Shown one piece after another: positions 1 to 64,000 of a DNA stretch of 64,000 nucleotides; position 1 is the stretch's first letter; each line of letters begins with the position of its first letter. Source of the stretch: Daejeonella lutea (GTDB lineage: Bacteria > Bacteroidota > Bacteroidia > Sphingobacteriales > Sphingobacteriaceae). The notes beneath the pieces were generated by a model that made no database searches, was not told where the DNA came from, and saw nothing but the letters and a program-made list of their open reading frames with translations. The position numbers and the translations under genes are program-made. Where the stretch lies: assembly GCF_900168015.1 (NCBI RefSeq), contig NZ_FUYR01000002.1:454932-518931 (forward strand), given 5' to 3'.

Positions 1-7
1 AAAAATA

Positions 8-38
8 AAATAAGCTCCTGATGGGCAGGAGCTTATTT
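8..38 (-). terminator. Intrinsic terminator of the tRNA-like gene
   Basis: Thirteen-base-pair perfect stem (8-20 with 26-38) and a five-base loop. On the minus strand it is followed by a T-rich tail (complement of positions 1-10). It lies about 35 bases past the 3' end of the tRNA-like gene and would end its transcript. Confidence 0.8.
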
Positions 39-74
39 AAACTAACCAATTATAAACCTGTTGAATAAGGTTTG

Positions 75-187
75 CTGTAGGGGAAGGAGTCGAACCTTCA
101 CGAAGCAGTTATTTCCCTTTTACGGTATTTCCCAAATCTTCGCCACCGAGACGAGGAGGTGTGTCTGCCAAATTTCACCACCCTACA
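75..187 (-). tRNA. Non-canonical class II tRNA-like gene
   Basis: Read on the minus strand this folds as a tRNA. The acceptor stem has seven perfect pairs (181-187 with 76-82), the T arm is GAAGG/CCTTC around loop TTCGACT, and the D arm is of Leu/Ser type (GTG/CAC, with GG and AGA in the loop). A long variable arm is closed by CGAAG/CTTCG. The total of 113 nt exceeds the usual 85-90, because the variable arm has a loop of about 31 nt. The five-pair anticodon stem has a central U-U mismatch. Its seven-base loop, TCGTCTC, would give anticodon GUC but has C at position 33, where U is almost universal. The discriminator is G and CCA is not encoded. A consensus promoter and a strong terminator frame it. 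It could be a decayed tRNA-Leu/Ser, an unusual tRNA or a tRNA-like RNA with another job; the amino acid cannot be assigned. Confidence 0.55.
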
Positions 188-223
188 GTGTGTAAGCTTT
201 CAATTATTCCTGATTGCTTGATA

Positions 224-255
224 CAAATGTAAAGCAACTCGCAATTCCTTGCAAA
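224..255 (-). promoter_or_regulatory. Promoter of the tRNA-like gene
   Basis: On the minus strand TTTG (252-255) is followed after 20 bases by TACATTTG (224-231). This matches the Bacteroidota housekeeping promoter (TTTG, about 19 bases, TAnnTTTG). Transcription would begin near 217, leaving a 5' leader of about 30 nt for RNase P to remove. Confidence 0.7.
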
Positions 256-331
256 TATTTTAACATTTTAATTTAATTTTTACATTTATAATAATTATTT
301 TAGCAAATCATTAAGAATATAATAATTGAGA

Positions 332-805
332 ATGGAAAACAGAAGCCAAAATTTCGAACCTGATAATCTGGATTTACAAATTCTGGGGGTACTTATGGAA
401 GATGCAACTATCCCATACACCGAAATAGCCAAAAAATTGATTGTTTCTGGTGGAACAATACACGTACGTATGAAGAAGATGCAAGACATTGGTGTTATTA
501 AAGGATCCCATCTAATGATAGATCCACAAAAAATTGGTTATGATATTTGTGCCTTCCTTGGTATATTCCTGGAAAAGGGATCTCAATATAAAGACGCCGT
601 CGAGAATCTTAGAAATATAAAGGAAATTGTAGAACTTCATTATTGCACTGGGTTATATAGCATGTTTGCGAAGATAATCTGCCGGGATACAAATCATTTG
701 AGGCATGTGCTCAATGAGGATATCCAGGGAGTTAAAGGAATCCAACGTACAGAAACATTTATCTCATTGGAAGAAAGTATCAAACGTCAAATTACCTTGC
801 AGTAA
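332..805 (+). CDS. Lrp/AsnC family transcriptional regulator
   Basis: Protein of 157 residues with an N-terminal winged helix-turn-helix (LDLQILGVLMEDATIPYTEI and following, about residues 15-60) and a C-terminal ligand-sensing RAM domain (about 75-150). This is the standard length and layout of Lrp/AsnC regulators, which respond to amino acids or related metabolites and bind DNA as oligomers. The ATG at 332 is preferred over a TTG two codons upstream because the family motif begins shortly after it. No Shine-Dalgarno site is visible, as usual here. It is transcribed away from the tRNA-like gene and ends before a shared hairpin terminator. Its targets cannot be told from the sequence. Confidence 0.9.
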   Translation: MENRSQNFEPDNLDLQILGVLMEDATIPYTEIAKKLIVSGGTIHVRMKKMQDIGVIKGSHLMIDPQKIGYDICAFLGIFLEKGSQYKDAVENLRNIKEIVELHYCTGLYSMFAKIICRDTNHLRHVLNEDIQGVKGIQRTETFISLEESIKRQITLQ

Positions 806-873
806 TGCAAAAAGGACATCTAAAGGTCTTGTTTACTAAACCAGCCTGAACCTTCGTTAAATTCGAATTAAAT

Positions 874-907
874 AAAAAAGGCATCCGTCGGTGACAGATG
901 CCTTTTT
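874..907. terminator. Bidirectional terminator
   Basis: A-run, stem GGCATC/GATGCC extended inward by GTC/GAC after a one-base bulge, then a T-run. It serves both converging genes, the Lrp-like regulator and pdhB. Confidence 0.85.
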
Positions 908-923
908 CTTATAGAGCTCAATC

Positions 924-1913
924 CTATTTAGCTTCCAGATACATTACACTCTTAACCGCCGAGATAACTTTCTCAGCATTTGGAAGAGCTTCTTTTATCA
1001 AGGTTGGAGCGTACGGCAACGGCACATCGGCACAAGCTACACGGAGAACTGGTGCATCAAGGAAATCGAAGGCGTCTTTTTGAACCTTAAATGCCACCTC
1101 GGTTGCAATCGATCCGAGCGGCCATGCTTCTTCAACAAAAACCATCCTGTTTGTTTTCTTTACTGAAGCGATGACGGTGTCATAGTCAATCGGACGCACC
1201 GTGCGCAGATCGATTACTTCTGCATTTATCCCTTCTTTAGTTAGTTCTTCAACGGCAGGCAACACCACGCGTGAAAGCATTTTTCCGAATGTAACTATTG
1301 TTACATCTGTACCTTCTTTAACGACATTAGCTTTACCAATTTCGATGTAGTATTCTTCTTCAGGAACTTCACCCTTATCGCCATACATAACCTCAGACTC
1401 CATAAAAATTACCGGATCCGGATCGATGATTGCTTGCTTAAGTAAACCCTTAGCCTCATATGGAGTTGAAGGGACAACAACTTTAAGTCCGGGACAGTTA
1501 GCATACCAGTTTTCAAAATTCTGAGAGTGCTGCGCTCCCAGCTGACCAGCATTACCGGTTGGTCCACGGAAAACTATAGGACAGGAAAATTGTCCGCCGC
1601 TCATTGACAAAACTTTAGAAGCAGCGTTGATTACCTGATCAATAGCAACTAGAGAAAAATTGAAAGTCATGAACTCAATGATCGGATTTAAACCGTTCAT
1701 TGCAGCGCCGATACCGATACCAGCAAAGCCAAGCTCAGCAATAGGTGTATCGATTATACGTTTAGCGCCAAATTCATCAAGCATTCCCTGACTTACTTTA
1801 TACGCTCCATTGTACTCAGCAACTTCTTCACCCATTAAAAAGATTTTGTCGTTTTTACGCATCTCTTCATTTAATGCCTCACGAAGTGCTTCTCTGAACT
1901 GTATTTCTCTCAT
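924..1913 (-). CDS. pdhB: Pyruvate dehydrogenase E1 beta subunit
   Basis: 329 residues, the typical length for the beta subunit of the thiamine-diphosphate-dependent E1 of pyruvate (or branched-chain 2-oxoacid) dehydrogenase. With E1 alpha it decarboxylates pyruvate and hands the acetyl group to lipoyl-E2. Family motifs are visible: FLMGEEVAEYNGAYKVSQG near the N terminus, DTPIAELGFAGIGIGAAMNG, the FRGPTGNAGQLGAQHSQ segment, and the C-terminal transketolase domain (VIDLRTVRPIDYDTV, VEEAWPLGSIATEV). The ATG at 1913 gives the canonical MREIQFREALREA start. The alpha and E2 genes are not adjacent. A pyruvate substrate is favoured over branched-chain oxoacids by similarity, but this is inference. 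Confidence 0.93.
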   Translation of the reverse strand: MREIQFREALREALNEEMRKNDKIFLMGEEVAEYNGAYKVSQGMLDEFGAKRIIDTPIAELGFAGIGIGAAMNGLNPIIEFMTFNFSLVAIDQVINAASKVLSMSGGQFSCPIVFRGPTGNAGQLGAQHSQNFENWYANCPGLKVVVPSTPYEAKGLLKQAIIDPDPVIFMESEVMYGDKGEVPEEEYYIEIGKANVVKEGTDVTIVTFGKMLSRVVLPAVEELTKEGINAEVIDLRTVRPIDYDTVIASVKKTNRMVFVEEAWPLGSIATEVAFKVQKDAFDFLDAPVLRVACADVPLPYAPTLIKEALPNAEKVISAVKSVMYLEAK

Positions 1914-1932
1914 CTAATTGAATTTTGGAACG

Positions 1933-1963
1933 CAAATATACCCATCAATTACGAATTATCAAT
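1933..1963 (-). promoter_or_regulatory. Promoter of pdhB
   Basis: Minus-strand ATTG (1960-1963), 19 bases, then TATATTTG (1933-1940), close to the Bacteroidota consensus. The ATG at 1913 lies about 20 bases after the -7 box, so the leader is very short. Confidence 0.6.
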
Positions 1964-2244
1964 TAGGAATTACGATAGGCTATTGTAAAAATCAAGATTG
2001 CTTTGCTGATTGCTGAATGCGTCCAATTATGCTGCGTGATTCTTCGACTTACTTTATTAGACTTTCGCTGATTGCAGGGGTAAGATAATGCGTAAGCTAT
2101 TAATAACTTTGAAATGAAATCTGCCTTTAACAGTGCTCCGACAGCTTCTTCGACATTTGCACTAATGGAAGCGCCACATCTTAAGACCTGTTTAGAAAGT
2201 ACTAATTCACCCTTTTCACTGGTCAGGAACTTATTATCCCTCAT
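1963..2244 (-). pseudogene. Remnant of a four-helix-bundle protein gene
   Basis: The 93-codon open frame holds a recognisable middle section of the four-helix-bundle family (23S rRNA intervening-sequence protein type): LVLSKQVLRCGASISANVEE followed by AVGALLKADFISKLLIAY. The usual first helix is missing. After IAY the family sequence stops and is replaced by unrelated residues that run into word-repeat DNA (gaattatcaattaggaatta). Both ends are therefore lost, and the frame is probably a decayed relic rather than a gene. An intact relative of the family is at 37211-37570. The rest of the 1914-2382 gap holds only the pdhB promoter and AT-rich sequence without clear features. Confidence 0.6.
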
Positions 2245-2382
2245 ATGCCTGCAAAATAGGAAGCGAAATAGGCTTGTGATTTGATTAATATATAACTACA
2301 TCCGTTTTGGAGAGTTCTATCGAACTAACGGCATCTAAAGGCTGGTTTTACAAGGTATAATTCGTATTCATAATCTCCCCCT

Positions 2383-5262
2383 TTATCTCTGACAAATCTT
2401 TTTAAACTGACAATACTTACAGGTATCCAAATTTTTAGTTTGAACAAAGGGAATGTTCACATCGAAAACCTCATTTAGCTTTTCTATGAGTTTGAGCTCA
2501 AACTGCTCTTTGAAAAAATCGAGATTCTGGTCCGATAGCTGCAGGCCACCTTTTCGTTTCTCGCTGAACAAAGTGCCGCCTTTAAAGTCATTAACTGTAT
2601 AAAGATGTGGCTCAACATTCTTTACCCCTTTTGATTTTTCGTATACATAGGTGTAGAAAAGCGTTTGGATTAATGCCTTATTCTGATCTTTTCCTTCGTC
2701 CGAAAAGAGGCTATCGAAATCTTTATACTTCAATTGATCTTTTCCGGTCTTATAATCTACGATCCTGATTTTTCCATGATGAGAATCGACGCGATCAATA
2801 ATACCTAATAGCCTCACACTCTCCTCTCCTCCAGAAACCTGGAGCTTTACCAGTGGGGTGTAGCTTTCCCGGTTTTCCAGTTCGATAATGTGAAACGGCG
2901 CCAGGCTCCGATCATGTTTCAGAATTTTCAGAGCATATTGCTCAATAACCTTTAATACAATCTGTTGCAAAGCATCCTGCTTTTTTATGGGATTCTTAGG
3001 ATCGGTATTCAACGCAAGTGCAAGTGCATCAGCACACAAAGCTGGGAGTTCGTGTTGGCGCTGCATTATAAAATCTGCGGATATTTCAATGCCTACAGAG
3101 GTTCTATAAAAGCTTTCCATTACTGTGTGTAACATAGTGCCCACCAGGTTTGCACCAATTTGATCCGGCAAGTCTTTAGGCTCTTTTAATCCTGCGACCC
3201 GGCTAAAGAAAAACTTTAGAGGACAACTTACATAATCTGTAAATGCTGTAGCAGATATTTTCTTTTCGTATTTAACTTCCGGATTTCGGTGAAGGTATTT
3301 TTCTAATCTTTCACGAACGAACCCTATTTTTTCGACTATTATCCGTTGCTCTCCATAATTCTCAACAGGCTGGTTTTGCTGAATCAAATGCCTGAACTTG
3401 CAATTTGTTTCAAATTCTAGCTGTTTGATAAAGCGGCTTTCCTCACCCGTACTTTTTTCATCAGTTATGCCATTATAGACCAGCGTTACTTTATTTGCAC
3501 AATGCAGAAGCCGGTAAAAAAAGTAAGAAAAGATTGAATTTTGATTTTCGAGTACTGGAAGGCCGAATGCTCTCCGGACATTATCAGGTATAAATGACGG
3601 AGTAATACTAACCTTTGGCAAAACCCCTTCATTCATACCAAGAACAATCAGTTCATCAAAATCAAGGCATCGGCTTTCCAGTAAACCCATTACCTGTAAT
3701 CCAGATAAAGGCTCGCCGTCAAACGGTACGGATAATCCGGCGAGGGCTCTTCTGATCGTCCGGAAAACAAACTTAGATCCCATTGCAGAAAAGTCGCCAT
3801 TTTGCTCAATCTCTTCAAAACTGTCTAACAACAAATTTAATGTTTTGACGGCCTCAGTAATTAGAAGGCTGTCGAGCTTACGCAAATTTTCGAGTTCTTC
3901 GGATACCAGTAGCAAAAGACTGCCAAAATTTCGGATGCTATCCGATGGGTTTTTGTAAGGTGAAAATATTAGAGCGCTGACCTTGCTGATTTTTTGAAGT
4001 TCGGCAAGATCAAAACGCGCCTTTTTTCCTTCAACAATTTCCTGATGAACACGAGCACGTTGAATGTCGTCAATATTTACAAGAGGATTTAATATAAACG
4101 ACAAGACCCGGTTATACGAAACTGAAAACTGATCACCTGCGGCAATTTCTTCTTGAATTCCCAGCCACAAATCGCACAAACCAAACACTGCAGATTGCTC
4201 AAACGGATAACCCATTGTGATGTTCAAGCTATCATCAGAGACTGTTTGCAATACCGGCAGCAATAAGGACTCGTCGGCAAGAATTATAGCTCTGCTGTCT
4301 GGTTTCTCATCATCAACATTTGAAAGCAGATTACTGAGTAATTTCCCTTGCGCAATGTTTCCCAAAGCCTGAACAATAGTAAAATCTTTTGCAGGATTGT
4401 TAATTGTATTCTCAGAAATTTCGAACCTATTTAATAAACCAACCGTATTGATGTTTCGGCGTATAAAATGTCCTGCTTCCTGTCTTAGATCACCGAAATA
4501 ATGTTCGTCCGCATCGAAGTAGAAGGAGCATATGCCGTCGTCTTGCCATTTTTTAAATAACAGCTCCTCTGCTTTAGACAACGCATTAAATCCAACAAAT
4601 ACAACATGTGAAAACTGATCTAAAAATCCAGGCACCGCTGAACTACCTTCAGCAAGATTCCTATACATTTTGGCGCTGCTCACCAGGTCATGAGCTTGCA
4701 GTTTATTATGAAAATTTTGATACAAAACCGGCATGCGATGCCACATCTCAATAAACTTCTCCTGAATTTTACTTTGCTTTTCCCCCGAGAATGAAGACCA
4801 GAAAGATTTCATAAACTCAAGCTGCTCTTCTTCAAAATTGGGAAACTGATACTGCAGCTCGGCAATACTTCCTATGAGATTAAAAACCTTTGCAGGATCT
4901 GCCAGGTAATAATCAATTTGAGAGAAATCTGACACTATAATTTCAGCTAGCGGATAAAAAACATCAGCGGTAACTGGTTCCCGACCTTCTGACTTCAGTA
5001 ACAGATTATATTCTGTAAACAAGACGAAAAATTGCTTTAGCTGCGAAGCGGTTGCCCTTGTCGTTGAACGGGAGAAGAATTGTTGAATTGTATAAAAATG
5101 CGGGCTCCAAATGGGCTTTCCGCTAATTTCAGAAAGATATTTTTTAAGAAAAAGCTGGGGCCTCTTGTTATTGAACACTATAGCCACATTCTGGAGATCA
5201 TCTCCAAAACGAATCAGGAGATCTTCCGCTACCCGAAATAAAAACTTGTTGCGGTTCATCAT
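2383..5262 (-). CDS. AddB-like helicase/nuclease subunit (PD-(D/E)XK)
   Basis: About 959 residues. The N-terminal two thirds resemble the inactivated helicase-like part of AddB. The C-terminal third is a PD-(D/E)XK nuclease of RecB type: GIIDRVDSHHGKIRIVDYKTG contains the D...DYK catalytic core. Four cysteines typical of AddB/Cas4 iron-sulfur nucleases are present: one in DYVSCPLKFFF and three in CKYCQFKKIC near the C terminus. The partner gene ends in TGA overlapping this gene's ATGATG (start 5262 or 5259), so translation is probably coupled. An upstream in-frame start would overlap the partner more deeply and is less likely. The expected role is resection of double-strand breaks for RecA loading. 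It could also limit foreign DNA. Confidence 0.88.
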   Translation of the reverse strand: MMNRNKFLFRVAEDLLIRFGDDLQNVAIVFNNKRPQLFLKKYLSEISGKPIWSPHFYTIQQFFSRSTTRATASQLKQFFVLFTEYNLLLKSEGREPVTADVFYPLAEIIVSDFSQIDYYLADPAKVFNLIGSIAELQYQFPNFEEEQLEFMKSFWSSFSGEKQSKIQEKFIEMWHRMPVLYQNFHNKLQAHDLVSSAKMYRNLAEGSSAVPGFLDQFSHVVFVGFNALSKAEELLFKKWQDDGICSFYFDADEHYFGDLRQEAGHFIRRNINTVGLLNRFEISENTINNPAKDFTIVQALGNIAQGKLLSNLLSNVDDEKPDSRAIILADESLLLPVLQTVSDDSLNITMGYPFEQSAVFGLCDLWLGIQEEIAAGDQFSVSYNRVLSFILNPLVNIDDIQRARVHQEIVEGKKARFDLAELQKISKVSALIFSPYKNPSDSIRNFGSLLLLVSEELENLRKLDSLLITEAVKTLNLLLDSFEEIEQNGDFSAMGSKFVFRTIRRALAGLSVPFDGEPLSGLQVMGLLESRCLDFDELIVLGMNEGVLPKVSITPSFIPDNVRRAFGLPVLENQNSIFSYFFYRLLHCANKVTLVYNGITDEKSTGEESRFIKQLEFETNCKFRHLIQQNQPVENYGEQRIIVEKIGFVRERLEKYLHRNPEVKYEKKISATAFTDYVSCPLKFFFSRVAGLKEPKDLPDQIGANLVGTMLHTVMESFYRTSVGIEISADFIMQRQHELPALCADALALALNTDPKNPIKKQDALQQIVLKVIEQYALKILKHDRSLAPFHIIELENRESYTPLVKLQVSGGEESVRLLGIIDRVDSHHGKIRIVDYKTGKDQLKYKDFDSLFSDEGKDQNKALIQTLFYTYVYEKSKGVKNVEPHLYTVNDFKGGTLFSEKRKGGLQLSDQNLDFFKEQFELKLIEKLNEVFDVNIPFVQTKNLDTCKYCQFKKICQR

Positions 5263-8200
5263 TCGACCTTCTGTAGTTTGCCTTCCTGAGCATACCATAA
5301 ATAAGCATGAACTTCTTTAAACTCACCCATATTCACCAGGCTTTCGCGATATAATCTGATATCATCAGCGTACTTCCCATGTTCAGCACCAAATTTGAAA
5401 TCAAGCAGGACGGCATAGTCATCAAAAACGAATAATTTATCCGGTCTTTTAATCACCCCTTCGCTCAAGATAATATCCTTTTCACTTATAATTGCTTTTG
5501 CGGTACTAAACCATGAATGAATTTGATCATGCATTAAAACATCCTGAACGGCCGCTCTTATTTCGGATTTTTCCGACCTTCTGATCAGGCCTTCCTGTAC
5601 TTTCTCATTTATGAGCTTATCTACATTTTCAAGACTACTGATGGTTTCAAGTAATTTATGTAATACAACGCCTTTACGCTGACGGGCATTAAACCAGGTA
5701 TTCTGTTTTTGATTATTTCTCTTAAATCGTTCGGTTAGTTCTTCGTTCACCTGATAAACACTAACCATCAATGAATCATTTTCGTCTTCAATGACAGCAG
5801 AAGGTTTCAATGAAGTTTCACCAAATAAGAAAGTGTCATCTTCATGAATAAATTGCGGATCGTTGGCTCCAGTCGAACTCAGGAGATCTGACAGAACGAG
5901 TTGAATATCATTGATGGCCCCCGATTTTGGTTTTTTTGGCAATTTGGGGCAAATCATATATAGATAATCTTTGGCTCTGGTGGTTGCTACATACAGAGTA
6001 TTTATAATATCCATGTAGTTGAGCAACATCTCTTCAAAATAATTCTCTGCAAATGCGGTGGATGCAAGTCCCTTATTATAGTCGACTGGCAATGACTTAA
6101 ACTTGCCGAATCCAGCTGCCCCTGCATCCACCCACAGTAGCTTCTTTATATATCCACTTGCAGTATTTAGCTTCCAGGTTATGAAAGGAATAATCACTGC
6201 CCTGAACTCAAGCCCTTTGGATTTGTGGATAGTCAAAACCTGCACGGCATCCTGGTTGTCGGATGACGGTAATGCCTTTAATGAACCTTCAGTATCCCAC
6301 CAGGTTAAAAATTCACCAATCCCCTGGTCACCTCCTGAGGAAAAGACCGCTACCTGATCTCTGAAGGCTAGTAAGAAGGGTATGTTAACGGCAGTTCGAT
6401 TTGAACCGAGGTCATAAATATTAATCAACTTTTCCGAAAGCTCAGAAACGGGAAGTTGTCTGAAGGTATTAAATTCACTGCATAATCTTGTCGGCAGCAC
6501 ATGATCAAGATCAGCGATATTTTTCGTCGCAAGTTCTATCCACTCATTACTTCCCAGATCGACAACTTCGTTTTCAGGATGCTTAACCTGGTGCCACAAT
6601 CGGGCACACTCTGATTTGAAAATACCATTTTCATGATCTTGAACGAAGAGCAGCTTAAATGTACTGATCAGGAGCTGAACTACTGGATTGTTTGTGATCT
6701 TCAAGGCTTCACCAGAAATAATCTGGAAACTCTTGTTGGCGGCCCTGCTCAGCTTCTCCTGATTACTTCTATTAAAAATACAATCTAATATTTCCTCAGC
6801 TTCGCGATTGGTCTTAACCAGTATCCCGATATCTTTCATAGAAACGCCGGCTTCAAGCAATTCAATCAGTTTGGATATCGTATAGGATGCGGCTACTGTC
6901 TGGTCATCTTCATCCTCGAAATCCTCATCCTTAGAAAAAAATTTAACTACTACCCGTCCCCCTTTAGATGTATGCTCAGTGGTATTTTGGATACTTCCCT
7001 CATATGCTTTTTCGATAAGCAGGTTATTCTCCCTGCCCCAAATATCATGCAGGTGTTCACGTGCTGTTTCTGTAAAGACCTGATTGATCTGTTGCTGTAA
7101 AAGGCCTGGGAGCTTTGAATAAAGGAAATTATTAAATCGGATAATGCTTTCAGAGCTCCTCCGATTAAATCCCAGGTTTTCCTGATTGACATTATCTGCC
7201 AGAAGGTCATTACTCACATTGCTGTGCAGAATACGCCAATCACCATTCCGCCAGCGATAAATGGATTGCTTAACATCGCCAACTACTAAATGCTCAGATT
7301 GCTCCCGCGTGCTTTCGGCAATAGCATTTTTAATCAGCGGCAGAAAATTCATCCACTGAAAGGTACTGGTATCCTGAAATTCGTCGAATAGAAAATGTTT
7401 GTATTTATTACCTGTCTTCTCCCAGATGAAAGAAGGATTATCTACATCTGAACCAGTTATTCCTTTTAACAGTTGCTGGGCATCACTGATCAGCAGGGTT
7501 CGGTTTTCGGACCGATAATTTTTCAGCAGATCAGCCATTCCCTGCATTAAACGCAGATAGGGGCTGTTTTTGCTTATTGCGAGATAGGTTTCATATTGCT
7601 CGCTGCCTTCATTATAAATTCGAACCAGTGATTTTATTTCGGGGTTAAGAGTCTCATATAATGCCTGCACTGAGCTTGTATCACTTAATGATCCATGCGG
7701 CCATTCACTGAAATCGTCTATTAGCTTCTCAAGGGCGGAAATATGTGACAATTCCTCGTTGAGGATTTTTTCTAGCTTGAGCAGTGGATGTCTTGATTTC
7801 TGATTTAGTTCATCCTGAACGACCCCAGAGGAGTCAAAGATTTCCTTGATGCCAACCGCCTTCTCCAATATAGCATGCTTAAATTCTTTAATACCCGCTC
7901 CAACTATTTCCCTAAGACTATTGAACTCTTTTCCCTGTTCGTCGCCCATAGCAAGCATAGCCTCCTGAAAGGGATAATACCGTTCTTTAAATATCTCATT
8001 AGCGAGATCTTTCAAAGCACGCTGGTAATCCCAGTCTTTGCCATCGCTAATCCTGTCTATTGCCAGATTGGTAACCCATTCGAGTAAGTCCGGGTCGTTT
8101 TCCAGGTGTAAATTCAACGCCTTGATAAGCTCCTCCTTGACCTTTTCCTGATTCATCTCGAGCTTATATCCACTGTCAAGATTCAATTCGAAAGCGAAGC

Positions 8201-8567
8201 TCCTGATTAATTGTTGTACAAATCCATCGATTGTACTTACTGAAAAGCGGCTGTAGTCATGAAGGATACTACTATAAATTTCAGAGGCCTTTGCTCTTAT
8301 CTCCTGATCACTTAATGAAGGGTAGTACTCCTGCAGGATGGTACTAAATTTGGATTTTTCATATCCCGACCTTGCAAGCTCCTGCAGAGAACTTAGGATT
8401 CTTTCCTTCATCTCTGCAGTAGCTTTGTTCGTAAAGGTTACAGCAAGTATTTCCCGATATTTCCCCGGTCCGCTAAAAAGGAGTATTAGGTAATGGGCCG
8501 TTAACGTGAAAGTTTTACCTGAACCCGCCGATGCACGTATTAACTTTAATGGTTTATGGCGAGCCAT
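5259..8567 (-). CDS. AddA-like UvrD-family helicase-nuclease
   Basis: 1102 residues. All superfamily 1A helicase signatures are visible: Walker A ASAGSGKT at residues 12-19, Walker B FDEFQDTSTFQW, motif III VVGDVKQSIYRWRNGD, motif V VLTIHKSKGLEFRAV and motif VI YVATTRAKDYLYM. The last 100 residues carry a RecB-type nuclease (RPDKLFVFDDYAVLLDFKFG, then YADDIRLYRESL), so both subunits appear to have nuclease domains, as in AddAB. The complex unwinds and degrades DNA ends for recombinational repair. It is first in a two-gene operon and starts at ATG 8567. In Bacteroidota these genes are often annotated simply as UvrD-helicase domain protein. Confidence 0.9.
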   Translation of the reverse strand: MARHKPLKLIRASAGSGKTFTLTAHYLILLFSGPGKYREILAVTFTNKATAEMKERILSSLQELARSGYEKSKFSTILQEYYPSLSDQEIRAKASEIYSSILHDYSRFSVSTIDGFVQQLIRSFAFELNLDSGYKLEMNQEKVKEELIKALNLHLENDPDLLEWVTNLAIDRISDGKDWDYQRALKDLANEIFKERYYPFQEAMLAMGDEQGKEFNSLREIVGAGIKEFKHAILEKAVGIKEIFDSSGVVQDELNQKSRHPLLKLEKILNEELSHISALEKLIDDFSEWPHGSLSDTSSVQALYETLNPEIKSLVRIYNEGSEQYETYLAISKNSPYLRLMQGMADLLKNYRSENRTLLISDAQQLLKGITGSDVDNPSFIWEKTGNKYKHFLFDEFQDTSTFQWMNFLPLIKNAIAESTREQSEHLVVGDVKQSIYRWRNGDWRILHSNVSNDLLADNVNQENLGFNRRSSESIIRFNNFLYSKLPGLLQQQINQVFTETAREHLHDIWGRENNLLIEKAYEGSIQNTTEHTSKGGRVVVKFFSKDEDFEDEDDQTVAASYTISKLIELLEAGVSMKDIGILVKTNREAEEILDCIFNRSNQEKLSRAANKSFQIISGEALKITNNPVVQLLISTFKLLFVQDHENGIFKSECARLWHQVKHPENEVVDLGSNEWIELATKNIADLDHVLPTRLCSEFNTFRQLPVSELSEKLINIYDLGSNRTAVNIPFLLAFRDQVAVFSSGGDQGIGEFLTWWDTEGSLKALPSSDNQDAVQVLTIHKSKGLEFRAVIIPFITWKLNTASGYIKKLLWVDAGAAGFGKFKSLPVDYNKGLASTAFAENYFEEMLLNYMDIINTLYVATTRAKDYLYMICPKLPKKPKSGAINDIQLVLSDLLSSTGANDPQFIHEDDTFLFGETSLKPSAVIEDENDSLMVSVYQVNEELTERFKRNNQKQNTWFNARQRKGVVLHKLLETISSLENVDKLINEKVQEGLIRRSEKSEIRAAVQDVLMHDQIHSWFSTAKAIISEKDIILSEGVIKRPDKLFVFDDYAVLLDFKFGAEHGKYADDIRLYRESLVNMGEFKEVHAYLWYAQEGKLQKVE

Positions 8568-8626
8568 GTGCGGATTCTTCTTTGGACTTAGGTGACTAAA
8601 CTATCCTATTTCATACTTGCATTGCA

Positions 8627-10342
8627 TTACTGAACTACTCCGTCTCCATTTGTAAATGATGCATTAATGCTCACCGGAAGCTTACCCCCTGCTTTCAATT
8701 TACCTGAAACAACGCGGGCACTAGCCTTTTGCGCTTCTTCTGAATTCTGATAATTTAGAACAATAGTTTTGGCAGCTTCAATACCAGGAAGGCCCGCAAT
8801 AGTGTAAGGATTAGCAAATACTACCATGATACTATTCATTTTTGCCAGCTCAGCAATAAATAACTTCATGCTATTATTATAATCTAAAGTTGCAGGAGGA
8901 CGTTTACGCATATCCTGAATACCTACTATAATTTGATCATAGTTACGAAGTTCCTTGTTTACATTTGCTATATCATTTGCAGAAGCATCTTTCGGCAATA
9001 TAAAATGAACTGAGTTATCAAGATCAGATTTTAGCATATTGTGAAATGTGTTAGAAGGTCCGGCACCCATGGTAATAATAGCGGTTTTCTTATTTTTGTC
9101 CAGTCCCTTTATCTGACTATCACTTTTAAGAATTGTGACAGCGGCATCAGCGAGGCGTTGATTTAATGCTATCGATTCCGGACGGTTAAGTTCGGACACT
9201 ACATTGGTCGTTTTAAGCGGTTGCAGGTTATTAAGACCCACCCAATACTTTGCAGTAAGGATCTTTTTCACACTTTCATCAATACGTTCCCAGCTCAAAC
9301 GATTTGTCCTGATCGCTTTACGGACAAGTTTTACAGCTCTAACCGAGTTCTCAGATAGTTCAATTACATCGTTACCGGCGATTATTCCACGTACATCAGC
9401 TTCGCCATTAGGGAAGAACTTCACCACCCCTTTCATCCCCATCGCATCAGAAAAAACAAGGCCTTTAAAGCCCATTTCTTCTTTAAGAATGGTTGTTACA
9501 ATTGGTTTGGATAATGTTGATGGAAGGTTTTTAGTGTTATCTAATGCTGGAATATTCATATGAGCAACCATGACTCCGGATGCACCTTGCTTGATCAATT
9601 CTCTGAACGGATACATTTCAAGAGAGTCGAGTCGTGCACGTGAAAATGGCAGTTGAGGAAGATCGTAATGAGAATCTACATCGGTATCTCCGTGTCCGGG
9701 AAAGTGCTTTAGACTCACCATGACATTGTTGTCCTGTAACCCTTTCATATAAGCACCAACCTTTGCGGTAACATTGTATTTGTTGTCACCAAACGACCTG
9801 TATCCGATTACCGGATTCTTAGGATTATTGTTGATATCAGCATCAGGAGCAAAATTTACATGCATTCCTAATCGCTTAAAATCCATGGCAACCTGCCTTC
9901 CCATTTCATAGATCAGATTATTATTTTGAATAGCACCTAATGTCATCTGGTATGGATAGGAAATTGTACTGTCCAAACGCATTCCCAGTCCCCATTCGGC
10001 GTCCATTGCAATTAACAGGGGCACTTTACTAATCGATTGATAGTGATTTGTCAATATTGCCTGCCTGCCTGGCCCGCCCTGGAAAAACACAACGCCTCCG
10101 ATGTTTTCTTTTTTAATTACACCTGCGATGGAATCCTCATAAGCTTTTCCTTTATCAGTATGTGCTCGCACCATAAATAACTGGGCGATACGTTCCCGTT
10201 TGTTGAGTTTTTTAAATACAGAATCTACCCAGGCATTCGGGGCATTCAACGACTCAATAAAAGAAGTCTGCGTTTGCGCGATGCTCAATGCCGGTAAAAA
10301 GAATAATATTATAACAAGTAGGGTTTTAAACTTTGTAGTCAT
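8627..10342 (-). CDS. Glycoside hydrolase family 3 (NagZ-like beta-N-acetylhexosaminidase)
   Basis: 571 residues with an N-terminal signal peptide (MTTKFKTLLVIILFFLPALS) and cleavage expected near AQTQ, so an exported enzyme. The family 3 barrel has the NagZ-type acid/base loop KHFPGHGDTDVDSHYDLP, with the Asp-His pair, and the nucleophile motif VFSDAMGM. A second alpha/beta domain follows (about 400-560). NagZ-like enzymes remove N-acetylglucosamine from muropeptides or chitin fragments. The ATG at 10342 was chosen because it sits directly before the signal peptide; an upstream in-frame start at 10378 would overlap the next gene. Many Bacteroidota homologues carry an added C-terminal beta-lactamase-like domain, which is absent here. 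Confidence 0.88.
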   Translation of the reverse strand: MTTKFKTLLVIILFFLPALSIAQTQTSFIESLNAPNAWVDSVFKKLNKRERIAQLFMVRAHTDKGKAYEDSIAGVIKKENIGGVVFFQGGPGRQAILTNHYQSISKVPLLIAMDAEWGLGMRLDSTISYPYQMTLGAIQNNNLIYEMGRQVAMDFKRLGMHVNFAPDADINNNPKNPVIGYRSFGDNKYNVTAKVGAYMKGLQDNNVMVSLKHFPGHGDTDVDSHYDLPQLPFSRARLDSLEMYPFRELIKQGASGVMVAHMNIPALDNTKNLPSTLSKPIVTTILKEEMGFKGLVFSDAMGMKGVVKFFPNGEADVRGIIAGNDVIELSENSVRAVKLVRKAIRTNRLSWERIDESVKKILTAKYWVGLNNLQPLKTTNVVSELNRPESIALNQRLADAAVTILKSDSQIKGLDKNKKTAIITMGAGPSNTFHNMLKSDLDNSVHFILPKDASANDIANVNKELRNYDQIIVGIQDMRKRPPATLDYNNSMKLFIAELAKMNSIMVVFANPYTIAGLPGIEAAKTIVLNYQNSEEAQKASARVVSGKLKAGGKLPVSINASFTNGDGVVQ

Positions 10343-10352
10343 AAGGGGTTTG

Positions 10353-10556
10353 TCAGTAGAGAGAAGTGAAAATATCATGTGAGAATAAACTTAATGCCAG
10401 CAATATTACTAAAAATGTAAGGCTCAGACTTAAAGAAATGCTAAACATCCATACTGAAAGGTTGTCTTTAAGTCTGGGTCTCAAAAATTTTCTCAGCAAA
10501 TAAATGCCGGCACAATTGAGTAAGATGTAAACGATGCATAATATAACAAGATACAT
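10353..10556 (-). CDS. Small two-helix membrane protein
   Basis: 67 residues, unrecognised. Two hydrophobic helices (about residues 2-20 and 36-60) are separated by a basic stretch (RKFLRPRLKD), which suggests a hairpin in the inner membrane. It ends 10 bases before the start of the GH3 gene and may be cotranscribed with it. Short and without known motifs, so it could be spurious, although the amphipathic layout argues for a real protein. Confidence 0.5.
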   Translation of the reverse strand: MYLVILCIVYILLNCAGIYLLRKFLRPRLKDNLSVWMFSISLSLSLTFLVILLALSLFSHDIFTSLY

Positions 10557-10694
10557 CCCGAGAATAATTAGCGGGTTAAAAATAAGAATTTAAAATGTTG
10601 ATACGTCGGGAAGGACTGATATTAACATTCAGAAGGTGCTAATTGTTTTTTGGCATAATTTTTTCTTAACCGGTAACAATTAAAAAATACAATC

Positions 10695-11306
10695 ATGAAA
10701 AAACTAGTTATGTTATCTATAGGCATTTTGCTGGCAGGAGCCGCAAATGCTCAAACATTTGGAATCAAAGGAGGTGCAAACTTCGCAAATATCATTAAAA
10801 CAGGTGATGAAGATTTTAACACGGAGCTTAAGCCGGGATTTAATGCAGGGATTTTTGTCGACATTCCTATTGTTTCAGGCTTTAGCGTTGCACCCGAACT
10901 GATGTTTTCACAGAAAGGGTATAAGACTTCAGGAACAAGCTTATTATTTGGCCCAAATGAATATACTGTGACCACAAACTTTATTGAGTTACCAATCCTC
11001 GCCAAGATTAATGCAACAAATAGGTTCAGTATTGTTCTTGGACCACAGGTATCTTTTTTAACGGCAACAACGGAGAAATTCACCCAGGGATCTGATACCT
11101 ACAAGAATACCATAAGAGAGGAAAATGATAATTTAAGGAAAAGCCTTTTCGGCGGAGTTGGCGGTTTGAATATCGGCCTTACAGAAAGCTTGAGCTTACA
11201 CGGACGGTACGCTATCGATTTCCAAAAGAATAATGAAAATGGTACATCCGAAACACCATTGTACAAGAATCAAGTGTTCCAAGCTAGTCTTGCTATCAAA
11301 TTATAA
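10695..11306 (+). CDS. Outer-membrane beta-barrel protein (PorT-like)
   Basis: 203 residues. The signal peptide MKKLVMLSIGILLAGAANAQ precedes FGIKGGANFANI, the usual start of small Bacteroidota barrels (outer membrane protein beta-barrel domain). Alternating hydrophobic strands run to a C-terminal QVFQASLAIKL strand. The motifs FSVAPELMFSQKGYKTSG and FSIVLGPQVSFL match the paralogue at 11936. It probably sits in the outer membrane; no transport function can be assigned. Confidence 0.85.
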   Translation: MKKLVMLSIGILLAGAANAQTFGIKGGANFANIIKTGDEDFNTELKPGFNAGIFVDIPIVSGFSVAPELMFSQKGYKTSGTSLLFGPNEYTVTTNFIELPILAKINATNRFSIVLGPQVSFLTATTEKFTQGSDTYKNTIREENDNLRKSLFGGVGGLNIGLTESLSLHGRYAIDFQKNNENGTSETPLYKNQVFQASLAIKL

Positions 11307-11321
11307 GATCAATCTGAAAAC

Positions 11322-11357
11322 AAAAAATCCCGTACGTCACAGTATGGGATTTTTTTT
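11322..11357. terminator. Bidirectional terminator
   Basis: A-run and stem AATCCCGTAC pairing with GTATGGGATT (one G-T pair), then nine Ts. It lies between the converging barrel gene and the small lipoprotein gene and can serve both. Confidence 0.85.
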
Positions 11358-11373
11358 TGACTGGCTTAGAAAA

Positions 11374-11568
11374 TTACATACTGTCCTTTCTAACGGTATC
11401 CGTTACGACCGTATCTCTCATCGTCGTATCCGACATCATCGTATCTACAGCAGTGCTATCGACACTCATGGAATCAGTGGTGCTGCTCCCCTCCTGTGTG
11501 GCGCTGCACGACGATAATGCGAAGATAACAGACCCTGCAAATAACATTGGTATTAATACCTTTTTCAT
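11374..11568 (-). CDS. Small Thr/Asp/Ser-rich lipoprotein
   Basis: 64 residues. A lipoprotein signal (MKKVLIPMLFAGSVIFALSSC, lipid-anchored Cys near residue 21) is followed by a low-complexity tail of T, D, S, V and M (STAVDTMMSDTTMRDTV). Such short acidic lipoproteins are common in Sphingobacteriaceae and have no known role. The signal sequence and flanking terminator support a real gene. Confidence 0.6.
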   Translation of the reverse strand: MKKVLIPMLFAGSVIFALSSCSATQEGSSTTDSMSVDSTAVDTMMSDTTMRDTVVTDTVRKDSM

Positions 11569-11935
11569 AGTTGTGTGTTTTGTTCAAAAATTTTTGTCTC
11601 CTATAAAACTAATTTGGGTGTTGTTTGGTTTAAAAAATGATCAAATTGCATATTTGCAGATTTAATATTCTGATTTTCAGTATTTTGAACTAAATTAAAT
11701 TGTCCTCTTTTTGTACACTTTTGGAAAATACCCCTCTGATATTCTTTTTTCTTGAACACTTTCGTGAAGGGTATCACAAAAAATAACTTGATGTTTAAAC
11801 ATCCAAGATGGGGAATTAAGTACTTGTAAATCAGTTTATATAATATTTAACGATTGAATTATCGATGATGGAGATTGTTCTTGGCATGATTGTTTCATAA
11901 TGTCATGCGATTAATTAAATCATGAATTAAATATT
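11569..11935. other. Intergenic gap with one palindrome
   Basis: AT-rich, no open frame. The only structured element is a perfect 14-bp palindrome, GATGTTTAAACATC (11790-11803), with flanking CTT/AAG, about 130 bases before the second barrel gene. It could be an operator, but no consensus promoter was recognised on either strand. Confidence 0.35.
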
Positions 11936-12526
11936 ATGAAAAAGATAGCTATTTTAAGTGTTGCCCTGTTAGTCGCAGGTTTCGCACACGCTCAGAGTCC
12001 AAAATTTGGAATTAAAGCCGGAGTTAACATTGCAAAGTTTGCAGGTGACCCTGATCCTAACAGTGAATTTAACACAGGCTTGGCAGCGGGAGTTTTCACA
12101 AACGTTCCATTGTCATCAGGATTTTCTTTTGAACCATCACTGGAGTACTCTCAAAAAGGAGCGGAATTTACAACTGCACTGAACAGTGAAGTAAAATCTA
12201 AGATTACTTATTTAGATCTTCCAATTATGTTCAAGTACAACTTGACACCTAATTTTGGAATACTGGCTGGTCCACAGGTATCATTCTTTCTTGATCAGGA
12301 AACAAAGCTGGTTAATGGAAATTCTACCACAACTTTCGAAGGGAATAACGATTCATATCGTAAATCTTTAGCAGGTGGTAAGGTTGGTTTGAGTTATAAT
12401 TTTGGTTCAGTTATGCTGAACGCGAGTTATGCAACTGATTTACAAAACCTTTATTCCGACGATTCTGGTAACAGCGATCTGAAAAACCAGGTTATTAATG
12501 TTGGTCTTGCTTTTGGATTTAAGTAA
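11936..12526 (+). CDS. Outer-membrane beta-barrel protein (paralogue)
   Basis: 196 residues with signal peptide MKKIAILSVALLVAGFAHAQ, then KFGIKAGVNIAKF. It shares its layout and several motifs with the gene at 10695 (FSFEPSLEYSQKGAEF; GILAGPQVSFFL; C-terminal INVGLAFGFK), so the two look like an old tandem duplication now separated by a lipoprotein gene. The function is unknown beyond a predicted outer-membrane location. Confidence 0.85.
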   Translation: MKKIAILSVALLVAGFAHAQSPKFGIKAGVNIAKFAGDPDPNSEFNTGLAAGVFTNVPLSSGFSFEPSLEYSQKGAEFTTALNSEVKSKITYLDLPIMFKYNLTPNFGILAGPQVSFFLDQETKLVNGNSTTTFEGNNDSYRKSLAGGKVGLSYNFGSVMLNASYATDLQNLYSDDSGNSDLKNQVINVGLAFGFK

Positions 12527-12540
12527 GATCTTTCATTCAA

Positions 12541-12575
12541 AAAAAAAGCCCGCCAAATTTGGCGGGCTTTTTTTT
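12541..12575. terminator. Bidirectional terminator
   Basis: A-run, perfect palindromic stem AGCCCGCCAAATTTGGCGGGCT, then a T-run, between two converging genes. Confidence 0.9.
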
Positions 12576-12588
12576 GAATGTGCTTTAG

Positions 12589-13023
12589 CTATTGACCATG
12601 TATCAGTATTTCCGAAACTTTCCATCCTGTGTCTGTCCTTTTAAACTTGAAAGATAGCTTATAAGTTCCGGAGATATCGTTCCCCGACATATCCCCCTCA
12701 ACAGTGTAATCTGCAGATCCGCCAGCATCATTATCAGTTACCTTGAATGTTTTGTTATTAGCGGAGGATTTGCTGATATTATAGACACCTCCTGAAAATG
12801 CATAAATGGTCGCCTGTTTATTTAACTGCTCACCAGAAGGGGAATAGGTAATACAATCGTTGTTGAAATTAGCTTCCATCCAGGCTTTATCTTTCTTCGA
12901 CATGGCAACTGCAAAGCCGTCAGCAATTGCTGAAAGATCCTTCTGATCATCAGCAATTGAAAGGGAAAATGCATTAGAAACTATTGCTAAGGCAAGAAAA
13001 ATTGCACTAAGAGTCTTTTTCAT
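12589..13023 (-). CDS. Exported NTF2-like (SnoaL/DUF4440) protein
   Basis: 144 residues. A signal peptide (MKKTLSAIFLALAIVSNAFS) is followed by an NTF2-like fold of about 120 residues: helix with AIADGFAVAMSKKDKAWMEA, strand DCITYSPSGE and a final strand pair around GWKVSEILIHGQ. Such domains serve as small enzymes or ligand-binding pockets, and no catalytic residues can be named here. It begins 9 bases after the glutathione peroxidase gene ends and is probably in the same transcript. Confidence 0.7.
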   Translation of the reverse strand: MKKTLSAIFLALAIVSNAFSLSIADDQKDLSAIADGFAVAMSKKDKAWMEANFNNDCITYSPSGEQLNKQATIYAFSGGVYNISKSSANNKTFKVTDNDAGGSADYTVEGDMSGNDISGTYKLSFKFKRTDTGWKVSEILIHGQ

Positions 13024-13032
13024 GACTACAGA

Positions 13033-13545
13033 TTATAAGTACTTTGTGATTTCAGGAGACATTGGAGTAACCGCAGAACGGAATCTGTGCACAAGCTTTC
13101 CATTCTCATCGATCAGAAATTTTTCAAAATTCCACTTGATTTCACCGGTGAAATCAGGGTTTTCTGCTGTAGTCAAATACTTGAATAATGGATTAATGTC
13201 AGCTCCTTTTACACTGCTTTTCTCAGCAAGTGGAAAGGTGACACCAAAATTTTTCTGACAGAATTCTTTTATATTCAGGTTTTCACCAGGTTCCTGTCCA
13301 CCGAAATTATTAGCCGGAAAACCAATTACTACCAGTTTACCCTTATACGCGTCAGAAAGCTTTTGGAGATCAGCATATTGTTTTGTATAGCCACATTTGG
13401 ATGCAGTGTTTACAATAAGGATCTTCTTACCTTTATATTTTTTCAGATCTAATGTCTTTCCGTCAATGTTATGAACCTTGAAAGTATAGACGGTCGAAGG
13501 TGCTGCCGACAAGATCATTGCCAGAATTAATACAAGTGTTTTCAT
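13033..13545 (-). CDS. Glutathione peroxidase family (thiol peroxidase), exported
   Basis: 170 residues. Family motifs are NTASKCGYTKQYADLQKL with the peroxidatic cysteine (a Cys form, not selenocysteine), VIGFPANNFGGQEPG and IKWNFEKFLID, giving the Cys, Gln and Trp-Asn catalytic set. The loop that reads FPCNQF in many Cys-type members is FPANNF here, so that cysteine is absent. The N terminus (MKTLVLILAMILSAAPSTVY) looks like a signal peptide, implying peroxide removal in the periplasm with a thiol reductant. It is the first gene of a likely pair with the NTF2-like gene. Confidence 0.88.
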   Translation of the reverse strand: MKTLVLILAMILSAAPSTVYTFKVHNIDGKTLDLKKYKGKKILIVNTASKCGYTKQYADLQKLSDAYKGKLVVIGFPANNFGGQEPGENLNIKEFCQKNFGVTFPLAEKSSVKGADINPLFKYLTTAENPDFTGEIKWNFEKFLIDENGKLVHRFRSAVTPMSPEITKYL

Positions 13546-13693
13546 GTGTTTATAATTAGTTTTTTATCCCACGTTTAGAGGGATTATAAAATTACTATAT
13601 AAGTTTGGGAAAATTCAAATATTAAAGCGTCTAGTTGTATGATTATTACATAGATATGATTTCACGACTTATTTATCCTAAAAAACCTCAGGT

Positions 13694-13721
13694 AAAAAAA
13701 AGCCCCGCTTTCACGAGGCTT
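13694..13721 (-). terminator. Terminator of nrdJ
   Basis: On the minus strand, stem AAGCCTC/GGGGCTT (seven pairs, one G-T) is followed by a run of Ts. It lies about 65 bases after the nrdJ stop. Confidence 0.75.
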
Positions 13722-13785
13722 CCTCAATTTAACATACAGTTCAAAACTAAAACCGGAAACTAAAACCCGGGTATTATGAACATCT

Positions 13786-16700
13786 TTATGAGCATCCGCC
13801 CTGGGTACCGCAGTTCAAACACTTGTAACAAGTGCCCGATCTTACCATGATGTGCCCGCAATTTCCGCAAGCCGGTGCATCCGACTGACCACCTCCTGAA
13901 ATGTCAAGTACTGGCTTCAGCTTAAAATTGGATGCTGTTGCCGGATTTGATACCGACGCCTCTGCCAGGGTATTTGATGTATCAGTATTCACATCTTCAT
14001 CAGCCATCTGAGGATTTCCCAAAACAGCTTTTTGCTCAGTGATCACGTGGACAAGGTCTGTCCGGCTCAGATATTCATAACCAAGCATCCTGAAGATATA
14101 GTCGATTATTGAAGTCGAACTCTTTATATTATCATGTCCGCTCACCATACCTGATGGCTCAAAACGGGTGAAGGTAAATTTATCTACAAACTCCTCCAAA
14201 GGTACACCATACTGTAAGCCAACAGACACAGCGATTGCAAAACAGTTCATCAAGGAACGGAATGTTGCACCTTCCTTGTGCATATCCACGAAAATCTCAC
14301 CTAGAGTTCCATCTTCGTACTCTCCAGTGCGAACGAAAACTGTCTGCCCGCCAACTGCAGCCTTTTGTGTAAATCCACCGCGCTTGCCTGGCAGGTTCTT
14401 CCGTTCTACAACAGATGATAATTGACGTTTGAATTTGGTATCCGTTGAACGCTCCAAGATTGCTCTTGCCGCTTCAAGGACCTGGTCTGCAGTAAGGTCG
14501 CTCAATTTCACATTTCCAGCTTCACCAAGCACTTCTTCCACTGTATCCAGTTTGTCTTCTTTGCTGTCTGAAGATTTAGTTGACAATGGCTGAGAAAGTT
14601 TACAACCATCACGGTAGAGTGCATTCGCTTTCAAAGCCAATCTCCATGATAATTCATAGCAGTCTTTAATCTCATCAACGGTTGCTTCGTTCGGAAGATT
14701 AATAGTTTTTGAAATCGCTCCTGACAAGAAAGGTTGTGCAGCTGCCATCATTTTGATGTGACCATGAGCATGAATAAAGCGCTCCCCTTTTTGACCGCAT
14801 TTGTTTGCACAATCGAAAATTGGATAATGCTCTTCCTTCAGGTAAGGTGCGCCTTCCACAGTCATTGTACCGCAGATGAATTCATTTGCCTCCGCGATCT
14901 GCTGGCGGTTGAACCCAATAGCGCGTAAAAGGTTGAAATCAGGAGATGAATATTGGTCAGCCTTAAATCCTAGACGGTTTAAACACTCTTCACCAAGGCT
15001 CCACTGATTGAATACAAAGCCAATCTCAAATGCAGCTAGTAAAGATTTGTCGATCTTCTCAAGCTCATCCTGAGTAAATCCTTTTGCAGCAAGGCTGTCA
15101 AAATTGATATGCGGAGCACCCTGTAAAGTTGCCGTACCTTTAGCATAATTTACAATTGCTTCAATTTCATGCTCCTGGTAACCCTGATTGCGAAGCGCAG
15201 CAGGAACTCCCTGGTTGATGATCTTGAAGTAACCGCCTCCAGATAATTTTTTGAATTTAACTAATGCAAAATCAGGTTCGATACCAGTAGTATCGCAATC
15301 CATAACCAATCCGATAGTACCTGTGGGTGCAATTACTGTAGTTTGGGCATTACGGTAACCGTATTTTTCACCCAATTCAACCGCTTTATCCCATGAGTTG
15401 CAAGCTGCAGACAGCAGGTAATCAGGGCAGAATTTAGGGTCGATTCCCGGAGGTGCTATTTCAAGGCCTTCATAGGCGTCGTTGTTATAAGCAGCATAGC
15501 GGTGATTGCGCATTACACGCAGCATATGCTTTTTATTCTCATTATATTTTTTGAATGTGCCGAGCTCCTTAGCCATTTCAGCTGAAGTTGCATAAGCTGT
15601 GCCGGTCATAACCGCTGTAATTGCTCCACCAATAGCGCGTGCTTTATCACTATCGTAAGGAATACCAGCTACCATCAGCATAGAGCCCAGGTTAGCATAT
15701 CCTAAACCAAGAGTACGGTAATCGTAAGATAATTGGGCAACTTCCTTAGAAGGGAACTGCGCCATTAGTACTGATATCTCAAGAACTACAGTCCAAACAC
15801 GGCAAGCATGTTCAAACCCTTTAACATCAAAGATTAGCGTTTGAGGATCGAAGAAATGCGCCAGGTTGATTGAAGCCAGGTTACAAGCGGTGTTATCCAG
15901 GAACATATATTCTGAACATGGATTTGACGCGTTGATCCGGCCACCCTCAGGGCATGTATGCCATTCGTTAATTGTCGTATCGTATTGGATACCGGGATCA
16001 GCACATGCCCATGCAGCGAAAGAGATATCATTCCAAAGCTTCTCTGCAGAAATTGATTTGACAGGTTTTTCGCTGATACGTCCTATTAGATCCCAGTTGC
16101 CGCCCTCATTCAATGCCTTAAAAAAGCTGTTTGGCACACGCACTGAGTTGTTTGAATTTTGTCCGGAAACGGTTCTGTAGGCTTCACCTTCATAATCTGA
16201 AGAATAACCAGCGGCAATTAAAGCAGCAACTTTCTTTTCCTCTTCAACTTTCCAGTTAACAAAGCCTTCAATCTCCGGGTGATCCAGGTCAAGACAAACC
16301 ATTTTTGCAGCACGGCGGGTTGTACCACCAGATTTTATTGCACCAGCAGCACGGTCGCCAATCTTAAGGAAAGACATCAGGCCGGATGAATAGCCACCAC
16401 CTGATAATTTTTCACTTTCCCCACGAATAGCAGAGAAGTTAGTTCCTACGCCAGAACCATACTTGAAAATCCGCGCTTCACGAACCCAAAGATCCATGAT
16501 ACCGCCGTCGTTTACCAGGTCATCACTAACCGATAGAATGAAGCAAGCATGTGGCTGCGGACGCTCGTAAGCTGAAGTTGATTTTTCCAGTTTGTCTGTC
16601 TCCGGGTTTACAAAGTAATGGCCCTGCGGTTTTCCTGTAATACCATACGAACTGTGAAGACCGGTATTGAACCACTGAGGCGAATTCGGCGCAGCAAGCT

Positions 16701-17103
16701 GGCCAACAATGGTGTAAACAAGCTCATCATAAAATATATTAGCATCTTCTTTGCTTGCAAAGTAATTGTAGCGCTCGCCCCATGTTTTCCAGCAGTTAGC
16801 CATACGATGTGCTACCTGTTTGATGCTGGTTTCAGATGAAGTAGATCCGTCTGGCTGGGGAACTCCTGCTTTACGGAAATATTTTTGAGCAAGGATGTCT
16901 GTCGCCACCTGACTCCAGCTTGCGGGCACTTCCACATTCTTCATTTCGAACACAGCATCACCCGCCGGGTTGCGGATCACTGAAGTTCGTTTTTCATAAT
17001 TGAACAGATCGTAGACGTCTACCCCTGTTTTTGTGAAATAGCGTTGGAAACCCAGACCCTTTCCGGTTCCTTTTGCCGCTGTGTTTGAAGATGCTTTACC
17101 CAT
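13786..17103 (-). CDS. nrdJ: Adenosylcobalamin-dependent ribonucleotide reductase (class II)
   Basis: 1105 residues. It reduces ribonucleotides to deoxyribonucleotides with vitamin B12 as radical source, independent of oxygen. Visible motifs are [18 protein letters not shown], the glycine-rich [36 protein letters not shown] with the active-site Cys, and [22 protein letters not shown]-terminal TSCPD domain ([19 protein letters not shown]) and a zinc-ribbon/redox tail ([20 protein letters not shown]) follow. The open frame extends to a TTG at 17166, but the ATG at 17103 is preferred. It lies alone between terminators. Upstream are a -7 box and one copy of the 93-bp element. Confidence 0.95.
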
Positions 17104-17189
17104 AATGTTATAATTGATGTTGTTAGTGAGCTCGTTGATGTTGTTACTGAGTGACTTACCTTCCAAAAAAAAGTTTAGAGGTTTTTAAT

Positions 17190-17197
17190 CAAATCTA
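17190..17197 (-). promoter_or_regulatory. -7 box upstream of nrdJ
   Basis: TAGATTTG on the minus strand matches TAnnTTTG. No good -33 TTTG lies 19-20 bases upstream, where the 93-bp element begins 28 bases away, so the promoter may need an activator. Transcription from here would leave a leader of about 80 nt. Confidence 0.45.
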
Positions 17198-17224
17198 TCA
17201 GTTGACGCGTTTGATCTATCATTA

Positions 17225-17317
17225 GAGTTTTCCACAGATTGTTAGTGTATCTATATCTCAACACTCAATCTAATATTAACATCATGGTTTTAAGACCGTT
17301 ATCTATGTGGAAAACTC
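17225..17317. repeat. 93-bp inverted-repeat element, copy A
   Basis: Bounded by perfect 12-bp inverted repeats, GAGTTTTCCACA (17225-17236) and TGTGGAAAACTC (17306-17317). A second 93-bp copy lies at 17727-17819, with about 75 of 93 positions identical by hand alignment and no gaps. The ends contain TTTTCCACA, one base from the DnaA box TTATCCACA. This copy ends just upstream of the nrdJ -7 box. Confidence 0.8.
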
Positions 17318-17544
17318 AAAAAAACGCCATTTAACCAATATTTTTACTACACCGAACTTAAATCAAAAAGAGGTAGAGATGAGTACTAACTCCATCGAAA
17401 AACATATCAGATAGAAGGGTTTATATCACCATCAGATTCTTTAACAATCATCAAAAATAATATTGCGTTATCAACACTTTTGGATCGATTGTTTATAAAT
17501 ATTGGCTTTCCCCTTTCCCATCTATCTCCTATATTTGATTATAC

Positions 17545-17579
17545 AAAAAGAGGAAGACCAGCGGGAACTGTCTTCCTCT
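17545..17579 (-). terminator. Terminator-like hairpin in the nrdJ-pyk gap
   Basis: Perfect 10-bp stem AGAGGAAGAC/GTCTTCCTCT with an 11-base loop. On the minus strand it is followed by five Ts. No protein gene ends here, so it suggests an unannotated minus-strand transcript. Confidence 0.7.
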
Positions 17580-17686
17580 ATACATCCACACAAACGGACG
17601 TTGATTTGTAAATTGCTCGAGAGATTTTTACACTCATACTAAAAGTGTTTTCTTCCTAGCGCTGAGAATTCTTGGCGCTTATCTCT
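17545..17686 (-). ncRNA. Candidate small RNA with three-way junction
   Basis: On the minus strand AGAGAT (681-686 of the 17.6 kb block) pairs with ATCTCT (620-625), enclosing two hairpins: AGCGC/GCGCT (658-662 with 675-679) and ACACT/AGTGT (630-634 with 644-648). The terminator at 17545-17579 follows. A weak promoter match (TTCG, 20 bases, TAATTTTA) would start transcription at about the first junction base, giving an RNA of about 140 nt. No open frame is visible. The family is not recognised. It is inferred from hand-drawn pairing only. Confidence 0.35.
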
Positions 17687-17726
17687 ATTTGTAAAATTAC
17701 CTTACCCTTAAGCTGTTATCGAACGA

Positions 17727-17819
17727 GAGTTTTCCACAGCTTGTTAGTGTATCGACACCTCAGGACTTAATCAATTAGTAACAGTATGGTTTAAAGAAAG
17801 TTAAGTGTGTGGAAAACTC
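17727..17819. repeat. 93-bp inverted-repeat element, copy B
   Basis: Same length and same perfect 12-bp inverted ends as copy A, offset by exactly 502 bases. The interior has diverged at about 18 positions, but the GTTAGTGTATC block and the ATGGTTT block are kept. It lies between the pyk terminator and the candidate small RNA. Confidence 0.8.
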
Positions 17820-17866
17820 AAAAAATGTGCTGATTTATGTGCTTTTAGTAACACCAAGAATGGGAC

Positions 17867-17896
17867 AAAAAAAGCCGGCTAAAGCCAGCGTTTTTA
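17867..17896 (-). terminator. Terminator of pyk
   Basis: Hairpin GCTGGCTTTAGCCGGC (minus strand, one mismatch) followed by seven Ts, about 30 bases after the pyk stop. Confidence 0.8.
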
Positions 17897-17927
17897 CAAA
17901 GTTTTGTATTGATATTTTTAGTTTGGA

Positions 17928-19358
17928 CTAGTCGATCACTGTGACTTTGATCATGTTGGTTTTGCCTTTTTTCTCGATAGGAATTGCCGCAGTATTTATT
18001 ACCACACTGCCAGATTCAACCAGCTTCTCTAATTTGAGTATCTGATTTACTTCACGGATAGTTTTGTCAGTACTTTCAAACTTATCATAATAAAAGCCCC
18101 GAACTCCCCATAATAAGCTGAGCGTATTCAAAAGCTTGACATTACTTGTAAAGATAAAAGTAGCTGCTTTAGGCCGGTAGCTCGAAATTTCAAACGCTGT
18201 GTAACCAGATGAGGTCATGGAAATAATGCCGACAGCATTAGTTTTCTCAGCAAGGAAAACTGCTGAACCGCAAACAGCATCACCCATATAGGTTGCTGAT
18301 TCCATATTCAAAACCTTAGGATTATTGAACGGATAATCTGTTTCCTCAACATTTCTGACAATTTTCTGCATCGTTTCAATAACAATCAGCGGGTAGTCGC
18401 CAACAGAAGTTTCACCGCTCAGCATTACAGCGTCAGCGCCATCAAGTACAGAGTTTGCAACGTCATTTACTTCGGCACGTGTCGGGCGTGGTGAAGTGAT
18501 CATACTCTCCAGCATTTGAGTTGCAACAATAACCGGTTTTGAGGCTGCGCGGCATTTTTTAGCAATCATCTTCTGCAGCATCGGAACTTGTTCCATCGGC
18601 ATTTCAACACCCAGGTCCCCCCGAGCTACCATCACTCCATCGGTCGCCTCAATAATCTCATCAATATTATCGATTGCTTCCGGTTTTTCAATTTTTGCAA
18701 TTACTCGCGCTGCATTGCCACTTCTTGCAATAATGCGTTTTAATTCTATGATATCATCAACTGAACGTACAAACGATAATCCGATCCATTCCACATCGTT
18801 TTTCAATGCAAACTCCAGGTTATTCAAATCTTCCTCCGTCAAACTTGGAATGGAAACCTTTGTATTTGGGAGGTTTACACCTTTACGCGAAGTCAGGTTA
18901 CCACCATAGACAACCTCGCAGAGTACAGAATCCTTATTGTTTGTTGAAAGAACTCTCATTTGAATCTTTCCATCATCAAGTAAAATGATCTCACCTGCGC
19001 GGACATCACTTGGAAAGCTTTGATAGGTTATATAAATCTGCTTATCATCACCAATTAATTCTTTTGTTGTGATTTCTATCTTCTGACCGCCAACGAGGTT
19101 TATACCGCCATCTTTAACCAAACCAATACGGATCTTTGGACCCTGAAGATCGGCCAGGATACCCACATTAGTCTTATACTTTTTATTTATATCGCGAATA
19201 ATATCAATAACCTTTTGATGGTCGGCCTGGCCCCCATGAGAAAAATTTAACCGGCAAACATCTACACCAGCCTTTATCATACTCAACAAAACCTCTTTCT
19301 TCGAAGAGGCAGGGCCGAGTGTGGCCACAATTTTAGTTCTGTTATGAACCGCTTTCAT
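17928..19358 (-). CDS. pyk: Pyruvate kinase
   Basis: 476 residues, standard for bacterial pyruvate kinase, which makes ATP and pyruvate from phosphoenolpyruvate and ADP in the cytoplasm. Visible motifs: GVDVCRLNFSHGG (phosphate-binding Arg and Asn), the signature IAKIEKPEAIDNIDEI with the catalytic Lys, the metal-binding TDGVMVARGDLGVEMP, and SGETSVGDYPLIVIETM. A C-terminal allosteric domain (about 350-476) is complete. The start MKAVHNRTKIVATLGPASS is canonical. The IPExxxVDY gene lies 61 bases upstream on the same strand and could share its transcript. Confidence 0.96.
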   Translation of the reverse strand: MKAVHNRTKIVATLGPASSKKEVLLSMIKAGVDVCRLNFSHGGQADHQKVIDIIRDINKKYKTNVGILADLQGPKIRIGLVKDGGINLVGGQKIEITTKELIGDDKQIYITYQSFPSDVRAGEIILLDDGKIQMRVLSTNNKDSVLCEVVYGGNLTSRKGVNLPNTKVSIPSLTEEDLNNLEFALKNDVEWIGLSFVRSVDDIIELKRIIARSGNAARVIAKIEKPEAIDNIDEIIEATDGVMVARGDLGVEMPMEQVPMLQKMIAKKCRAASKPVIVATQMLESMITSPRPTRAEVNDVANSVLDGADAVMLSGETSVGDYPLIVIETMQKIVRNVEETDYPFNNPKVLNMESATYMGDAVCGSAVFLAEKTNAVGIISMTSSGYTAFEISSYRPKAATFIFTSNVKLLNTLSLLWGVRGFYYDKFESTDKTIREVNQILKLEKLVESGSVVINTAAIPIEKKGKTNMIKVTVID

Positions 19359-19419
19359 CCTTTATGTTTTTAATAAGTAATTTCTAATCATTAGTGTACC
19401 GAGTACACCATCCAACGGG

Positions 19420-19839
19420 CTAAAATATGAGATTTTCTTTGGATTTCAATTTTTTAGGATCAACTTCGGCGGCTACCAACACCTCAGGAATCTTATTTAT
19501 ACCCGATATTATGCGCTTGAGATCCTCCTGGTCAATGTAATTGCGTATGAGCAAAAAGAAATCTACGGTCCTCATTTCGGGCACCAAAAATCCTTCGGAT
19601 CCCTTATTCGCCAGGATATAATATTCGGTCTCAGATTCAGCGGACAAATAGAAGTAACGGCTGAAATAAAATAATTCCTGATCCGCACTGAATAACATCT
19701 CTAAATCATTAATTTTAGAAAAATCAATACCCAGTTGCTTATTAATTTTATAACAAAACATATAATCCTTTAATTGTGCAGTGATCGCTACCAACACAAA
19801 GTCAAGGTCCAATTCAAATTTTAAAGTAGTTTTATTCAA
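19420..19839 (-). CDS. IPExxxVDY family protein
   Basis: 139 residues. The family's name motif is present as LVPEMRTVDFF near residue 100, and the N terminus KTTLKFELDLDFVLVAIT is typical. The family is found in Bacteroidota and has no assigned function. The only start giving this N terminus is a TTG at 19839, with TAGTTTTG (-7 box, 19863-19870) just upstream. It is transcribed toward pyk and divergent from acpP. Confidence 0.85.
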   Translation of the reverse strand: MNKTTLKFELDLDFVLVAITAQLKDYMFCYKINKQLGIDFSKINDLEMLFSADQELFYFSRYFYLSAESETEYYILANKGSEGFLVPEMRTVDFFLLIRNYIDQEDLKRIISGINKIPEVLVAAEVDPKKLKSKENLIF

Positions 19840-19862
19840 TCCGATAAGAAAAGTTAAAATTA

Positions 19863-19870
19863 CAAAACTA
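19863..19870 (-). promoter_or_regulatory. -7 box of the IPExxxVDY gene
   Basis: TAGTTTTG on the minus strand fits TAnnTTTG, 24 bases before the TTG start. No clear -33 element was seen. Confidence 0.4.
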
Positions 19871-19922
19871 AAACGCTTTAGGGTTTAAATTGTATGATAT
19901 ATGTCAGCCCAAAACAAAAAGG

Positions 19923-19953
19923 TTTGAAAATTGACAGAATTTATTTTTCTTTG
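19923..19953 (+). promoter_or_regulatory. Promoter of acpP-fabF
   Basis: TTTG (19923-19926), 19 bases, then TTTCTTTG (19946-19953), one base from the TAnnTTTG consensus. The ATG of acpP lies 34 bases downstream. Confidence 0.6.
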
Positions 19954-19986
19954 CACAGAATTATTTAACAATTAAACTAAAAAACC

Positions 19987-20223
19987 ATGTCTGATATCGC
20001 TTCAAGAGTTAAAGCAATTATCGTTGAAAAATTAGGTGTTGACGAAAGTGAAGTTACACCAGAGGCATCTTTCACCAATGATCTTGGTGCTGATTCATTA
20101 GACACCGTGGAGTTAATCATGGAGTTTGAGAAAGAATTCAACGTAGCTATCCCTGATGACCAGGCTGAAACAATCGGCACCGTTGGTCAAGCTATCGCTT
20201 ATTTAGAAAAGAACGTAAAGTAA
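19987..20223 (+). CDS. acpP: Acyl carrier protein
   Basis: 78 residues, acidic. The phosphopantetheine attachment motif [20 protein letters not shown] places the modified serine at residue 37. It carries growing acyl chains in fatty acid synthesis. It is followed after 21 bases by fabF, the conserved acpP-fabF-rnc order of many bacteria. Confidence 0.98.
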
Positions 20224-20244
20224 TTTTACGACACCCTCATATAA

Positions 20245-21498
20245 ATGGAGCTTAAAAGAGTTGTTGTTACAGGATTAGGTGCGCTTACTCCAATTGGCAA
20301 TACTATACCCGAGTTTTGGGATAGTTTAATCAATGGGGTAAGCGGAGCCGGTCCTATAACTCATTACGACCCTGAGAAATTCAGAACAAAGTTTGCCTGT
20401 GAAGTAAAGAACTTCAACCCTGAGGACTTTCTGGATAAAAAGGAAGCACGTAAGCTCGATCCATTTGTACACTATGCTATTGCCGCTTCAGATGAAGCTA
20501 TTAAAGATGCTGGCTTAGATTTCCCTTCGTTAGATACCAACCGTATCGGTGTAATTTGGGGTTCTGGTATCGGTGGACTTAAAACCTTCACTGATGAAGT
20601 AACTAACTTTGCTACCGGCGACGGATCTCCACGATTTAATCCATTCTTCATTCCAAAAATGATTTTGGATATTGCTCCGGGCCATATTTCGATTCGGCAC
20701 GGCTTGCGCGGCCCTAATTTTTCCACAGTTTCCGCTTGTGCTTCTTCAACTAATGCCCTGATCGATTCATTCAACTATATCCGCCTCAATATGGCTGATA
20801 TAATTGTATCCGGCGGATCAGAAGCAATAATTTACGAAGCGGGCTTGGGTGGATTTAATGCTATGCATGCTCTTTCTACCAGAAATGACGATCCAAAAAC
20901 AGCTTCAAGGCCGTTTGATAAAGATCGTGATGGATTTGTAGCAGGAGAAGGAGCAGGAAGTATAATACTTGAAGAGCTTGAACATGCTAAAGCACGTGGC
21001 GCAAAGATTTATGCTGAATTAGTTGGTGGCGGAATGAGCGCCGATGCAAATCACATTACAGCGCCGCATCCAGAGGGGCTGGGCGCAAGGCTTGTAATGA
21101 CTAATGCCTTACGCGATGCTGAGTTAAATCCGTCAGATATAGATTACATAAATGTTCACGGAACTTCTACTCCTCTTGGAGATATTAGTGAAGTAAGAGC
21201 AATTGTAGATCTGTTTAAGGAACATGCGTTTAAACTTAATATCAGCTCAACAAAATCTATGACTGGCCACTTACTCGGTGCTGCTGGTGCTGTAGAAGCT
21301 ATTGCAGCTATACTGGCTGTTAAAAATGATATTGTACCTCCTACGATCAATCATTTTACCGATGACCCGGGCTTTGATCCAAAATTGAACTTTACTTTCA
21401 ATAAGGCTCAAAAACGTACGGTAAATGCTGCATTGTCGAACACATTTGGCTTTGGCGGTCATAATGCCTCCGTTATTTTCAAAAAATATAAAGCATAA
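20245..21498 (+). CDS. fabF: Beta-ketoacyl-ACP synthase II
   Basis: 417 residues. It condenses malonyl-ACP with acyl-ACP to lengthen fatty acids. The catalytic triad is visible: Cys in STVSACASSTNALIDS, His in INVHGTSTPLGD and His in KSMTGHLLGAAGAVEA. The closing FGFGGHNASVIFKK is typical. The N terminus MELKRVVVTGLGALTPIG fixes the ATG at 20245. Confidence 0.97.
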   Translation: MELKRVVVTGLGALTPIGNTIPEFWDSLINGVSGAGPITHYDPEKFRTKFACEVKNFNPEDFLDKKEARKLDPFVHYAIAASDEAIKDAGLDFPSLDTNRIGVIWGSGIGGLKTFTDEVTNFATGDGSPRFNPFFIPKMILDIAPGHISIRHGLRGPNFSTVSACASSTNALIDSFNYIRLNMADIIVSGGSEAIIYEAGLGGFNAMHALSTRNDDPKTASRPFDKDRDGFVAGEGAGSIILEELEHAKARGAKIYAELVGGGMSADANHITAPHPEGLGARLVMTNALRDAELNPSDIDYINVHGTSTPLGDISEVRAIVDLFKEHAFKLNISSTKSMTGHLLGAAGAVEAIAAILAVKNDIVPPTINHFTDDPGFDPKLNFTFNKAQKRTVNAALSNTFGFGGHNASVIFKKYKA

Positions 21499-21569
21499 TT
21501 CCTTCCTTCAATTATTCCGGATCATAAAACTGTATATTAGTTAGTCTTTTATCCGATTTATATTCATTG

Positions 21570-22298
21570 ATGCCCGTTTCCAGAATTTACAAACTTTATT
21601 TATCTCCGGATCGGAAGTACGTCAGGTCGTTAAAAAATCTGCTTGGATTTGTACCTGGAAATTTAAGACTTTACAGAATGGCATTTCGCCATCGTTCGGT
21701 AGCGGTAGAATTAAAGAACGGCACCAAGAATAGTAATGAGCGGTTAGAATTCCTGGGTGACGCTATTCTCGGGTCTGTAATAGCCGAACTGCTTTTTAAG
21801 ATGTACCCTTACAAAGATGAGGGTTTTCTTACTGAAATGCGTTCGAAGATCGTAAGCCGATCAAATCTCAATCAACTGGCAAAACGTCTTGGGTTGGATG
21901 AACTTATTGAATTTGATACCAGAATCCTATCATACTCCAACAAACAGGGCTCATTGCTCGGCGATACTTTTGAGGCTATGATCGGCGCCATTTACCTGGA
22001 TAAAGATTATAATTTCACCCGCGACTTTTTGATCACCCGGATCATTAAACCACATATTGACATCCACACCCTTGAGCTTACTGAAACTAACTTCAAAAGC
22101 AAGCTTATAGAGTGGTGTCAGCGTCATGGAAAAGATATTTCCTTTGATTTAGTTCCTAACGCAGAAGGAGAAAACTCGAAGTTATTTACAATTCAGGTAA
22201 CTGTAGATGGTGATTACTGCGGTATCGGGCGTGATTACAACAAAAAAAATGCTGAAAAGCTTGCGGCGGAAAAATCCTGCGAGCTTTTGAGTATCTGA
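21570..22298 (+). CDS. rnc: Ribonuclease III
   Basis: 242 residues. The RNase III signature NERLEFLGDAILGSVIAE lies near residue 50, with a second acidic cluster in GDTFEAMIGAIYLDKD. A double-stranded RNA-binding domain follows (about 165-240, ending AEKLAAEKSCELLSI). It processes rRNA precursors and other duplex RNA. The ATG at 21570 is preferred over a TTG one codon earlier. The N terminus before the catalytic domain is longer than in E. coli. Confidence 0.95.
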   Translation: MPVSRIYKLYLSPDRKYVRSLKNLLGFVPGNLRLYRMAFRHRSVAVELKNGTKNSNERLEFLGDAILGSVIAELLFKMYPYKDEGFLTEMRSKIVSRSNLNQLAKRLGLDELIEFDTRILSYSNKQGSLLGDTFEAMIGAIYLDKDYNFTRDFLITRIIKPHIDIHTLELTETNFKSKLIEWCQRHGKDISFDLVPNAEGENSKLFTIQVTVDGDYCGIGRDYNKKNAEKLAAEKSCELLSI

Positions 22299-22330
22299 AA
22301 TCTGCATGGTGTCAGTAAGAACCAGGCTTT

Positions 22331-23077
22331 ATGAATGGAATAAAACGATTTTGTTCGCTGATATTCATGATATGGGGCTTTGTGACCTTCATTGCGGCAA
22401 TGCTCCTCGTACTCCCCTTTATTTTTATCTCCTCAGCACTTTTTGAAGGCAAAAGAAGCTCAGATATTATCTTTTTCTTCCTGAATATTTGGGGATGGAT
22501 ATTTTGTCTATTGTCGTTCTATCGTATCCAAACACGGAACAAAGCAGCCATTAATCCCGACACCGCGTATATCTATGTCTGTAACCATAATTCCTATCTG
22601 GATGCTGTAGCCATTGTCCTGGCGATTCCTGGCTCATTCAGACCTCTGGGGAAAATCGAGATGGTGAAAATTCCCGTCTTCGGCCTTATATACCGTAAAG
22701 TTGTGGTAATGATCGACCGGGCCAGCAAAGAAAGCAGGCAACGAAGTGTCGATGAACTAAAACAGGATCTTTCGAAAGGACAATCGATTCTGATATTTCC
22801 CGAAGGAACGATGAACCGAAGTGCTGAGCCTTTAGCTGACTTTTATGATGGTGCATTCCGATTAGCCATCGAAACACAAACACCCATTGCCCCAATGGTA
22901 ATTCTGAACGCAAGAAATTTGTTCCCGAGGTCAGATCCTTTCGCAGCCCGACCAGGGGTCATAACCTGTGTATTTGACCAACCGGTGGATGTTAGCGGGT
23001 TCGTCCCGGAAGATCTGGAAATACTGAAAGCGAGTGTATATGGTAAAATGAACGCGCTTATCGAAAAAGCGGTTTAA
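22331..23077 (+). CDS. plsC: 1-acyl-sn-glycerol-3-phosphate acyltransferase
   Basis: 248 residues. Two N-terminal membrane helices (about 8-30 and 47-62) precede the acyltransferase motifs: NHNSYLDA (HX4D), a GKIEM block and FPEGTMNRS. It would convert lysophosphatidic acid to phosphatidic acid at the inner membrane. Related PlsC-type enzymes can act on other lysolipids. Its last four bases overlap the end of the converging gene on the other strand. Confidence 0.88.
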   Translation: MNGIKRFCSLIFMIWGFVTFIAAMLLVLPFIFISSALFEGKRSSDIIFFFLNIWGWIFCLLSFYRIQTRNKAAINPDTAYIYVCNHNSYLDAVAIVLAIPGSFRPLGKIEMVKIPVFGLIYRKVVVMIDRASKESRQRSVDELKQDLSKGQSILIFPEGTMNRSAEPLADFYDGAFRLAIETQTPIAPMVILNARNLFPRSDPFAARPGVITCVFDQPVDVSGFVPEDLEILKASVYGKMNALIEKAV

Positions 23078-23844
23078 TACTTCAAATTCTTTTCAGTGAG
23101 ATCCGGTGCTTTTGGTAATGGAGGTAAACTGAGCAATCCTTTCGGCCGGCCTGATTTATTGAATATTTCCAGAGATCTGTTCACATAATTAATGAACGCG
23201 TATTCATCCATTTTCGACAAACTTTCATAATCCGGGCGGTAGGTGACCATGAAATTCTTAAGGTCATTATCCGTCAGACCTGTTATTTTACTGACAGCAA
23301 AAGAGTTAAATCGCCTGTCAATCTCCGTTTGTTCCAGTTCTTTAAGATAAAACAAATTGAATCGCCGGGCCTGATTGGGAGTTTTACCAAGCAGCTCATA
23401 CAAAGCGGTAACCGGTTGAAACACATAGGCCAACAACGGTGGCTTACCGCCATAAAAAGAACCCTTTTTCCGATACTGGTCTTTAAATTCGTCCAGTTCT
23501 TCCTTCTTGCTCTGTCCCGTTACTTTTACCTCATCCAGCTCAATCACGCGCTGCATTTGCAGGATAAGGTCGGCCATAGATAGTAATGGTTTGATGATAT
23601 CGCTATATCCGGATTTAGAAAGCACTAAGGTATCGCCGGCCGAAGCAAGAATCTTAAACATTCCTAATTCATTGCTTAACACCCTGGCACCTGAGGTCTT
23701 ATTAGTTATAGAAACATTCGCAATCCGGGCTACCCCCGATTTTTCAAGGACCAAGCCCTGAACGGTGTTCTGCTGTGCGCGTACGTGAGCAGCCCACAAT
23801 AGAAACGTGGTTATCAAAAAAATCCTAAATAGGTTACGCTTCAT
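23074..23844 (-). CDS. Exported carboxypeptidase-like regulatory-domain protein
   Basis: 256 residues from the ATG at 23844. A signal peptide (MKRNLFRIFLITTFLLWAAH) is followed by a CarboxypepD_reg-like beta-sandwich (about 25-105: TVQGLVLEKSGVARIANVS), the module found at the N terminus of TonB-linked receptors. Here it is a stand-alone protein with a charged helical tail, and the role is unknown. TAATTTTG (23854-23861, minus) lies 10 bases from the ATG, so the mRNA may be nearly leaderless. Confidence 0.75.
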   Translation of the reverse strand: MKRNLFRIFLITTFLLWAAHVRAQQNTVQGLVLEKSGVARIANVSITNKTSGARVLSNELGMFKILASAGDTLVLSKSGYSDIIKPLLSMADLILQMQRVIELDEVKVTGQSKKEELDEFKDQYRKKGSFYGGKPPLLAYVFQPVTALYELLGKTPNQARRFNLFYLKELEQTEIDRRFNSFAVSKITGLTDNDLKNFMVTYRPDYESLSKMDEYAFINYVNRSLEIFNKSGRPKGLLSLPPLPKAPDLTEKNLKY

Positions 23845-23853
23845 CCGATTATT

Positions 23854-23861
23854 CAAAATTA
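23854..23861 (-). promoter_or_regulatory. -7 box very close to a start codon
   Basis: TAATTTTG on the minus strand fits TAnnTTTG. Its last base is 9 bases before the ATG at 23844, which leaves room for only a few leader bases. No -33 box is clear. Confidence 0.4.
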
Positions 23862-23939
23862 GTAATTAGAGAGACGTTTAATCCTTAAATAATGTTAAAT
23901 CTGCATTAATCACCTTCAGTACCTTTAGCTATTAAATCT

Positions 23940-23947
23940 TATCTTTG
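23940..23947 (+). promoter_or_regulatory. -7 box of yicC, nearly leaderless
   Basis: TATCTTTG matches the consensus and ends four bases before the ATG at 23952. The usual start point would fall on or next to the initiation codon. No -33 TTTG is visible at the expected distance. Confidence 0.5.
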
Positions 23948-23951
23948 CCCG

Positions 23952-24827
23952 ATGATAAAATCCATGACAGGATACGGTTTGGCTACTAAGGATTTTGCAA
24001 ATGCAAAATATACTGTAGAGATTAAATCATTGAACAGTAAGTTTCTTGAGCTTTCTTTAAAAATTCCAAAATCTTTTTCAGATAAAGAGTTCGTTTTAAG
24101 AAATGACTGCAGTAAACAGATTGAACGCGGGAAAGTTAATATCAGTATTAATGTAGAGAACGCTGAAACTACATTAAAGACTTCCACTATAAATCAGCCA
24201 CTGCTGAACCACTACTACCAACAGCTGAAAACTGCGGCCAACTCACTTGGCGATACAGGGAGCAATCTGCTGCAAATGGCCCTCAATTTTCCGGAAGTAA
24301 TTCAATTTACATCTGAAGAAGGCATAGAGGATGAATGGAAAACTGTTTACGAAACCTTTGGCGAGGCGCTGAAAAATTTTCAAAACTTCCGTCAGGATGA
24401 GGGTAATGTATTAAAACAAGACCTGATCCTGCGGATAAACAATATTGATGAAGGGATGCGTTTAGTTTCAGAACAGGAGCCCAATCGAATTCCTGCGATC
24501 CGCGAACGGCTGAATCATTTCCTGGAAGAAGCTGTTGGAAAAGAAAATGTTGACAAGAATCGCTTCGAACAGGAACTTATCTACTATATAGACAAACTGG
24601 ATATTACTGAGGAAAAGATTCGCCTCAAAAGTCATTTGGATTATTTCCTTGAAGCATTGAAAGATAAAGACGCAAACGGAAAAAAACTCGGTTTTATTTC
24701 GCAGGAAATTGGTCGTGAGATTAACACGATGGGCTCAAAAGCAAATGATGCCAAAATGCAGCAGATTGTGGTTGGAATGAAGGAAGAGCTGGAGAAGATA
24801 AAAGAGCAATTATTGAACGTACTATAA
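23952..24827 (+). CDS. YicC family endoribonuclease
   Basis: 291 residues, matching YicC length. The N terminus MIKSMTGYGLATKDF and the C-terminal block ending KLGFISQEIGREINTMGSKAND (split here as KLGFISQEIGRE and INTMGSKAND) are family hallmarks. YicC proteins are endoribonucleases linked to small-RNA decay and growth-phase survival. It is followed by gmk, a neighbour kept in many phyla. Confidence 0.93.
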   Translation: MIKSMTGYGLATKDFANAKYTVEIKSLNSKFLELSLKIPKSFSDKEFVLRNDCSKQIERGKVNISINVENAETTLKTSTINQPLLNHYYQQLKTAANSLGDTGSNLLQMALNFPEVIQFTSEEGIEDEWKTVYETFGEALKNFQNFRQDEGNVLKQDLILRINNIDEGMRLVSEQEPNRIPAIRERLNHFLEEAVGKENVDKNRFEQELIYYIDKLDITEEKIRLKSHLDYFLEALKDKDANGKKLGFISQEIGREINTMGSKANDAKMQQIVVGMKEELEKIKEQLLNVL

Positions 24828-24831
24828 AGTT

Positions 24832-24906
24832 GCAAGTAATAAGTTATAGGTTATAAGTTCCACTCGTAGCCTCAACTTAAAACTTGCAGCCTACAACTTA
24901 CAACTC
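24832..24906. repeat. Word-repeat inverted element (acttgcaact family)
   Basis: Reiterated words aagttgcaagtaataagttat and, inverted, aacttgcagcctacaactta form a long imperfect hairpin between yicC and gmk. A similar element lies at 40975-41065. Confidence 0.6.
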
Positions 24907-24908
24907 AA

Positions 24909-25475
24909 GTGAAAGGAAAACTAATTATATTCTCGGCACCTTCCGGAGCAGGTAAAACCACTATAGTTCATCATCTGTTAAAGACTAATCCTGCTCTTTC
25001 TTTCTCTATTTCTGCCACTACGCGGGAACAGCGGGGTGACGAAGAACACGGGAAAGATTATTATTTCATTTCACAATCAGACTTCCTTCACAAGATAGCT
25101 CAGAAGGAATTCGTTGAATTCGAAGAAGTTTATTCAGGCACATTTTACGGCACCTTGCGGTCCGAAATTGAACGTATTTGGGCAGGCGGAAAACACGTTA
25201 TATTCGACATTGACGTGGAAGGCGGGCTTCATTTAAAGAAGAAGTATGGCGAGAATGCACTAGCGATTTTTGTTGATCCGCCTTCACTTGAGGTGCTGAT
25301 CACGCGCTTAACTGCCCGGGGCACCGATGCTCCCGAGAAACTGGCGGAACGTATCAAGAAAGCAGATAAAGAGCTTCAATATGCCAGCCGATTTGATGTC
25401 GTTTTGAAAAATCATGACCTCGCTACTGCTTGTACAGAAGCCGAAAAACTAGTTACTGAGTTCCTAAAGCAATAG
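24909..25475 (+). CDS. gmk: Guanylate kinase
   Basis: 188 residues. It phosphorylates GMP to GDP. The P-loop SAPSGAGKTT is at residues 9-18, followed by the GMP-binding segment with SATTREQRGDEEHGKDYYF and FEEVYSGTFYGTL. The only start giving the conserved N terminus MKGKLIIFSAPSG is GTG at 24909, directly after a word-repeat hairpin. nadD follows after 12 bases. Confidence 0.96.
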   Translation: MKGKLIIFSAPSGAGKTTIVHHLLKTNPALSFSISATTREQRGDEEHGKDYYFISQSDFLHKIAQKEFVEFEEVYSGTFYGTLRSEIERIWAGGKHVIFDIDVEGGLHLKKKYGENALAIFVDPPSLEVLITRLTARGTDAPEKLAERIKKADKELQYASRFDVVLKNHDLATACTEAEKLVTEFLKQ

Positions 25476-25487
25476 CAATTACAGAAT

Positions 25488-26060
25488 ATGAAGATCGGCT
25501 TATTCTTCGGCTCCTTTAACCCAATTCATATTGGACACCTGATCATCGCCAATTATATGGCTAACCATACTGATCTTGACCAGGTATGGCTTGTGGTATC
25601 ACCTCATAATCCATTAAAAGAAAAAGGCGACCTGATAAATATGTACGATCGACTGGAGATGAGTAAACTCGCCACAGAGGATGCCAGCAATATTCGCGTA
25701 AGCGACGTGGAATTGAAACTACCGCAACCCTCTTATACTATTGATACGCTGACGCACCTTCACGAAAAATACCCGGAACACAAGTTTAGTCTGATTATGG
25801 GATCGGATAATTTGGTGTCCTTAAAAAAGTGGAAAAATTACGAGCTTATCCTCCGCGATTACCAGATTCATGTCTATCCCCGGCCTGGATTTGAAAATGC
25901 TGAACTACTTAATCATCCATCTGTACATGTAACCGATACACCTTTAATGGAACTGTCAGCGACATTCATCAGGAAGGCTGTAAAAGAAAAAAAGAATGTT
26001 CAATTCTTTGTAGAAGATAAGGTGCTAAGATTTATTGAGAGCAAAAACTTATACCGTTGA
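25488..26060 (+). CDS. nadD: Nicotinate-nucleotide adenylyltransferase
   Basis: 190 residues. It joins ATP with nicotinate mononucleotide in NAD synthesis. The nucleotidyltransferase motif GSFNPIHIGHLIIAN (GxxxPxHxGH) opens the protein and LSATFIRKAVKEKK (the xSxTxxR type motif) is near the end. It sits in the yicC-gmk-nadD-miaE cluster. Confidence 0.95.
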   Translation: MKIGLFFGSFNPIHIGHLIIANYMANHTDLDQVWLVVSPHNPLKEKGDLINMYDRLEMSKLATEDASNIRVSDVELKLPQPSYTIDTLTHLHEKYPEHKFSLIMGSDNLVSLKKWKNYELILRDYQIHVYPRPGFENAELLNHPSVHVTDTPLMELSATFIRKAVKEKKNVQFFVEDKVLRFIESKNLYR

Positions 26061-26148
26061 TTGGATTACCAGTTGCCTGTTACTAGATACCAATTAACAG
26101 TTACCAGCCTAACGAACTGGCCCGACTTAAACGTATAACTTATAATAA

Positions 26149-26751
26149 ATGAGTAGCGAAAAAACCATCCTCAAACTTCAGCTCCCTACCGACCCTCAAT
26201 GGGTCAAAAACGTAGTGGAAAGTAATATCGAGGAAATATTAACAGATCATGCATTTTGCGAGCAAAAGGCGGCCAGTAATGCAATTACCCTGATAGTCCA
26301 AAATCCTAATCTTTCGGATCTGGTACAGGAAATGGCACTATTGGTACAGGAAGAAATGGATCATTTCAAGCGTGTTCACGATATTATTATTGCCAGGGGT
26401 TATGTTTTGGGCCGAGAAAGAAAAGACAACTACGTAAACGAACTGATGCAATTTATGATCAAGGGTGGCAGCAGGCAGGATCAGCTAATAGACCGGCTAC
26501 TGGTTTCGGCAATGATCGAAGCACGGAGCTGCGAACGATTCAAAGTTATGTCTGAACATATCGGCGACGAGGAGTTATCTAAGTTCTATTACGAGCTTAT
26601 GGTGAGTGAAGCAGGGCACTATACCATGTTCATTGGATTAGCACGTAAATATGCGGGAGAGATCGATGTTGAAAAACGTTGGAAAGAGTTCTTAGAATAC
26701 GAAGCGAAGGTTATTCAGAATTATGGAAAATCGGAGAGTATCCATGGCTAG
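26149..26751 (+). CDS. miaE: tRNA-(ms2io6A37) hydroxylase, MiaE-like
   Basis: 200 residues of all-helical, ferritin-like protein. Carboxylate and histidine ligands for a di-iron centre are visible: EILTDHAFCEQKAAS, QEEMDHFKRVHD, MIEARSCERF and VSEAGHYTMF. MiaE hydroxylates the isopentenyl side chain of ms2i6A at position 37 of tRNAs that read UNN codons. The ATG at 26149 gives the usual N terminus. Word-repeat DNA lies on both sides (26060-26110 and 26745-26800). Confidence 0.88.
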   Translation: MSSEKTILKLQLPTDPQWVKNVVESNIEEILTDHAFCEQKAASNAITLIVQNPNLSDLVQEMALLVQEEMDHFKRVHDIIIARGYVLGRERKDNYVNELMQFMIKGGSRQDQLIDRLLVSAMIEARSCERFKVMSEHIGDEELSKFYYELMVSEAGHYTMFIGLARKYAGEIDVEKRWKEFLEYEAKVIQNYGKSESIHG

Positions 26752-26803
26752 AAGTATCAGGTATCAAGAGCCAAGTATCTAGACCCATAGAGCCTAAATA
26801 GCA

Positions 26804-27514
26804 TTAACGTTTAAAAATCAGGAATATCGCCGGACGTTTATGTAGTTCGGGGACTTTAGCTTTCCAGTCCTTAATTGTCTTAGTTTGCAGAAATTCTTCT
26901 TGCGAAGTGAGGTCGCAGGCGATACAAAGTCTTGTATCCGGCTTGCAGCTCTTCAATATCTCTTCAAGCATCGGGTTGTTGCGGAATGGGGTTTCTATAA
27001 ATATTTGAGTCTGACTGTGGCGTTCAGCATGTGCTTCCAGTTCCTTAATTTTACTTGCCCGTTGAAGTTTATCAATGGGGAGGTAGCCGTGAAATGTAAA
27101 ACTCTGTCCATTAAAACCCGAGGCCATTAGTGCAAGTAGGATCGAACTCGGACCCACGAGCGGCACCACTTTAATTCCACGTTTGTGAGCATAGGCCACT
27201 ATTTCTGACCCCGGATCTGCGACGCCCGGACAGCCAGCTTCACTCATCAATCCAACATCCTGCCCAGCTAATAAACCCGCAAAGAACTCCTTGATATCGC
27301 TATCTCTGTTATGCTTCCCATAGTCATGAACGATCAACTCGCTCTGCGGTGTCTTTAGACCTGCTTCCTTAAGGAATTTTCGAGCTGTCTTGCTATTTTC
27401 TACGATGTATTCTTTAATGTAATTGATCGTTTCCACCAGGTATGGTGTAAACGATTTCGCAGAAACATTTTCTGCAAGTGGCACTGGAATAAGGAAAAGG
27501 GTACCGGTTGGCAT
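26804..27514 (-). CDS. RsmI-like SAM-dependent methyltransferase
   Basis: 236 residues of the tetrapyrrole-methylase fold. Motifs: GTLFLIPVPLAEN at the N terminus, VGLMSEAGCPGVADPGSEIV and VPLVGPSSILLALMASG. In RsmI proper, which methylates the 2'-OH of C1402 of 16S rRNA, the N terminus reads YVVATPIGN-like. Here the divergent FLIPVPLAEN and short length (about 235, not 280) point to the Bacteroidota paralogue of unknown target rather than RsmI itself. Confidence 0.82.
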   Translation of the reverse strand: MPTGTLFLIPVPLAENVSAKSFTPYLVETINYIKEYIVENSKTARKFLKEAGLKTPQSELIVHDYGKHNRDSDIKEFFAGLLAGQDVGLMSEAGCPGVADPGSEIVAYAHKRGIKVVPLVGPSSILLALMASGFNGQSFTFHGYLPIDKLQRASKIKELEAHAERHSQTQIFIETPFRNNPMLEEILKSCKPDTRLCIACDLTSQEEFLQTKTIKDWKAKVPELHKRPAIFLIFKR

Positions 27515-27699
27515 GCTGGAGGTTTTTTGTAAAAATAGGGAATTAAAAAGGACTTAAAATCGTTACATCTTCGTATATAATTAGTAAACCTCAATTCCGT
27601 TCCTATCCAAATCACAACGTAATTATTTTGATACCATACAACCTTCCCCTAAACATTCTCCTCTTAGCTATAAGAATGTTAAAATTTAATTTTAGAGCC

Positions 27700-28950
27700 A
27701 TGAAAGTAAAGAATGAGTTATCGGCCATTATTTTTGGATTATTATTTCTATCAGTAACAATGAATGCATCAACTGCAAAGGCGCAGTATGGTGATTATGA
27801 TGACAATGTATCCCTTGAAACATTTTATGAGGAGCTGGCACCTTATGGTGTCTGGATCAATGATCCGCAATATGGCCGTGTCTGGCGGCCGGATGTAGAT
27901 CAGGATGAATTCCGTCCATATTACAGCAGAGGGCATTGGGAAATGACTAAGTATGGGAACACCTGGGTTTCTGACTACGATTGGGGCTGGGCACCATTTC
28001 ATTATGGACGCTGGCACCATCATAGCCGCAGGGGCTGGCTATGGATTCCCGGAAGAGAATGGGCGCCTGCATGGGTGAGCTGGAGAAGTGGTGGCGGCCA
28101 TTATGGATGGGCACCTCTTGGGCCCGGTATAAACATCAATATGAATATTGGCAGAATCCCGGACTACTGGTGGGTATTTATCCCGCAGCGTAATATCTAT
28201 TACCGGTCTTACCCGCGTTACGACTGGAGGAGAAATAGCAACATTTACCACAATACAGTTATCATCAACAATATTTATGTAAACAATAGCAACCGGAATA
28301 GATATTATACCGGACCGCGTGCAGACGAGATCAGGAGAATTACCCGCCAGCCGGTGACGGTACACGATGTACGGAATGAGCGGTACGCCAACGGCCGCAG
28401 TAATAGGCCAGAAGTAAACAGGGGTAGTGTTTCAAACCCGCGTCCTACGCGCCCAACGGATGCAGGCAGGGGAGCGGTCAATGGCAGGACAGACAACTCC
28501 ATTGTCGACCGGTCTGACAATTCAAGTAGAGGCGCTGTTAATGGAAGACCAGATAATACCTTAACAGATAGATCCGGAAATAGTAATCCGGACAGAGGAG
28601 CTCCGACCAACAGACCAGATAGGGTGACAACCAGCAGACCCACGGAACAGGTGGCTAGTCGCCCGGGGGATCAAAAACTTTCCGGATCAAGTCAGCGTAC
28701 CTCACGTACCTACGATAACCAGGATATCCGTGGAAGCCAATCGCCGCAACGCGAACGTCAACCAATTGCAGAACGTCAACAGCAGCAAAGCAGGCCTGAA
28801 CCACCGCAAAGGGCAGAACAACGGCCACAGCAACAACCACGCGAATCTACACGTGACAACAGCAGTCAGCGATCTGATAGAAGTAGTTCTCCGGAAAGAA
28901 GCTCATCCGAGAGAAGCAGTGGCGGAGCAAGGCCGTCGAGAGGACAATGA
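27700..28950 (+). CDS. DUF6600 protein with low-complexity R/N/Q/P tail
   Basis: 416 residues from the ATG at 27700, chosen because a signal peptide (MKVKNELSAIIFGLLFLSVT) follows. Residues about 35-150 carry the aromatic YxW repeats of DUF6600 (FYEELAPYGVWIND, GWAPFHYGRWHHHSRRGW, GHYGWAPLGPG). The C-terminal half is disordered, basic and rich in Arg, Asn, Ser, Pro and Gln, with an imperfect internal repeat (RGAVNGRTDNSIVDRS and RGAVNGRPDNTLTDRS). It is probably a secreted or envelope protein of unknown role. The repetitive GC-rich tail has produced open frames on the other strand that are not genes. Confidence 0.85.
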   Translation: MKVKNELSAIIFGLLFLSVTMNASTAKAQYGDYDDNVSLETFYEELAPYGVWINDPQYGRVWRPDVDQDEFRPYYSRGHWEMTKYGNTWVSDYDWGWAPFHYGRWHHHSRRGWLWIPGREWAPAWVSWRSGGGHYGWAPLGPGININMNIGRIPDYWWVFIPQRNIYYRSYPRYDWRRNSNIYHNTVIINNIYVNNSNRNRYYTGPRADEIRRITRQPVTVHDVRNERYANGRSNRPEVNRGSVSNPRPTRPTDAGRGAVNGRTDNSIVDRSDNSSRGAVNGRPDNTLTDRSGNSNPDRGAPTNRPDRVTTSRPTEQVASRPGDQKLSGSSQRTSRTYDNQDIRGSQSPQRERQPIAERQQQQSRPEPPQRAEQRPQQQPRESTRDNSSQRSDRSSSPERSSSERSSGGARPSRGQ

Positions 28951-28980
28951 TAGATGTGGAAATGTGAAAGTGACAAAACG

Positions 28981-29009
28981 AAAAACCCGGTCTAACGATC
29001 GGGTTTTTT
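28981..29009. terminator. Bidirectional terminator
   Basis: Stem AAAACCCG/CGGGTTTT with a ten-base loop, then a T-run on the plus strand and, on the minus strand, a T-run after the stem. It is shared by the DUF6600 gene and the converging aminotransferase gene. Confidence 0.8.
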
Positions 29010-29044
29010 GTTCTAAGAACTTCTGAAATAACTGTAATTCTTAA

Positions 29045-30301
29045 TTATTTAAGTCTGGATAGCGCGTCTCTCACTCTCGGAATCATCGCCTGAATATCTT
29101 CTAAAGAACATCCACCAACTGAAGCCCTAAACCAATTCATTCCCGAATCTGCGCTGAACGCTGAAAATGGTACCAAGCCTGCACCTGCTTCATTTATTAA
29201 GTAAAATACCAGATCAGTGCTAGTTTTCAGCACCTGACCAGACGGTGTAGTTTTCCCAAGGTAATCAATCTGGATAGTAAGATAAATAGCACCCATTGGC
29301 TGTATTGCCTGCACAGCAAATCCATCTGACTTCAACTCCATAAACCCATTGTAAAGAGCGTCAAGACTCGTCTGAACTTTCGCTTTGAAACTAATAAGAA
29401 AGTCGTTCCAGTCTGCCTTCTGGTCAAGGAACTGACCGGTAGCAACTTGCTCTGGCTTCGGCGACCAGGCGCCAACATGCCCGATAATAGTTTTCATTTT
29501 GCTCATCACATGCTCCGGTCCGAACGCCCATCCTACACGAACACCCGTGGCAGCAAGGCATTTTGAAATACCGTCTATATAAACAACCCGATCTTTAAGC
29601 TCAGGTCTCAACGAAACAGGATCATAATGTACTTGTCCGCCAAAGGTTAGCTGAGAATAGATCTGATCAAACATAATATAAAGTGGCTTCTCATCAGCCG
29701 CCCTGCTATTGTTTTCTTCGATCACCAGGTCACAGATGTCCTCAAGATCCTTCTTAGCGAACATTGTGCCTGTCGGATTTAAAGGGGAACATAATGCCAA
29801 AAGCGTCGCTCCTTTTAAATGAGGTTTGATATCTGCCGCAGTCGGCATAAAGTTATTCTCGGCGGAGGTCTGAACCGGCACGTCAGTCGCGCCTGTAAAA
29901 CGGCAGTAATGGTTGTTATTCCATGAAGGAGTTGGGTAAACAACACGGTCTCCAGGATCGACCAAACTCATAAACAGTCCGTAGATAAGGGGTCGCGAAC
30001 CACCCGAAACCTGGATCTGATTAATTCTGTAATCCAAACCGAAATTATCTTTTATAAATGCAGAAATGCTTTCACGTAATGAAGCAACACCTTCTGCGGG
30101 AGGATAATTTGTTTGATTCGAACGGTAAGCTTCCATGATATTCTCGGTAAGCTTCTCCGGTATTGGAAAAATGTTAGAATCGAAATCCCCGATGGTTAGA
30201 TTGGCGATCTTATGGCCCTGTCTTTTCAGCTCGTTAATTTCACCTGCGATCTTTATAATTTCAGAACCTTCTAAGGTGTTTGCTATTTTGGATATATTCA
30301 T
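29045..30301 (-). CDS. PLP-dependent aminotransferase (class I/II)
   Basis: 418 residues of fold-type I aminotransferase. The PLP-binding lysine is in YIDGISKCLAATGVRVGW, preceded by the LCSPLNPTGTMF loop. The C-terminal substrate Arg is in MNWFRASVGGCSLEDIQ. The N terminus ends its first helix with GHKIANLTIGDFD, typical of aspartate/aromatic-type enzymes. It lies 45 bases after argH on the same strand, so it could be read with the arginine genes, but the substrate cannot be fixed from sequence. Confidence 0.85.
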   Translation of the reverse strand: MNISKIANTLEGSEIIKIAGEINELKRQGHKIANLTIGDFDSNIFPIPEKLTENIMEAYRSNQTNYPPAEGVASLRESISAFIKDNFGLDYRINQIQVSGGSRPLIYGLFMSLVDPGDRVVYPTPSWNNNHYCRFTGATDVPVQTSAENNFMPTAADIKPHLKGATLLALCSPLNPTGTMFAKKDLEDICDLVIEENNSRAADEKPLYIMFDQIYSQLTFGGQVHYDPVSLRPELKDRVVYIDGISKCLAATGVRVGWAFGPEHVMSKMKTIIGHVGAWSPKPEQVATGQFLDQKADWNDFLISFKAKVQTSLDALYNGFMELKSDGFAVQAIQPMGAIYLTIQIDYLGKTTPSGQVLKTSTDLVFYLINEAGAGLVPFSAFSADSGMNWFRASVGGCSLEDIQAMIPRVRDALSRLK

Positions 30302-30346
30302 GGTATGTGATCTTTGCGGTGGGCTGCTCCGTTATCATTTATAATA

Positions 30347-31681
30347 TTATGCGAGGAGAGCGTCAATGGCTTTTTCAACCCGTTCAAAGCTAAAGTTTTT
30401 AAGATTGGCTTTAAAGGATTTGTAGATTTGCTCGTTACATAAATTACCAATGCTTCCTTCGTGAGTATGATTAACCATAGAAGGAGCCTTAAACTCACCT
30501 TTCTCTATAGCGGCACCCACGTTTTTATAGGCTTCCCGGAAAGGAACACCATTCAAAACTTCGGCATTAACCGCTTCCACGCTGAAGAGGTAGGCATATT
30601 TTTCATCTTTTAGAATGTCTTCCTTTATGCGAATGGATTGCAGCATAAACCCAGTCATTTCAATGCACTCATTTAACGACAAAAATGCAGGAAACAAATT
30701 CTCTTTTAGCAATTGAAGATCTCTGTGGTAGCCGGACGGAAGATTGGCCGTCATCAAAGCAATCTCGTTAGATAGGGCCTGAATCTTATTACATCTCGCA
30801 CGGATCAGCTCAAATACATCCGGGTTTTTCTTGTGGGGCATAATGCTCGACCCCGTTGTAAGTTCATCGGGAAAGCTGATAAATGCAAAGTTCTGGTTGA
30901 TGAATAAACATGCATCCATCGCAAGTTTCGCTAAGGTTGCAGCAATTGAAGACATGGCTTGCGCCAGGATCCTTTCGGTTTTTCCTCTGCCCATCTGTGC
31001 GTAAACCACATTATAATTCAGCGAGTCGAACCCAAGTAATTCGGTGGTCATCATTCTGTTCAATGGAAAAGACGATCCATATCCTGCTGCCGATCCAAGG
31101 GGGTTTTTGTTACAAACTTTCCACGCTGCAAGCATGAGTTCCATGTCGTCGGCCAGGCTTTCCGCGTAAGCGCCAAACCATAAGCCAAATGATGAAGGCA
31201 TAGCAATCTGCAGGTGAGTATACCCGGGAAGCAATTTATCTTTGTGCTCTTCGCTTTGAACGATCAATTGTTCAAACAGAATTTCAGTATTTTTTACCAG
31301 CTTCGTAATCTCCGAACGGAAAAACAGCTTAAGATCAACTAATACTTGATCATTACGTGAACGGCCGCTGTGTATCTTTTTCCCGGCCTCGCCAATCCGC
31401 TGCGTCAACAGAAATTCCACTTGTGAATGCACATCCTCTACTGTTGGCTCAATTGAGAACTTGCCGTCCTGGATTTCCCGGTAAATCTTTTTAAGCTCTG
31501 CCTGAACCTGTACTAGATCCTCCTTCTCCATCAGGCCGATACTTTCCAGCATCTTAGTATGCGCCAGAGATCCTAACACATCAAATGGAGCGAGCATAAT
31601 ATCCATTTCACGATCATTGCCAACCGTAAATTTCTCAACTGACCTTTCTGTGCTTGTGTTCTTTTGCCAGAGCTTACTCAT
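30347..31681 (-). CDS. argH: Argininosuccinate lyase
   Basis: 444 residues. It splits argininosuccinate to arginine and fumarate, the last step of the pathway. The fumarase/lyase signature TGSSIMPHKKNPDVFELIRA and the GRSRNDQVLVDLKLFFR block are present. It is the last arginine gene of the operon; its first bases overlap the end of the GNAT gene upstream by 8. Confidence 0.96.
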   Translation of the reverse strand: MSKLWQKNTSTERSVEKFTVGNDREMDIMLAPFDVLGSLAHTKMLESIGLMEKEDLVQVQAELKKIYREIQDGKFSIEPTVEDVHSQVEFLLTQRIGEAGKKIHSGRSRNDQVLVDLKLFFRSEITKLVKNTEILFEQLIVQSEEHKDKLLPGYTHLQIAMPSSFGLWFGAYAESLADDMELMLAAWKVCNKNPLGSAAGYGSSFPLNRMMTTELLGFDSLNYNVVYAQMGRGKTERILAQAMSSIAATLAKLAMDACLFINQNFAFISFPDELTTGSSIMPHKKNPDVFELIRARCNKIQALSNEIALMTANLPSGYHRDLQLLKENLFPAFLSLNECIEMTGFMLQSIRIKEDILKDEKYAYLFSVEAVNAEVLNGVPFREAYKNVGAAIEKGEFKAPSMVNHTHEGSIGNLCNEQIYKSFKANLKNFSFERVEKAIDALLA

Positions 31682-32267
31682 ACATGCTAAAATTTGTAAA
31701 ATACTGTTCTTTGATGGTTTCCCATTCTGACCGCAAAATACTGTAATAAACTGTGTTCCGGATATAACCGTCGTGCAATTTGATGTGTTCTCTTAAAACG
31801 CCTTCACGAGTGGCACCAATACCTAATATGGCTTGCCGCGACCGGTGATTTCGTTCATCTGCTTTCAGTTCGATGCGATTCAAACCAAGTGTCTCAAATC
31901 CGTAGCTCAGTATAAGGAATTTCATATCGCGGTTAAGGCCGCTTCCCTGAAACTCGCTACCTATCCAGGTCCAACCGATTTGCCCGCGCTCATCCTTCCA
32001 TGAAATCTCAGAAAGTCTTGTACATCCGGCAATTTTCCCCGATTTTTTATCGATAACAACCCAGATTGCACAGATACCGCTGTTCCTATCGGCAATAGCT
32101 GTTGCAATATATTTCTTTAGTTCTCCGGGTTTTGAAAGATCAGATGTTCCATAAATCCACAGAGATTCTTCATCAGCGATCTCCTGAAGCTCTTTTTCAT
32201 CATCCTTGGTCAACGGCCGCAACAGGGTCCGTTCACTTTCTAAGCTTATGTTCAGATCTGGTATCAT
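31674..32267 (-). CDS. GNAT N-acetyltransferase (RimJ/RimL type)
   Basis: 197 residues. N-terminal LISLESERTLLRPLTKDDEK-like start (actual: DLNISLESERTLLRPLT), then GNAT motifs including WTWIGSEFQGSGLN and NRIELKADERNHRSRQAILG with the acetyl-CoA-binding loop. This type commonly acetylates protein N termini or small amines. It is locked into the arginine operon: its ATG overlaps the TAA of the upstream M20 gene (TAATG), and its end overlaps argH. A role in arginine synthesis is therefore possible but not shown. Confidence 0.85.
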   Translation of the reverse strand: MIPDLNISLESERTLLRPLTKDDEKELQEIADEESLWIYGTSDLSKPGELKKYIATAIADRNSGICAIWVVIDKKSGKIAGCTRLSEISWKDERGQIGWTWIGSEFQGSGLNRDMKFLILSYGFETLGLNRIELKADERNHRSRQAILGIGATREGVLREHIKLHDGYIRNTVYYSILRSEWETIKEQYFTNFSMYE

Positions 32268-33325
32268 TATATAATTTTTGATAGTAATTCGATATAAAGG
32301 CTAATACCTTCCTCTATTTCCTCTGTATAAATAAATTCATTTGCCATATGTGATCTGGCCGAGTCACCCGGGCCCATTTTTAGCGAAGGGATGTCGAGTA
32401 AAGCCTGATCACTGGTTGTTGGCGATCCGTATGTTTCACGTCCCAAAGCAATACCTGCTTTAACTATTGGATGGTCCTTACTGATGGATGAAGGCTTTAA
32501 CCTGGTCGATCTTGGATTCACGTCGCAGCTTACATTCTGGCGAATGATCTTTAATACCTCTTCGTTCCGGTAGGCATCCGTGATCCGTACATCAACCGTA
32601 AACTTGCAAGTTGCCGGCACTACGTTATGCTGAGATCCGGCTTCGATTATCGTCACGCTCATCTTAACGGGACCAAAAAGTTCTGATTTCTTGGCGAACT
32701 CGTAAGATCTGAACCACTCAATATCCTTTAATGCTTTATAAATCGCGTTATCTCCTTCGTCCCTGGCCGCGTGGCCTGCTTTACCATGCACAGTGCAATC
32801 AATAACCATGAGTCCTTTTTCTGCAATTGCCATATTCATTAGAGTTGGCTCTCCAACAATTGCAAATTCCAGCTCACCAAGTTCCGGTAAAATCGATTCG
32901 AGGCCGCTCTGTCCTGAAATTTCTTCTTCGGCGGTCAAAGCCAGACAAAGGTTATATTTCAGATTCGCACTGTCATAATAATGCAGAAATGCTGCAGTTA
33001 AAGAAACCAGGCATCCGCCCGCGTCGTTGCTTCCCAGGCCGTATAGAATACCATCCTCGATGTCTGCAGCAAATGGCTCCCGGGTATAACCTGAGTTTGG
33101 TTTTACCGTGTCATGATGAGAGTTAAGAAGTATAGTAGGCTTATTCGCGTCGAAAAACTTATTATAAGCCCAAATATTATTCAGCTTGCGATTAGTTTTC
33201 ACCTCCTTACTCACAAGGAACGCGTTGATTGCAGACGCAGTTTTATCCTCTTCCCTGCTAAATGAAGGAATCCGGATCAGCTCCTTCAGCAGTTCTATAC
33301 TTTCATTAACAAGAACTTCCGCCAT
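32267..33325 (-). CDS. M20 family deacylase (acyl-ornithine/citrulline type, ArgE-like)
   Basis: 352 residues of the M20 metallopeptidase family. Metal-binding motifs: LLNSHHDTVKPN, GLGSNDAGGCLVSLTAAF and the catalytic TAEEEISGQSGLE; a dimerisation domain lies about 165-275. By position in the operon it removes the acyl group from acetyl- or succinyl-citrulline or ornithine. Since the transcarbamylase here is of the acylated-ornithine type, acyl-citrulline is the expected substrate (inference). The stop overlaps the ATG of the GNAT gene by one base. Confidence 0.88.
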   Translation of the reverse strand: MAEVLVNESIELLKELIRIPSFSREEDKTASAINAFLVSKEVKTNRKLNNIWAYNKFFDANKPTILLNSHHDTVKPNSGYTREPFAADIEDGILYGLGSNDAGGCLVSLTAAFLHYYDSANLKYNLCLALTAEEEISGQSGLESILPELGELEFAIVGEPTLMNMAIAEKGLMVIDCTVHGKAGHAARDEGDNAIYKALKDIEWFRSYEFAKKSELFGPVKMSVTIIEAGSQHNVVPATCKFTVDVRITDAYRNEEVLKIIRQNVSCDVNPRSTRLKPSSISKDHPIVKAGIALGRETYGSPTTSDQALLDIPSLKMGPGDSARSHMANEFIYTEEIEEGISLYIELLSKII

Positions 33326-33328
33326 TTT

Positions 33329-34144
33329 TCAACCTTTTGTATATAAATCGCCTGCCTTTTGGGCTGATAATTTAATTCCTTTGATAAGTGATGAGCTGAA
33401 TCCCTGATGTTCCATCTCATTCAACCCTGCAATGGTACAGCCTTTCGGCGATGTTACCTTGTCGATCTCATGTTCGGGATGGCTATTCTGAAGAAGTAAA
33501 AGATCTGCTGCTCCCTTCGCAGTTTGAACTGCCATCTTAAGCGCTTCGTCTGCATGAAATCCTATTTCTATCCCACCCTGTGATGCTGCTCGGATAGCTC
33601 TTAAGAAGAAGGCAACACCGCATGCACAAAGGGCTGTTGCCGAAGTCATAAGATCCTCGTTGATCTTTATTACTGCACCGACAGTTTCGAACATCTTCGT
33701 TACTTCCGAAATATTCTCGGCACTCGCATTATCAGAAGCAATGCAGGTCATAGATTGTCCGATCGCAATTGCCGTATTGGGCATTACCCGGATGACCTGA
33801 ACATCCTCGCCCAGTTTCGCTTTAATATTTGCACAACTAACTCCAGAGATTACAGAAATAACTACATGCCGTTTTGAATCGATGGCCCCATTGATCTGCC
33901 CCAATAAAGTGTCAAGTTGCTGTGGTAATACTGCAAGGATGATTAGCTCTGAATTAGCAACTACTTCCGAATTCTGATTGCTGATGTTAAAACCCTGACT
34001 GGCCTCCGCGGATAAATTGTCAACGGTCCGGCGGGTAAGTGTAATATCCTTAGGCTTGCAATATTCTGCTTTAACTAAGCCCCTGGCTAATGACATTCCA
34101 ATATTTCCACTACCCAGTATTGCTATTTTTTGTGCTTTAGCCAT
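33329..34144 (-). CDS. proC: Pyrroline-5-carboxylate reductase
   Basis: 271 residues. NADPH-dependent last step of proline synthesis. The dinucleotide-binding IAILGSGNIGMSLARGLV opens it, VMPNTAIAIGQSMT is conserved, and the C-terminal signature around DKVTSPKGCTIAGLNEMEHQ is clear. Its ATG overlaps the TAA of argB by one base. Its presence links proline and arginine supply from glutamate. Confidence 0.94.
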   Translation of the reverse strand: MAKAQKIAILGSGNIGMSLARGLVKAEYCKPKDITLTRRTVDNLSAEASQGFNISNQNSEVVANSELIILAVLPQQLDTLLGQINGAIDSKRHVVISVISGVSCANIKAKLGEDVQVIRVMPNTAIAIGQSMTCIASDNASAENISEVTKMFETVGAVIKINEDLMTSATALCACGVAFFLRAIRAASQGGIEIGFHADEALKMAVQTAKGAADLLLLQNSHPEHEIDKVTSPKGCTIAGLNEMEHQGFSSSLIKGIKLSAQKAGDLYTKG

Positions 34145-34956
34145 TATTCCTTTGATTTTAATCGCGTTCCAAATGTTTTTTGTTTTAGTTCAGGCAATGC
34201 ATCAGCTCTTCCGATGCAGACCTCGTTGAGGCCTTTGCTTATCGCTTCAAAGGCATTATCCAGTTTCGGGATCATGCCCGAATGGATCACGCCGTCTTCT
34301 TTTAGTTCTTTATATTTAACCGGATCGATCGATTTGATAATCGACGTTTCATCATCTACATCTCTTAAAACACCATTCTTCTCAAAACAGTAAACAAGTG
34401 AGGTTTGGTAATAACCGGACATTGAAACTGCAATTACCGAAGCAATCGTATCAGCATTCGTGTTTAAAAGCTGGCCCTGCCCATCGTGAGTGATTGCAGA
34501 AAACACAGGGACAAAACCTGCATTAAGCAATTTATGAATTGCCTCAGAATCAACTGAGCTGTCATCCAGATCGCCTACGAAACCATAGTCAATCTGTCGG
34601 CCGTCTGCTATTGTTTTTAATGGCCTTTTCACTGCCTGTATAATATTGCCATCGGCTCCGGCTAGGCCAATTGCGTTGCAGTTATTACTTTGAAGACTGG
34701 CAACGATGTTTTTATTGATCAGGCCTGCATAGACCATTGCAACCACCTTCAGGCTTTCCGCATCCGTTACCCTTCTGCCCTCAATGAGCTCCGATTCTAT
34801 GCCCAGGTCTTTCGCAAGCTTGGTAGCTATCTTGCCTCCTCCGTGAACCAAAATCTTATATCCTTCGAGCTGGGAGAAATCTTTTAAAAAGCTTTCAAGC
34901 TCCGCCGGATCATCAATAATGTTTCCACCAATTTTTATAACATAAAGGGAATTCAT
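34144..34956 (-). CDS. argB: Acyl-glutamate kinase (acetyl- or succinylglutamate)
   Basis: 270 residues of the amino-acid-kinase fold. Motifs: VIKIGGNIIDD, LVHGGGKIATKLAKDLGIES and a late KLDNAFEAISKGLNEV segment. It phosphorylates N-acylglutamate. In Bacteroides fragilis the homologue prefers the succinyl substrate; which one is used here is open. Overlaps argF' by four bases (ATGA) and proC by one, so the genes are tightly coupled. Confidence 0.92.
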   Translation of the reverse strand: MNSLYVIKIGGNIIDDPAELESFLKDFSQLEGYKILVHGGGKIATKLAKDLGIESELIEGRRVTDAESLKVVAMVYAGLINKNIVASLQSNNCNAIGLAGADGNIIQAVKRPLKTIADGRQIDYGFVGDLDDSSVDSEAIHKLLNAGFVPVFSAITHDGQGQLLNTNADTIASVIAVSMSGYYQTSLVYCFEKNGVLRDVDDETSIIKSIDPVKYKELKEDGVIHSGMIPKLDNAFEAISKGLNEVCIGRADALPELKQKTFGTRLKSKE

Positions 34957-35918
34957 TTCTTAAGATCCTCTAACATTTCTTTCAGGACTGCCTGAGCTGC
35001 CCAGGTCCGGTTACTTGCTTCTTTGATCACCAGAGAGTTGGGTCCATCCAGAATTTCTGCTGAAAGCTCATAGTCTCTTCTTACTGGCAGGCAATGCATC
35101 ACCTTCGCATTATTCGTTCCTTCAAGCTTTTTGTTTGTCATCATCCACGACTCAGCGCCGGGCAATGTTTTGCCATAGTCCTTGTAAGATGACCAGTTCT
35201 TTACATACACGAAGTCAGCTTCTTTCAAAGCCTCAGTCTGGTCTGTTACTATTTTAGCCCCCGGCGTAAATTTCTCTGCAAGTTCGAAGCCTTCAGGATG
35301 GGTAATTACGAAGTCAATCATGCCTTCAGCCTGGGCTTTACACATCCATTCTGCAAAAGAATTCGGCACTGCCTGAGGCAATGCTTTTACATGCGGAGCC
35401 CACGTTAAAACTACCTTGGGTTTTGCAATTTGCTTATGTTCTTCAATGGTGATTAGGTCGGCAAAACTCTGCAAAGGATGCAGGGTGGCACTTTCCAAAC
35501 TTACCACGGGAACGCCGCTAAATTTTACGAACTTGTTGAAAAGGCTCTCGCTGTAATCTTCTTCTCGATCCTGGAGTTTGGGGAAAGAACGGAAGCCCAG
35601 GATATCACAATACTCTCCCATAACTGCCGCGGCTTCCCGAATGTGTTCAACCGTGGTCCCGTTCATCACAACGCCATCTTCTGTTTCCAAAGCCCAGCCT
35701 TCTTTGTCGAGGTTCATCACCATGACATTCATGCCCAGGTTCAATGCTGCTTTTTGAGTGCTCAATCGTGTGCGTAAGCTTGGGTTAAGGAAAACCAAAC
35801 CAATAGTTTTATCCTTGCCCAAAGATTTATGAGCAAAAGGATCGGCTTTAAGAATTAATGCCTCTTCAATAAATTTTTTCAGATCAGTAACATCGTTAAC
35901 TGAAGAAAATAGTTTCAT
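34953..35918 (-). CDS. argF': N-acyl-ornithine transcarbamylase (ArgF')
   Basis: 321 residues. The carbamoyl-phosphate loop FLNPSLRTRLSTQKAALNLG and MHCLPVRRDYELSAEILD are those of the acetyl/succinylornithine transcarbamylases of Bacteroidota and Xanthomonas, not of true ornithine transcarbamylase. It makes N-acylcitrulline from carbamoyl phosphate. Residue 90, reported to decide acetyl against succinyl preference (Pro in the Bacteroides fragilis succinyl enzyme, Glu in the Xanthomonas acetyl enzyme), is Val here (NGTTVEHIREA). The preferred acyl group is therefore uncertain. Confidence 0.9.
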   Translation of the reverse strand: MKLFSSVNDVTDLKKFIEEALILKADPFAHKSLGKDKTIGLVFLNPSLRTRLSTQKAALNLGMNVMVMNLDKEGWALETEDGVVMNGTTVEHIREAAAVMGEYCDILGFRSFPKLQDREEDYSESLFNKFVKFSGVPVVSLESATLHPLQSFADLITIEEHKQIAKPKVVLTWAPHVKALPQAVPNSFAEWMCKAQAEGMIDFVITHPEGFELAEKFTPGAKIVTDQTEALKEADFVYVKNWSSYKDYGKTLPGAESWMMTNKKLEGTNNAKVMHCLPVRRDYELSAEILDGPNSLVIKEASNRTWAAQAVLKEMLEDLKK

Positions 35919-35991
35919 AATGCGCAGCTAAAAAGAAAACAAAATTGGTCTCCTTTTCCCTGAAAGATCAGGAAACCTTTATAGTATAGCC

Positions 35992-37146
35992 TTAAGAAAG
36001 GCTTTTTTCAAACTTACCCTGAAGCTCCAAACTGAATGCCTCTAAAAACTGATCGGCATGAGTCTTCGTCAAATTCAATGCGGGCAGCAACCGGATAACA
36101 TTAGGCTTTGCCTCTCCGGTAAAGATACGATGTTTGAAAAGTAAATTTTTCTTCACGTGGGCTAGTTCTTCCGGCAGCTCTATGCCGATCATTAAGCCCC
36201 TGCCCCTGACTTCTTTTATCTGTTGGAATTTCTTCAACTCGGTAATCAGGTAATTGCCAACTTCTTCAACATTCTGCATCAGGTTATCTTTTTCCATCAC
36301 CTCCAGAACGGCAAGTGCCGCTGCACAGGCGAGATGGTTTCCTCCAAACGTAGTTCCAAGCATTCCATGCCATGGCTTGAACTTGGGAGCAATTGAGATT
36401 CCTCCTATCGGGAAACCATTACCCATGCCCTTCGCCATGGTATAAATATCCGCATCCACACCGGCATAATCATGAGAGTAAAATTTACCACTCCGGCCAT
36501 ACCCACATTGAACGCTGTCTGCAATAAACACCGCATCATACTGATCACAGAGTGATCTGATCTTTTGAAGGAAACTTTCTGTTGCAACTTTGATTCCGCC
36601 AACGCCTTGAATCCCTTCAATGATCACTGATGAGATCTCATTTCCATGATCCTTGAAGGCCTGTTCTAAAGTTGCTTCATCATTGTGCGGAAGGAAAATA
36701 ACATTATCGGTTTCGTTAACTGGTGCAACGATTTTGGGATTATCTGTTGCAGCAACTGCTAGAGAAGTCCTTCCGTGAAACGCTCCTTTGAAAGCAATGA
36801 TCTTCTTCCTGTTGTTGTAGAAAGACGCAAGCTTCAATGCATTCTCATTAGCTTCCGCACCTGAACTGCATAAGAATAATTGGTAATCGACTTTTCCTGA
36901 AAGCTTACCTAGTTTTTCGGCAAGCTGTACTTGCAATGGGATTTTAACTGAGTTCGAATAGAATCCAACTTTGCTCAGTTGATCTGTAAGTCTTTTTACG
37001 TAATGTGGATGGGTGTGCCCAATGGAAATTACCGCATGGCCTCCATACAGGTCTAAATATTGGTTCCCCTTTTCATCCCAAACATTGGATCCAAGCGCTT
37101 TAGTAATTTCTATATCGTTAAGGGGATAAACGTCAAATAATTTCAT
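35992..37146 (-). CDS. argD: Acyl-ornithine aminotransferase
   Basis: 384 residues, class III aminotransferase. Motifs: VDYQLFLCSSGAEANENALK, HGRTSLAVAATDN, IADSVQCGYGRSGKFYSHDY and the PLP lysine in YTMAKGMGNGFPIGG. It converts N-acylglutamate semialdehyde to N-acylornithine. The four-helix-bundle gene with its bracketing repeats separates it from argC upstream. Confidence 0.94.
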   Translation of the reverse strand: MKLFDVYPLNDIEITKALGSNVWDEKGNQYLDLYGGHAVISIGHTHPHYVKRLTDQLSKVGFYSNSVKIPLQVQLAEKLGKLSGKVDYQLFLCSSGAEANENALKLASFYNNRKKIIAFKGAFHGRTSLAVAATDNPKIVAPVNETDNVIFLPHNDEATLEQAFKDHGNEISSVIIEGIQGVGGIKVATESFLQKIRSLCDQYDAVFIADSVQCGYGRSGKFYSHDYAGVDADIYTMAKGMGNGFPIGGISIAPKFKPWHGMLGTTFGGNHLACAAALAVLEVMEKDNLMQNVEEVGNYLITELKKFQQIKEVRGRGLMIGIELPEELAHVKKNLLFKHRIFTGEAKPNVIRLLPALNLTKTHADQFLEAFSLELQGKFEKSLS

Positions 37147-37151
37147 TTTGA

Positions 37152-37176
37152 GTTTTACGTTATACGTTCTACGTTT
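37152..37176. repeat. Inverted repeat, argD side of the four-helix-bundle gene
   Basis: 25 bases, GTTTTACGTTATACGTTC then TACGTTT. Its reverse complement matches positions 37663-37687 at 23 of 25 bases. It lies six bases upstream of the argD start. Confidence 0.8.
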
Positions 37177-37210
37177 TAAGTCTGGATGTTTAAGTTTTTT
37201 GCCCAGTTAG

Positions 37211-37570
37211 TTAAGTTGTAGAACGAACTTTGTGAATTAATGAGATAAGCATTGCTTTGATCTCGTTTATATTATCATTTAGCGTCAAATGTTCTTTATT
37301 CGGCAGATAACCGAGATCTCTTGATAGCAACAAAAAATACTCTGTTTCATTTGCCGATCCTAACGCGATGTTCAAAAAATTACCCAAATCTTTTTGCGAA
37401 TTCTTTCCACATCCTTCGGCTATATTAGCCGGGATCGCCGAAACACATCGTCGCAGTTGATTCGTCAAACTGTAAAGTTCATCTTTTGGAAATCTCGTAG
37501 TCATCTTGTAAACTTTCAGGGTAAGCTGGTGTGCTTTATCCCAAACTTTCAATTCTTTGTAATTTTGCAT
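37211..37570 (-). CDS. Four-helix-bundle protein (23S rRNA IVP/Avd-like family)
   Basis: 119 residues, intact. Family motifs: NYKELKVWDKAHQLTLKVYK (helix 1), FPKDELYSLTNQLRRCVSAI, PANIAEGCGKNSQKDLGNFL and LGSANETEYFLLLSRDLGYL (helix 3). The family was first seen inside 23S rRNA intervening sequences; Avd of diversity-generating retroelements has the same fold. Its cellular role is unknown. It sits inside the arginine operon between argC and argD, framed by inverted repeats at 37152-37176 and 37663-37687, and looks like an insertion. A decayed relative is at 1963-2244. Confidence 0.9.
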   Translation of the reverse strand: MQNYKELKVWDKAHQLTLKVYKMTTRFPKDELYSLTNQLRRCVSAIPANIAEGCGKNSQKDLGNFLNIALGSANETEYFLLLSRDLGYLPNKEHLTLNDNINEIKAMLISLIHKVRSTT

Positions 37571-37662
37571 AACTCTAAGCTTAGTCTCCCTAAACCTAGA
37601 TTCTATATAGATTATATTAAGTCGAACTTTATCCTACGGTAGGTACGCCTGTGTTTCCGCCC

Positions 37663-37687
37663 AAACGTACGACGTATAACGTAAAAC
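37663..37687. repeat. Inverted repeat, argC side of the four-helix-bundle gene
   Basis: 25 bases, AAACGTACGACGTATAAC then GTAAAAC, the partner of 37152-37176 in opposite orientation. It starts 93 bases upstream of the four-helix-bundle ATG and ends seven bases before the end of argC. Confidence 0.8.
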
Positions 37688-37693
37688 GTACAA

Positions 37694-38683
37694 CTAAAAT
37701 GCAGCAGCCTTCAGTTTTAGGCCCACCGTTTCGTCAATCCCAAACATGAGGTTCATATTCTGTACAGCGTGGCCGCTAGCTCCCTTGAGCAAGTTGTCGA
37801 TCATTGAAATGATAAACAATTTCGAACCATGTTTTTCAAGATGAACTAGAGCCTTATTGGTGTTTACAACCTGCTTAAGGTCGATGTTTTTCTTACTTAC
37901 ATGCGTGAAGGGATGACCAGCATAAAAATCTTCGTAAATCTTAGTCACTTCCTCCAAAGTAAGGTCACTTTCTAAATAGATTGCTGCTAGAATTCCCCTG
38001 GTAAAATCACCTCTTTGCGGAATGAAATTTATCGTTTGATTAAAGCTATGTTGAAGCGCCGTTAAGGTCTCTCCAATTTCATTCAAATGCTGATGTTCAA
38101 AAGCCTTGTATATTGAAAGGTTATTGTTTCTCCAGGTAAAGTGTGACGTCACCGCGAGGCTTTGGCCGGCACCGGTCGAGCCTGTAGTCGCGTTGATATG
38201 CACCTCAGAATTTAGTAAACCTTTCGCTGCCAGCGGTAGCAAGCCAATTTCAATGGTTGTTGCAAAACAACCAGGGTTTGCGATATTACTGGCAGTTTTA
38301 ATCTTTTCCCTGTTTAATTCAGGCAGCCCGTAAATAAACTTTCTGCTGGCGTATTGTGCATTTTTATTTAACCTGAAATCCTGCGAAAGATCGATGATCT
38401 TTATTCCCGGATTTATAGGGTTGGCATCAAGAAATTTCTTCGCATCGCCATGACCTACACAAAGGAAAAGCACATCAATTTCCGGCGAAAGGGTATCGGT
38501 AAATTCCAGGTCGGTATCGCCAAAAAGGTCAGTATGGATATCGAAGATAGGATTCCCAGCATTGCTGTTGCTATGCACCGACAGAATCTCCACCTCAGGA
38601 TGATTTACCAAAATCCTGAGCAGTTCTCCGCCTGTGTATCCAGCACCGCCCGCTATTCCAACTTTTATCTTAGCGCTCGCCAT
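37694..38683 (-). CDS. argC: N-acyl-gamma-glutamyl-phosphate reductase
   Basis: 329 residues. NADPH-dependent reduction of acylglutamyl phosphate to the semialdehyde. The dinucleotide-binding VGIAGGAGYTGGELLRILV opens it, and the active-site Cys is in ASNIANPGCFATTIEIGLLP. Its stop follows a GC-poor tail close to an inverted repeat. The start ATG directly abuts the TAA of argG with no gap. Confidence 0.96.
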   Translation of the reverse strand: MASAKIKVGIAGGAGYTGGELLRILVNHPEVEILSVHSNSNAGNPIFDIHTDLFGDTDLEFTDTLSPEIDVLFLCVGHGDAKKFLDANPINPGIKIIDLSQDFRLNKNAQYASRKFIYGLPELNREKIKTASNIANPGCFATTIEIGLLPLAAKGLLNSEVHINATTGSTGAGQSLAVTSHFTWRNNNLSIYKAFEHQHLNEIGETLTALQHSFNQTINFIPQRGDFTRGILAAIYLESDLTLEEVTKIYEDFYAGHPFTHVSKKNIDLKQVVNTNKALVHLEKHGSKLFIISMIDNLLKGASGHAVQNMNLMFGIDETVGLKLKAAAF

Positions 38684-39874
38684 TTACTTTTTCTCATTAA
38701 CTCTGTGATAGATCATCGTCTGGTTACCGAAGATCTTCGAAAACCCTTTTACATCCTCTCCCGACCATGAGTTATTCATCTCACCATAGCTGCCAAACTT
38801 ATTCGACATTAGATCGTGTTCTGATTCAATTCCAACAACCTGAAAACGGTAAGGAAGAAGCTTAACAAATACTTTCCCGGAAACAGTTTCCTGAGTGTCT
38901 GCAAGGAAAGCTTCCATGTTCCGCATAACCGGATCATGGAATTGCCCTTCATGCAGCCAGTTGCCGTAGAAGGTTGACAACTGGTCCTTCCAGCTCAATT
39001 GCCATTTTGTAAGCGTATGCTTTTCCAGTGTATGATGCGCTTTGATGATGATGATTGGAGCGGCGGCCTCAAATCCCACACGGCCTTTAATACCTATGAT
39101 CGTATCACCAACATGAATATCTCTTCCAATTCCATAAGGCTGTGCAATTTCCTGTAATTTCTGAATGGCTTTCACCGGACTTAGTTTCTCACCGTCAATA
39201 CCAACCAGTTCACCTTTTTCAAAAGTGAGCTCGATATCTCGTTCCTTAGTTTCAGAAACCTGGGTGGGCCAGGCTTCTTCAGGAAGTGTTTGATTAGAAG
39301 TTAACGTTTCCTTGCCGCCTACGGATGTTCCCCATATGCCTTTGTTGATGGAATACCTTGCTTTTTCAGCGGTATACTCAACACCGTGCTTATTCAGGTA
39401 TTCAATCTCCGCTTCACGGCTTAATTTCAAATCTCTGATCGGAGTGATGATCTCAACCCCCGGAATCATGATATTGAAGATCATGTCAAAGCGAACCTGA
39501 TCATTTCCAGCACCTGTACTTCCGTGTGCAACGTAATCAGCACCAATTTTCTTTACATAATTTGCAATAGCTGTAGCCTGGCTTACCCGTTCAGCACTTA
39601 CCGACAAAGGGTAAGTTGAATTTTTGAGGACGTTACCGAAGATCAGGTACTTGATGCAGCTTTCGTAGTAATTCTCTGTTTCATCGACTACCGAATGAGA
39701 AGTAACGCCAAGTGCGTAGGCGCGTTTTTCTATTTCCTTCAATTCCTGATCAGAGAAACCTCCTGTATTCACGATCACGGAATGTACTTCCAGGTCACGG
39801 TCCTTTGTCAGATAAATACAACAAAAGGAAGTATCCAAACCTCCGCTGAAAGCTAAAACTACCTTCTTCTTCAT
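38684..39874 (-). CDS. argG: Argininosuccinate synthase
   Basis: 396 residues. Joins citrulline and aspartate with ATP. The PP-loop VVLAFSGGLDTSFCCIYL is at the N terminus; HGSTGAGNDQVRFD and KGIWGTSVGGKETL are conserved. The short form (about 400 residues) is usual. It starts three bases after the GNAT gene stops. Confidence 0.96.
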   Translation of the reverse strand: MKKKVVLAFSGGLDTSFCCIYLTKDRDLEVHSVIVNTGGFSDQELKEIEKRAYALGVTSHSVVDETENYYESCIKYLIFGNVLKNSTYPLSVSAERVSQATAIANYVKKIGADYVAHGSTGAGNDQVRFDMIFNIMIPGVEIITPIRDLKLSREAEIEYLNKHGVEYTAEKARYSINKGIWGTSVGGKETLTSNQTLPEEAWPTQVSETKERDIELTFEKGELVGIDGEKLSPVKAIQKLQEIAQPYGIGRDIHVGDTIIGIKGRVGFEAAAPIIIIKAHHTLEKHTLTKWQLSWKDQLSTFYGNWLHEGQFHDPVMRNMEAFLADTQETVSGKVFVKLLPYRFQVVGIESEHDLMSNKFGSYGEMNNSWSGEDVKGFSKIFGNQTMIYHRVNEKK

Positions 39875-39877
39875 TAT

Positions 39878-40603
39878 TTAATTATGTAAAAGTTTAACAA
39901 TTGTGATACTCATCGCTGCAATCATTTTCAAGGAATTGCGTAATGTCTCTTCTATTCTCTCCAGAAGTGTTTGCTTGCGCGAGACCTTGCTCAGGCGCTC
40001 CTCGTCAAGCTTCTTTTTAAGCTCTTCTGCCTCCTTCATTTTTTGCTCAATCTCTTTTGCTTTTTCTTCAGGATCCCAAAGCATAGCTGTGCACATGCAA
40101 TTCTTACGCTCCTTCATCATCAGGATATCGTAGTTAACACAACTTTGGCATCCTTTCCAAAAGTCCTCATCCTGCGTAAGCATTGAGTAGGTTACAGGTT
40201 CATAGCCAAGGTCGGAATTGATCTTCATTACAGGCAGGCCGGTAGTAAGCCCGAAGATTTTCGCATCTGGATATTTTTGCCGTGAAAGGTCAAAGACAGC
40301 CTTTTTAATCATTTTGGCGAGGCCCTTATTTCTGAACTGTGGATTCACAATCAGCCCGGAATTCGCCACAAAGGTACCGTGGCTCCAGGTTTCAATATAA
40401 CAAAACCCAGCCCAGGTGCCGTCTTCATGCAAAGCAATAACAGCCTTCCCCTCGAGCATTTTCTGGATTATATATTCCGGAGTTCTTCTTGCAATACCCG
40501 TACCCCGCGCCTTGGCAGATTCTGCCATCTCATCGCATATTTGCTCTGCGTAATTAGTATGTTGTTCTGTTGCCGGGATGACAACAAATTCGTTTTCTTT
40601 CAT
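39878..40603 (-). CDS. GNAT acyltransferase, likely N-acylglutamate synthase
   Basis: 241 residues. An N-terminal GNAT domain (about 1-150) has GTFVANSGLIVNPQFRNKGL, an acetyl-CoA-binding R/QxxGxG/A-like loop. A cysteine-containing segment (CQSCVNYDILMMKERKNCMC) follows, then a charged coiled coil (EEKAKEIEQKMKEAEELKKK). It is first in the arginine operon, in the place where the pathway's first enzyme is expected, since no argA or argJ is present in the window. Bacteroides genetics has assigned the homologous gene a role in acylglutamate synthesis, as I recall. The assignment here rests on context. The acyl donor is not known. Confidence 0.75.
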   Translation of the reverse strand: MKENEFVVIPATEQHTNYAEQICDEMAESAKARGTGIARRTPEYIIQKMLEGKAVIALHEDGTWAGFCYIETWSHGTFVANSGLIVNPQFRNKGLAKMIKKAVFDLSRQKYPDAKIFGLTTGLPVMKINSDLGYEPVTYSMLTQDEDFWKGCQSCVNYDILMMKERKNCMCTAMLWDPEEKAKEIEQKMKEAEELKKKLDEERLSKVSRKQTLLERIEETLRNSLKMIAAMSITIVKLLHN

Positions 40604-40637
40604 GTATTTTGAAGAAAAAAATCCGGCTTTGAGGCGG

Positions 40638-40662
40638 AAAAAAGACTACGTTTTTAGTCTTT
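40638..40662 (-). terminator. Attenuator-like terminator before the arginine operon
   Basis: On the minus strand AAAGACT/AGTCTTT (seven pairs, eight-base loop) is followed by three more Ts, giving a run of six. It lies 35 bases before the first start codon of the operon, so it would cut off transcription unless prevented. Confidence 0.7.
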
Positions 40663-40692
40663 CGTTTTGTGAATAAAATCAATGATTTTGAA

Positions 40693-40856
40693 AACCGGAA
40701 GAATTTACCGGTTAATATGAGGTTGATGCCAAGATCAAGTCCGCGGCATAAAGGGTCGTCGGAACCGCAATACTAACTTTTCAGTGCTGAAATTACTACG
40801 TACACAACCTGCCTGGTAAGCCGGGTGACTCACAGATCCTGTGTGTGTTTGGTAGT
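40693..40856 (-). promoter_or_regulatory. Structured leader of the arginine operon
   Basis: Several helices can be drawn on the minus-strand RNA. An outer stem ACTAC/GTAGT and ACACA/TGTGT (852-856 with 795-799 and 844-848 with 802-806 of the 40 kb block) encloses two hairpins: CACAG/CTGTG and CCCGG/CCAGG (one mismatch). Next come GCGG/CCGC (765-768 with 741-744), TTGAT/ATCAA (734-738 with 723-727) and AACCGG/CCGGTT (693-712). A terminator hairpin follows. This resembles a riboswitch or attenuator. It matches no class I can recognise (no TPP, SAM, cobalamin or glycine core). Confidence 0.5.
40735..40770 (-). CDS. Possible arginine-rich leader peptide
   Basis: Eleven codons plus TGA from a TTG: MRFRRPFMPRT, with four Arg codons (CGG, CGA, CGA, CGG). 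It overlaps the GCGG/CCGC stem of the leader. If translated, stalling at Arg codons could change the fold ahead of the terminator at 40638-40662. A TTG start without a Shine-Dalgarno site makes this uncertain, and the composition could be chance. Confidence 0.25.
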   Translation of the reverse strand: MRFRRPFMPRT

Positions 40857-40902
40857 TTAAACTATTCATTTTTAATAGTATGGGTGTTTCTAATTATTAA
40901 TA

Positions 40903-40934
40903 CAAATAACAGAGAAAATCCTGAATAATGCAAG
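40903..40934 (-). promoter_or_regulatory. Promoter of the arginine operon
   Basis: Minus-strand CTTG (40931-40934), 20 bases, then GTTATTTG (40903-40910), close to TTTG/TAnnTTTG. Transcription would start near 40896, giving a leader of about 290 nt before the first gene. Confidence 0.45.
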
Positions 40935-40974
40935 AAACGCGGGTTAATATTACAATTTGGTAACAAGGAATAAG

Positions 40975-41065
40975 TTGTAAGTATTAAGTTGTAGGTTATA
41001 AGTCTCTGCACACTCATAAGAGATTTCTTTTCCGGGCAAGGACTTATAACCGACACTTATAACTC
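40975..41065. repeat. Word-repeat inverted element after the lipoprotein gene
   Basis: Reiterated ataagttgtaag and gttataagtc words pair with gacttataac and acttataact to form a long hairpin just after the stop of the 41068-41547 gene. It probably acts as that gene's terminator. Same family as 24832-24906. Confidence 0.6.
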
Positions 41066-41067
41066 AA

Positions 41068-41547
41068 TTACTGTTTCGCAAAAGTAAAGTTGATATAGGC
41101 CGTCTGACCGTTCCCTAACATTACAGGGGTTTTAAATATGGCCGTCTGACCTGATACATCCCCAAATTCAAGCGAGTATCCTGTTTCTACATCTTTGGGT
41201 TTCTGACCATCCATTAACTTTTTGAACTGGAAAGTTGGCATTGCGGTAGTTCTGTTAACCGACCAGTAAATTGGCTGAACAGCTCCGTTTGTTAAGCTGA
41301 TAGATCCTGAGCCTCCGCCGTTAAGATCCCAGGTACTACCCTGGAAATCCTGAGCGTTTGCCATATCAAATACTTTTCCTGCGGATGTCCCAGCCGGGAA
41401 ACCGTCCATATTTACACTTGTTACCATCCATTTGCCGGAAACATCGCCACGGGAAACACTAGGTGTTGTTGTTGTAGTTCTTGGTGAGCATGCCGCAAAG
41501 ACCGCTACGAAACCTAAAATAAAGGTGCTTTTGATTATTGCTTTCAT
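41068..41547 (-). CDS. Lipocalin-like lipoprotein, hypothetical
   Basis: 159 residues. Lipoprotein signal MKAIIKSTFILGFVAVFAAC with the anchored Cys at 20, then a Thr-rich linker and a beta-rich domain (SGKWMVTSVNMDGFPAG; GSTWDLNGGGSGSISL; QTAYINFTFAKQ). The pattern suggests a lipocalin-like beta barrel of the Bacteroidota lipoprotein type, with no assigned ligand. Confidence 0.7.
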   Translation of the reverse strand: MKAIIKSTFILGFVAVFAACSPRTTTTTPSVSRGDVSGKWMVTSVNMDGFPAGTSAGKVFDMANAQDFQGSTWDLNGGGSGSISLTNGAVQPIYWSVNRTTAMPTFQFKKLMDGQKPKDVETGYSLEFGDVSGQTAIFKTPVMLGNGQTAYINFTFAKQ

Positions 41548-41807
41548 AGTTTTAAAATTTGAATTATTGGTTGTTTGGTATAGTAAAGCAGAAACGGTGC
41601 CAAACGAGTTGACAGTTGTCAGTGGAGAGTTTACAGTGGCACTGTACGAGCGTGAAAGGTAGATGTGCGCTGTAAAAACTTATTGAACTCCTTGTTTTTT
41701 TGTATGTTTAATTTATCTGACTTTGAAAATAAAAGATACATCCGAATACTGCTCAAAACGCAAAATGCGTAAATGGTGAAGAGGATGGATCTCAAGTACG
41801 CTTGCAA

Positions 41808-42248
41808 GTGATTAATACGGGAATAAAAAACAAACCTTACCACCTTTTGCTGTACAGCGCAATACTACTCCTAGTCATTTCATTTCTTGTGGGCGAGTCA
41901 CCAGGGGAACTTCATTTGTACGATACCTATTTTATAACGCAGATGGGCCCTTTCATGCAGTTTGCGGCACTTGTACTCCTATTCATTTGGGTCATCTACC
42001 TGTTGACAGCGCGCCTTTTACATTCTAAAGATTTAATATGGGCTCATGTGCTACTAACAATAGCGGCTTCTGTGATTTTTCTTGCGGTTATTTGTAGTGG
42101 CTTTACCGGGATTGTTACTCCCGATGGGAACGTTATGGAATCCAGTGGTTTTGTTATTGGGGCAACAAGTCCGATGTTGATAATAGCACTGGGTCAGGTG
42201 ATTTATTTCATTAATCTGTTTCAGGGACTGATAAAGAAGAAATCTTAG
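41808..42248 (+). CDS. Four-helix membrane protein, unknown
   Basis: About 146 residues with four hydrophobic segments (near residues 12-32, 48-70, 80-103 and 118-138). The loop after the first helix reads LHLYDTYF, similar to the HDTYF motif of cytochrome oxidase subunit I, but the metal-binding histidines of that protein are absent. No ATG lies early in the frame; GTG 41808 or TTG 41802 are possible starts. The function is unknown. Confidence 0.6.
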   Translation: MINTGIKNKPYHLLLYSAILLLVISFLVGESPGELHLYDTYFITQMGPFMQFAALVLLFIWVIYLLTARLLHSKDLIWAHVLLTIAASVIFLAVICSGFTGIVTPDGNVMESSGFVIGATSPMLIIALGQVIYFINLFQGLIKKKS

Positions 42249-42288
42249 AATACTGCTCAATTACTCTTTCAATATTATCTCACGCAAT

Positions 42289-42780
42289 ATGCCAGCCATT
42301 CGTCACAATATCTTTATTGCCAGCTCTGCTCAAACAATTTTTGAGGCACTCACAAAGGAGGACGGCCTTTCAGCCTGGTGGACGCCTGAAACCCGTGCAA
42401 AAGCTGAACAAGGATTTGTATGCAGGTTTTCATTCGGCCCAAGATATTTCAAGGAAATGCAAATTGCGGGTTTAGACCCAAATAGAACCGTTGAATGGCT
42501 TTGTGTATGGGGCGCGAATGAATGGATGGGTACAACGATAACCTTTAACCTACATGAGGGCACCGTTAAAGAATTGTTAAAGCACCATCCGGAGACTGAG
42601 GGACAGATCCAGCAAAGACACCAACATAAGAGCGGGACAATCCTTCGCTTCGTTCATGATAATTGGAACGAAGAATCCCCGATGTTAGCTGAGTGTAATT
42701 ATACCTGGGCCCTGTTCCTGAGAAGCCTAAAGCTGTTTTGCGAAACTGGCAAAGGTACGCCGTGGCCTGGGCAGCATTAA
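42289..42780 (+). CDS. SRPBCC (AHSA1/START-like) domain protein
   Basis: 163 residues. N-terminal strand and first helix HNIFIASSAQTIFEALTKED then GLSAWWTPETRAKAEQG, the usual start of Aha1/START-like domains. The fold binds hydrophobic ligands in a cavity, and no specific ligand can be named. A predicted membrane-protein gene precedes it and GH43 follows on the same strand after 42 bases. Confidence 0.82.
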   Translation: MPAIRHNIFIASSAQTIFEALTKEDGLSAWWTPETRAKAEQGFVCRFSFGPRYFKEMQIAGLDPNRTVEWLCVWGANEWMGTTITFNLHEGTVKELLKHHPETEGQIQQRHQHKSGTILRFVHDNWNEESPMLAECNYTWALFLRSLKLFCETGKGTPWPGQH

Positions 42781-42822
42781 CTCGACTCAATTTTTATTAT
42801 CTTCAACTTTCTTCTACATATC

Positions 42823-43812
42823 ATGAAAAACAAAAGCTTTTTAATGCTGGCACTTGTGGTTCTTGCTGCATGCTCTACCAATAAACATACCCCAATTACT
42901 TTGGGTAAAAATCCAATTTTCGAAGGCTGGTACGCAGACCCGGAAGGGACCGTCTTTGGAAAAGAATATTGGATTTTTCCAACCTTTTCAGCAAAGTATG
43001 AACAGCAGGTTTTCCTGGATGCTTTTTCATCAAAAGATCTGAAAATGTGGAAAAAGCATGAACACGTATTAGACACATCTATAATCAAATGGGCAAAGCA
43101 GGCGATGTGGGCTCCCGCAGTTGTTGAAAAAGATAAAAAATACTATCTCTTTTTTTCTGCCAATGATGTGCAGCGACCGGGGGGACCGATGTGGAATACT
43201 GGCAATGGCCTTAACCGTTCTGGCGGTATCGGGATCGCGGTTGCAGATAAACCGGGTGGTCCCTACAAAGACTATTTAGGAAAACCTCTTATTGATGGCT
43301 TTCATAACAATGCACAGCCTATTGATCAGGGTGTTTTCAAAGACACCGATGGCACCTGGTACATGTTTTACGGTGGCTGGAGCCACTGCAATATGGTAAA
43401 GCTAAATTCAACTTTTACAGGATTCGTACCGTGGGAAGACGGCAGTATTTATAAAGAGATCACACCGAAAGGCTATGTTGAAGGTCCATTCATGTTTCTT
43501 CGCAAAGGAAAATATTACCTCATGTGGTCTGAAGGTGGATGGGGTAACGATTCGTACAAAGTAGCTTATGCAATGGCTAATAAAGCCACCGGGCCTTTTA
43601 ACCGGATCGGCACCATTTTGCAGTCGGATAAAAGTGTTGCAACTGGTGCAGGCCATAATTCTGTGATTAACACTCCAGGAACTGATAACTGGTTTATGGT
43701 CTATCACAGAAGACCAATCCCCAATTTAGGAAGAGATCACCGGGTGACCTGTATCGATAAAATGGAGTTCGAGGAAGATGGGAAGATCCGGGAAGTGAAG
43801 ATGACCAATTAA
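42823..43812 (+). CDS. Glycoside hydrolase family 43 lipoprotein
   Basis: 329 residues with a lipoprotein signal (MKNKSFLMLALVVLAACSTN). The five-bladed propeller motifs are visible: GWYADPEGTVFG with the base Asp, QAMWAPAVVEKDKKYYLFFS, WYMFYGGWSHCNMV and the acid Glu in GYVEGPFMFLRKGKYYLMWS. GH43 enzymes cut arabinan, xylan or related side chains. A surface or periplasmic site is expected. The polysaccharide cannot be named, and there are no SusC/SusD genes beside it. Confidence 0.9.
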   Translation: MKNKSFLMLALVVLAACSTNKHTPITLGKNPIFEGWYADPEGTVFGKEYWIFPTFSAKYEQQVFLDAFSSKDLKMWKKHEHVLDTSIIKWAKQAMWAPAVVEKDKKYYLFFSANDVQRPGGPMWNTGNGLNRSGGIGIAVADKPGGPYKDYLGKPLIDGFHNNAQPIDQGVFKDTDGTWYMFYGGWSHCNMVKLNSTFTGFVPWEDGSIYKEITPKGYVEGPFMFLRKGKYYLMWSEGGWGNDSYKVAYAMANKATGPFNRIGTILQSDKSVATGAGHNSVINTPGTDNWFMVYHRRPIPNLGRDHRVTCIDKMEFEEDGKIREVKMTN

Positions 43813-43904
43813 TTCAGATCAGCTTAAAGCTATCCTCAGCACCTGAATCAAATGACATCCATATATTCGCCACATCATAATAAAAAACAAGCTAGTTTCA
43901 GATA

Positions 43905-44618
43905 ATGAAAATTTGTACAAATTGCGGTAACCCAATAGCCGAAAAGTACTGCCCCAACTGCGGACAATCCGCCCAAATAAAACGCATCGATGGCCATTAC
44001 ATTATCCACGAGATTGAACACGTTCTCCACCTCGAGAAAGGCATATTGTTTACTTTCAGAGAGCTGATGATCCGACCCGGCAAGAACGTCCGGGAATTTA
44101 TTTCAGGCAGCCGAAGCAGGCTGGTAAAGCCCATTATTTTTATCATCGTTACATCATTGCTTTACAGCCTTGCCAATCACTTCTTCCATGTAGAAGATGG
44201 TTATATGAATATTGGTGAAGACAAGAGAGGAACCACAACCGCGATTTTTGAATGGATTCAAAAACACTACGGCTATGGGAACATAATGATGGGAGTTTTT
44301 ATTGCTTTGTGGCTGAAGTTCTTCTTTAAAAAATACGACTACAACTTTTTTGAAATCCTGATCCTGTTATGTTTTGTAATGGGTATGGGCATGCTGGTGT
44401 TAGCACTCTTTGCTACAATTGAAGGCGTGACTAAGTTACCTGTGATGCAGATTGCAAGTGTAATTATTATGTTCTATGTTCCCTGGGCAATCGGCCAGTT
44501 CTTTGATAAATCAAAAGCCGCAAGTTATTTCAAAGCCTTTGCAGCTTATGTACTTGGAATGCTGTCATTTGCTGGATTAATCATCCTTACAGGAACGTTG
44601 ATCGACAAGGTGATTTAA
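43905..44618 (+). CDS. DUF3667 membrane protein
   Basis: 237 residues. It opens with a zinc-ribbon, CTNCGNPIAEKYCPNCGQSA (CxxC pairs), then the DUF3667 segment (GILFTFRELMIRPGKNVREF; RSRLVKPIIFIIVTSLLYSL) and four membrane helices (about 80-100, 120-140, 145-170 and 180-235). DUF3667 is common in Bacteroidota and has no known function. Confidence 0.85.
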   Translation: MKICTNCGNPIAEKYCPNCGQSAQIKRIDGHYIIHEIEHVLHLEKGILFTFRELMIRPGKNVREFISGSRSRLVKPIIFIIVTSLLYSLANHFFHVEDGYMNIGEDKRGTTTAIFEWIQKHYGYGNIMMGVFIALWLKFFFKKYDYNFFEILILLCFVMGMGMLVLALFATIEGVTKLPVMQIASVIIMFYVPWAIGQFFDKSKAASYFKAFAAYVLGMLSFAGLIILTGTLIDKVI

Positions 44619-44647
44619 TTCTTAAAGCTCACACTAACTTCGAATTT

Positions 44648-45112
44648 ATGGTCGGCGTAACATTAAAATCTCTTCTTGCTGCCTGGGTAACTATTGTATT
44701 CGGAACGAGTGCTTTGATCTTCATCTTCGCTCCCGTTGACCTAAAATTATTTAACTCAAATCCGCTGATAAATTTCCTGCAATCTGTTTGGGAACTTGGC
44801 GATGCAATTGGTCCGATAGTTAAAATAGCCTTGATTTTAATCTTTGGAATACTAACTGGTATCTTTAAAAATACCTTAAATATCTCAGCTCTTCAGGTTT
44901 ATTCGAAAAGTGCAGTTATCGGTGTCATCTCAGTCCTGCTCGTTCTTTTATTTCTACCTGTCGAATATTCGCGCGGGTTTGGTATTGGGTTAACTGACCA
45001 TCGTTTGCATCCCAATTTTCTGCCCTTGTATTTGCTGGGTGCAATTCTTGGAGGTATTGCATATGCTTATACCTTCCTCAGACTTTCCAGAAAAGGAACC
45101 GTATCGAATTAG
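44648..45112 (+). CDS. Hypothetical four-helix membrane protein
   Basis: 154 residues, unrecognised. Hydrophobic helices lie near residues 5-27, 50-75, 88-112 and 125-148, with charged residues at the ends (SRKGTVSN). It begins 29 bases after the DUF3667 gene and is probably cotranscribed. Confidence 0.6.
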   Translation: MVGVTLKSLLAAWVTIVFGTSALIFIFAPVDLKLFNSNPLINFLQSVWELGDAIGPIVKIALILIFGILTGIFKNTLNISALQVYSKSAVIGVISVLLVLLFLPVEYSRGFGIGLTDHRLHPNFLPLYLLGAILGGIAYAYTFLRLSRKGTVSN

Positions 45113-45171
45113 AAATGTCAGGAAGTCTTTGTTCTAGCTAGTCGACGGTAAAGAATGCCGCAACAAACTGT

Positions 45172-47718
45172 TTACGCAGAATTCCTTTCGGCATTAATAA
45201 TCCCAAACGAACACCTCATTACCAGTTTCTCAAATATTTTCATATCTGCAGAATCAGCTTTGCCTTTTTCCCGGATCATCGTTAAAGCATACTGCTGGAT
45301 TGTGATCAGCGGCAACTCAATACGCTGACGCATTTGAATGGAAAGCTGGTCAGTTTCCCGTTCTGCCATCAACTCAGACTTCCCAGTTAACAACAACGTA
45401 TATTTCTTGGTCCGTTCAAATTCATCGTGGAACATGTTCCAGAGAACTCCATATTTTGGATGGTTCGAAAGGTAAGCGGTAAGCGGAAAGAAGCACTTGC
45501 TCATGGCCATTTCACAATTTCCGATCAGCGTACGGAAATACAATGAATTCTGATATAGTTCCTGGATTTGCTGCCATTTTCCTTCCTTCTCAAGTTTCTC
45601 AAATGCAATTCCCACTCCATAATAACCGGGGATATTTTGCTTCAGCTGGCTCCATGCTCCCACATAAGGCACTGCACGAAGATCATTCAAATTCAATTTC
45701 CCTGCTTTCCGTTTTGACGGACGGCTGCCAATATTTGCTTCGGCGTAGTAACGTAAGGGGCTTGCAAAATTGAGGTACTCGAGGAAATCAGGATCATCTT
45801 TAAGGACCATAAAGGCCTCGTAACTTTCGTCAGATAATTTCTGTAGTAACTCCTCTTCGGAACTGCTCATTGTGGTAGTCCTGGATGAGAACAATCCATT
45901 GCTGATCCCCGAATGCATCAGCTGCTCCATATTATACCGTGCCGATTCCCTCGTCCCGAAATTAGAACTGATAGTTTGACCCTGAATGGTCAGTTGAATT
46001 TCTTTGTTCGCAATATTCTGACCCATGGAAGCGTAGAACTGGTGAGTCTTGCCGCCACCACGAGCAGGTGGTCCGCCCCTGCCATCAAAAAATACAACCT
46101 CAACATCGTACTCTCGGGATATGCGGGTCAATTCTTCTTTAGCCTTATAGATACTCCAGTTAGCCATCAGGTAACCGCCATCTTTGGTGCCATCCGAAAA
46201 GCCAAGCATGATAGTTTGGGTTCTATTTCTGCGCTTCAGATGTTGCTGGTAGGCTTCATTTTGATAAAGCAGAGTCATTGCCTTGGCTGCATTCCGGAGA
46301 TCTCCAATTGTTTCAAATAAAGGAACAAAGTCAATACTCAAGTGCTCCTTTTTCCAGCCAGACATCAGGAACAAACCATATACTTCCATAACATCAACGG
46401 CACTAGTTGTGTGGCTGATGATGTAGCGATGGCAGCCTTCCACACCGTTAAACGTCTGGACAGTTTTGATTGCCTCGAGTGTTTCAAAAGCGTCTTTTGC
46501 GATATCGGTATCAACTACAAGAGAGTTAATATTCTGCAGGGCCTTGATCTTAGCCTCGGGTGCAAGACTTTTATAATTCTTTGGAAGCACAGAAGTTTTC
46601 TCTACGATCAGATCGATCAATTCGGTATGACTTGAACTATCCTGTCGCACATCCAGTGATGCGAAGAACAAACCAAACAAATTCACCTTATTGAGTAAAT
46701 TATTTACTTTGCTCAGGAACAAACTATTGTGTTTTGCAATCAGTATATCCCTGATCTCAATAAGTGTATTAACGATTTCGTCCTTTGACAGATCGGCTTT
46801 GTAACCAGGAATAAACAGGTTATTGTAAAGTCGTTCTTCAAGGGTAGCAAGCAATGTATCCACGCCCTGAAAAGTAAGGCGACCTTTAAGCAGACGAACT
46901 TCCCTATAATAACATTTGATTATACTTCCGCGTAATGCCTCCGCAACCTTTAAAGTGGTGTCAGCCTTCACGTAAGGATTACCATCACGATCTCCCCCTG
47001 GCCAGAATCCCATTCTTATCAACTGATTTTGCCCTTTCACCGCATCCGGGAAGGTGCTGTGTAGAAAAGACAGAATATTTCCTGCAGAATGATAAAACAC
47101 ATTTTCCAGGAACCATATCAGGTTGACCGCTTCATCATACGGCGTTGGCTTCTTCTTATTAAAGAATGGCGTTTTTCCCAGTTGTTGTAAATACGTATTG
47201 ACAAGGACTGTGTCGTCCTTTTGCAGCGCCTTCCCCAGATCGTGAATAATACCAAGTACAGCACTCGGATAGAACTGATTAGGATGTGCGGTTAAAACCA
47301 TCCGAACAGAAAAGTCCTTCAGTTTCTCAGCCAGCTGCTGCTCGGCATTATTCTGGATCACTTCGGTCTGGAGTTGCTTCAGGGTACCCGACCCATTCAT
47401 ATCATGCGTCGCACCAAAGGCAGCATCTTCTAAAGCGTCGAATAATACCACCTGTCTTTCTGAATACTGGATAAATCTGAAGAGTAGGTCGATCTGATCT
47501 TTTTCTTCACGATAGCTGGTATACTGTCTGAAGAAAGATTCGATTATATCTGCAGGACTCTGTTCATTCTTAAATCCATCTTCGCAATGCAACAGGAACA
47601 GAGAAAGTAAAATACCGGTTTTTTCAACCCTATGGAAAGGAAGAGACGTAAACAAACTATTATACATCTCAAACTTGGTTCCGACAAGGTTCTTAAATTC
47701 TGCGAGGTTACTGCTCAT
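45172..47718 (-). CDS. ppc: Phosphoenolpyruvate carboxylase
   Basis: 848 residues. It adds bicarbonate to phosphoenolpyruvate to give oxaloacetate, refilling the TCA cycle. The catalytic His motif is VRMVLTAHPNQFYPSAV (canonical VLTAHPTE). Other motifs: MGFWPGGDRDGNPYVKAD, IMLGFSDGTKDGGYLMAN and FDGRGGPPARGGGKTHQF. The last is FHGRGG in most enzymes, so a conserved His is Asp here. The C-terminal end, IINAERNSA, also differs from the usual QNTG. These look like lineage variation, as all core residues that I can see are kept. Confidence 0.92.
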   Translation of the reverse strand: MSSNLAEFKNLVGTKFEMYNSLFTSLPFHRVEKTGILLSLFLLHCEDGFKNEQSPADIIESFFRQYTSYREEKDQIDLLFRFIQYSERQVVLFDALEDAAFGATHDMNGSGTLKQLQTEVIQNNAEQQLAEKLKDFSVRMVLTAHPNQFYPSAVLGIIHDLGKALQKDDTVLVNTYLQQLGKTPFFNKKKPTPYDEAVNLIWFLENVFYHSAGNILSFLHSTFPDAVKGQNQLIRMGFWPGGDRDGNPYVKADTTLKVAEALRGSIIKCYYREVRLLKGRLTFQGVDTLLATLEERLYNNLFIPGYKADLSKDEIVNTLIEIRDILIAKHNSLFLSKVNNLLNKVNLFGLFFASLDVRQDSSSHTELIDLIVEKTSVLPKNYKSLAPEAKIKALQNINSLVVDTDIAKDAFETLEAIKTVQTFNGVEGCHRYIISHTTSAVDVMEVYGLFLMSGWKKEHLSIDFVPLFETIGDLRNAAKAMTLLYQNEAYQQHLKRRNRTQTIMLGFSDGTKDGGYLMANWSIYKAKEELTRISREYDVEVVFFDGRGGPPARGGGKTHQFYASMGQNIANKEIQLTIQGQTISSNFGTRESARYNMEQLMHSGISNGLFSSRTTTMSSSEEELLQKLSDESYEAFMVLKDDPDFLEYLNFASPLRYYAEANIGSRPSKRKAGKLNLNDLRAVPYVGAWSQLKQNIPGYYGVGIAFEKLEKEGKWQQIQELYQNSLYFRTLIGNCEMAMSKCFFPLTAYLSNHPKYGVLWNMFHDEFERTKKYTLLLTGKSELMAERETDQLSIQMRQRIELPLITIQQYALTMIREKGKADSADMKIFEKLVMRCSFGIINAERNSA

Positions 47719-47950
47719 ATCTATTTACTCTATTGACAAAAAGGATTATGTAAAAATGGGAAAAATCTGTGAGAGATGGGGAATGGAGGTAGGAGCAATG
47801 AAAATGGTAGGAGGAAATAAGAGTAAAGAACAAAGAGCAAGGAACAAAGACGCTGGGTAGAAATTTGGTTAAGGACGAAAGGTTACGGTTTAATGCAATA
47901 TTTATATACATTAGTAATGTTGGAAATAACTTGCCGCCACCATCACATCT

Positions 47951-48589
47951 ATGAAAATGATAAAATCTATAGGCGTCATATGTTTATTTTTAATCATCCT
48001 GAGCGAGCTCTCTATGGCTCAGTTGAAAATTGACCGCAATCGTAAATTGTCATTCGGGGAAGTTTCTCTTGTCGAACTATTGAAAGCCAGTGATATCGAC
48101 TATGCTCTGGTCACTTGGTTGAACTCAAACTGGATAACTGCGCGCCAAGATTTTTCTTGTATAATTCAACAGAAAGGGAAATGGTATCTGGCTAAGCTCG
48201 GCACGAACGACCGCCAGTATGTTGCCGGATTAGACATTGTTTATGTCGTTCAAAAACAACTTACCGATGATGAGGGTACGAGCTGGTTAAAGTCAACAGA
48301 CCCGGATAGGGCATTTTCTGTCACTCAAGAAGATTTAAACAAATTGCCAGAAACCTGTTCCTACACGACCAAGGAGGGAGTGCAATTCCGTGTGGGTGGA
48401 ATATCAGATGCCCCAACCACCCGCCTCCTGCAATATAAAAAGGGAACAGTTCAGTCTTTAAAATTCTATGGCGTTGATTTTTATCTCCGTAAATGTTATC
48501 CTCATGCCAGCGAATTCGGAATACTGAAAGGTTTGTCACTCAGCAGTTACCAGCTTTCTAAAATGGTAAGTGCTGTAGAATTAAGGTAA
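47951..48589 (+). CDS. Exported hypothetical protein
   Basis: 212 residues, unrecognised. Signal peptide MKMIKSIGVICLFLIILSEL with cleavage near SMAQ, then a soluble domain of mixed alpha/beta character (VTWLNSNWITARQDFSCIIQ; CSYTTKEGVQFRVGG). It stands alone, flanked by word repeats. Probable periplasmic protein. Confidence 0.6.
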   Translation: MKMIKSIGVICLFLIILSELSMAQLKIDRNRKLSFGEVSLVELLKASDIDYALVTWLNSNWITARQDFSCIIQQKGKWYLAKLGTNDRQYVAGLDIVYVVQKQLTDDEGTSWLKSTDPDRAFSVTQEDLNKLPETCSYTTKEGVQFRVGGISDAPTTRLLQYKKGTVQSLKFYGVDFYLRKCYPHASEFGILKGLSLSSYQLSKMVSAVELR

Positions 48590-48727
48590 TTGGAATGGTT
48601 GCCTCACTTTCAACTTTCCCCTTTCAACTTTCCACTGATCAACGGTGTGGAGAGGTTCCCAGTCTTCATTTAAAAAAATAATTTCTGGTCCAAATCCTAC
48701 TGACATACTGTTGTCACTAACCCCTCA

Positions 48728-48735
48728 TACTTTTG
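48728..48735 (+). promoter_or_regulatory. -7 box of the DinB-like gene
   Basis: TACTTTTG fits TAnnTTTG, 25 bases before the ATG at 48760. No -33 element is clear. Confidence 0.35.
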
Positions 48736-48759
48736 ATATATAAACCAAAAATCAAATAT

Positions 48760-49257
48760 ATGAGCACCTTAGAAACAGCAGAAAAAATCAGCACAATCAT
48801 CACACCGGGAGAACTTGCAGCACACTGGAACGGCCATCGCGGCCTTACCCGCAAACTTATAGAGGTATTTCCTGAAAAGGAGTTTTTCGAATATTCAATA
48901 GGCGGTATGAGACCTGCCGCTCAACTCATCCAGGAAATGATGGACGTGAGTACGGGTGGAGTTCGTGAAATGGCAGGCGGCGAAGCTGGTGCCATAGCCG
49001 GGCATGCCGTGAAAGCGACAACTATTGTCGAGGCTTTGGAAAATTGGGATAAAGATACCGCAGAGCTTTTCGAGAACCTTGCAAAAATCCCAGTTGACAA
49101 GTTTCATGATAGGATCTTGTCTTTTGGACAATACGAAGGCACGATATGGGGGAACATTTTCTACTTCATGGATAATGAGATCCATCATAGAGCACAGGCT
49201 TATGTTTACTTACGTTCACTTGGAGTGGAGCCGCCGGCTTTTTGGGACAGATATTAA
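48760..49257 (+). CDS. DinB-like four-helix metal protein
   Basis: 165 residues from the ATG at 48760, preferred over an upstream in-frame start nine codons earlier. Helical bundle with the three DinB-type metal-ligand histidines suggested by LAAHWNGHRGLTRK, AIAGHAVKATTIVE and FMDNEIHHRAQAYVYLRSLG. DinB-like proteins bind a metal and often catalyse thiol transfer; the substrate is unknown. Confidence 0.82.
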   Translation: MSTLETAEKISTIITPGELAAHWNGHRGLTRKLIEVFPEKEFFEYSIGGMRPAAQLIQEMMDVSTGGVREMAGGEAGAIAGHAVKATTIVEALENWDKDTAELFENLAKIPVDKFHDRILSFGQYEGTIWGNIFYFMDNEIHHRAQAYVYLRSLGVEPPAFWDRY

Positions 49258-49375
49258 TTAGTGGACAGTGGACAGTTGGAGACGTACACATTGCACAAGA
49301 TTGTTAAGAAAATAACCTAACTAAAAGTGGCTGCGTCTGACAGTTGTCCATCGTCCACTGTCAATTGTCCATTCA
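49258..49375. repeat. Word-repeat inverted element (ggacagtgg family)
   Basis: gtggacagtggacagttg near the left end pairs with cagttgtcc/ccactgtcaattgtccat near the right end, making a hairpin of about 110 bases after the DinB-like gene. Confidence 0.6.
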
Positions 49376-49423
49376 TGTTGTAACATTCTAGAATGACGAA
49401 TCGTATAGTCTAAATAACTCTTT

Positions 49424-49642
49424 ATGAAACAAGTACTGGTCTTCAAGACATCCGTTAACAGCTTCCAGGAAATGCAAGCTTTAAAGCCCATACTGAATAA
49501 GTTAGTGAATAAAACAGGGCGATGGAATTTCGACCTGGAGGACTGCGACAGAGTTTTGCGAGTTGAATCGGAGTTTGTGGGAGCAGATTCAATTATTGAG
49601 AAACTTGCATGTGCTGGGGTAATGTGTTCGGAATTAGAATAA
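49424..49642 (+). CDS. Small conserved hypothetical protein
   Basis: 72 residues. Two beta-alpha-beta-like segments (VLVFKTSVNSFQEMQALKPI and RWNFDLEDCDRVLRVESEF) suggest a ferredoxin-like fold, as in heavy-metal-associated domains, but the CxxC metal motif is absent. The function is unknown. Confidence 0.55.
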   Translation: MKQVLVFKTSVNSFQEMQALKPILNKLVNKTGRWNFDLEDCDRVLRVESEFVGADSIIEKLACAGVMCSELE

Positions 49643-49731
49643 TCAACGATGAATTCTTGACCAAGCTTGACCGCTTCATCACTTTAAAGGAAGAGTGAAA
49701 CACATGTTACGGCATTTTTTCAACACTGTCA

Positions 49732-49886
49732 TGACCCTGAAGGGGTCAAATGTTTATAGCAATTAGGTTAATCCTATTTTTCCGACCCCGAAGGTGGTCG
49801 CATGTGACAAAAAACATATACGACCAACTTCGGGTCGGCTATTTTATTCGAATCCTTTTCTATAAATATTCGACCACCTTCGAGGC
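49732..49886. repeat. Cluster of GACC(C)-CGAAGG-GGTC palindromes
   Basis: Four related short palindromes: 49732-49748 (tgaccctgaaggggtca), 49783-49800, 49821-49838 and 49871-49886. They are separated by AT-rich spacers. A relative lies near 56788-56806. These REP-like units are common in Bacteroidota. The remainder of 49643-50077 holds nothing else but the ArsR promoter. Confidence 0.7.
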
Positions 49887-50027
49887 TCTTCCAATATTGA
49901 ATAACTACTTACAGATATAAGGATAGGTTTCAAAGCTGTGGTGATCATCAATTTCTTTCATTAAATAATTCCAAAAGCTCGCTGTTACCCATCTTTTCGT
50001 GGTTCATAAAATTTTTTTTCAAAAACA

Positions 50028-50063
50028 TTTGCGAAACCAAATAGTTGCGTATATATTTGCAAC
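50028..50063 (+). promoter_or_regulatory. Promoter and operator of the ArsR-SRPBCC operon
   Basis: TTTG (50028-50031), 20 bases, TATATTTG (50052-50059). An inverted repeat GTTGC-N10-GCAAC (50044-50048 and 50059-50063) overlaps the -7 box. A second near-palindrome GCAACCATATGATTGC starts at 50059. Both fit an autoregulatory ArsR site. Confidence 0.6.
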
Positions 50064-50077
50064 CATATGATTGCACA

Positions 50078-50401
50078 ATGGAAACGAGACGAGATATTTT
50101 TCAGGCCATAGCCGACCCGACAAGGCGGGCTATCATCACACTTATTGCCCTGCAGGCGATGACGCCAAACGCCATTGCGGAACATTTCGACGCAAGCCGG
50201 CAATCTGTTTCAAAGCATCTGCGGATCCTCACGGAATGCGAACTGATCAGCCAAAAGCAGCAAGGCAGGGAAATATACTATCAACTGGAAATTGAGAAAA
50301 TGAAAGAAATTGAAAAATGGCTTGAACAATTCAGAAAGATTTGGGAAGCACGATTTAATCAACTTGACGATGTTCTATCGAAAATTAAAAACAAGAAATA
50401 A
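50078..50401 (+). CDS. ArsR family winged-helix repressor
   Basis: 107 residues from the ATG at 50078, preferred because [20 protein letters not shown] is the standard start. Winged-helix DNA-binding motif: [20 protein letters not shown], then a wing with GREIYYQLE. No metal-binding cysteines are visible, so it belongs to the metal-independent group often found before SRPBCC genes. Its TAA overlaps the ATG of the next gene (TAATG). Confidence 0.92.
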
Positions 50402-51366
50402 TGAACAGCAATTTAACATTTGACTTTACTGTAGATAAAGCAAACAGCACGGTAAATGTGCGTCGCGAATTTAAGGCAGAGCTTGAATTGGTTTGGGAAG
50501 CATGGACAAATCCCGAAATTCTAGACCACTGGTGGGCACCTAAGCCGTATAAAACCGTAACGAAATCCATGGACTTCAGAGATGGTGGAAGGTGGCTGTA
50601 TTCCATGGTAAGTCCGAAAAATGAGATCCAATGGTGTAAAGCAGATTACCATAAAATAGAGCCTGAGAAAAGTTTTTCATACACAGATAATTTCTGTGAT
50701 GAGCAGGGTAACGTCGGTGAGAATTTTCCTGATTCAACATGGACGAATGTTTTTAGCGGAAATACTGACACCACAACGGTAAACATCACCATTCAATATA
50801 AAAGTTTAGAAATGCTTGAAAAAGTGGTAGGCATGGGCTTTAAAGAGGGCTTCACAATGGCCATGCAGAACCTTGATCAATACATGGAAGCAAAATTCAA
50901 ACTTCGTCAGCAAAACAAGACCAGTAACAAAGCACGAGTCTCGAGCTATTTGAATTTTGACGGTAAAACCGAAGAGGCGTTTCTGTTCTACAGAAGCGTT
51001 TTTAAAACTGAATTCTTAGGAAAAGGAATTGAGCGATTTGGTGATATTCCTGCTGATACAGGGCATCCTCCTGTGGCTGAAGAAATTAAAAAAATGGTAC
51101 TGCATGTAGAATTGCCAATAACAGGAAACCACATTTTAATGGGAACAGATGCGCCGAAAGAGATGGGATTTACGTTAACCCGCGGCAACAACATGCATAT
51201 GTGTATTGAACCGGAAACAAGAGAGGAAGCCGACCGCCTGTTTAACGAGCTTTCCGAAGGAGGGAATGTTACCATGCCAATGGCAGATATGTTTTTCGGA
51301 GCTTATTTTGGTGAGTTCTCCGACAAATACAACATTAATTGGATGATCAATTTCCAAACGAGGTAA
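50401..51366 (+). CDS. SRPBCC-VOC fusion protein
   Basis: 321 residues. Residues about 15-165 form an AHSA1-type SRPBCC domain (LELVWEAWTNPEILDHWWAP; FRDGGRWLYSMVSPKNE). Residues about 180-320 form a PhnB-like VOC domain (ARVSSYLNFDGKTEEAFLFY; HILMGTDAPKEMGFT). In many genomes these are separate neighbours; here they are one chain. The function is unknown, but both folds bind small hydrophobic or metal-assisted ligands, and the ArsR partner suggests regulation by such a ligand. Confidence 0.9.
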   Translation: MNSNLTFDFTVDKANSTVNVRREFKAELELVWEAWTNPEILDHWWAPKPYKTVTKSMDFRDGGRWLYSMVSPKNEIQWCKADYHKIEPEKSFSYTDNFCDEQGNVGENFPDSTWTNVFSGNTDTTTVNITIQYKSLEMLEKVVGMGFKEGFTMAMQNLDQYMEAKFKLRQQNKTSNKARVSSYLNFDGKTEEAFLFYRSVFKTEFLGKGIERFGDIPADTGHPPVAEEIKKMVLHVELPITGNHILMGTDAPKEMGFTLTRGNNMHMCIEPETREEADRLFNELSEGGNVTMPMADMFFGAYFGEFSDKYNINWMINFQTR

Positions 51367-51455
51367 TGAAGAAATAACATTTTTCATTTGGCCGCTGTGA
51401 TAAAAACTACTGTTGCAAAAAATTGCATCGCGTGAGTCGCTAGTAGCAGCATCAT

Positions 51456-51665
51456 TGAGTAAAATAGGTTCCTGATTGCATGAAATAGATGCACTGCTGC
51501 ATGAAATAGATACAATGTTGAGTGAAAAAGACGCAGCGGTGCATGAAAAAGACGCAAAAGTGCATGAATAAGACGCAAAAGTGCATGAATAAGATGCAAC
51601 AATGCATGAAAAAGATGCAATGGTGCATGAAAAAGATGCAATGGTGCATGAAAAAGCCGCAACCT
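51456..51665. repeat. Array of about ten 21-bp hairpin repeats
   Basis: Nine units of the type TGCATGAAAAAGATGCAATGG from 51477 to 51665, with one weaker unit before (51456-51476). Each unit has TGCAT/ATGCA around a seven-base loop, so the array is a row of small hairpins. The two nearly identical units are near the right end; the left units are more varied. It lies between two converging genes and encodes only short heptad-like open frames, which I do not consider real. Confidence 0.8.
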
Positions 51666-51694
51666 TGCGCCTATTGGACGCAAGGTTGCGGCTT
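51654..51694 (-). terminator. Terminator of the 156-residue gene
   Basis: Perfect 16-bp stem AAGCCGCAACCTTGCG (minus) with a nine-base loop, followed by Ts. It directly follows the gene at 51708 and runs into the 21-bp array. Confidence 0.85.
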
Positions 51695-51707
51695 AATGAA
51701 TGAGTTC

Positions 51708-52178
51708 CTAAGCTTTCAGAGCTTCAGTTGTTTTGACGCGTCTAACAAATCGCTTGGCGATGTCGGCGGTTATACCTTTCACGCCAGCATTGGTCTTGGC
51801 ACCGGTTTTAAGATAGGAATAAACCAAGTCTGCACATTGCATGGCTTCCGATCCCGCCGCGAGCATGGTGTCATCGATGCCTTCAAGAAGGGCTTCAACT
51901 TCGATTCGTACCGACATCAACTGATTGACCAGGGTAACATCCTTTGAAAATTCATCAATGTCCACATTCGGCGGAATTAGAGATGCAAAACTCTGGGAGC
52001 CCTGCAAATTCAGGTTTACGTACTCTACGCTTTTTGCGCCCATTTTCCGGCTCCTGTGACGTTCCTTCCCCGTCAAATTGATCAAAAACGGCATTTTTTC
52101 TTTTACCTGCGCTAATGCTTCTAATACTGCTGTTTTGTCTGCATCGTTTAATATTGCAGATACTCTGTTTGTGCTCAT
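51708..52178 (-). CDS. Hypothetical protein beside the 21-bp repeat array
   Basis: 156 residues, mostly helical, unrecognised. Segments: DKTAVLEALAQVKEKMPFLI, GKERHRSRKMGAKSVEYV and TLVNQLMSVRIEVEALLEGI; the C terminus is basic (AKRFVRRVKTTEALKA). No signal peptide or membrane segment. A clear terminator follows, so it is likely transcribed. Its function is unknown. Confidence 0.6.
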   Translation of the reverse strand: MSTNRVSAILNDADKTAVLEALAQVKEKMPFLINLTGKERHRSRKMGAKSVEYVNLNLQGSQSFASLIPPNVDIDEFSKDVTLVNQLMSVRIEVEALLEGIDDTMLAAGSEAMQCADLVYSYLKTGAKTNAGVKGITADIAKRFVRRVKTTEALKA

Positions 52179-52632
52179 AAGTTTAATTTTTTTAAGTCCA
52201 TAAATTAGTTCAGAACGTTAATTAAATAGTATGCGCTGGCTGCTCCATACCGGCGCGCAGGTCTCGTCTGCTAGGCTGGAAAAGCTTCTTTAAAATAATA
52301 AAAAAGATGCAGAAATGCAAGTAAATAACGAAATTAATTTCACTGATATTCAATGATTTACAAGTTTTTTGAAAGCCAAAAAGGATCCCGAAAAACACCG
52401 TTGAAAAAAGGATAATTGCAAGCTGATTTTAAAGGGGATCATGTTCATTTTTTACTGGTAATTGCATAAATAATTGGATCTTTCTGTTGTGCTTTCCAAG
52501 GATCCCTTTTCAAAATATGACCCTTATCAGATATGCTAATTCGAGCCATTTCTTACTTTAGTTGATGTTCGCCAGAAGGGCGTCATTAAGGTCTTACAAC
52601 GGCAATTAGTATTTGATACAGAACTTTCAAGC
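52179..52632. other. Intergenic gap without recognised gene
   Basis: AT-rich, with no good open frame. A single relic like the 21-bp unit (aaaaagatgcagaaatgcaa) is near 52307. An imperfect inverted pair around AAGGATCCC words lies at about 52378 and 52500. No consensus promoter was seen. Confidence 0.4.
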
Positions 52633-53425
52633 ATGGATTTACATCTTAAGAACAAAATCGTTTTCGTAAGCGGCTCAACTGCTGGTATTGGTTTCGCAAT
52701 CACAACGCTTCCTGAAAGAAGGTGCCGAAGTGATTATAAATGGCCGCACTCAAAAATCACTTGATGAAGCTATAACGGAACTGAGGAAAGCGGTAGCAGG
52801 GGCGAATGTGTCGGGTATAGCGGCAGATTTTTCTAAAGTCGAAGAAGTTAATAAACTGATCTCTCAACTGCCCCCTATTGATATCCTGATCAACAATGCG
52901 GGAATCTTCGAACCAAAAGCCTTTACCGACATTCCTGATGAGGATTGGTTCCGCTTCCTCGAAGTAAATGTAATGAGTGGCGTACGTTTATCGCGCCATG
53001 TCTTCCCTAAAATGCTGGAAAAAAACTGGGGCCGGATCATTTTCATTTCCAGTGAGTCGGCAGTGTTTATTCCGGAAGAAATGATCCACTATGGCATGAC
53101 TAAAACAGCACAGCTAGCGATTGCACGTGGCTTGGCGCAGTTAACAAAAGATTCCAACGTAACGGTTAATTCCATTCTACCTGGTCCTACGCGATCTAAA
53201 GGTGTAGGTACTTTTATTGATGATCTTGCTAGAACTGAAAACAAATCTGTAGATGACGTGGAGAAAGATTTCTTCACCACAATGAGGCCTACATCCTTAA
53301 TACAACGTTTTGCCAGTGTTGAAGAGATTGCCGATACTGTAGTTTACTTCTCGAGTCCGCTGGCTGCAGCAACGAATGGAGCTTCCATTCGAGTGGATGG
53401 GGGCCTAATTAAATCTATCTTGTAA
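52633..53425 (+). pseudogene. Frameshifted short-chain dehydrogenase/reductase (SDR)
   Basis: The gene begins at ATG 52633 (MDLHLKNKIVFVSGSTAGIG), with the NAD-binding TGxxxGIG-type motif. After GFAI (codon ending 52701) the frame is lost. It resumes as RFLKEGAEVIINGRTQKS from 52706. Four bases lie between where three or six would be expected, so one base was inserted or two lost. Downstream the SDR motifs NNAG, SSES and the catalytic YGMTK are intact to the stop at 53425. It is broken, or a sequencing error at this point needs ruling out. Confidence 0.8.
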
Positions 53426-53491
53426 GATTTCACTTGCCGGGCGTTTGCTATCAAAATGTTCAGTAATATTACTAATTAAAACATCAAACTA

Positions 53492-54016
53492 ATGAAGTTC
53501 AAGTCCATCTTCTCAATTTTCCTTTTCCTTTTATTTAATACGATGAACCTGAGCGCTCAGGTACCTGCGATTAAACTAAAATCTGCAACGGATAATAGCA
53601 CTTTTGATCTAAAAAAAGAAAAAGGAAAATTTGTCGCTTTACATTTCCTGCTTAAAACAGAATGCCCATTTTGCATAAAACATACACAGGATTATTTCAC
53701 GAAAGCGAAAACCCTCCCAAATGTAAAGCAGGTTTTTATCAAACCGGATTCTGAACTCGAGATCCTATCTTGGGCTAAGAAACTATCTCCAGGCGATCAG
53801 GCACAATTCCCCATCTATCGTGATCCGGAGGCAAAACTGGCTGAGCTATTGAAAATCCCTAATGGTTATCGATTCCATGGACAGGTAGTTCACTACCCGG
53901 CAACTATTTTAATCGATCCAAAGGGAAAAGAAGTTTACAGGTATGTGGGGAAGAATAATACTGATAGGTTGAGCTTTGAGGCGTTAACAGCGAAGGTAAA
54001 GGAGTTTTCGAAGTAA
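53492..54016 (+). CDS. Exported thioredoxin-fold protein
   Basis: 174 residues. Signal peptide (MKFKSIFSIFLFLLFNTMNL) then a thioredoxin/peroxiredoxin fold (VALHFLLKTECPFCIKHTQD with CPFC active site). ATILIDPKGKEVYRYVG is the typical late segment of TlpA/AhpC-like proteins. Probably a periplasmic thiol-disulfide or peroxide-reducing protein; the partner is unknown. Confidence 0.82.
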   Translation: MKFKSIFSIFLFLLFNTMNLSAQVPAIKLKSATDNSTFDLKKEKGKFVALHFLLKTECPFCIKHTQDYFTKAKTLPNVKQVFIKPDSELEILSWAKKLSPGDQAQFPIYRDPEAKLAELLKIPNGYRFHGQVVHYPATILIDPKGKEVYRYVGKNNTDRLSFEALTAKVKEFSK

Positions 54017-54035
54017 AGGTTTAGCGCGCTTTTTT

Positions 54036-54161
54036 ACCGCAGAGTTCGCGGAGTACAACGCAAAGAGCGCAGAGGCTGGTTGGAGAAAAAGTTTTTTTCA
54101 AACGTGTCATCGTCTTTTCCTCTGCGTACTCTGCGCAAAACTTTGCAGCCTCTGGGGTTAA
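54036..54161. repeat. Word-repeat inverted element (gcagagttcgcgg family)
   Basis: ccgcagagttcgcggagtac and gagcgcagaggct pair with cctctgcgtactctgcgcaa and gcctctggggtta to give a long imperfect hairpin in the gap before the serine hydrolase. Confidence 0.6.
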
Positions 54162-54217
54162 ATCTCCGACATACGACAATCTTTTGCTTATTTTAGTTTG
54201 CTTAATCAGGCAAAGCC

Positions 54218-55366
54218 ATGAAAATCATTTCCTCTTTAAAATTCATCCTATTTCTTCTACTCACATTCACTGTTCAATCAGTATACAGCCAATATTACCC
54301 CGGCCCGGTTTGGCAATCCAAAAACCCTTCGGAAGTGAAAATGAACGCTGCACTGGTCGACAGTGCCGTAAGTTTTGCCCTGAAGAATGACAGCAAGACG
54401 AATTACAACATAACTGCTGCTCTCAAAGACTCTTATAAGAATGAACCGGATTATAAGATAACCGGGCCGGTTCAGGATCGGGGTAAACCGGCAGGAATGA
54501 TCATCCGGAACGGATACATTGTGGCTCAATGGGGAGATATTAACCGGGTGGACATGACTTTCAGCACAACAAAAAGCTATTTATCGACTATGGCCGGACT
54601 AGCATTAGATAAAGGCCTGTTGAAAAATGTGAACGAACCTGTAATTAAGTATATCGGTGGTGACACCTTTAAAGGAGATCATAATTCGAAAATAACCTGG
54701 AGCCATTTGCTCACGCAGTCTTCAGACTGGTCGGGTTGCCTTTTTGGTGTTTGCGACTGGGCAGACAGGCCTGTTAAGTATACTCATGTTGATGAGCTTA
54801 AAACCCGAAAATTCATTGAACCAGGAACGAACTTCGAGTACAATGATGTTAGGGTGAATTTGCTTGCCTACTCATTATTAAAGGTCTGGAAAAGACCTTT
54901 ACCGCAAATTCTAAAGGAACATATCATGGACCCAATTGGCGCTTCTGATTCATGGAAATGGTACGGCTATGAGAATTCAAAAGTAGATATCGATGGTAAG
55001 ATGATAGAATCAGTAAGCGGCGGCGGCCACTTTGGCGGCGGCTTGTTCATCAATACTCAGGACCACGCACGGTTTGGCTTATTATTTTTACGTAACGGTA
55101 GGTGGAATGACCAGCAGCTCATTTCCGAAGATTGGGTTGGAGCAGTTCAGCAGCCCTCGGCCGCTAATAAGTCGTATGGTTACATGTGGTGGCTAAACGC
55201 AGAGGGGCGCTACAAAGACGTTCCGGCAAACATCTATACCGCTGACGGGTTTGGCGGAAATTTCATTGTTGTGGATAAAGACAGGGATGTTGTGATTGTT
55301 GCGAGGTGGCTGGAGCCGTCGAAGTTGGGGGAAATGATTAAGAAGGTGATTGCTTCAGTGGAGTAG
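54218..55366 (+). CDS. Serine hydrolase, beta-lactamase (class C/PBP) family
   Basis: 382 residues. Signal peptide MKIISSLKFILFLLLTFTVQ, then the beta-lactamase-like fold with SFSTTKSYLSTMAG (SxxK nucleophile), FEYNDVRVNLLAYS (Y-x-N region) and late HFGGGLFINTQDHARFGLL. The family includes esterases, peptidases and PBP4-like enzymes. A periplasmic site is expected. The stop overlaps the start region of the next gene at 55366. Confidence 0.87.
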   Translation: MKIISSLKFILFLLLTFTVQSVYSQYYPGPVWQSKNPSEVKMNAALVDSAVSFALKNDSKTNYNITAALKDSYKNEPDYKITGPVQDRGKPAGMIIRNGYIVAQWGDINRVDMTFSTTKSYLSTMAGLALDKGLLKNVNEPVIKYIGGDTFKGDHNSKITWSHLLTQSSDWSGCLFGVCDWADRPVKYTHVDELKTRKFIEPGTNFEYNDVRVNLLAYSLLKVWKRPLPQILKEHIMDPIGASDSWKWYGYENSKVDIDGKMIESVSGGGHFGGGLFINTQDHARFGLLFLRNGRWNDQQLISEDWVGAVQQPSAANKSYGYMWWLNAEGRYKDVPANIYTADGFGGNFIVVDKDRDVVIVARWLEPSKLGEMIKKVIASVE

Positions 55367-55413
55367 TGGTAGATGGTTCGTTGTTAGTTGTTAGGCTGGA
55401 GGATAGTTCGGGT

Positions 55414-56364
55414 ATGAAGAGAATTTCAGTTTTGACTTGCATTTGTTTGCTAATTACTGACCTGGTCATCGCTCAGGATGGGAGGAAAAATATCGCAAAC
55501 GGATTTAACAAGCTTGACTCCGTTAGTACGGCGGAGGGAGTTGAAGCTATCGTGTCTCAGGTCGATAAGCGGTATGTTAAATTCCGGGTTTCCACATCCC
55601 TAAATTTCGAACTGGACCATTGCAAAAGCCTTGGCGATATCAACCAATTCAAAGCAATTAGCAAGGCTGATTTCGACAAGAATGGATATACCGATTTATT
55701 AGTGGTTGGCATCGTGGACAAAATCCCTACGATCCTTACTCTTATGGGCTCAAGCGAAAATAAAATAAGCGTAAACATCCTAAGTAGATGGCGTTCGCGG
55801 CGATGCTCAATCGCTAAAGCTGTTACGGAGGATGAGGATACTTTTATAGAGCTTAAATATTTCAGGCCCTACAGCCAGATGCCCGATTCCGCCAAGCTGA
55901 TTTTCAAGTTTGGAGACTTTGTGGAATACAACCCTAAGACCAGGAGATACAACGTTGAAAAAATTGAATATAAGTTTAATGATGCTTTCGCACTCGAGAT
56001 AAATACTAACCGCAAAGCATCCCTCAAAGCAACAGAATACAACACCCTCAGAAGCGATTATTTTAACGCTAAATATATAGGACGGATAGACGTTGCCAGG
56101 TATGAAGAATTACTTAGCATTCTGGACTATTCAGACTTCCCATCTCTGCAAAACCAGTATGATATAGGTGGCAGTCACTTCTCAAGCGGAATATTAAAAA
56201 TTACCTACAACAATGGGCTAGTGAAGATAATAGTTGATCATGGCCTGATAGGAACTTTCGCCCTCAACAGGATTCATGACAAAATGGTAGCAATCAGAAC
56301 AAACCAGGAATGGAAGCTTGAAGCACCAAAAGCACTTATTCCATTACCAAGCGTTTCAAATTGA
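55414..56364 (+). CDS. DUF6438-like exported protein
   Basis: 316 residues from the ATG at 55414, chosen because MKRISVLTCICLLITDLVIA is a signal peptide; an upstream in-frame start would overlap the previous gene. The C-terminal third resembles DUF6438 (SSGILKITYNNGLVKIIVDH; GTFALNRIHDKMVAIRTNQ). The middle has FG-GAP-like calcium-style repeats (ADFDKNGYTDLLVVGIVDK). Function unknown. Confidence 0.65.
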   Translation: MKRISVLTCICLLITDLVIAQDGRKNIANGFNKLDSVSTAEGVEAIVSQVDKRYVKFRVSTSLNFELDHCKSLGDINQFKAISKADFDKNGYTDLLVVGIVDKIPTILTLMGSSENKISVNILSRWRSRRCSIAKAVTEDEDTFIELKYFRPYSQMPDSAKLIFKFGDFVEYNPKTRRYNVEKIEYKFNDAFALEINTNRKASLKATEYNTLRSDYFNAKYIGRIDVARYEELLSILDYSDFPSLQNQYDIGGSHFSSGILKITYNNGLVKIIVDHGLIGTFALNRIHDKMVAIRTNQEWKLEAPKALIPLPSVSN

Positions 56365-57007
56365 GCGACGAATAACCCCTCAGTCAGCCGAAGAGGCTGA
56401 CAGCTCCCCTTGGCTGGGGAGCTGTAAACGTACACACCGCCTTAGACGCCACAGCTCCTTAAATAGCAGCACTGCCTAACCCTTATAATCCTGATGGCAG
56501 CGTAAAGCCCGCAGCCGAAAATAAACTTCTGAGTTTAATCGGGTATGTATTGGCGAGGACTTGCAGCGAACAGCAGGACTGCCGATCCCTATGAAAACCA
56601 GGCTCCGCTTTGCAAATAATAAATATTAACGATAGTCTTAAAGTTCCGGTACATTTAAAAAGCCAGCGAATTAATCCCAGAACACAAAAACATTCGGAAA
56701 ATGTTACTCACTGAGAGCATCCGATGAGAGATTGCTCCACATACTGCCACCTTCCGGGTCGATTCGTCAGTGAAATATTCATTTACTAAAACATACGACC
56801 CCTTCAGGCTCGACTAGCCAATTCACACCAACCAGCATCCGCCGTGCAGCCACTTTCAAGTTTCACCCTTCAACTTTCACCTTTCAACTCCTTACAAATG
56901 GATCAAAATTTCCTTTGTGCCGTTTGTGCTTTAGAAAAAATGTCCTATCTTTGCAGTCCCTAATTTTAGGGGCAATAGAATATATTAAATAATTTAAATT
57001 CAAGCAA
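56365..57007. other. Repeat-rich gap before the ribosomal operon
   Basis: No gene. It contains two perfect hairpins, GTCAGCC/GGCTGAC (56383-56401) and CAGCTCCCC/GGGGAGCTG (56401-56424), of a repeat family widespread in bacteria. A palindrome of the GACCCC-GAAGG type lies near 56788-56806, and actttcaagtttcaccc word repeats at 56860-56890. The rplM promoter follows at 56923-56953. Confidence 0.6.
56923..56953 (+). promoter_or_regulatory. Promoter of the rplM operon
   Basis: TTTG (56923-56926), exactly 19 bases, TATCTTTG (56946-56953), a perfect match to the Bacteroidota promoter. The start codon of rplM lies 55 bases downstream. Confidence 0.8.
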
Positions 57008-57451
57008 GTGAATACGTTAAGTTACAAAACTGTCTCTGCCAACAAAGCGACCGTCAGCAAAGAATGGGTAGTTGTTGACGCTCAAGGAGAGATTTTGGGG
57101 CGCTTGTCTTCTAAGATCGCAATGATGATTAGAGGAAAAAACAAGCCATCGTACACCCCACACGTAGACTGCGGCGATAATGTAATTGTTATCAATGCAG
57201 ACAAAGTCAAACTGACAGGAAACAAATTCGCTGAAAAGCAGTATGTTTCTTACACCGGTTACCCTGGTGGTCAGAAGTTCATTTCTCCAAAGGAATTAAT
57301 GGCTAAGCATCCTACCCGCGTGGTAGAGAAAGCTGTACGTGGTATGTTACCTAAAAACAGTCTGGGCCGTGCATTGTACAAGAACCTACATGTTTATGCT
57401 GGTACTGATCATCCGCATGCAGCGCAAAATCCAAAAACCATTAAACCGTAA
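57008..57451 (+). CDS. rplM: Ribosomal protein uL13
   Basis: 147 residues of large-subunit protein. It begins MNTLSYKTVSANKATVSKEW with a GTG start. Conserved YTPHVDCGDNVIVINADKV and KMPKNSLGRALYK-like (here LPKNSLGRALYKNLHVYAG) segments are clear. First gene of rplM-rpsI-rpsB-tsf. Confidence 0.98.
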   Translation: MNTLSYKTVSANKATVSKEWVVVDAQGEILGRLSSKIAMMIRGKNKPSYTPHVDCGDNVIVINADKVKLTGNKFAEKQYVSYTGYPGGQKFISPKELMAKHPTRVVEKAVRGMLPKNSLGRALYKNLHVYAGTDHPHAAQNPKTIKP

Positions 57452-57460
57452 TCAAGAGAA

Positions 57461-57850
57461 ATGTCAACTATCACTAACACTTCAGGAAGAAGAAAAACAG
57501 CAGTTGCGCGCATTTATCTGCAAGATGGAAGCGGCACAATTACCGTAAACGGTAAAGATTACAAGGAATATTTTCCAACATTGCCATTACAATACATCGT
57601 TACTCAGGCAAACGAAGTTTCCGAAACTATTGGAAAATTCAACGTGGTTGTTAACGTAGCAGGCGGTGGCGTTAAAGGACAGGCAGAAGCCGTTCGTTTA
57701 GCAATCGCTAAAGCTATTGTAGAGCTTGATCCAGAGAAAAAACCTTCATTGAGAGCAAAAGGCATTATGACCCGTGACGACCGTATGGTTGAGCGTAAAA
57801 AACCAGGTCAGAAGAAAGCCCGTAAGAAATTTCAATTTAGTAAACGTTAA
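57461..57850 (+). CDS. rpsI: Ribosomal protein uS9
   Basis: 129 residues. NTSGRRKTAVARIYLQDGSG opens it and the C-terminal tail, basic and reaching the P site, ends PGQKKARKKFQFSKR (canonical SKR end). Ten bases after rplM. Confidence 0.98.
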   Translation: MSTITNTSGRRKTAVARIYLQDGSGTITVNGKDYKEYFPTLPLQYIVTQANEVSETIGKFNVVVNVAGGGVKGQAEAVRLAIAKAIVELDPEKKPSLRAKGIMTRDDRMVERKKPGQKKARKKFQFSKR

Positions 57851-57856
57851 TCTCAG

Positions 57857-57862
57857 GAGGAT
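57857..57862 (+). promoter_or_regulatory. Strong Shine-Dalgarno site of rpsB
   Basis: AGGAGG, in ctcaggaggataagacaATG, eight bases before the rpsB ATG (57869). Strong sites of this kind are rare in this window and in Bacteroidota generally. Confidence 0.7.
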
Positions 57863-57868
57863 AAGACA

Positions 57869-58726
57869 ATGGCAAGAACAACATATCAGGACTTACTGGA
57901 TGCAGGTGTACACTTTGGTCACCTTACCCGCAAATGGGATCCGAAAATGGCACCGTACATTTTCATGGAGCGTAATGGCATCCACATTATAGATTTAAAT
58001 AAAACAATAGTAAAATTAGAAGAAGCTGCTGCTGCGATCAAACAGATCGTAAAATCAGGACGTAAAATCTTATTTGTTTCTACTAAGAAACAAGCTAAAG
58101 ACATCGTTGCTGAGCAAGCACGTTCAGTAAATATGCCTTACGTAACCGAGCGTTGGTTAGGTGGTATGTTAACTAACTTCGCAACCGTTCGTAAATCAAT
58201 CAAGAAGATGTCTAACATCGACAAGATGACTAAAGACGGAACATATGATGTTTTATCAAAGAAAGAAAAATTGATGATTCAGCGTGAGCGTATCAAATTA
58301 GAATCCCTTCTTGGAGGTATTGCTGATCTGAACCGTTTGCCAGCTGCATTATTCATTATCGACGTGAAAAAAGAGCACATCTCTGTTGCTGAGGCGATGA
58401 AATTAAACATCCCGACATTTGCAATGGTTGATACAAACTCTGATCCGTCAAACATCGATTTCCCAATCCCGGCTAACGATGATGCTACAAAATCAATCAC
58501 TTTGATTACTGAAGTTATCATGAAAGCTATCCACGAAGGATTGGACGAGCGCAAACGCGAAAAAGAAGAAGAAGCTGACAAAGAAGCTGCTTCTGCAAAG
58601 GCGAAAGTTGATACTGAAGGCGAAGCTAAAGACGAGGCAGCAACTCCGGGCAAACGTACCCGTAAAGCTACTAGTCCTGAAGGTGTAGCGGTTGATGCTG
58701 AGCCTGAAGCTAAAAGCGAAGAATAA
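57869..58726 (+). CDS. rpsB: Ribosomal protein uS2
   Basis: 285 residues. The conserved start TTYQDLLDAGVHFGHLTRKW and TERWLGGMLTNFATVRKSIK are present. A C-terminal extension of about 45 residues, rich in Lys, Glu and Ala (about 240-285), exceeds the E. coli length of 241; such tails occur in Bacteroidota. Confidence 0.98.
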   Translation: MARTTYQDLLDAGVHFGHLTRKWDPKMAPYIFMERNGIHIIDLNKTIVKLEEAAAAIKQIVKSGRKILFVSTKKQAKDIVAEQARSVNMPYVTERWLGGMLTNFATVRKSIKKMSNIDKMTKDGTYDVLSKKEKLMIQRERIKLESLLGGIADLNRLPAALFIIDVKKEHISVAEAMKLNIPTFAMVDTNSDPSNIDFPIPANDDATKSITLITEVIMKAIHEGLDERKREKEEEADKEAASAKAKVDTEGEAKDEAATPGKRTRKATSPEGVAVDAEPEAKSEE

Positions 58727-58785
58727 CTCGTTATAACATTCCTTCCCCGCATTCAAGGGGACGACAATAACATTAATTTTTAATA

Positions 58786-58817
58786 GTAACAGGGCCACCG
58801 TAAAAGTGGTCCTGTTT
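58786..58817 (+). terminator. Hairpin between rpsB and tsf
   Basis: AACAGGGCCAC/GTGGTCCTGTT (one mismatch) followed by four Ts, 18 bases before the tsf ATG. Because the genes are coexpressed, it may be a partial terminator or attenuator. Confidence 0.5.
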
Positions 58818-58834
58818 TAAATAAAGGAAATAAC

Positions 58835-59674
58835 ATGTCTACAGTACAAATTACTGCCGCAGATGTAAACAAATTACGCCAGCAAACCGGTGCTGGTATG
58901 ATGGATTGCAAAAAAGCATTAACCGAAGCAAACGGCGACTTCGAGGCTGCTATCGACTACCTTCGTAAGAAAGGTGCAAAAGTTGCTGCTAGCCGCCAGG
59001 ATCGTGAATCTAACGAAGGTGTTGTTATTGCTAAAACTACAGCAGACGGAAAACGCGGTGTGATCATCGAGTTCAATTGCGAAACTGACTTCGTTGCGAA
59101 GAATGCTGACTTTGTTGCATTTGCTAATAGCATCGCTGACCTTGCAGTGGAAAAAAATCCTGCTTCTCTTGAAGAATTAACTAATCTTGAGCTTAACGGC
59201 GAGAAATTAGCGGATACTATCATTTCTAAAACCGGTACAATCGGCGAGAAAGTTGGTGTATCTAAATACGAAACTGTAACAGGCGAAAAAGTTATCGCTT
59301 ACATCCACGGAAATTATCGCTTAGGTGTATTAGTTGCATTGAGCGCTAACCCGGCGAGTGCTGATGAAATTGGAAAAGACGTTGCTATGCAAATCGCAGC
59401 AATGAATCCAGTAGCAATCGATAAAGATGGCGTTGATTCAAAAACTATCGAGCGTGAGTTAGAGATCGCAAAAGATGTTATCCGCCAGGAAGGCAAACCT
59501 GAAGAAATGGTTGAAAAAATCGCTGCAGGTAAGCTGAATAAATTCTACAAAGATTCTACCCTGTTAAATCAGGAGTTCGTGAAAGACTCATCGAAGTCTG
59601 TAGCGCAATTCCTTAACGATGTAGAAAAGGGCTTAACCGTTACCGCATTCAAGCGGGTTCAGTTAGGAGCTTAA
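58835..59674 (+). CDS. tsf: Elongation factor Ts
   Basis: 279 residues. EF-Ts exchanges GDP for GTP on EF-Tu. The N-terminal UBA-like domain (VNKLRQQTGAGMMDCKKALT) and the core (VIIEFNCETDFVAKNADFVA) are clear. It pairs with rpsB as in most bacteria. Confidence 0.98.
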   Translation: MSTVQITAADVNKLRQQTGAGMMDCKKALTEANGDFEAAIDYLRKKGAKVAASRQDRESNEGVVIAKTTADGKRGVIIEFNCETDFVAKNADFVAFANSIADLAVEKNPASLEELTNLELNGEKLADTIISKTGTIGEKVGVSKYETVTGEKVIAYIHGNYRLGVLVALSANPASADEIGKDVAMQIAAMNPVAIDKDGVDSKTIERELEIAKDVIRQEGKPEEMVEKIAAGKLNKFYKDSTLLNQEFVKDSSKSVAQFLNDVEKGLTVTAFKRVQLGA

Positions 59675-59681
59675 TTTATTT

Positions 59682-59715
59682 AAAATCCTCTCCCGAAACG
59701 GAGAGGATTTTTTTT
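59682..59715 (+). terminator. Terminator of the rplM-tsf operon
   Basis: AAAATCCTCTC/GAGAGGATTTT with an eight-base loop and eight Ts, starting eight bases after the tsf stop. Confidence 0.85.
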
Positions 59716-59722
59716 GCCTAAA

Positions 59723-59730
59723 TATTTTTG
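59723..59730 (+). promoter_or_regulatory. -7 box of nagA, nearly leaderless
   Basis: TATTTTTG fits TAnnTTTG and ends four bases before the ATG of nagA (59735). It follows the tsf terminator; no -33 box is clear. Confidence 0.4.
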
Positions 59731-59734
59731 TGCT

Positions 59735-60844
59735 ATGAATATTGCCCTCATAAACGCTGCATTATTTACGGGAACAGAACGGTTTGATAGTAAAGCCCTC
59801 CTGATCAAGGAAGGATTGATCAGTTCCATTGTTAATAATTCTGAAGTTCCGGAGGGTTTCGAAATTATTGATCTCAACGGTTTGAATGTTGCACCGGGGT
59901 TAATCGATCTCCAGATTTACGGAAGCGGCGGCAAACTATTCGGTGCTATTCCCGATGTCGAAGGGCTTGAGCAACTGGAGAATGATCTTCTTGCCCAAGG
60001 TACTACAGGTTTCATGGCAACTTCTGCAACAAACAGTGATGAGGTAGTAATCCAGGCCATTGACGCGGCTAAAGCATACCGGAAAAGCGCTAAAGGTAAT
60101 TACCTTGGCCTCCATCTCGAAGGTCCTTATCTGAATCCAAAACGCAAAGGAGCTCATCCGGAGAAATATATTAAAAAAGGTACTCTTGCTGAGATAAAAA
60201 GCTGGGTTGAACGGGCTGAGGGTGAGCTGAGGATGATGACCATAGCACCTGAGCTCCAGGATCAGGAAGTGATCGATTATCTTAATTCTAAGGACATTAT
60301 CATTTCTGCTGGTCATAGTGACGCAACCTATGAACAAGCTTTGGCCTTTTTGAATAAGCCGGTGCATGCTGCCACTCACCTATATAATGCCATGCCGCCA
60401 ATCCACCACAGGGAACCTGGCCTGGTACCTGCTATCTTCAAACTTAAACCATATACAAGTGTTGTAGCTGATGGTATACACGTTGGTTTTCCGATGATCG
60501 AGTTAGCTAAAAAGGAATTAGGTAACCGTTTATTTCTGATAACTGATGCCGTAACTGAGGCAAAACAGGGTATTTACCAGCACGTATTTACGGGCGACAG
60601 GTATACAATGCCTGACGGCACCCTTTCAGGTTCTTGTTTGACCATGCTTAAAGCAGTAGAAAACTGTGTTAAAAAGGTGGGGATCACACTTGAAGAAGCA
60701 TTAAGAATGGCATCAACTTACCCTGCGGAGCTTTTGAAAGGACACAAGGTCGGTTTGTTAAAACCTGGTTACGATGCGAATATCATTGTATTCGATAATG
60801 ATTTTAAACAGCACAGCACATACCTTGCGGGGAAATTAATTTAA
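59735..60844 (+). CDS. nagA: N-acetylglucosamine-6-phosphate deacetylase
   Basis: 369 residues from the ATG at 59735. It removes the acetyl group from GlcNAc-6-phosphate. Motifs: HLEGPYLNPKRKGAH, IISAGHSDATYEQ with a metal-binding His, ATHLYNAMPPIHHREPGLVP and FLITDAVTEAKQG with the catalytic Asp. It lies next to pyrH on the same strand. Confidence 0.94.
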   Translation: MNIALINAALFTGTERFDSKALLIKEGLISSIVNNSEVPEGFEIIDLNGLNVAPGLIDLQIYGSGGKLFGAIPDVEGLEQLENDLLAQGTTGFMATSATNSDEVVIQAIDAAKAYRKSAKGNYLGLHLEGPYLNPKRKGAHPEKYIKKGTLAEIKSWVERAEGELRMMTIAPELQDQEVIDYLNSKDIIISAGHSDATYEQALAFLNKPVHAATHLYNAMPPIHHREPGLVPAIFKLKPYTSVVADGIHVGFPMIELAKKELGNRLFLITDAVTEAKQGIYQHVFTGDRYTMPDGTLSGSCLTMLKAVENCVKKVGITLEEALRMASTYPAELLKGHKVGLLKPGYDANIIVFDNDFKQHSTYLAGKLI

Positions 60845-60868
60845 TAACTTTATAAAAACATACTCTTC

Positions 60869-61576
60869 ATGAACTACAAACGTATCCTGTTAAAATTAAG
60901 CGGTGAGTCATTAATGGGTGAAAAGCAATACGGAATTGATATCGACCGTGTTGCCCAATATGCAAAAGACATCACTGAAGTTCATGCCCAGGGGATTGAG
61001 ATAGCTATTGTAATTGGCGGCGGAAATATTTACCGGGGATTGAGTGCTGAAAAAGCTGGAATGGACAGGGTTCAGGCTGATTACATGGGAATGCTTGCTA
61101 CTGTTATCAACAGCATGGCATTACAGGATGCTCTTGAGAAAACAGGTGTCAAAACCCGATTATTAACGGCTATTAAAATGGAGCAGATTTGCGAACCATT
61201 TATTCGCCGCCGCGCCGTTCGTCACCTTGAAAAAGGAAGGATCGTGATTTTTGGTGCAGGTACTGGAAACCCATATTTCACAACAGACACTGCCGCTTCA
61301 TTAAGAGCCGTGGAAATCAATGCGGATGTGGTAATGAAAGGAACACGCGTGGATGGTATTTACACAGCAGATCCTTTAAAAGACCCAACTGCCACTCGCT
61401 TTGACGAAATATCCTTTACTGATGTTTATGAAAAAAGCCTTAACGTCATGGATATGACAGCCATCACGCTTTGCCAGGAAAACAATTTACCGATTATCGT
61501 CTTTGATATGAACAAACCCGGCAATTTTAAGCGGATAGCTGACGGGGAACCAATTGGGACATTAGTAAGAGGATAA
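60869..61576 (+). CDS. pyrH: UMP kinase
   Basis: 235 residues. It makes UDP from UMP, with an amino-acid-kinase fold. The start [19 protein letters not shown] and the [19 protein letters not shown] and [20 protein letters not shown]-type segments are clear. Followed by frr, the common pyrH-frr pair. Confidence 0.97.
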
Positions 61577-61696
61577 CTATACCAACGTGTATGACCGACA
61601 GACTTGTTTTATCCGATAGGCCGGAAGCTCGCTGCTCGCATCTCGTTGCTCATTGCTGAAGATTTTATTTATTTTTACAGATCGAACTGTACCATT

Positions 61697-62260
61697 ATGA
61701 ACGACCTTATAAAAAAACAATTAGACGATGCCAGAACGCACATGGATAAAGCCATAGACTTCTGCGATAACGAGCTGGTTAAGATCCGTGCCGGAAAGGC
61801 CATGCCATCGATGCTTGATGGAATATTTGTAGATTACTATGGTACTCCAACTGCCCTTAATCAGATTGGTACCGTAAATACACCGGATGCCCGTACTCTG
61901 GTTGTGCAGCCTTGGGAAAAAACAATGCTTATCCCAATTGAGCGGGCTATTATGGAAGCGAATATTGGATTGAATCCTCAAAATGACGGGGTTGTGATAC
62001 GCTTAAATGTTCCCCCGTTAACCGAAGAGCGCCGGCGCGAGCTTGTAAAAAAAGTGAAAGAGGAAGCCGAAAGGGGAAGAATAGCCGTCCGGAATATTCG
62101 TAAAGATGCTAACGAGAAGATAAAACGCACCAAATCTGAAGGTGTTTCAGACGACGAAATAAAAACTGGTGAGGGTGAAGTTCAAAAACTCACCGATGCG
62201 AACATCGTGAGGATTGATAAGCTGATGGAAGCAAAAGAAAAAGACATCATGACGGTTTAA
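61697..62260 (+). CDS. frr: Ribosome recycling factor
   Basis: 187 residues from the ATG at 61697. It splits ribosomes after termination, together with EF-G. The N terminus MNDLIKKQLDDARTHMDKAI and ERRRELVKKVKEEAERGRIA are typical. An upstream in-frame start at 61604 would add about 31 unrelated residues and is rejected. Confidence 0.97.
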   Translation: MNDLIKKQLDDARTHMDKAIDFCDNELVKIRAGKAMPSMLDGIFVDYYGTPTALNQIGTVNTPDARTLVVQPWEKTMLIPIERAIMEANIGLNPQNDGVVIRLNVPPLTEERRRELVKKVKEEAERGRIAVRNIRKDANEKIKRTKSEGVSDDEIKTGEGEVQKLTDANIVRIDKLMEAKEKDIMTV

Positions 62261-62282
62261 TATTAATCTGATTGTAAAAAAG

Positions 62283-62316
62283 AAAGGGAATGAGGGTAAA
62301 GCTTGTTCCCTTTTTT
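62283..62316 (+). terminator. Terminator of pyrH-frr
   Basis: AAAGGGAA/TTCCCTTT stem with a 15-base loop and a T-run, 22 bases after the frr stop. Confidence 0.7.
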
Positions 62317-62334
62317 AATTTTGGGGAAACAAGC

Positions 62335-62470
62335 GCCAGGAACCAAGAATCAGTACTTCCACCTCACGTGATACTACCGAGACCGTGTCATTTCAGCGAC
62401 AGAAATGTCTTAGTTCTTGACTCTTGGTTCTTGGTTCCTGATTTTGATTCTTGATACTTGATACTTTTTT
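62335..62470. repeat. Word-repeat inverted element (aaccaagaatca family)
   Basis: ggaaccaagaatcagtac on the left matches inverted ggttcttggttcctg and gattcttgatacttgata words on the right. A hairpin CATTTC/GAAATG sits in the middle. No protein gene is present in this 62261-62528 gap apart from the terminator. Confidence 0.6.
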
Positions 62471-62528
62471 CCCCACCTTTAACACCCTGAACTTTAACAA
62501 CATATCCTCACGGATAAAAAATATATAA

Positions 62529-64000
62529 ATGAAACTACTACGCGAGTACTTAAAAAACTATAAAGGGCTACTGGTTCTGGCGCTCCTTCTGGCTGCTATT
62601 AACCAAATATTTTCCCTCCTTGATCCATGGATCTTCCGTAAGATCATTGACACATATGTCACCCGGTACAAGGAATATACAACGCAGGAGTTCTTCCAGG
62701 GTGCAGGTTTATTAATTCTTGCGGCAATGGGCGTTGCTATGGTATCGCGGATAGCAAAGAATTTCCAGGATTACTATGTTAATGTGATCACACAACGCCT
62801 TGGGGCAAAAATTTACTCAGACGGGCTGGCACACTCTCTGGAGCTCCCTTACTCTGTATTCGAAGACCAGCGCAGTGGAGAAACCCTTGGGGTATTGCAA
62901 AAAGTACGTACCGATACCGAAAAGCTAATCACAGCATTTATAAACATTGTCTTCACCTCATTAGTGGGAGTGACATTCGTTTTTATCTATGCTATAAATA
63001 TCCACTGGTCAATAGCTGTAGTTTACATGTCAGTGATCCCAATTCTAGGTTTTATAAGCTCCGTGTTAAGTAAGAAGATCAAGGTGGTACAAAAGCAGAT
63101 TGTCAGTGAAACGACTGCGCTGGCAGGATCTACTACAGAATCTTTACGGAACATTGAACTCGTTAAAAGTTTAGGCTTGTCAAATCAGGAGATCAACCGG
63201 TTGAATGGTGTTACAGACAGGATCCTTAAACTGGAGCTTAGAAAAGTTAAATACGTACGAAGTTTGAGCTTTGTTCAGGGAACACTCGTTAACCTTTTGC
63301 GTAATGGAATTTTGCTGCTGATGCTTTACCTCATCTTTGCAGGTCGTATTACTGTAGGCGAGTTTTTCTCCTTGTTTATCTATTCATTTTTCATTTTCGG
63401 CCCTTTACAGGAGCTCGGAAACATTATCAATATTTATCGTGAGACAGAAGTCTCCCTGGATAATTTCCGGGCAATATTAAACACTCCGAAAGAAAAGAAG
63501 CCTACCAATCCGGCTAAGCTAGGACGGATTGAGAATCTCAGGTTTGACTCTGTAAGCTTTAAGCACCAATCTGCAAACCGGAATGCGCTGGAAGATATTT
63601 CTTTCGAAACAAACACAGGAGAAACTATTGCGTTCGTTGGTCCTTCTGGGTCAGGTAAAACTACCCTTGTCAAGCTTCTTGTAGGATTGTACCACCCAAG
63701 TACAGGTGAAGTGCGTTACAATAATATCTCCGGTACAAATATAAACCTGGATGAGCTGCGTGAAAAAATAGGATTCGTAACCCAGGATACTCAGCTATTC
63801 TCCGGAACTATTCGAGAGAATTTATTATTCGTAAGACCCGATGCTACTGATGAAGATTGTATGCGTGTGCTGCATAAAGCTGCCTGTCAGAACTTACTAG
63901 CCCGCGCTGATAAAGGATTGGACACGATTATTGGGGAAGGCGGTGTAAAAGTCTCAGGTGGTGAAAAGCAGAGGTTATCTATTGCCCGGGCATTGCTTCG
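62529..64000 (+). CDS. ABC transporter, fused permease and ATPase (partial)
   Basis: 490 codons seen; the gene continues past the window end. An N-terminal six-helix exporter-type membrane domain (about 1-320) precedes an ATP-binding domain with Walker A FVGPSGSGKTTLVKLL (about residue 376), the Q-loop VTQDTQLFSGTIRENL and the signature VSGGEKQRLSIARALL. Type I exporters of this kind move lipids, drugs or peptides; this one is unassigned. Confidence 0.95.
   Translation, partial: MKLLREYLKNYKGLLVLALLLAAINQIFSLLDPWIFRKIIDTYVTRYKEYTTQEFFQGAGLLILAAMGVAMVSRIAKNFQDYYVNVITQRLGAKIYSDGLAHSLELPYSVFEDQRSGETLGVLQKVRTDTEKLITAFINIVFTSLVGVTFVFIYAINIHWSIAVVYMSVIPILGFISSVLSKKIKVVQKQIVSETTALAGSTTESLRNIELVKSLGLSNQEINRLNGVTDRILKLELRKVKYVRSLSFVQGTLVNLLRNGILLLMLYLIFAGRITVGEFFSLFIYSFFIFGPLQELGNIINIYRETEVSLDNFRAILNTPKEKKPTNPAKLGRIENLRFDSVSFKHQSANRNALEDISFETNTGETIAFVGPSGSGKTTLVKLLVGLYHPSTGEVRYNNISGTNINLDELREKIGFVTQDTQLFSGTIRENLLFVRPDATDEDCMRVLHKAACQNLLARADKGLDTIIGEGGVKVSGGEKQRLSIARALL

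Follow-up and report, generated by a model that had tools for sequence, protein, structure and literature searches.

The leader of the arginine operon in the stretch of Daejeonella lutea DNA analyzed here (64,000 nucleotides, referred to as the window) probably exerts ribosome-mediated, arginine-responsive leader-peptide control of the operon in place of the repressor ArgR. Sequence analysis demonstrates the upstream open reading frame (ORF), the invariance of its codons, hairpins linked to its stop codon and an exchange with ArgR. Three features of an attenuator were found at the locus: a short conserved ORF that follows the promoter and precedes the first gene, enriched and conserved codons for the operon's end product, and RNA structures downstream. 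The sensor side of leader-peptide control can be regarded as well supported by these sequence comparisons. A first-pass annotation had headlined an unrecognised, structured, riboswitch-like leader. This description was abandoned: the strongest conservation lies in coding sequence, and the core of the leader, as judged by that conservation, is a conserved upstream ORF rather than a riboswitch-like RNA. The alternative offered at the time, attenuation through a ribosome that stalls in an Arg-rich frame, is strongly supported because the ORF is conserved, a CGA-CGA codon pair is invariant, ArgR is absent and the arrangement recurs class-wide.

The operon lies on the minus strand. Its first gene (39878..40603) encodes a GNAT acetyltransferase (Pfam PF00583) that received no NCBIfam name in an NCBIfam profile search and that, judged by its position, is probably the N-acetyl- or N-succinyl-glutamate (N-acylglutamate) synthase. 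The rest of the operon (30347..39874, minus strand), assigned from ORFs with NCBIfam and Pfam matches, follows in the order argG, argC, argD, N-acylornithine carbamoyltransferase, argB, proC, an argE-like gene, a second GNAT gene and argH. The nearest named relatives of the locus belong to Daejeonella and other Sphingobacteriaceae. The first GNAT gene heads the arginine operon class-wide, where it comes first after the leader or after argR. It was missing in 3 of 20 Daejeonella genomes (G042, G134, G149), which would represent either arginine auxotrophs or assembly gaps.

Ahead of this gene, a leader of about 290 nt and a promoter match had been proposed, and both were borne out. On the minus strand the leader spans about 40897 to 40604, and its RNA as a whole folds somewhat better than shuffled sequences (z -2.2). 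The predicted promoter is of the Bacteroidota type (40903..40933, minus strand), with the -33 element TTG at 40933-40931 and the -7 element TTTG at 40906-40903; sequence comparison found both elements at the same place in relatives, with equal spacing to the ATG of the leader ORF. Transcription is predicted to start near 40897, about 30 nt 5' of this ORF. Immediately 5' of the promoter lies a palindromic repeat (40973-41055) with inverted arms at 40990-41009 and 41036-41055, which resembles elements of the REP or MITE type. A part of it of about 31 bases has some ten more partial matches in the genome, one of them at about 24827-24858 of the window.

The leader ORF (40735..40869, minus strand) starts with ATG, comprises 44 codons and encodes the peptide MNSLNYQTHTGSVSHPAYQAGCVRSNFSTEKLVLRFRRPFMPRT, followed by a stop codon and ending in ...LRFRRPFMPRT. 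The 11-codon Arg-rich frame described in the first-pass annotation does exist; it is not an independent frame, being the 3' end of this longer ATG-started ORF. Wherever a Sphingobacteriaceae locus included sufficient flanking sequence, an upstream ORF was found ahead of this GNAT/arg gene, and 91 distinct leaders were obtained in this way. All of them are started by ATG and 39-44 codons long, and their stop codons lie 81-149 nt 5' of the GNAT gene. Lack of conservation had been named as the outcome that would speak against a functional leader. We found the leader to be conserved, but as a leader peptide. The N-terminal halves of the peptides are divergent and the C-terminal ends similar across clades: ..RFRRPFMPRT in Daejeonella, ..SRRRLFIPRV in Mucilaginibacter, ..RFRRPILPRA in Sphingobacterium and Parapedobacter, and ..NRQNYTPRI in Pedobacter. 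Within the family the end is thus conserved up to the stop in the pattern R..[FY].PR.-stop, Pedobacter included. Variation in the ORF is greatest at third codon positions, clearly so in Mucilaginibacter and Pedobacter and slightly in Daejeonella.

Conservation at the codon level is stricter at one site. The adjacent codons CGA-CGA (40756..40761, minus strand), which occupy positions -8 and -7 from the leader stop, are identical in 68 of 68 non-Pedobacter leaders, with a shift to -9 and -8 in Mucilaginibacter. Other Arg codons of the same leaders change freely: the one at -2 is CGG, AGG, AGA or CGA, and the third Arg of Mucilaginibacter (-7) is AGG, CGA, CGG or AGA. Pedobacter leaders carry a single invariant CGG at -8 (23/23) in place of the pair. 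Overall, CGA accounts for 39% of the Arg codons in leaders (145/374) compared with 6% in adjacent genes (49/758). In the genome of the window, the motif has a single occurrence when no mismatch is allowed. The tRNA-Arg anticodons of this genome are ACG, CCG, TCT and CCT. No tRNA-Arg with a TCG anticodon was found among 30 of 37 tRNA loci read directly and two more; the five loci not read measure 80-87 bases, the sizes of Leu or Ser tRNAs. Because no TCG anticodon was found, CGA would be decoded by tRNA-Arg(ACG) alone. CGA would then be read by inosine wobble, a slow mode of decoding. Arg-Arg pairs containing CGA strongly relieve attenuation in the his leader of Salmonella (PMC4046918). The CGA-CGA pair would be a natural and testable case of slowly decoded triplets selected as control codons.

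How do these leaders relate to ArgR, the protein regulator? A profile search found ArgR (PF01316) in none of 151 Sphingobacteriaceae genomes, and in the genome of the window it was not found even at E=10. Among 396 genomes of the class Bacteroidia, 21 had a match, 19 of them above the cut-off. In all 14 class genomes that have both a clear argR match and the GNAT gene, argR lies directly 5' of the latter. At this very place, 42 of 76 ArgR-less genomes outside the Sphingobacteriaceae carry a short Arg-rich ORF; the remaining 34 have no Arg-rich leader under the criteria used. Among the 14 argR genomes a single one scored for an Arg-rich leader, which is an out-of-frame ORF inside argR itself (42/76 versus 1/14, Fisher p=0.0009). 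Leaders with at least three Arg among the last 12 residues were present at 57% of 83 loci, compared with 9.6% of dinucleotide shuffles. Relatives of the leader ORF thus occur across much of the class. As argR is adjacent to the GNAT gene in 14 of 14 cases and Arg-rich ORFs occupy that place in genomes devoid of ArgR, the leader replaces the repressor at one and the same place. A leader peptide at the site of a repressor gene represents a clear exchange of a protein regulator for one made of RNA and ribosome at a single locus, and it offers a possible answer to the question of how ArgR-less Bacteroidota control arginine synthesis. It also shows that leader-peptide ORFs in Bacteroidota are being missed by annotation.

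Downstream of the control codons the leader is structured. In relatives, the peaks of local folding energy recur at constant positions when the sequences are anchored on the leader stop, and none lies in the body of the ORF; the upstream 100 nt are free of any structure signal yet hold an open frame of constant length. A bracketed two-hairpin domain that had been claimed for the 5' part lies inside the ORF, folds at shuffle level (z -1.15) and leaves no structure signal in relatives, and the claim was dropped. The competing stems proposed further downstream fared differently from one another. ATGCC/GGCAT corresponds to hairpin A (AUGCC/GGCAU, 40726..40749, minus strand, -6.4 kcal/mol), which holds the leader stop in its loop; its stem arms (40749-40745 and 40730-40726) are conserved in about 15 of 16 Daejeonella sequences, and in relatives the structure peak likewise spans the stop. 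GCGG/CCGC is confined to the window, its relatives showing GCGT instead. Hairpin B (AACCGG/CCGGUU, 40693..40713, minus strand, -6.8 kcal/mol, z -2.2) has counterparts in every clade, which differ in sequence and sit at the same distance of about 15-50 nt past the stop.

We analyzed the pairing of both hairpins by exchanging arms among the 91 leaders. The exchange weakened hairpin A (t=-4.4) and hairpin B (t=-6.0), values that pool related sequences and that clade composition may inflate. Within clades, hairpin A responded clearly in the Sphingobacterium/Parapedobacter group and less so in Pedobacter, whereas hairpin B responded clearly in the former group and in Mucilaginibacter. An alternative in which the leader end pairs with hairpin B, at the expense of both A and B, found weak within-clade support. 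Covariation within Daejeonella is small, and RNAalifold on clade alignments shows too little of it to decide. In Sphingobacterium and Parapedobacter, the loop of hairpin B (GGUCC or GGCUC) is complementary to the last part of the leader ORF (GGGCU or GAGCU) in L012, L019, L026, L063 and their relatives; this might be a kissing loop, in which the two sides change in a matching way. Leaders of Pedobacter, Daejeonella and Mucilaginibacter (L002-L081) further carry, 3' of hairpin B and ahead of the start codon, an AU-rich stretch that is conserved in sequence (such as AATCAGA.TATT or CCAATTAACAAGAATA) and has no obvious structure. At Flavobacteria-type loci (L180, L183, L184, L194, L196), a recurrent hairpin with the loop AGGTGAGTCC or a near variant sits between the RRP-stop (or similar) end of the leader and the arg gene.

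The candidate terminators are confined to fewer clades. The first-pass annotation had pointed out a terminator 35 bases before the start codon, and a hairpin followed by U6 is indeed found there (hairpin C, 40662-40638, minus strand, -6.3 kcal/mol, z -4.2), ending 35 nt 5' of the GNAT start codon. It is a modest candidate for an intrinsic terminator and has no equivalent in Pedobacter or in most Mucilaginibacter. The corresponding third structure peak, near +60-95 from the stop, is strong in Daejeonella only. Just 5' of the start codon follows hairpin D (UCCG/CGGA and then U7, 40615..40638, minus strand), which is weak on its own (-3.3 kcal/mol) and is kept in Daejeonella and an Arcticibacter-like clade. 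Terminator-like hairpins with a U tract were thus seen in Daejeonella, with the UCCG/CGGA analogue in the Arcticibacter-like group; none was found in 23 Pedobacter leaders, and few Mucilaginibacter have one. A conserved terminator as the common output was rejected outside Daejeonella and its near relatives. No terminator/anti-terminator pair conserved across clades was identified, and the swap tests supported no competitor pairing in the clade of the window. When the genome was searched by pattern for further copies of the terminator module, no match was returned, a weak result in that the window's own copy also went unreported.

Taken together, we propose the following mechanism. The 44-codon leader ORF would be translated, and when charged tRNA-Arg is short, the ribosome would slow at CGA-CGA, 7-8 codons 5' of the stop. 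When arginine is plentiful, the ribosome would reach the leader stop and, by the geometry of the sequence, cover hairpin A, which overlaps it. Since hairpin A overlaps the stop, the position of the ribosome would determine the folding of A, B and the RNA between them and the first gene. The folding of A and B would in turn decide expression of the operon, which would be on at starvation. In Daejeonella the likely output would be termination at hairpin C, perhaps at D too. No intrinsic terminator was seen in other clades, so the operon may there be controlled through translation initiation, Rho or RNA decay.

We considered an arrest peptide as a rival, in which the ribosome is arrested at the stop codon or close to it by the nascent leader in combination with free arginine or an intermediate of the pathway, as for TnaC and SpeFL, so that the signal is the metabolite and not tRNA charging. 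The peptide end that the family conserves up to the stop, even in Pedobacter with one Arg at the control position, is what this reading would predict, as is the near-constant leader length of 39-44 codons. Outside the family, an Arg-aromatic-Arg-stop spacing occurs in 17 of 42 leaders versus 7.5 expected by residue shuffling (p=0.0002), a motif that was picked after inspection of the data and in related sequences. However, an arrest peptide offers no reason for the strict retention of CGA, over the other Arg codons, at two positions in 68 of 68 leaders, and many leaders of the class have only their richness in Arg in common (for example TRRRP-stop, RPRRGC-stop). We hold this reading to be rather unlikely. 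Quite unlikely in our view is its most far-reaching form, namely Bacteroidia-wide arginine-sensing arrest peptides of about 44 residues that end in R-x2-[FY]-x2-R-x-stop and evolved by replacing argR in place, with the ribosome held at the stop by arginine itself, CGA-CGA serving as tuning and no intrinsic terminator involved.

The constancy of CGACGA could also be that of an RNA or DNA site, be it a pairing partner, a pause or a protein site, rather than of codons. The preceding base is C in 30 of 31 non-Mucilaginibacter leaders whatever the residue, and CGACC can pair with GGUCG just 5' of the start codon in most members of the Parapedobacter/Sphingobacterium clade. This C is not kept in Mucilaginibacter, however, and the hexamer stays in frame throughout, its distance to the stop changing by precisely one codon. 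The long-range pairing of control codons and start region, attractive in the Parapedobacter/Sphingobacterium clade, failed the swap test over all 91 leaders (t=+0.9) and was discarded. Such a site is improbable. We regard a riboswitch for arginine or an intermediate, with the RNA as a ligand-binding aptamer and the ORF as incidental, as very improbable. It would fit the slightly better folding of the leader and the conserved placement of hairpins A and B, but not the lack of structure signal in the upstream 100 nt with their constant-length frame. Moreover, the hairpin sequences, loops included, are swapped wholesale between genera, unlike an aptamer core. That no riboswitch core is recognisable had been stated before and was confirmed by an Rfam search without a matching family; at both thresholds and with 20 relatives, this search returned nothing at gathering scores and otherwise chance-level matches only, and Rfam cis-regulatory RNAs were rejected as candidates. 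Finally, a single short Arg-rich frame is not rare, occurring in 9.6% of shuffled regions, but an Arg-rich ORF with hairpins that lack function can hardly account for conservation over 91 leaders and class-wide enrichment.

Leader-peptide control as proposed here resembles the trp, his and ilv attenuators of Proteobacteria in that hairpins follow a short ORF with many codons for the amino acid the operon makes, and no regulator protein is needed. The present case differs in concerning an arginine operon in Bacteroidota, in its long leader peptide with one invariant slow codon pair and in having no terminator/anti-terminator pair conserved across clades. Bacteroidales-type genomes with an ArgR-controlled operon have the same GNAT operon head and the same regulatory task, but argR occupies the position held here by the leader ORF. 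The Bacteroid-trp RNA motif (RF01692) is a candidate cis-regulatory RNA of Bacteroidetes whose name suggests a place before trp genes; the Rfam search did not match it here. For the same phylum and the same general mechanism, a transcriptome study of Flavobacterium psychrophilum reports, in its main text, strong clues for leader-peptide attenuation ahead of amino acid operons (PMC9723704); that main text names no arginine leader, CGA codons or ArgR swap. Searches of open-access literature found no description of an arginine leader peptide ahead of an arg biosynthesis operon in Bacteroidetes.

Sensing of arginine by leader ORFs has been described elsewhere. In the gammaproteobacterial speF orf34 (SpeFL), consecutive Arg codons sense arginine via a hairpin 3' of the stop (PMC6386406). 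The two consecutive Arg codons and the hairpin right after the leader stop are shared with our leaders; the controlled gene is one for ornithine decarboxylase and not for arginine synthesis, the peptide is unrelated, and the speF Arg codons may be rare or frequent (PMC6386406), whereas CGA is invariant here. Judged by their sequences, our leaders do not belong to the SpeFL/ORF34 family (PF10940), as they are without the HIRRT..HIM core given in PMC6386406. In Staphylococcus aureus, rare Arg codons in the small upstream ORF rbfL report arginine limitation, with the difference that the stalled ribosome covers the ribosome site of rbf and so represses it, and that the target is a biofilm regulator (PMC13009471). 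The leaders speF orf34 and rbfL are the nearest tested parallels, in which arginine is sensed through Arg codons and other genes are controlled.
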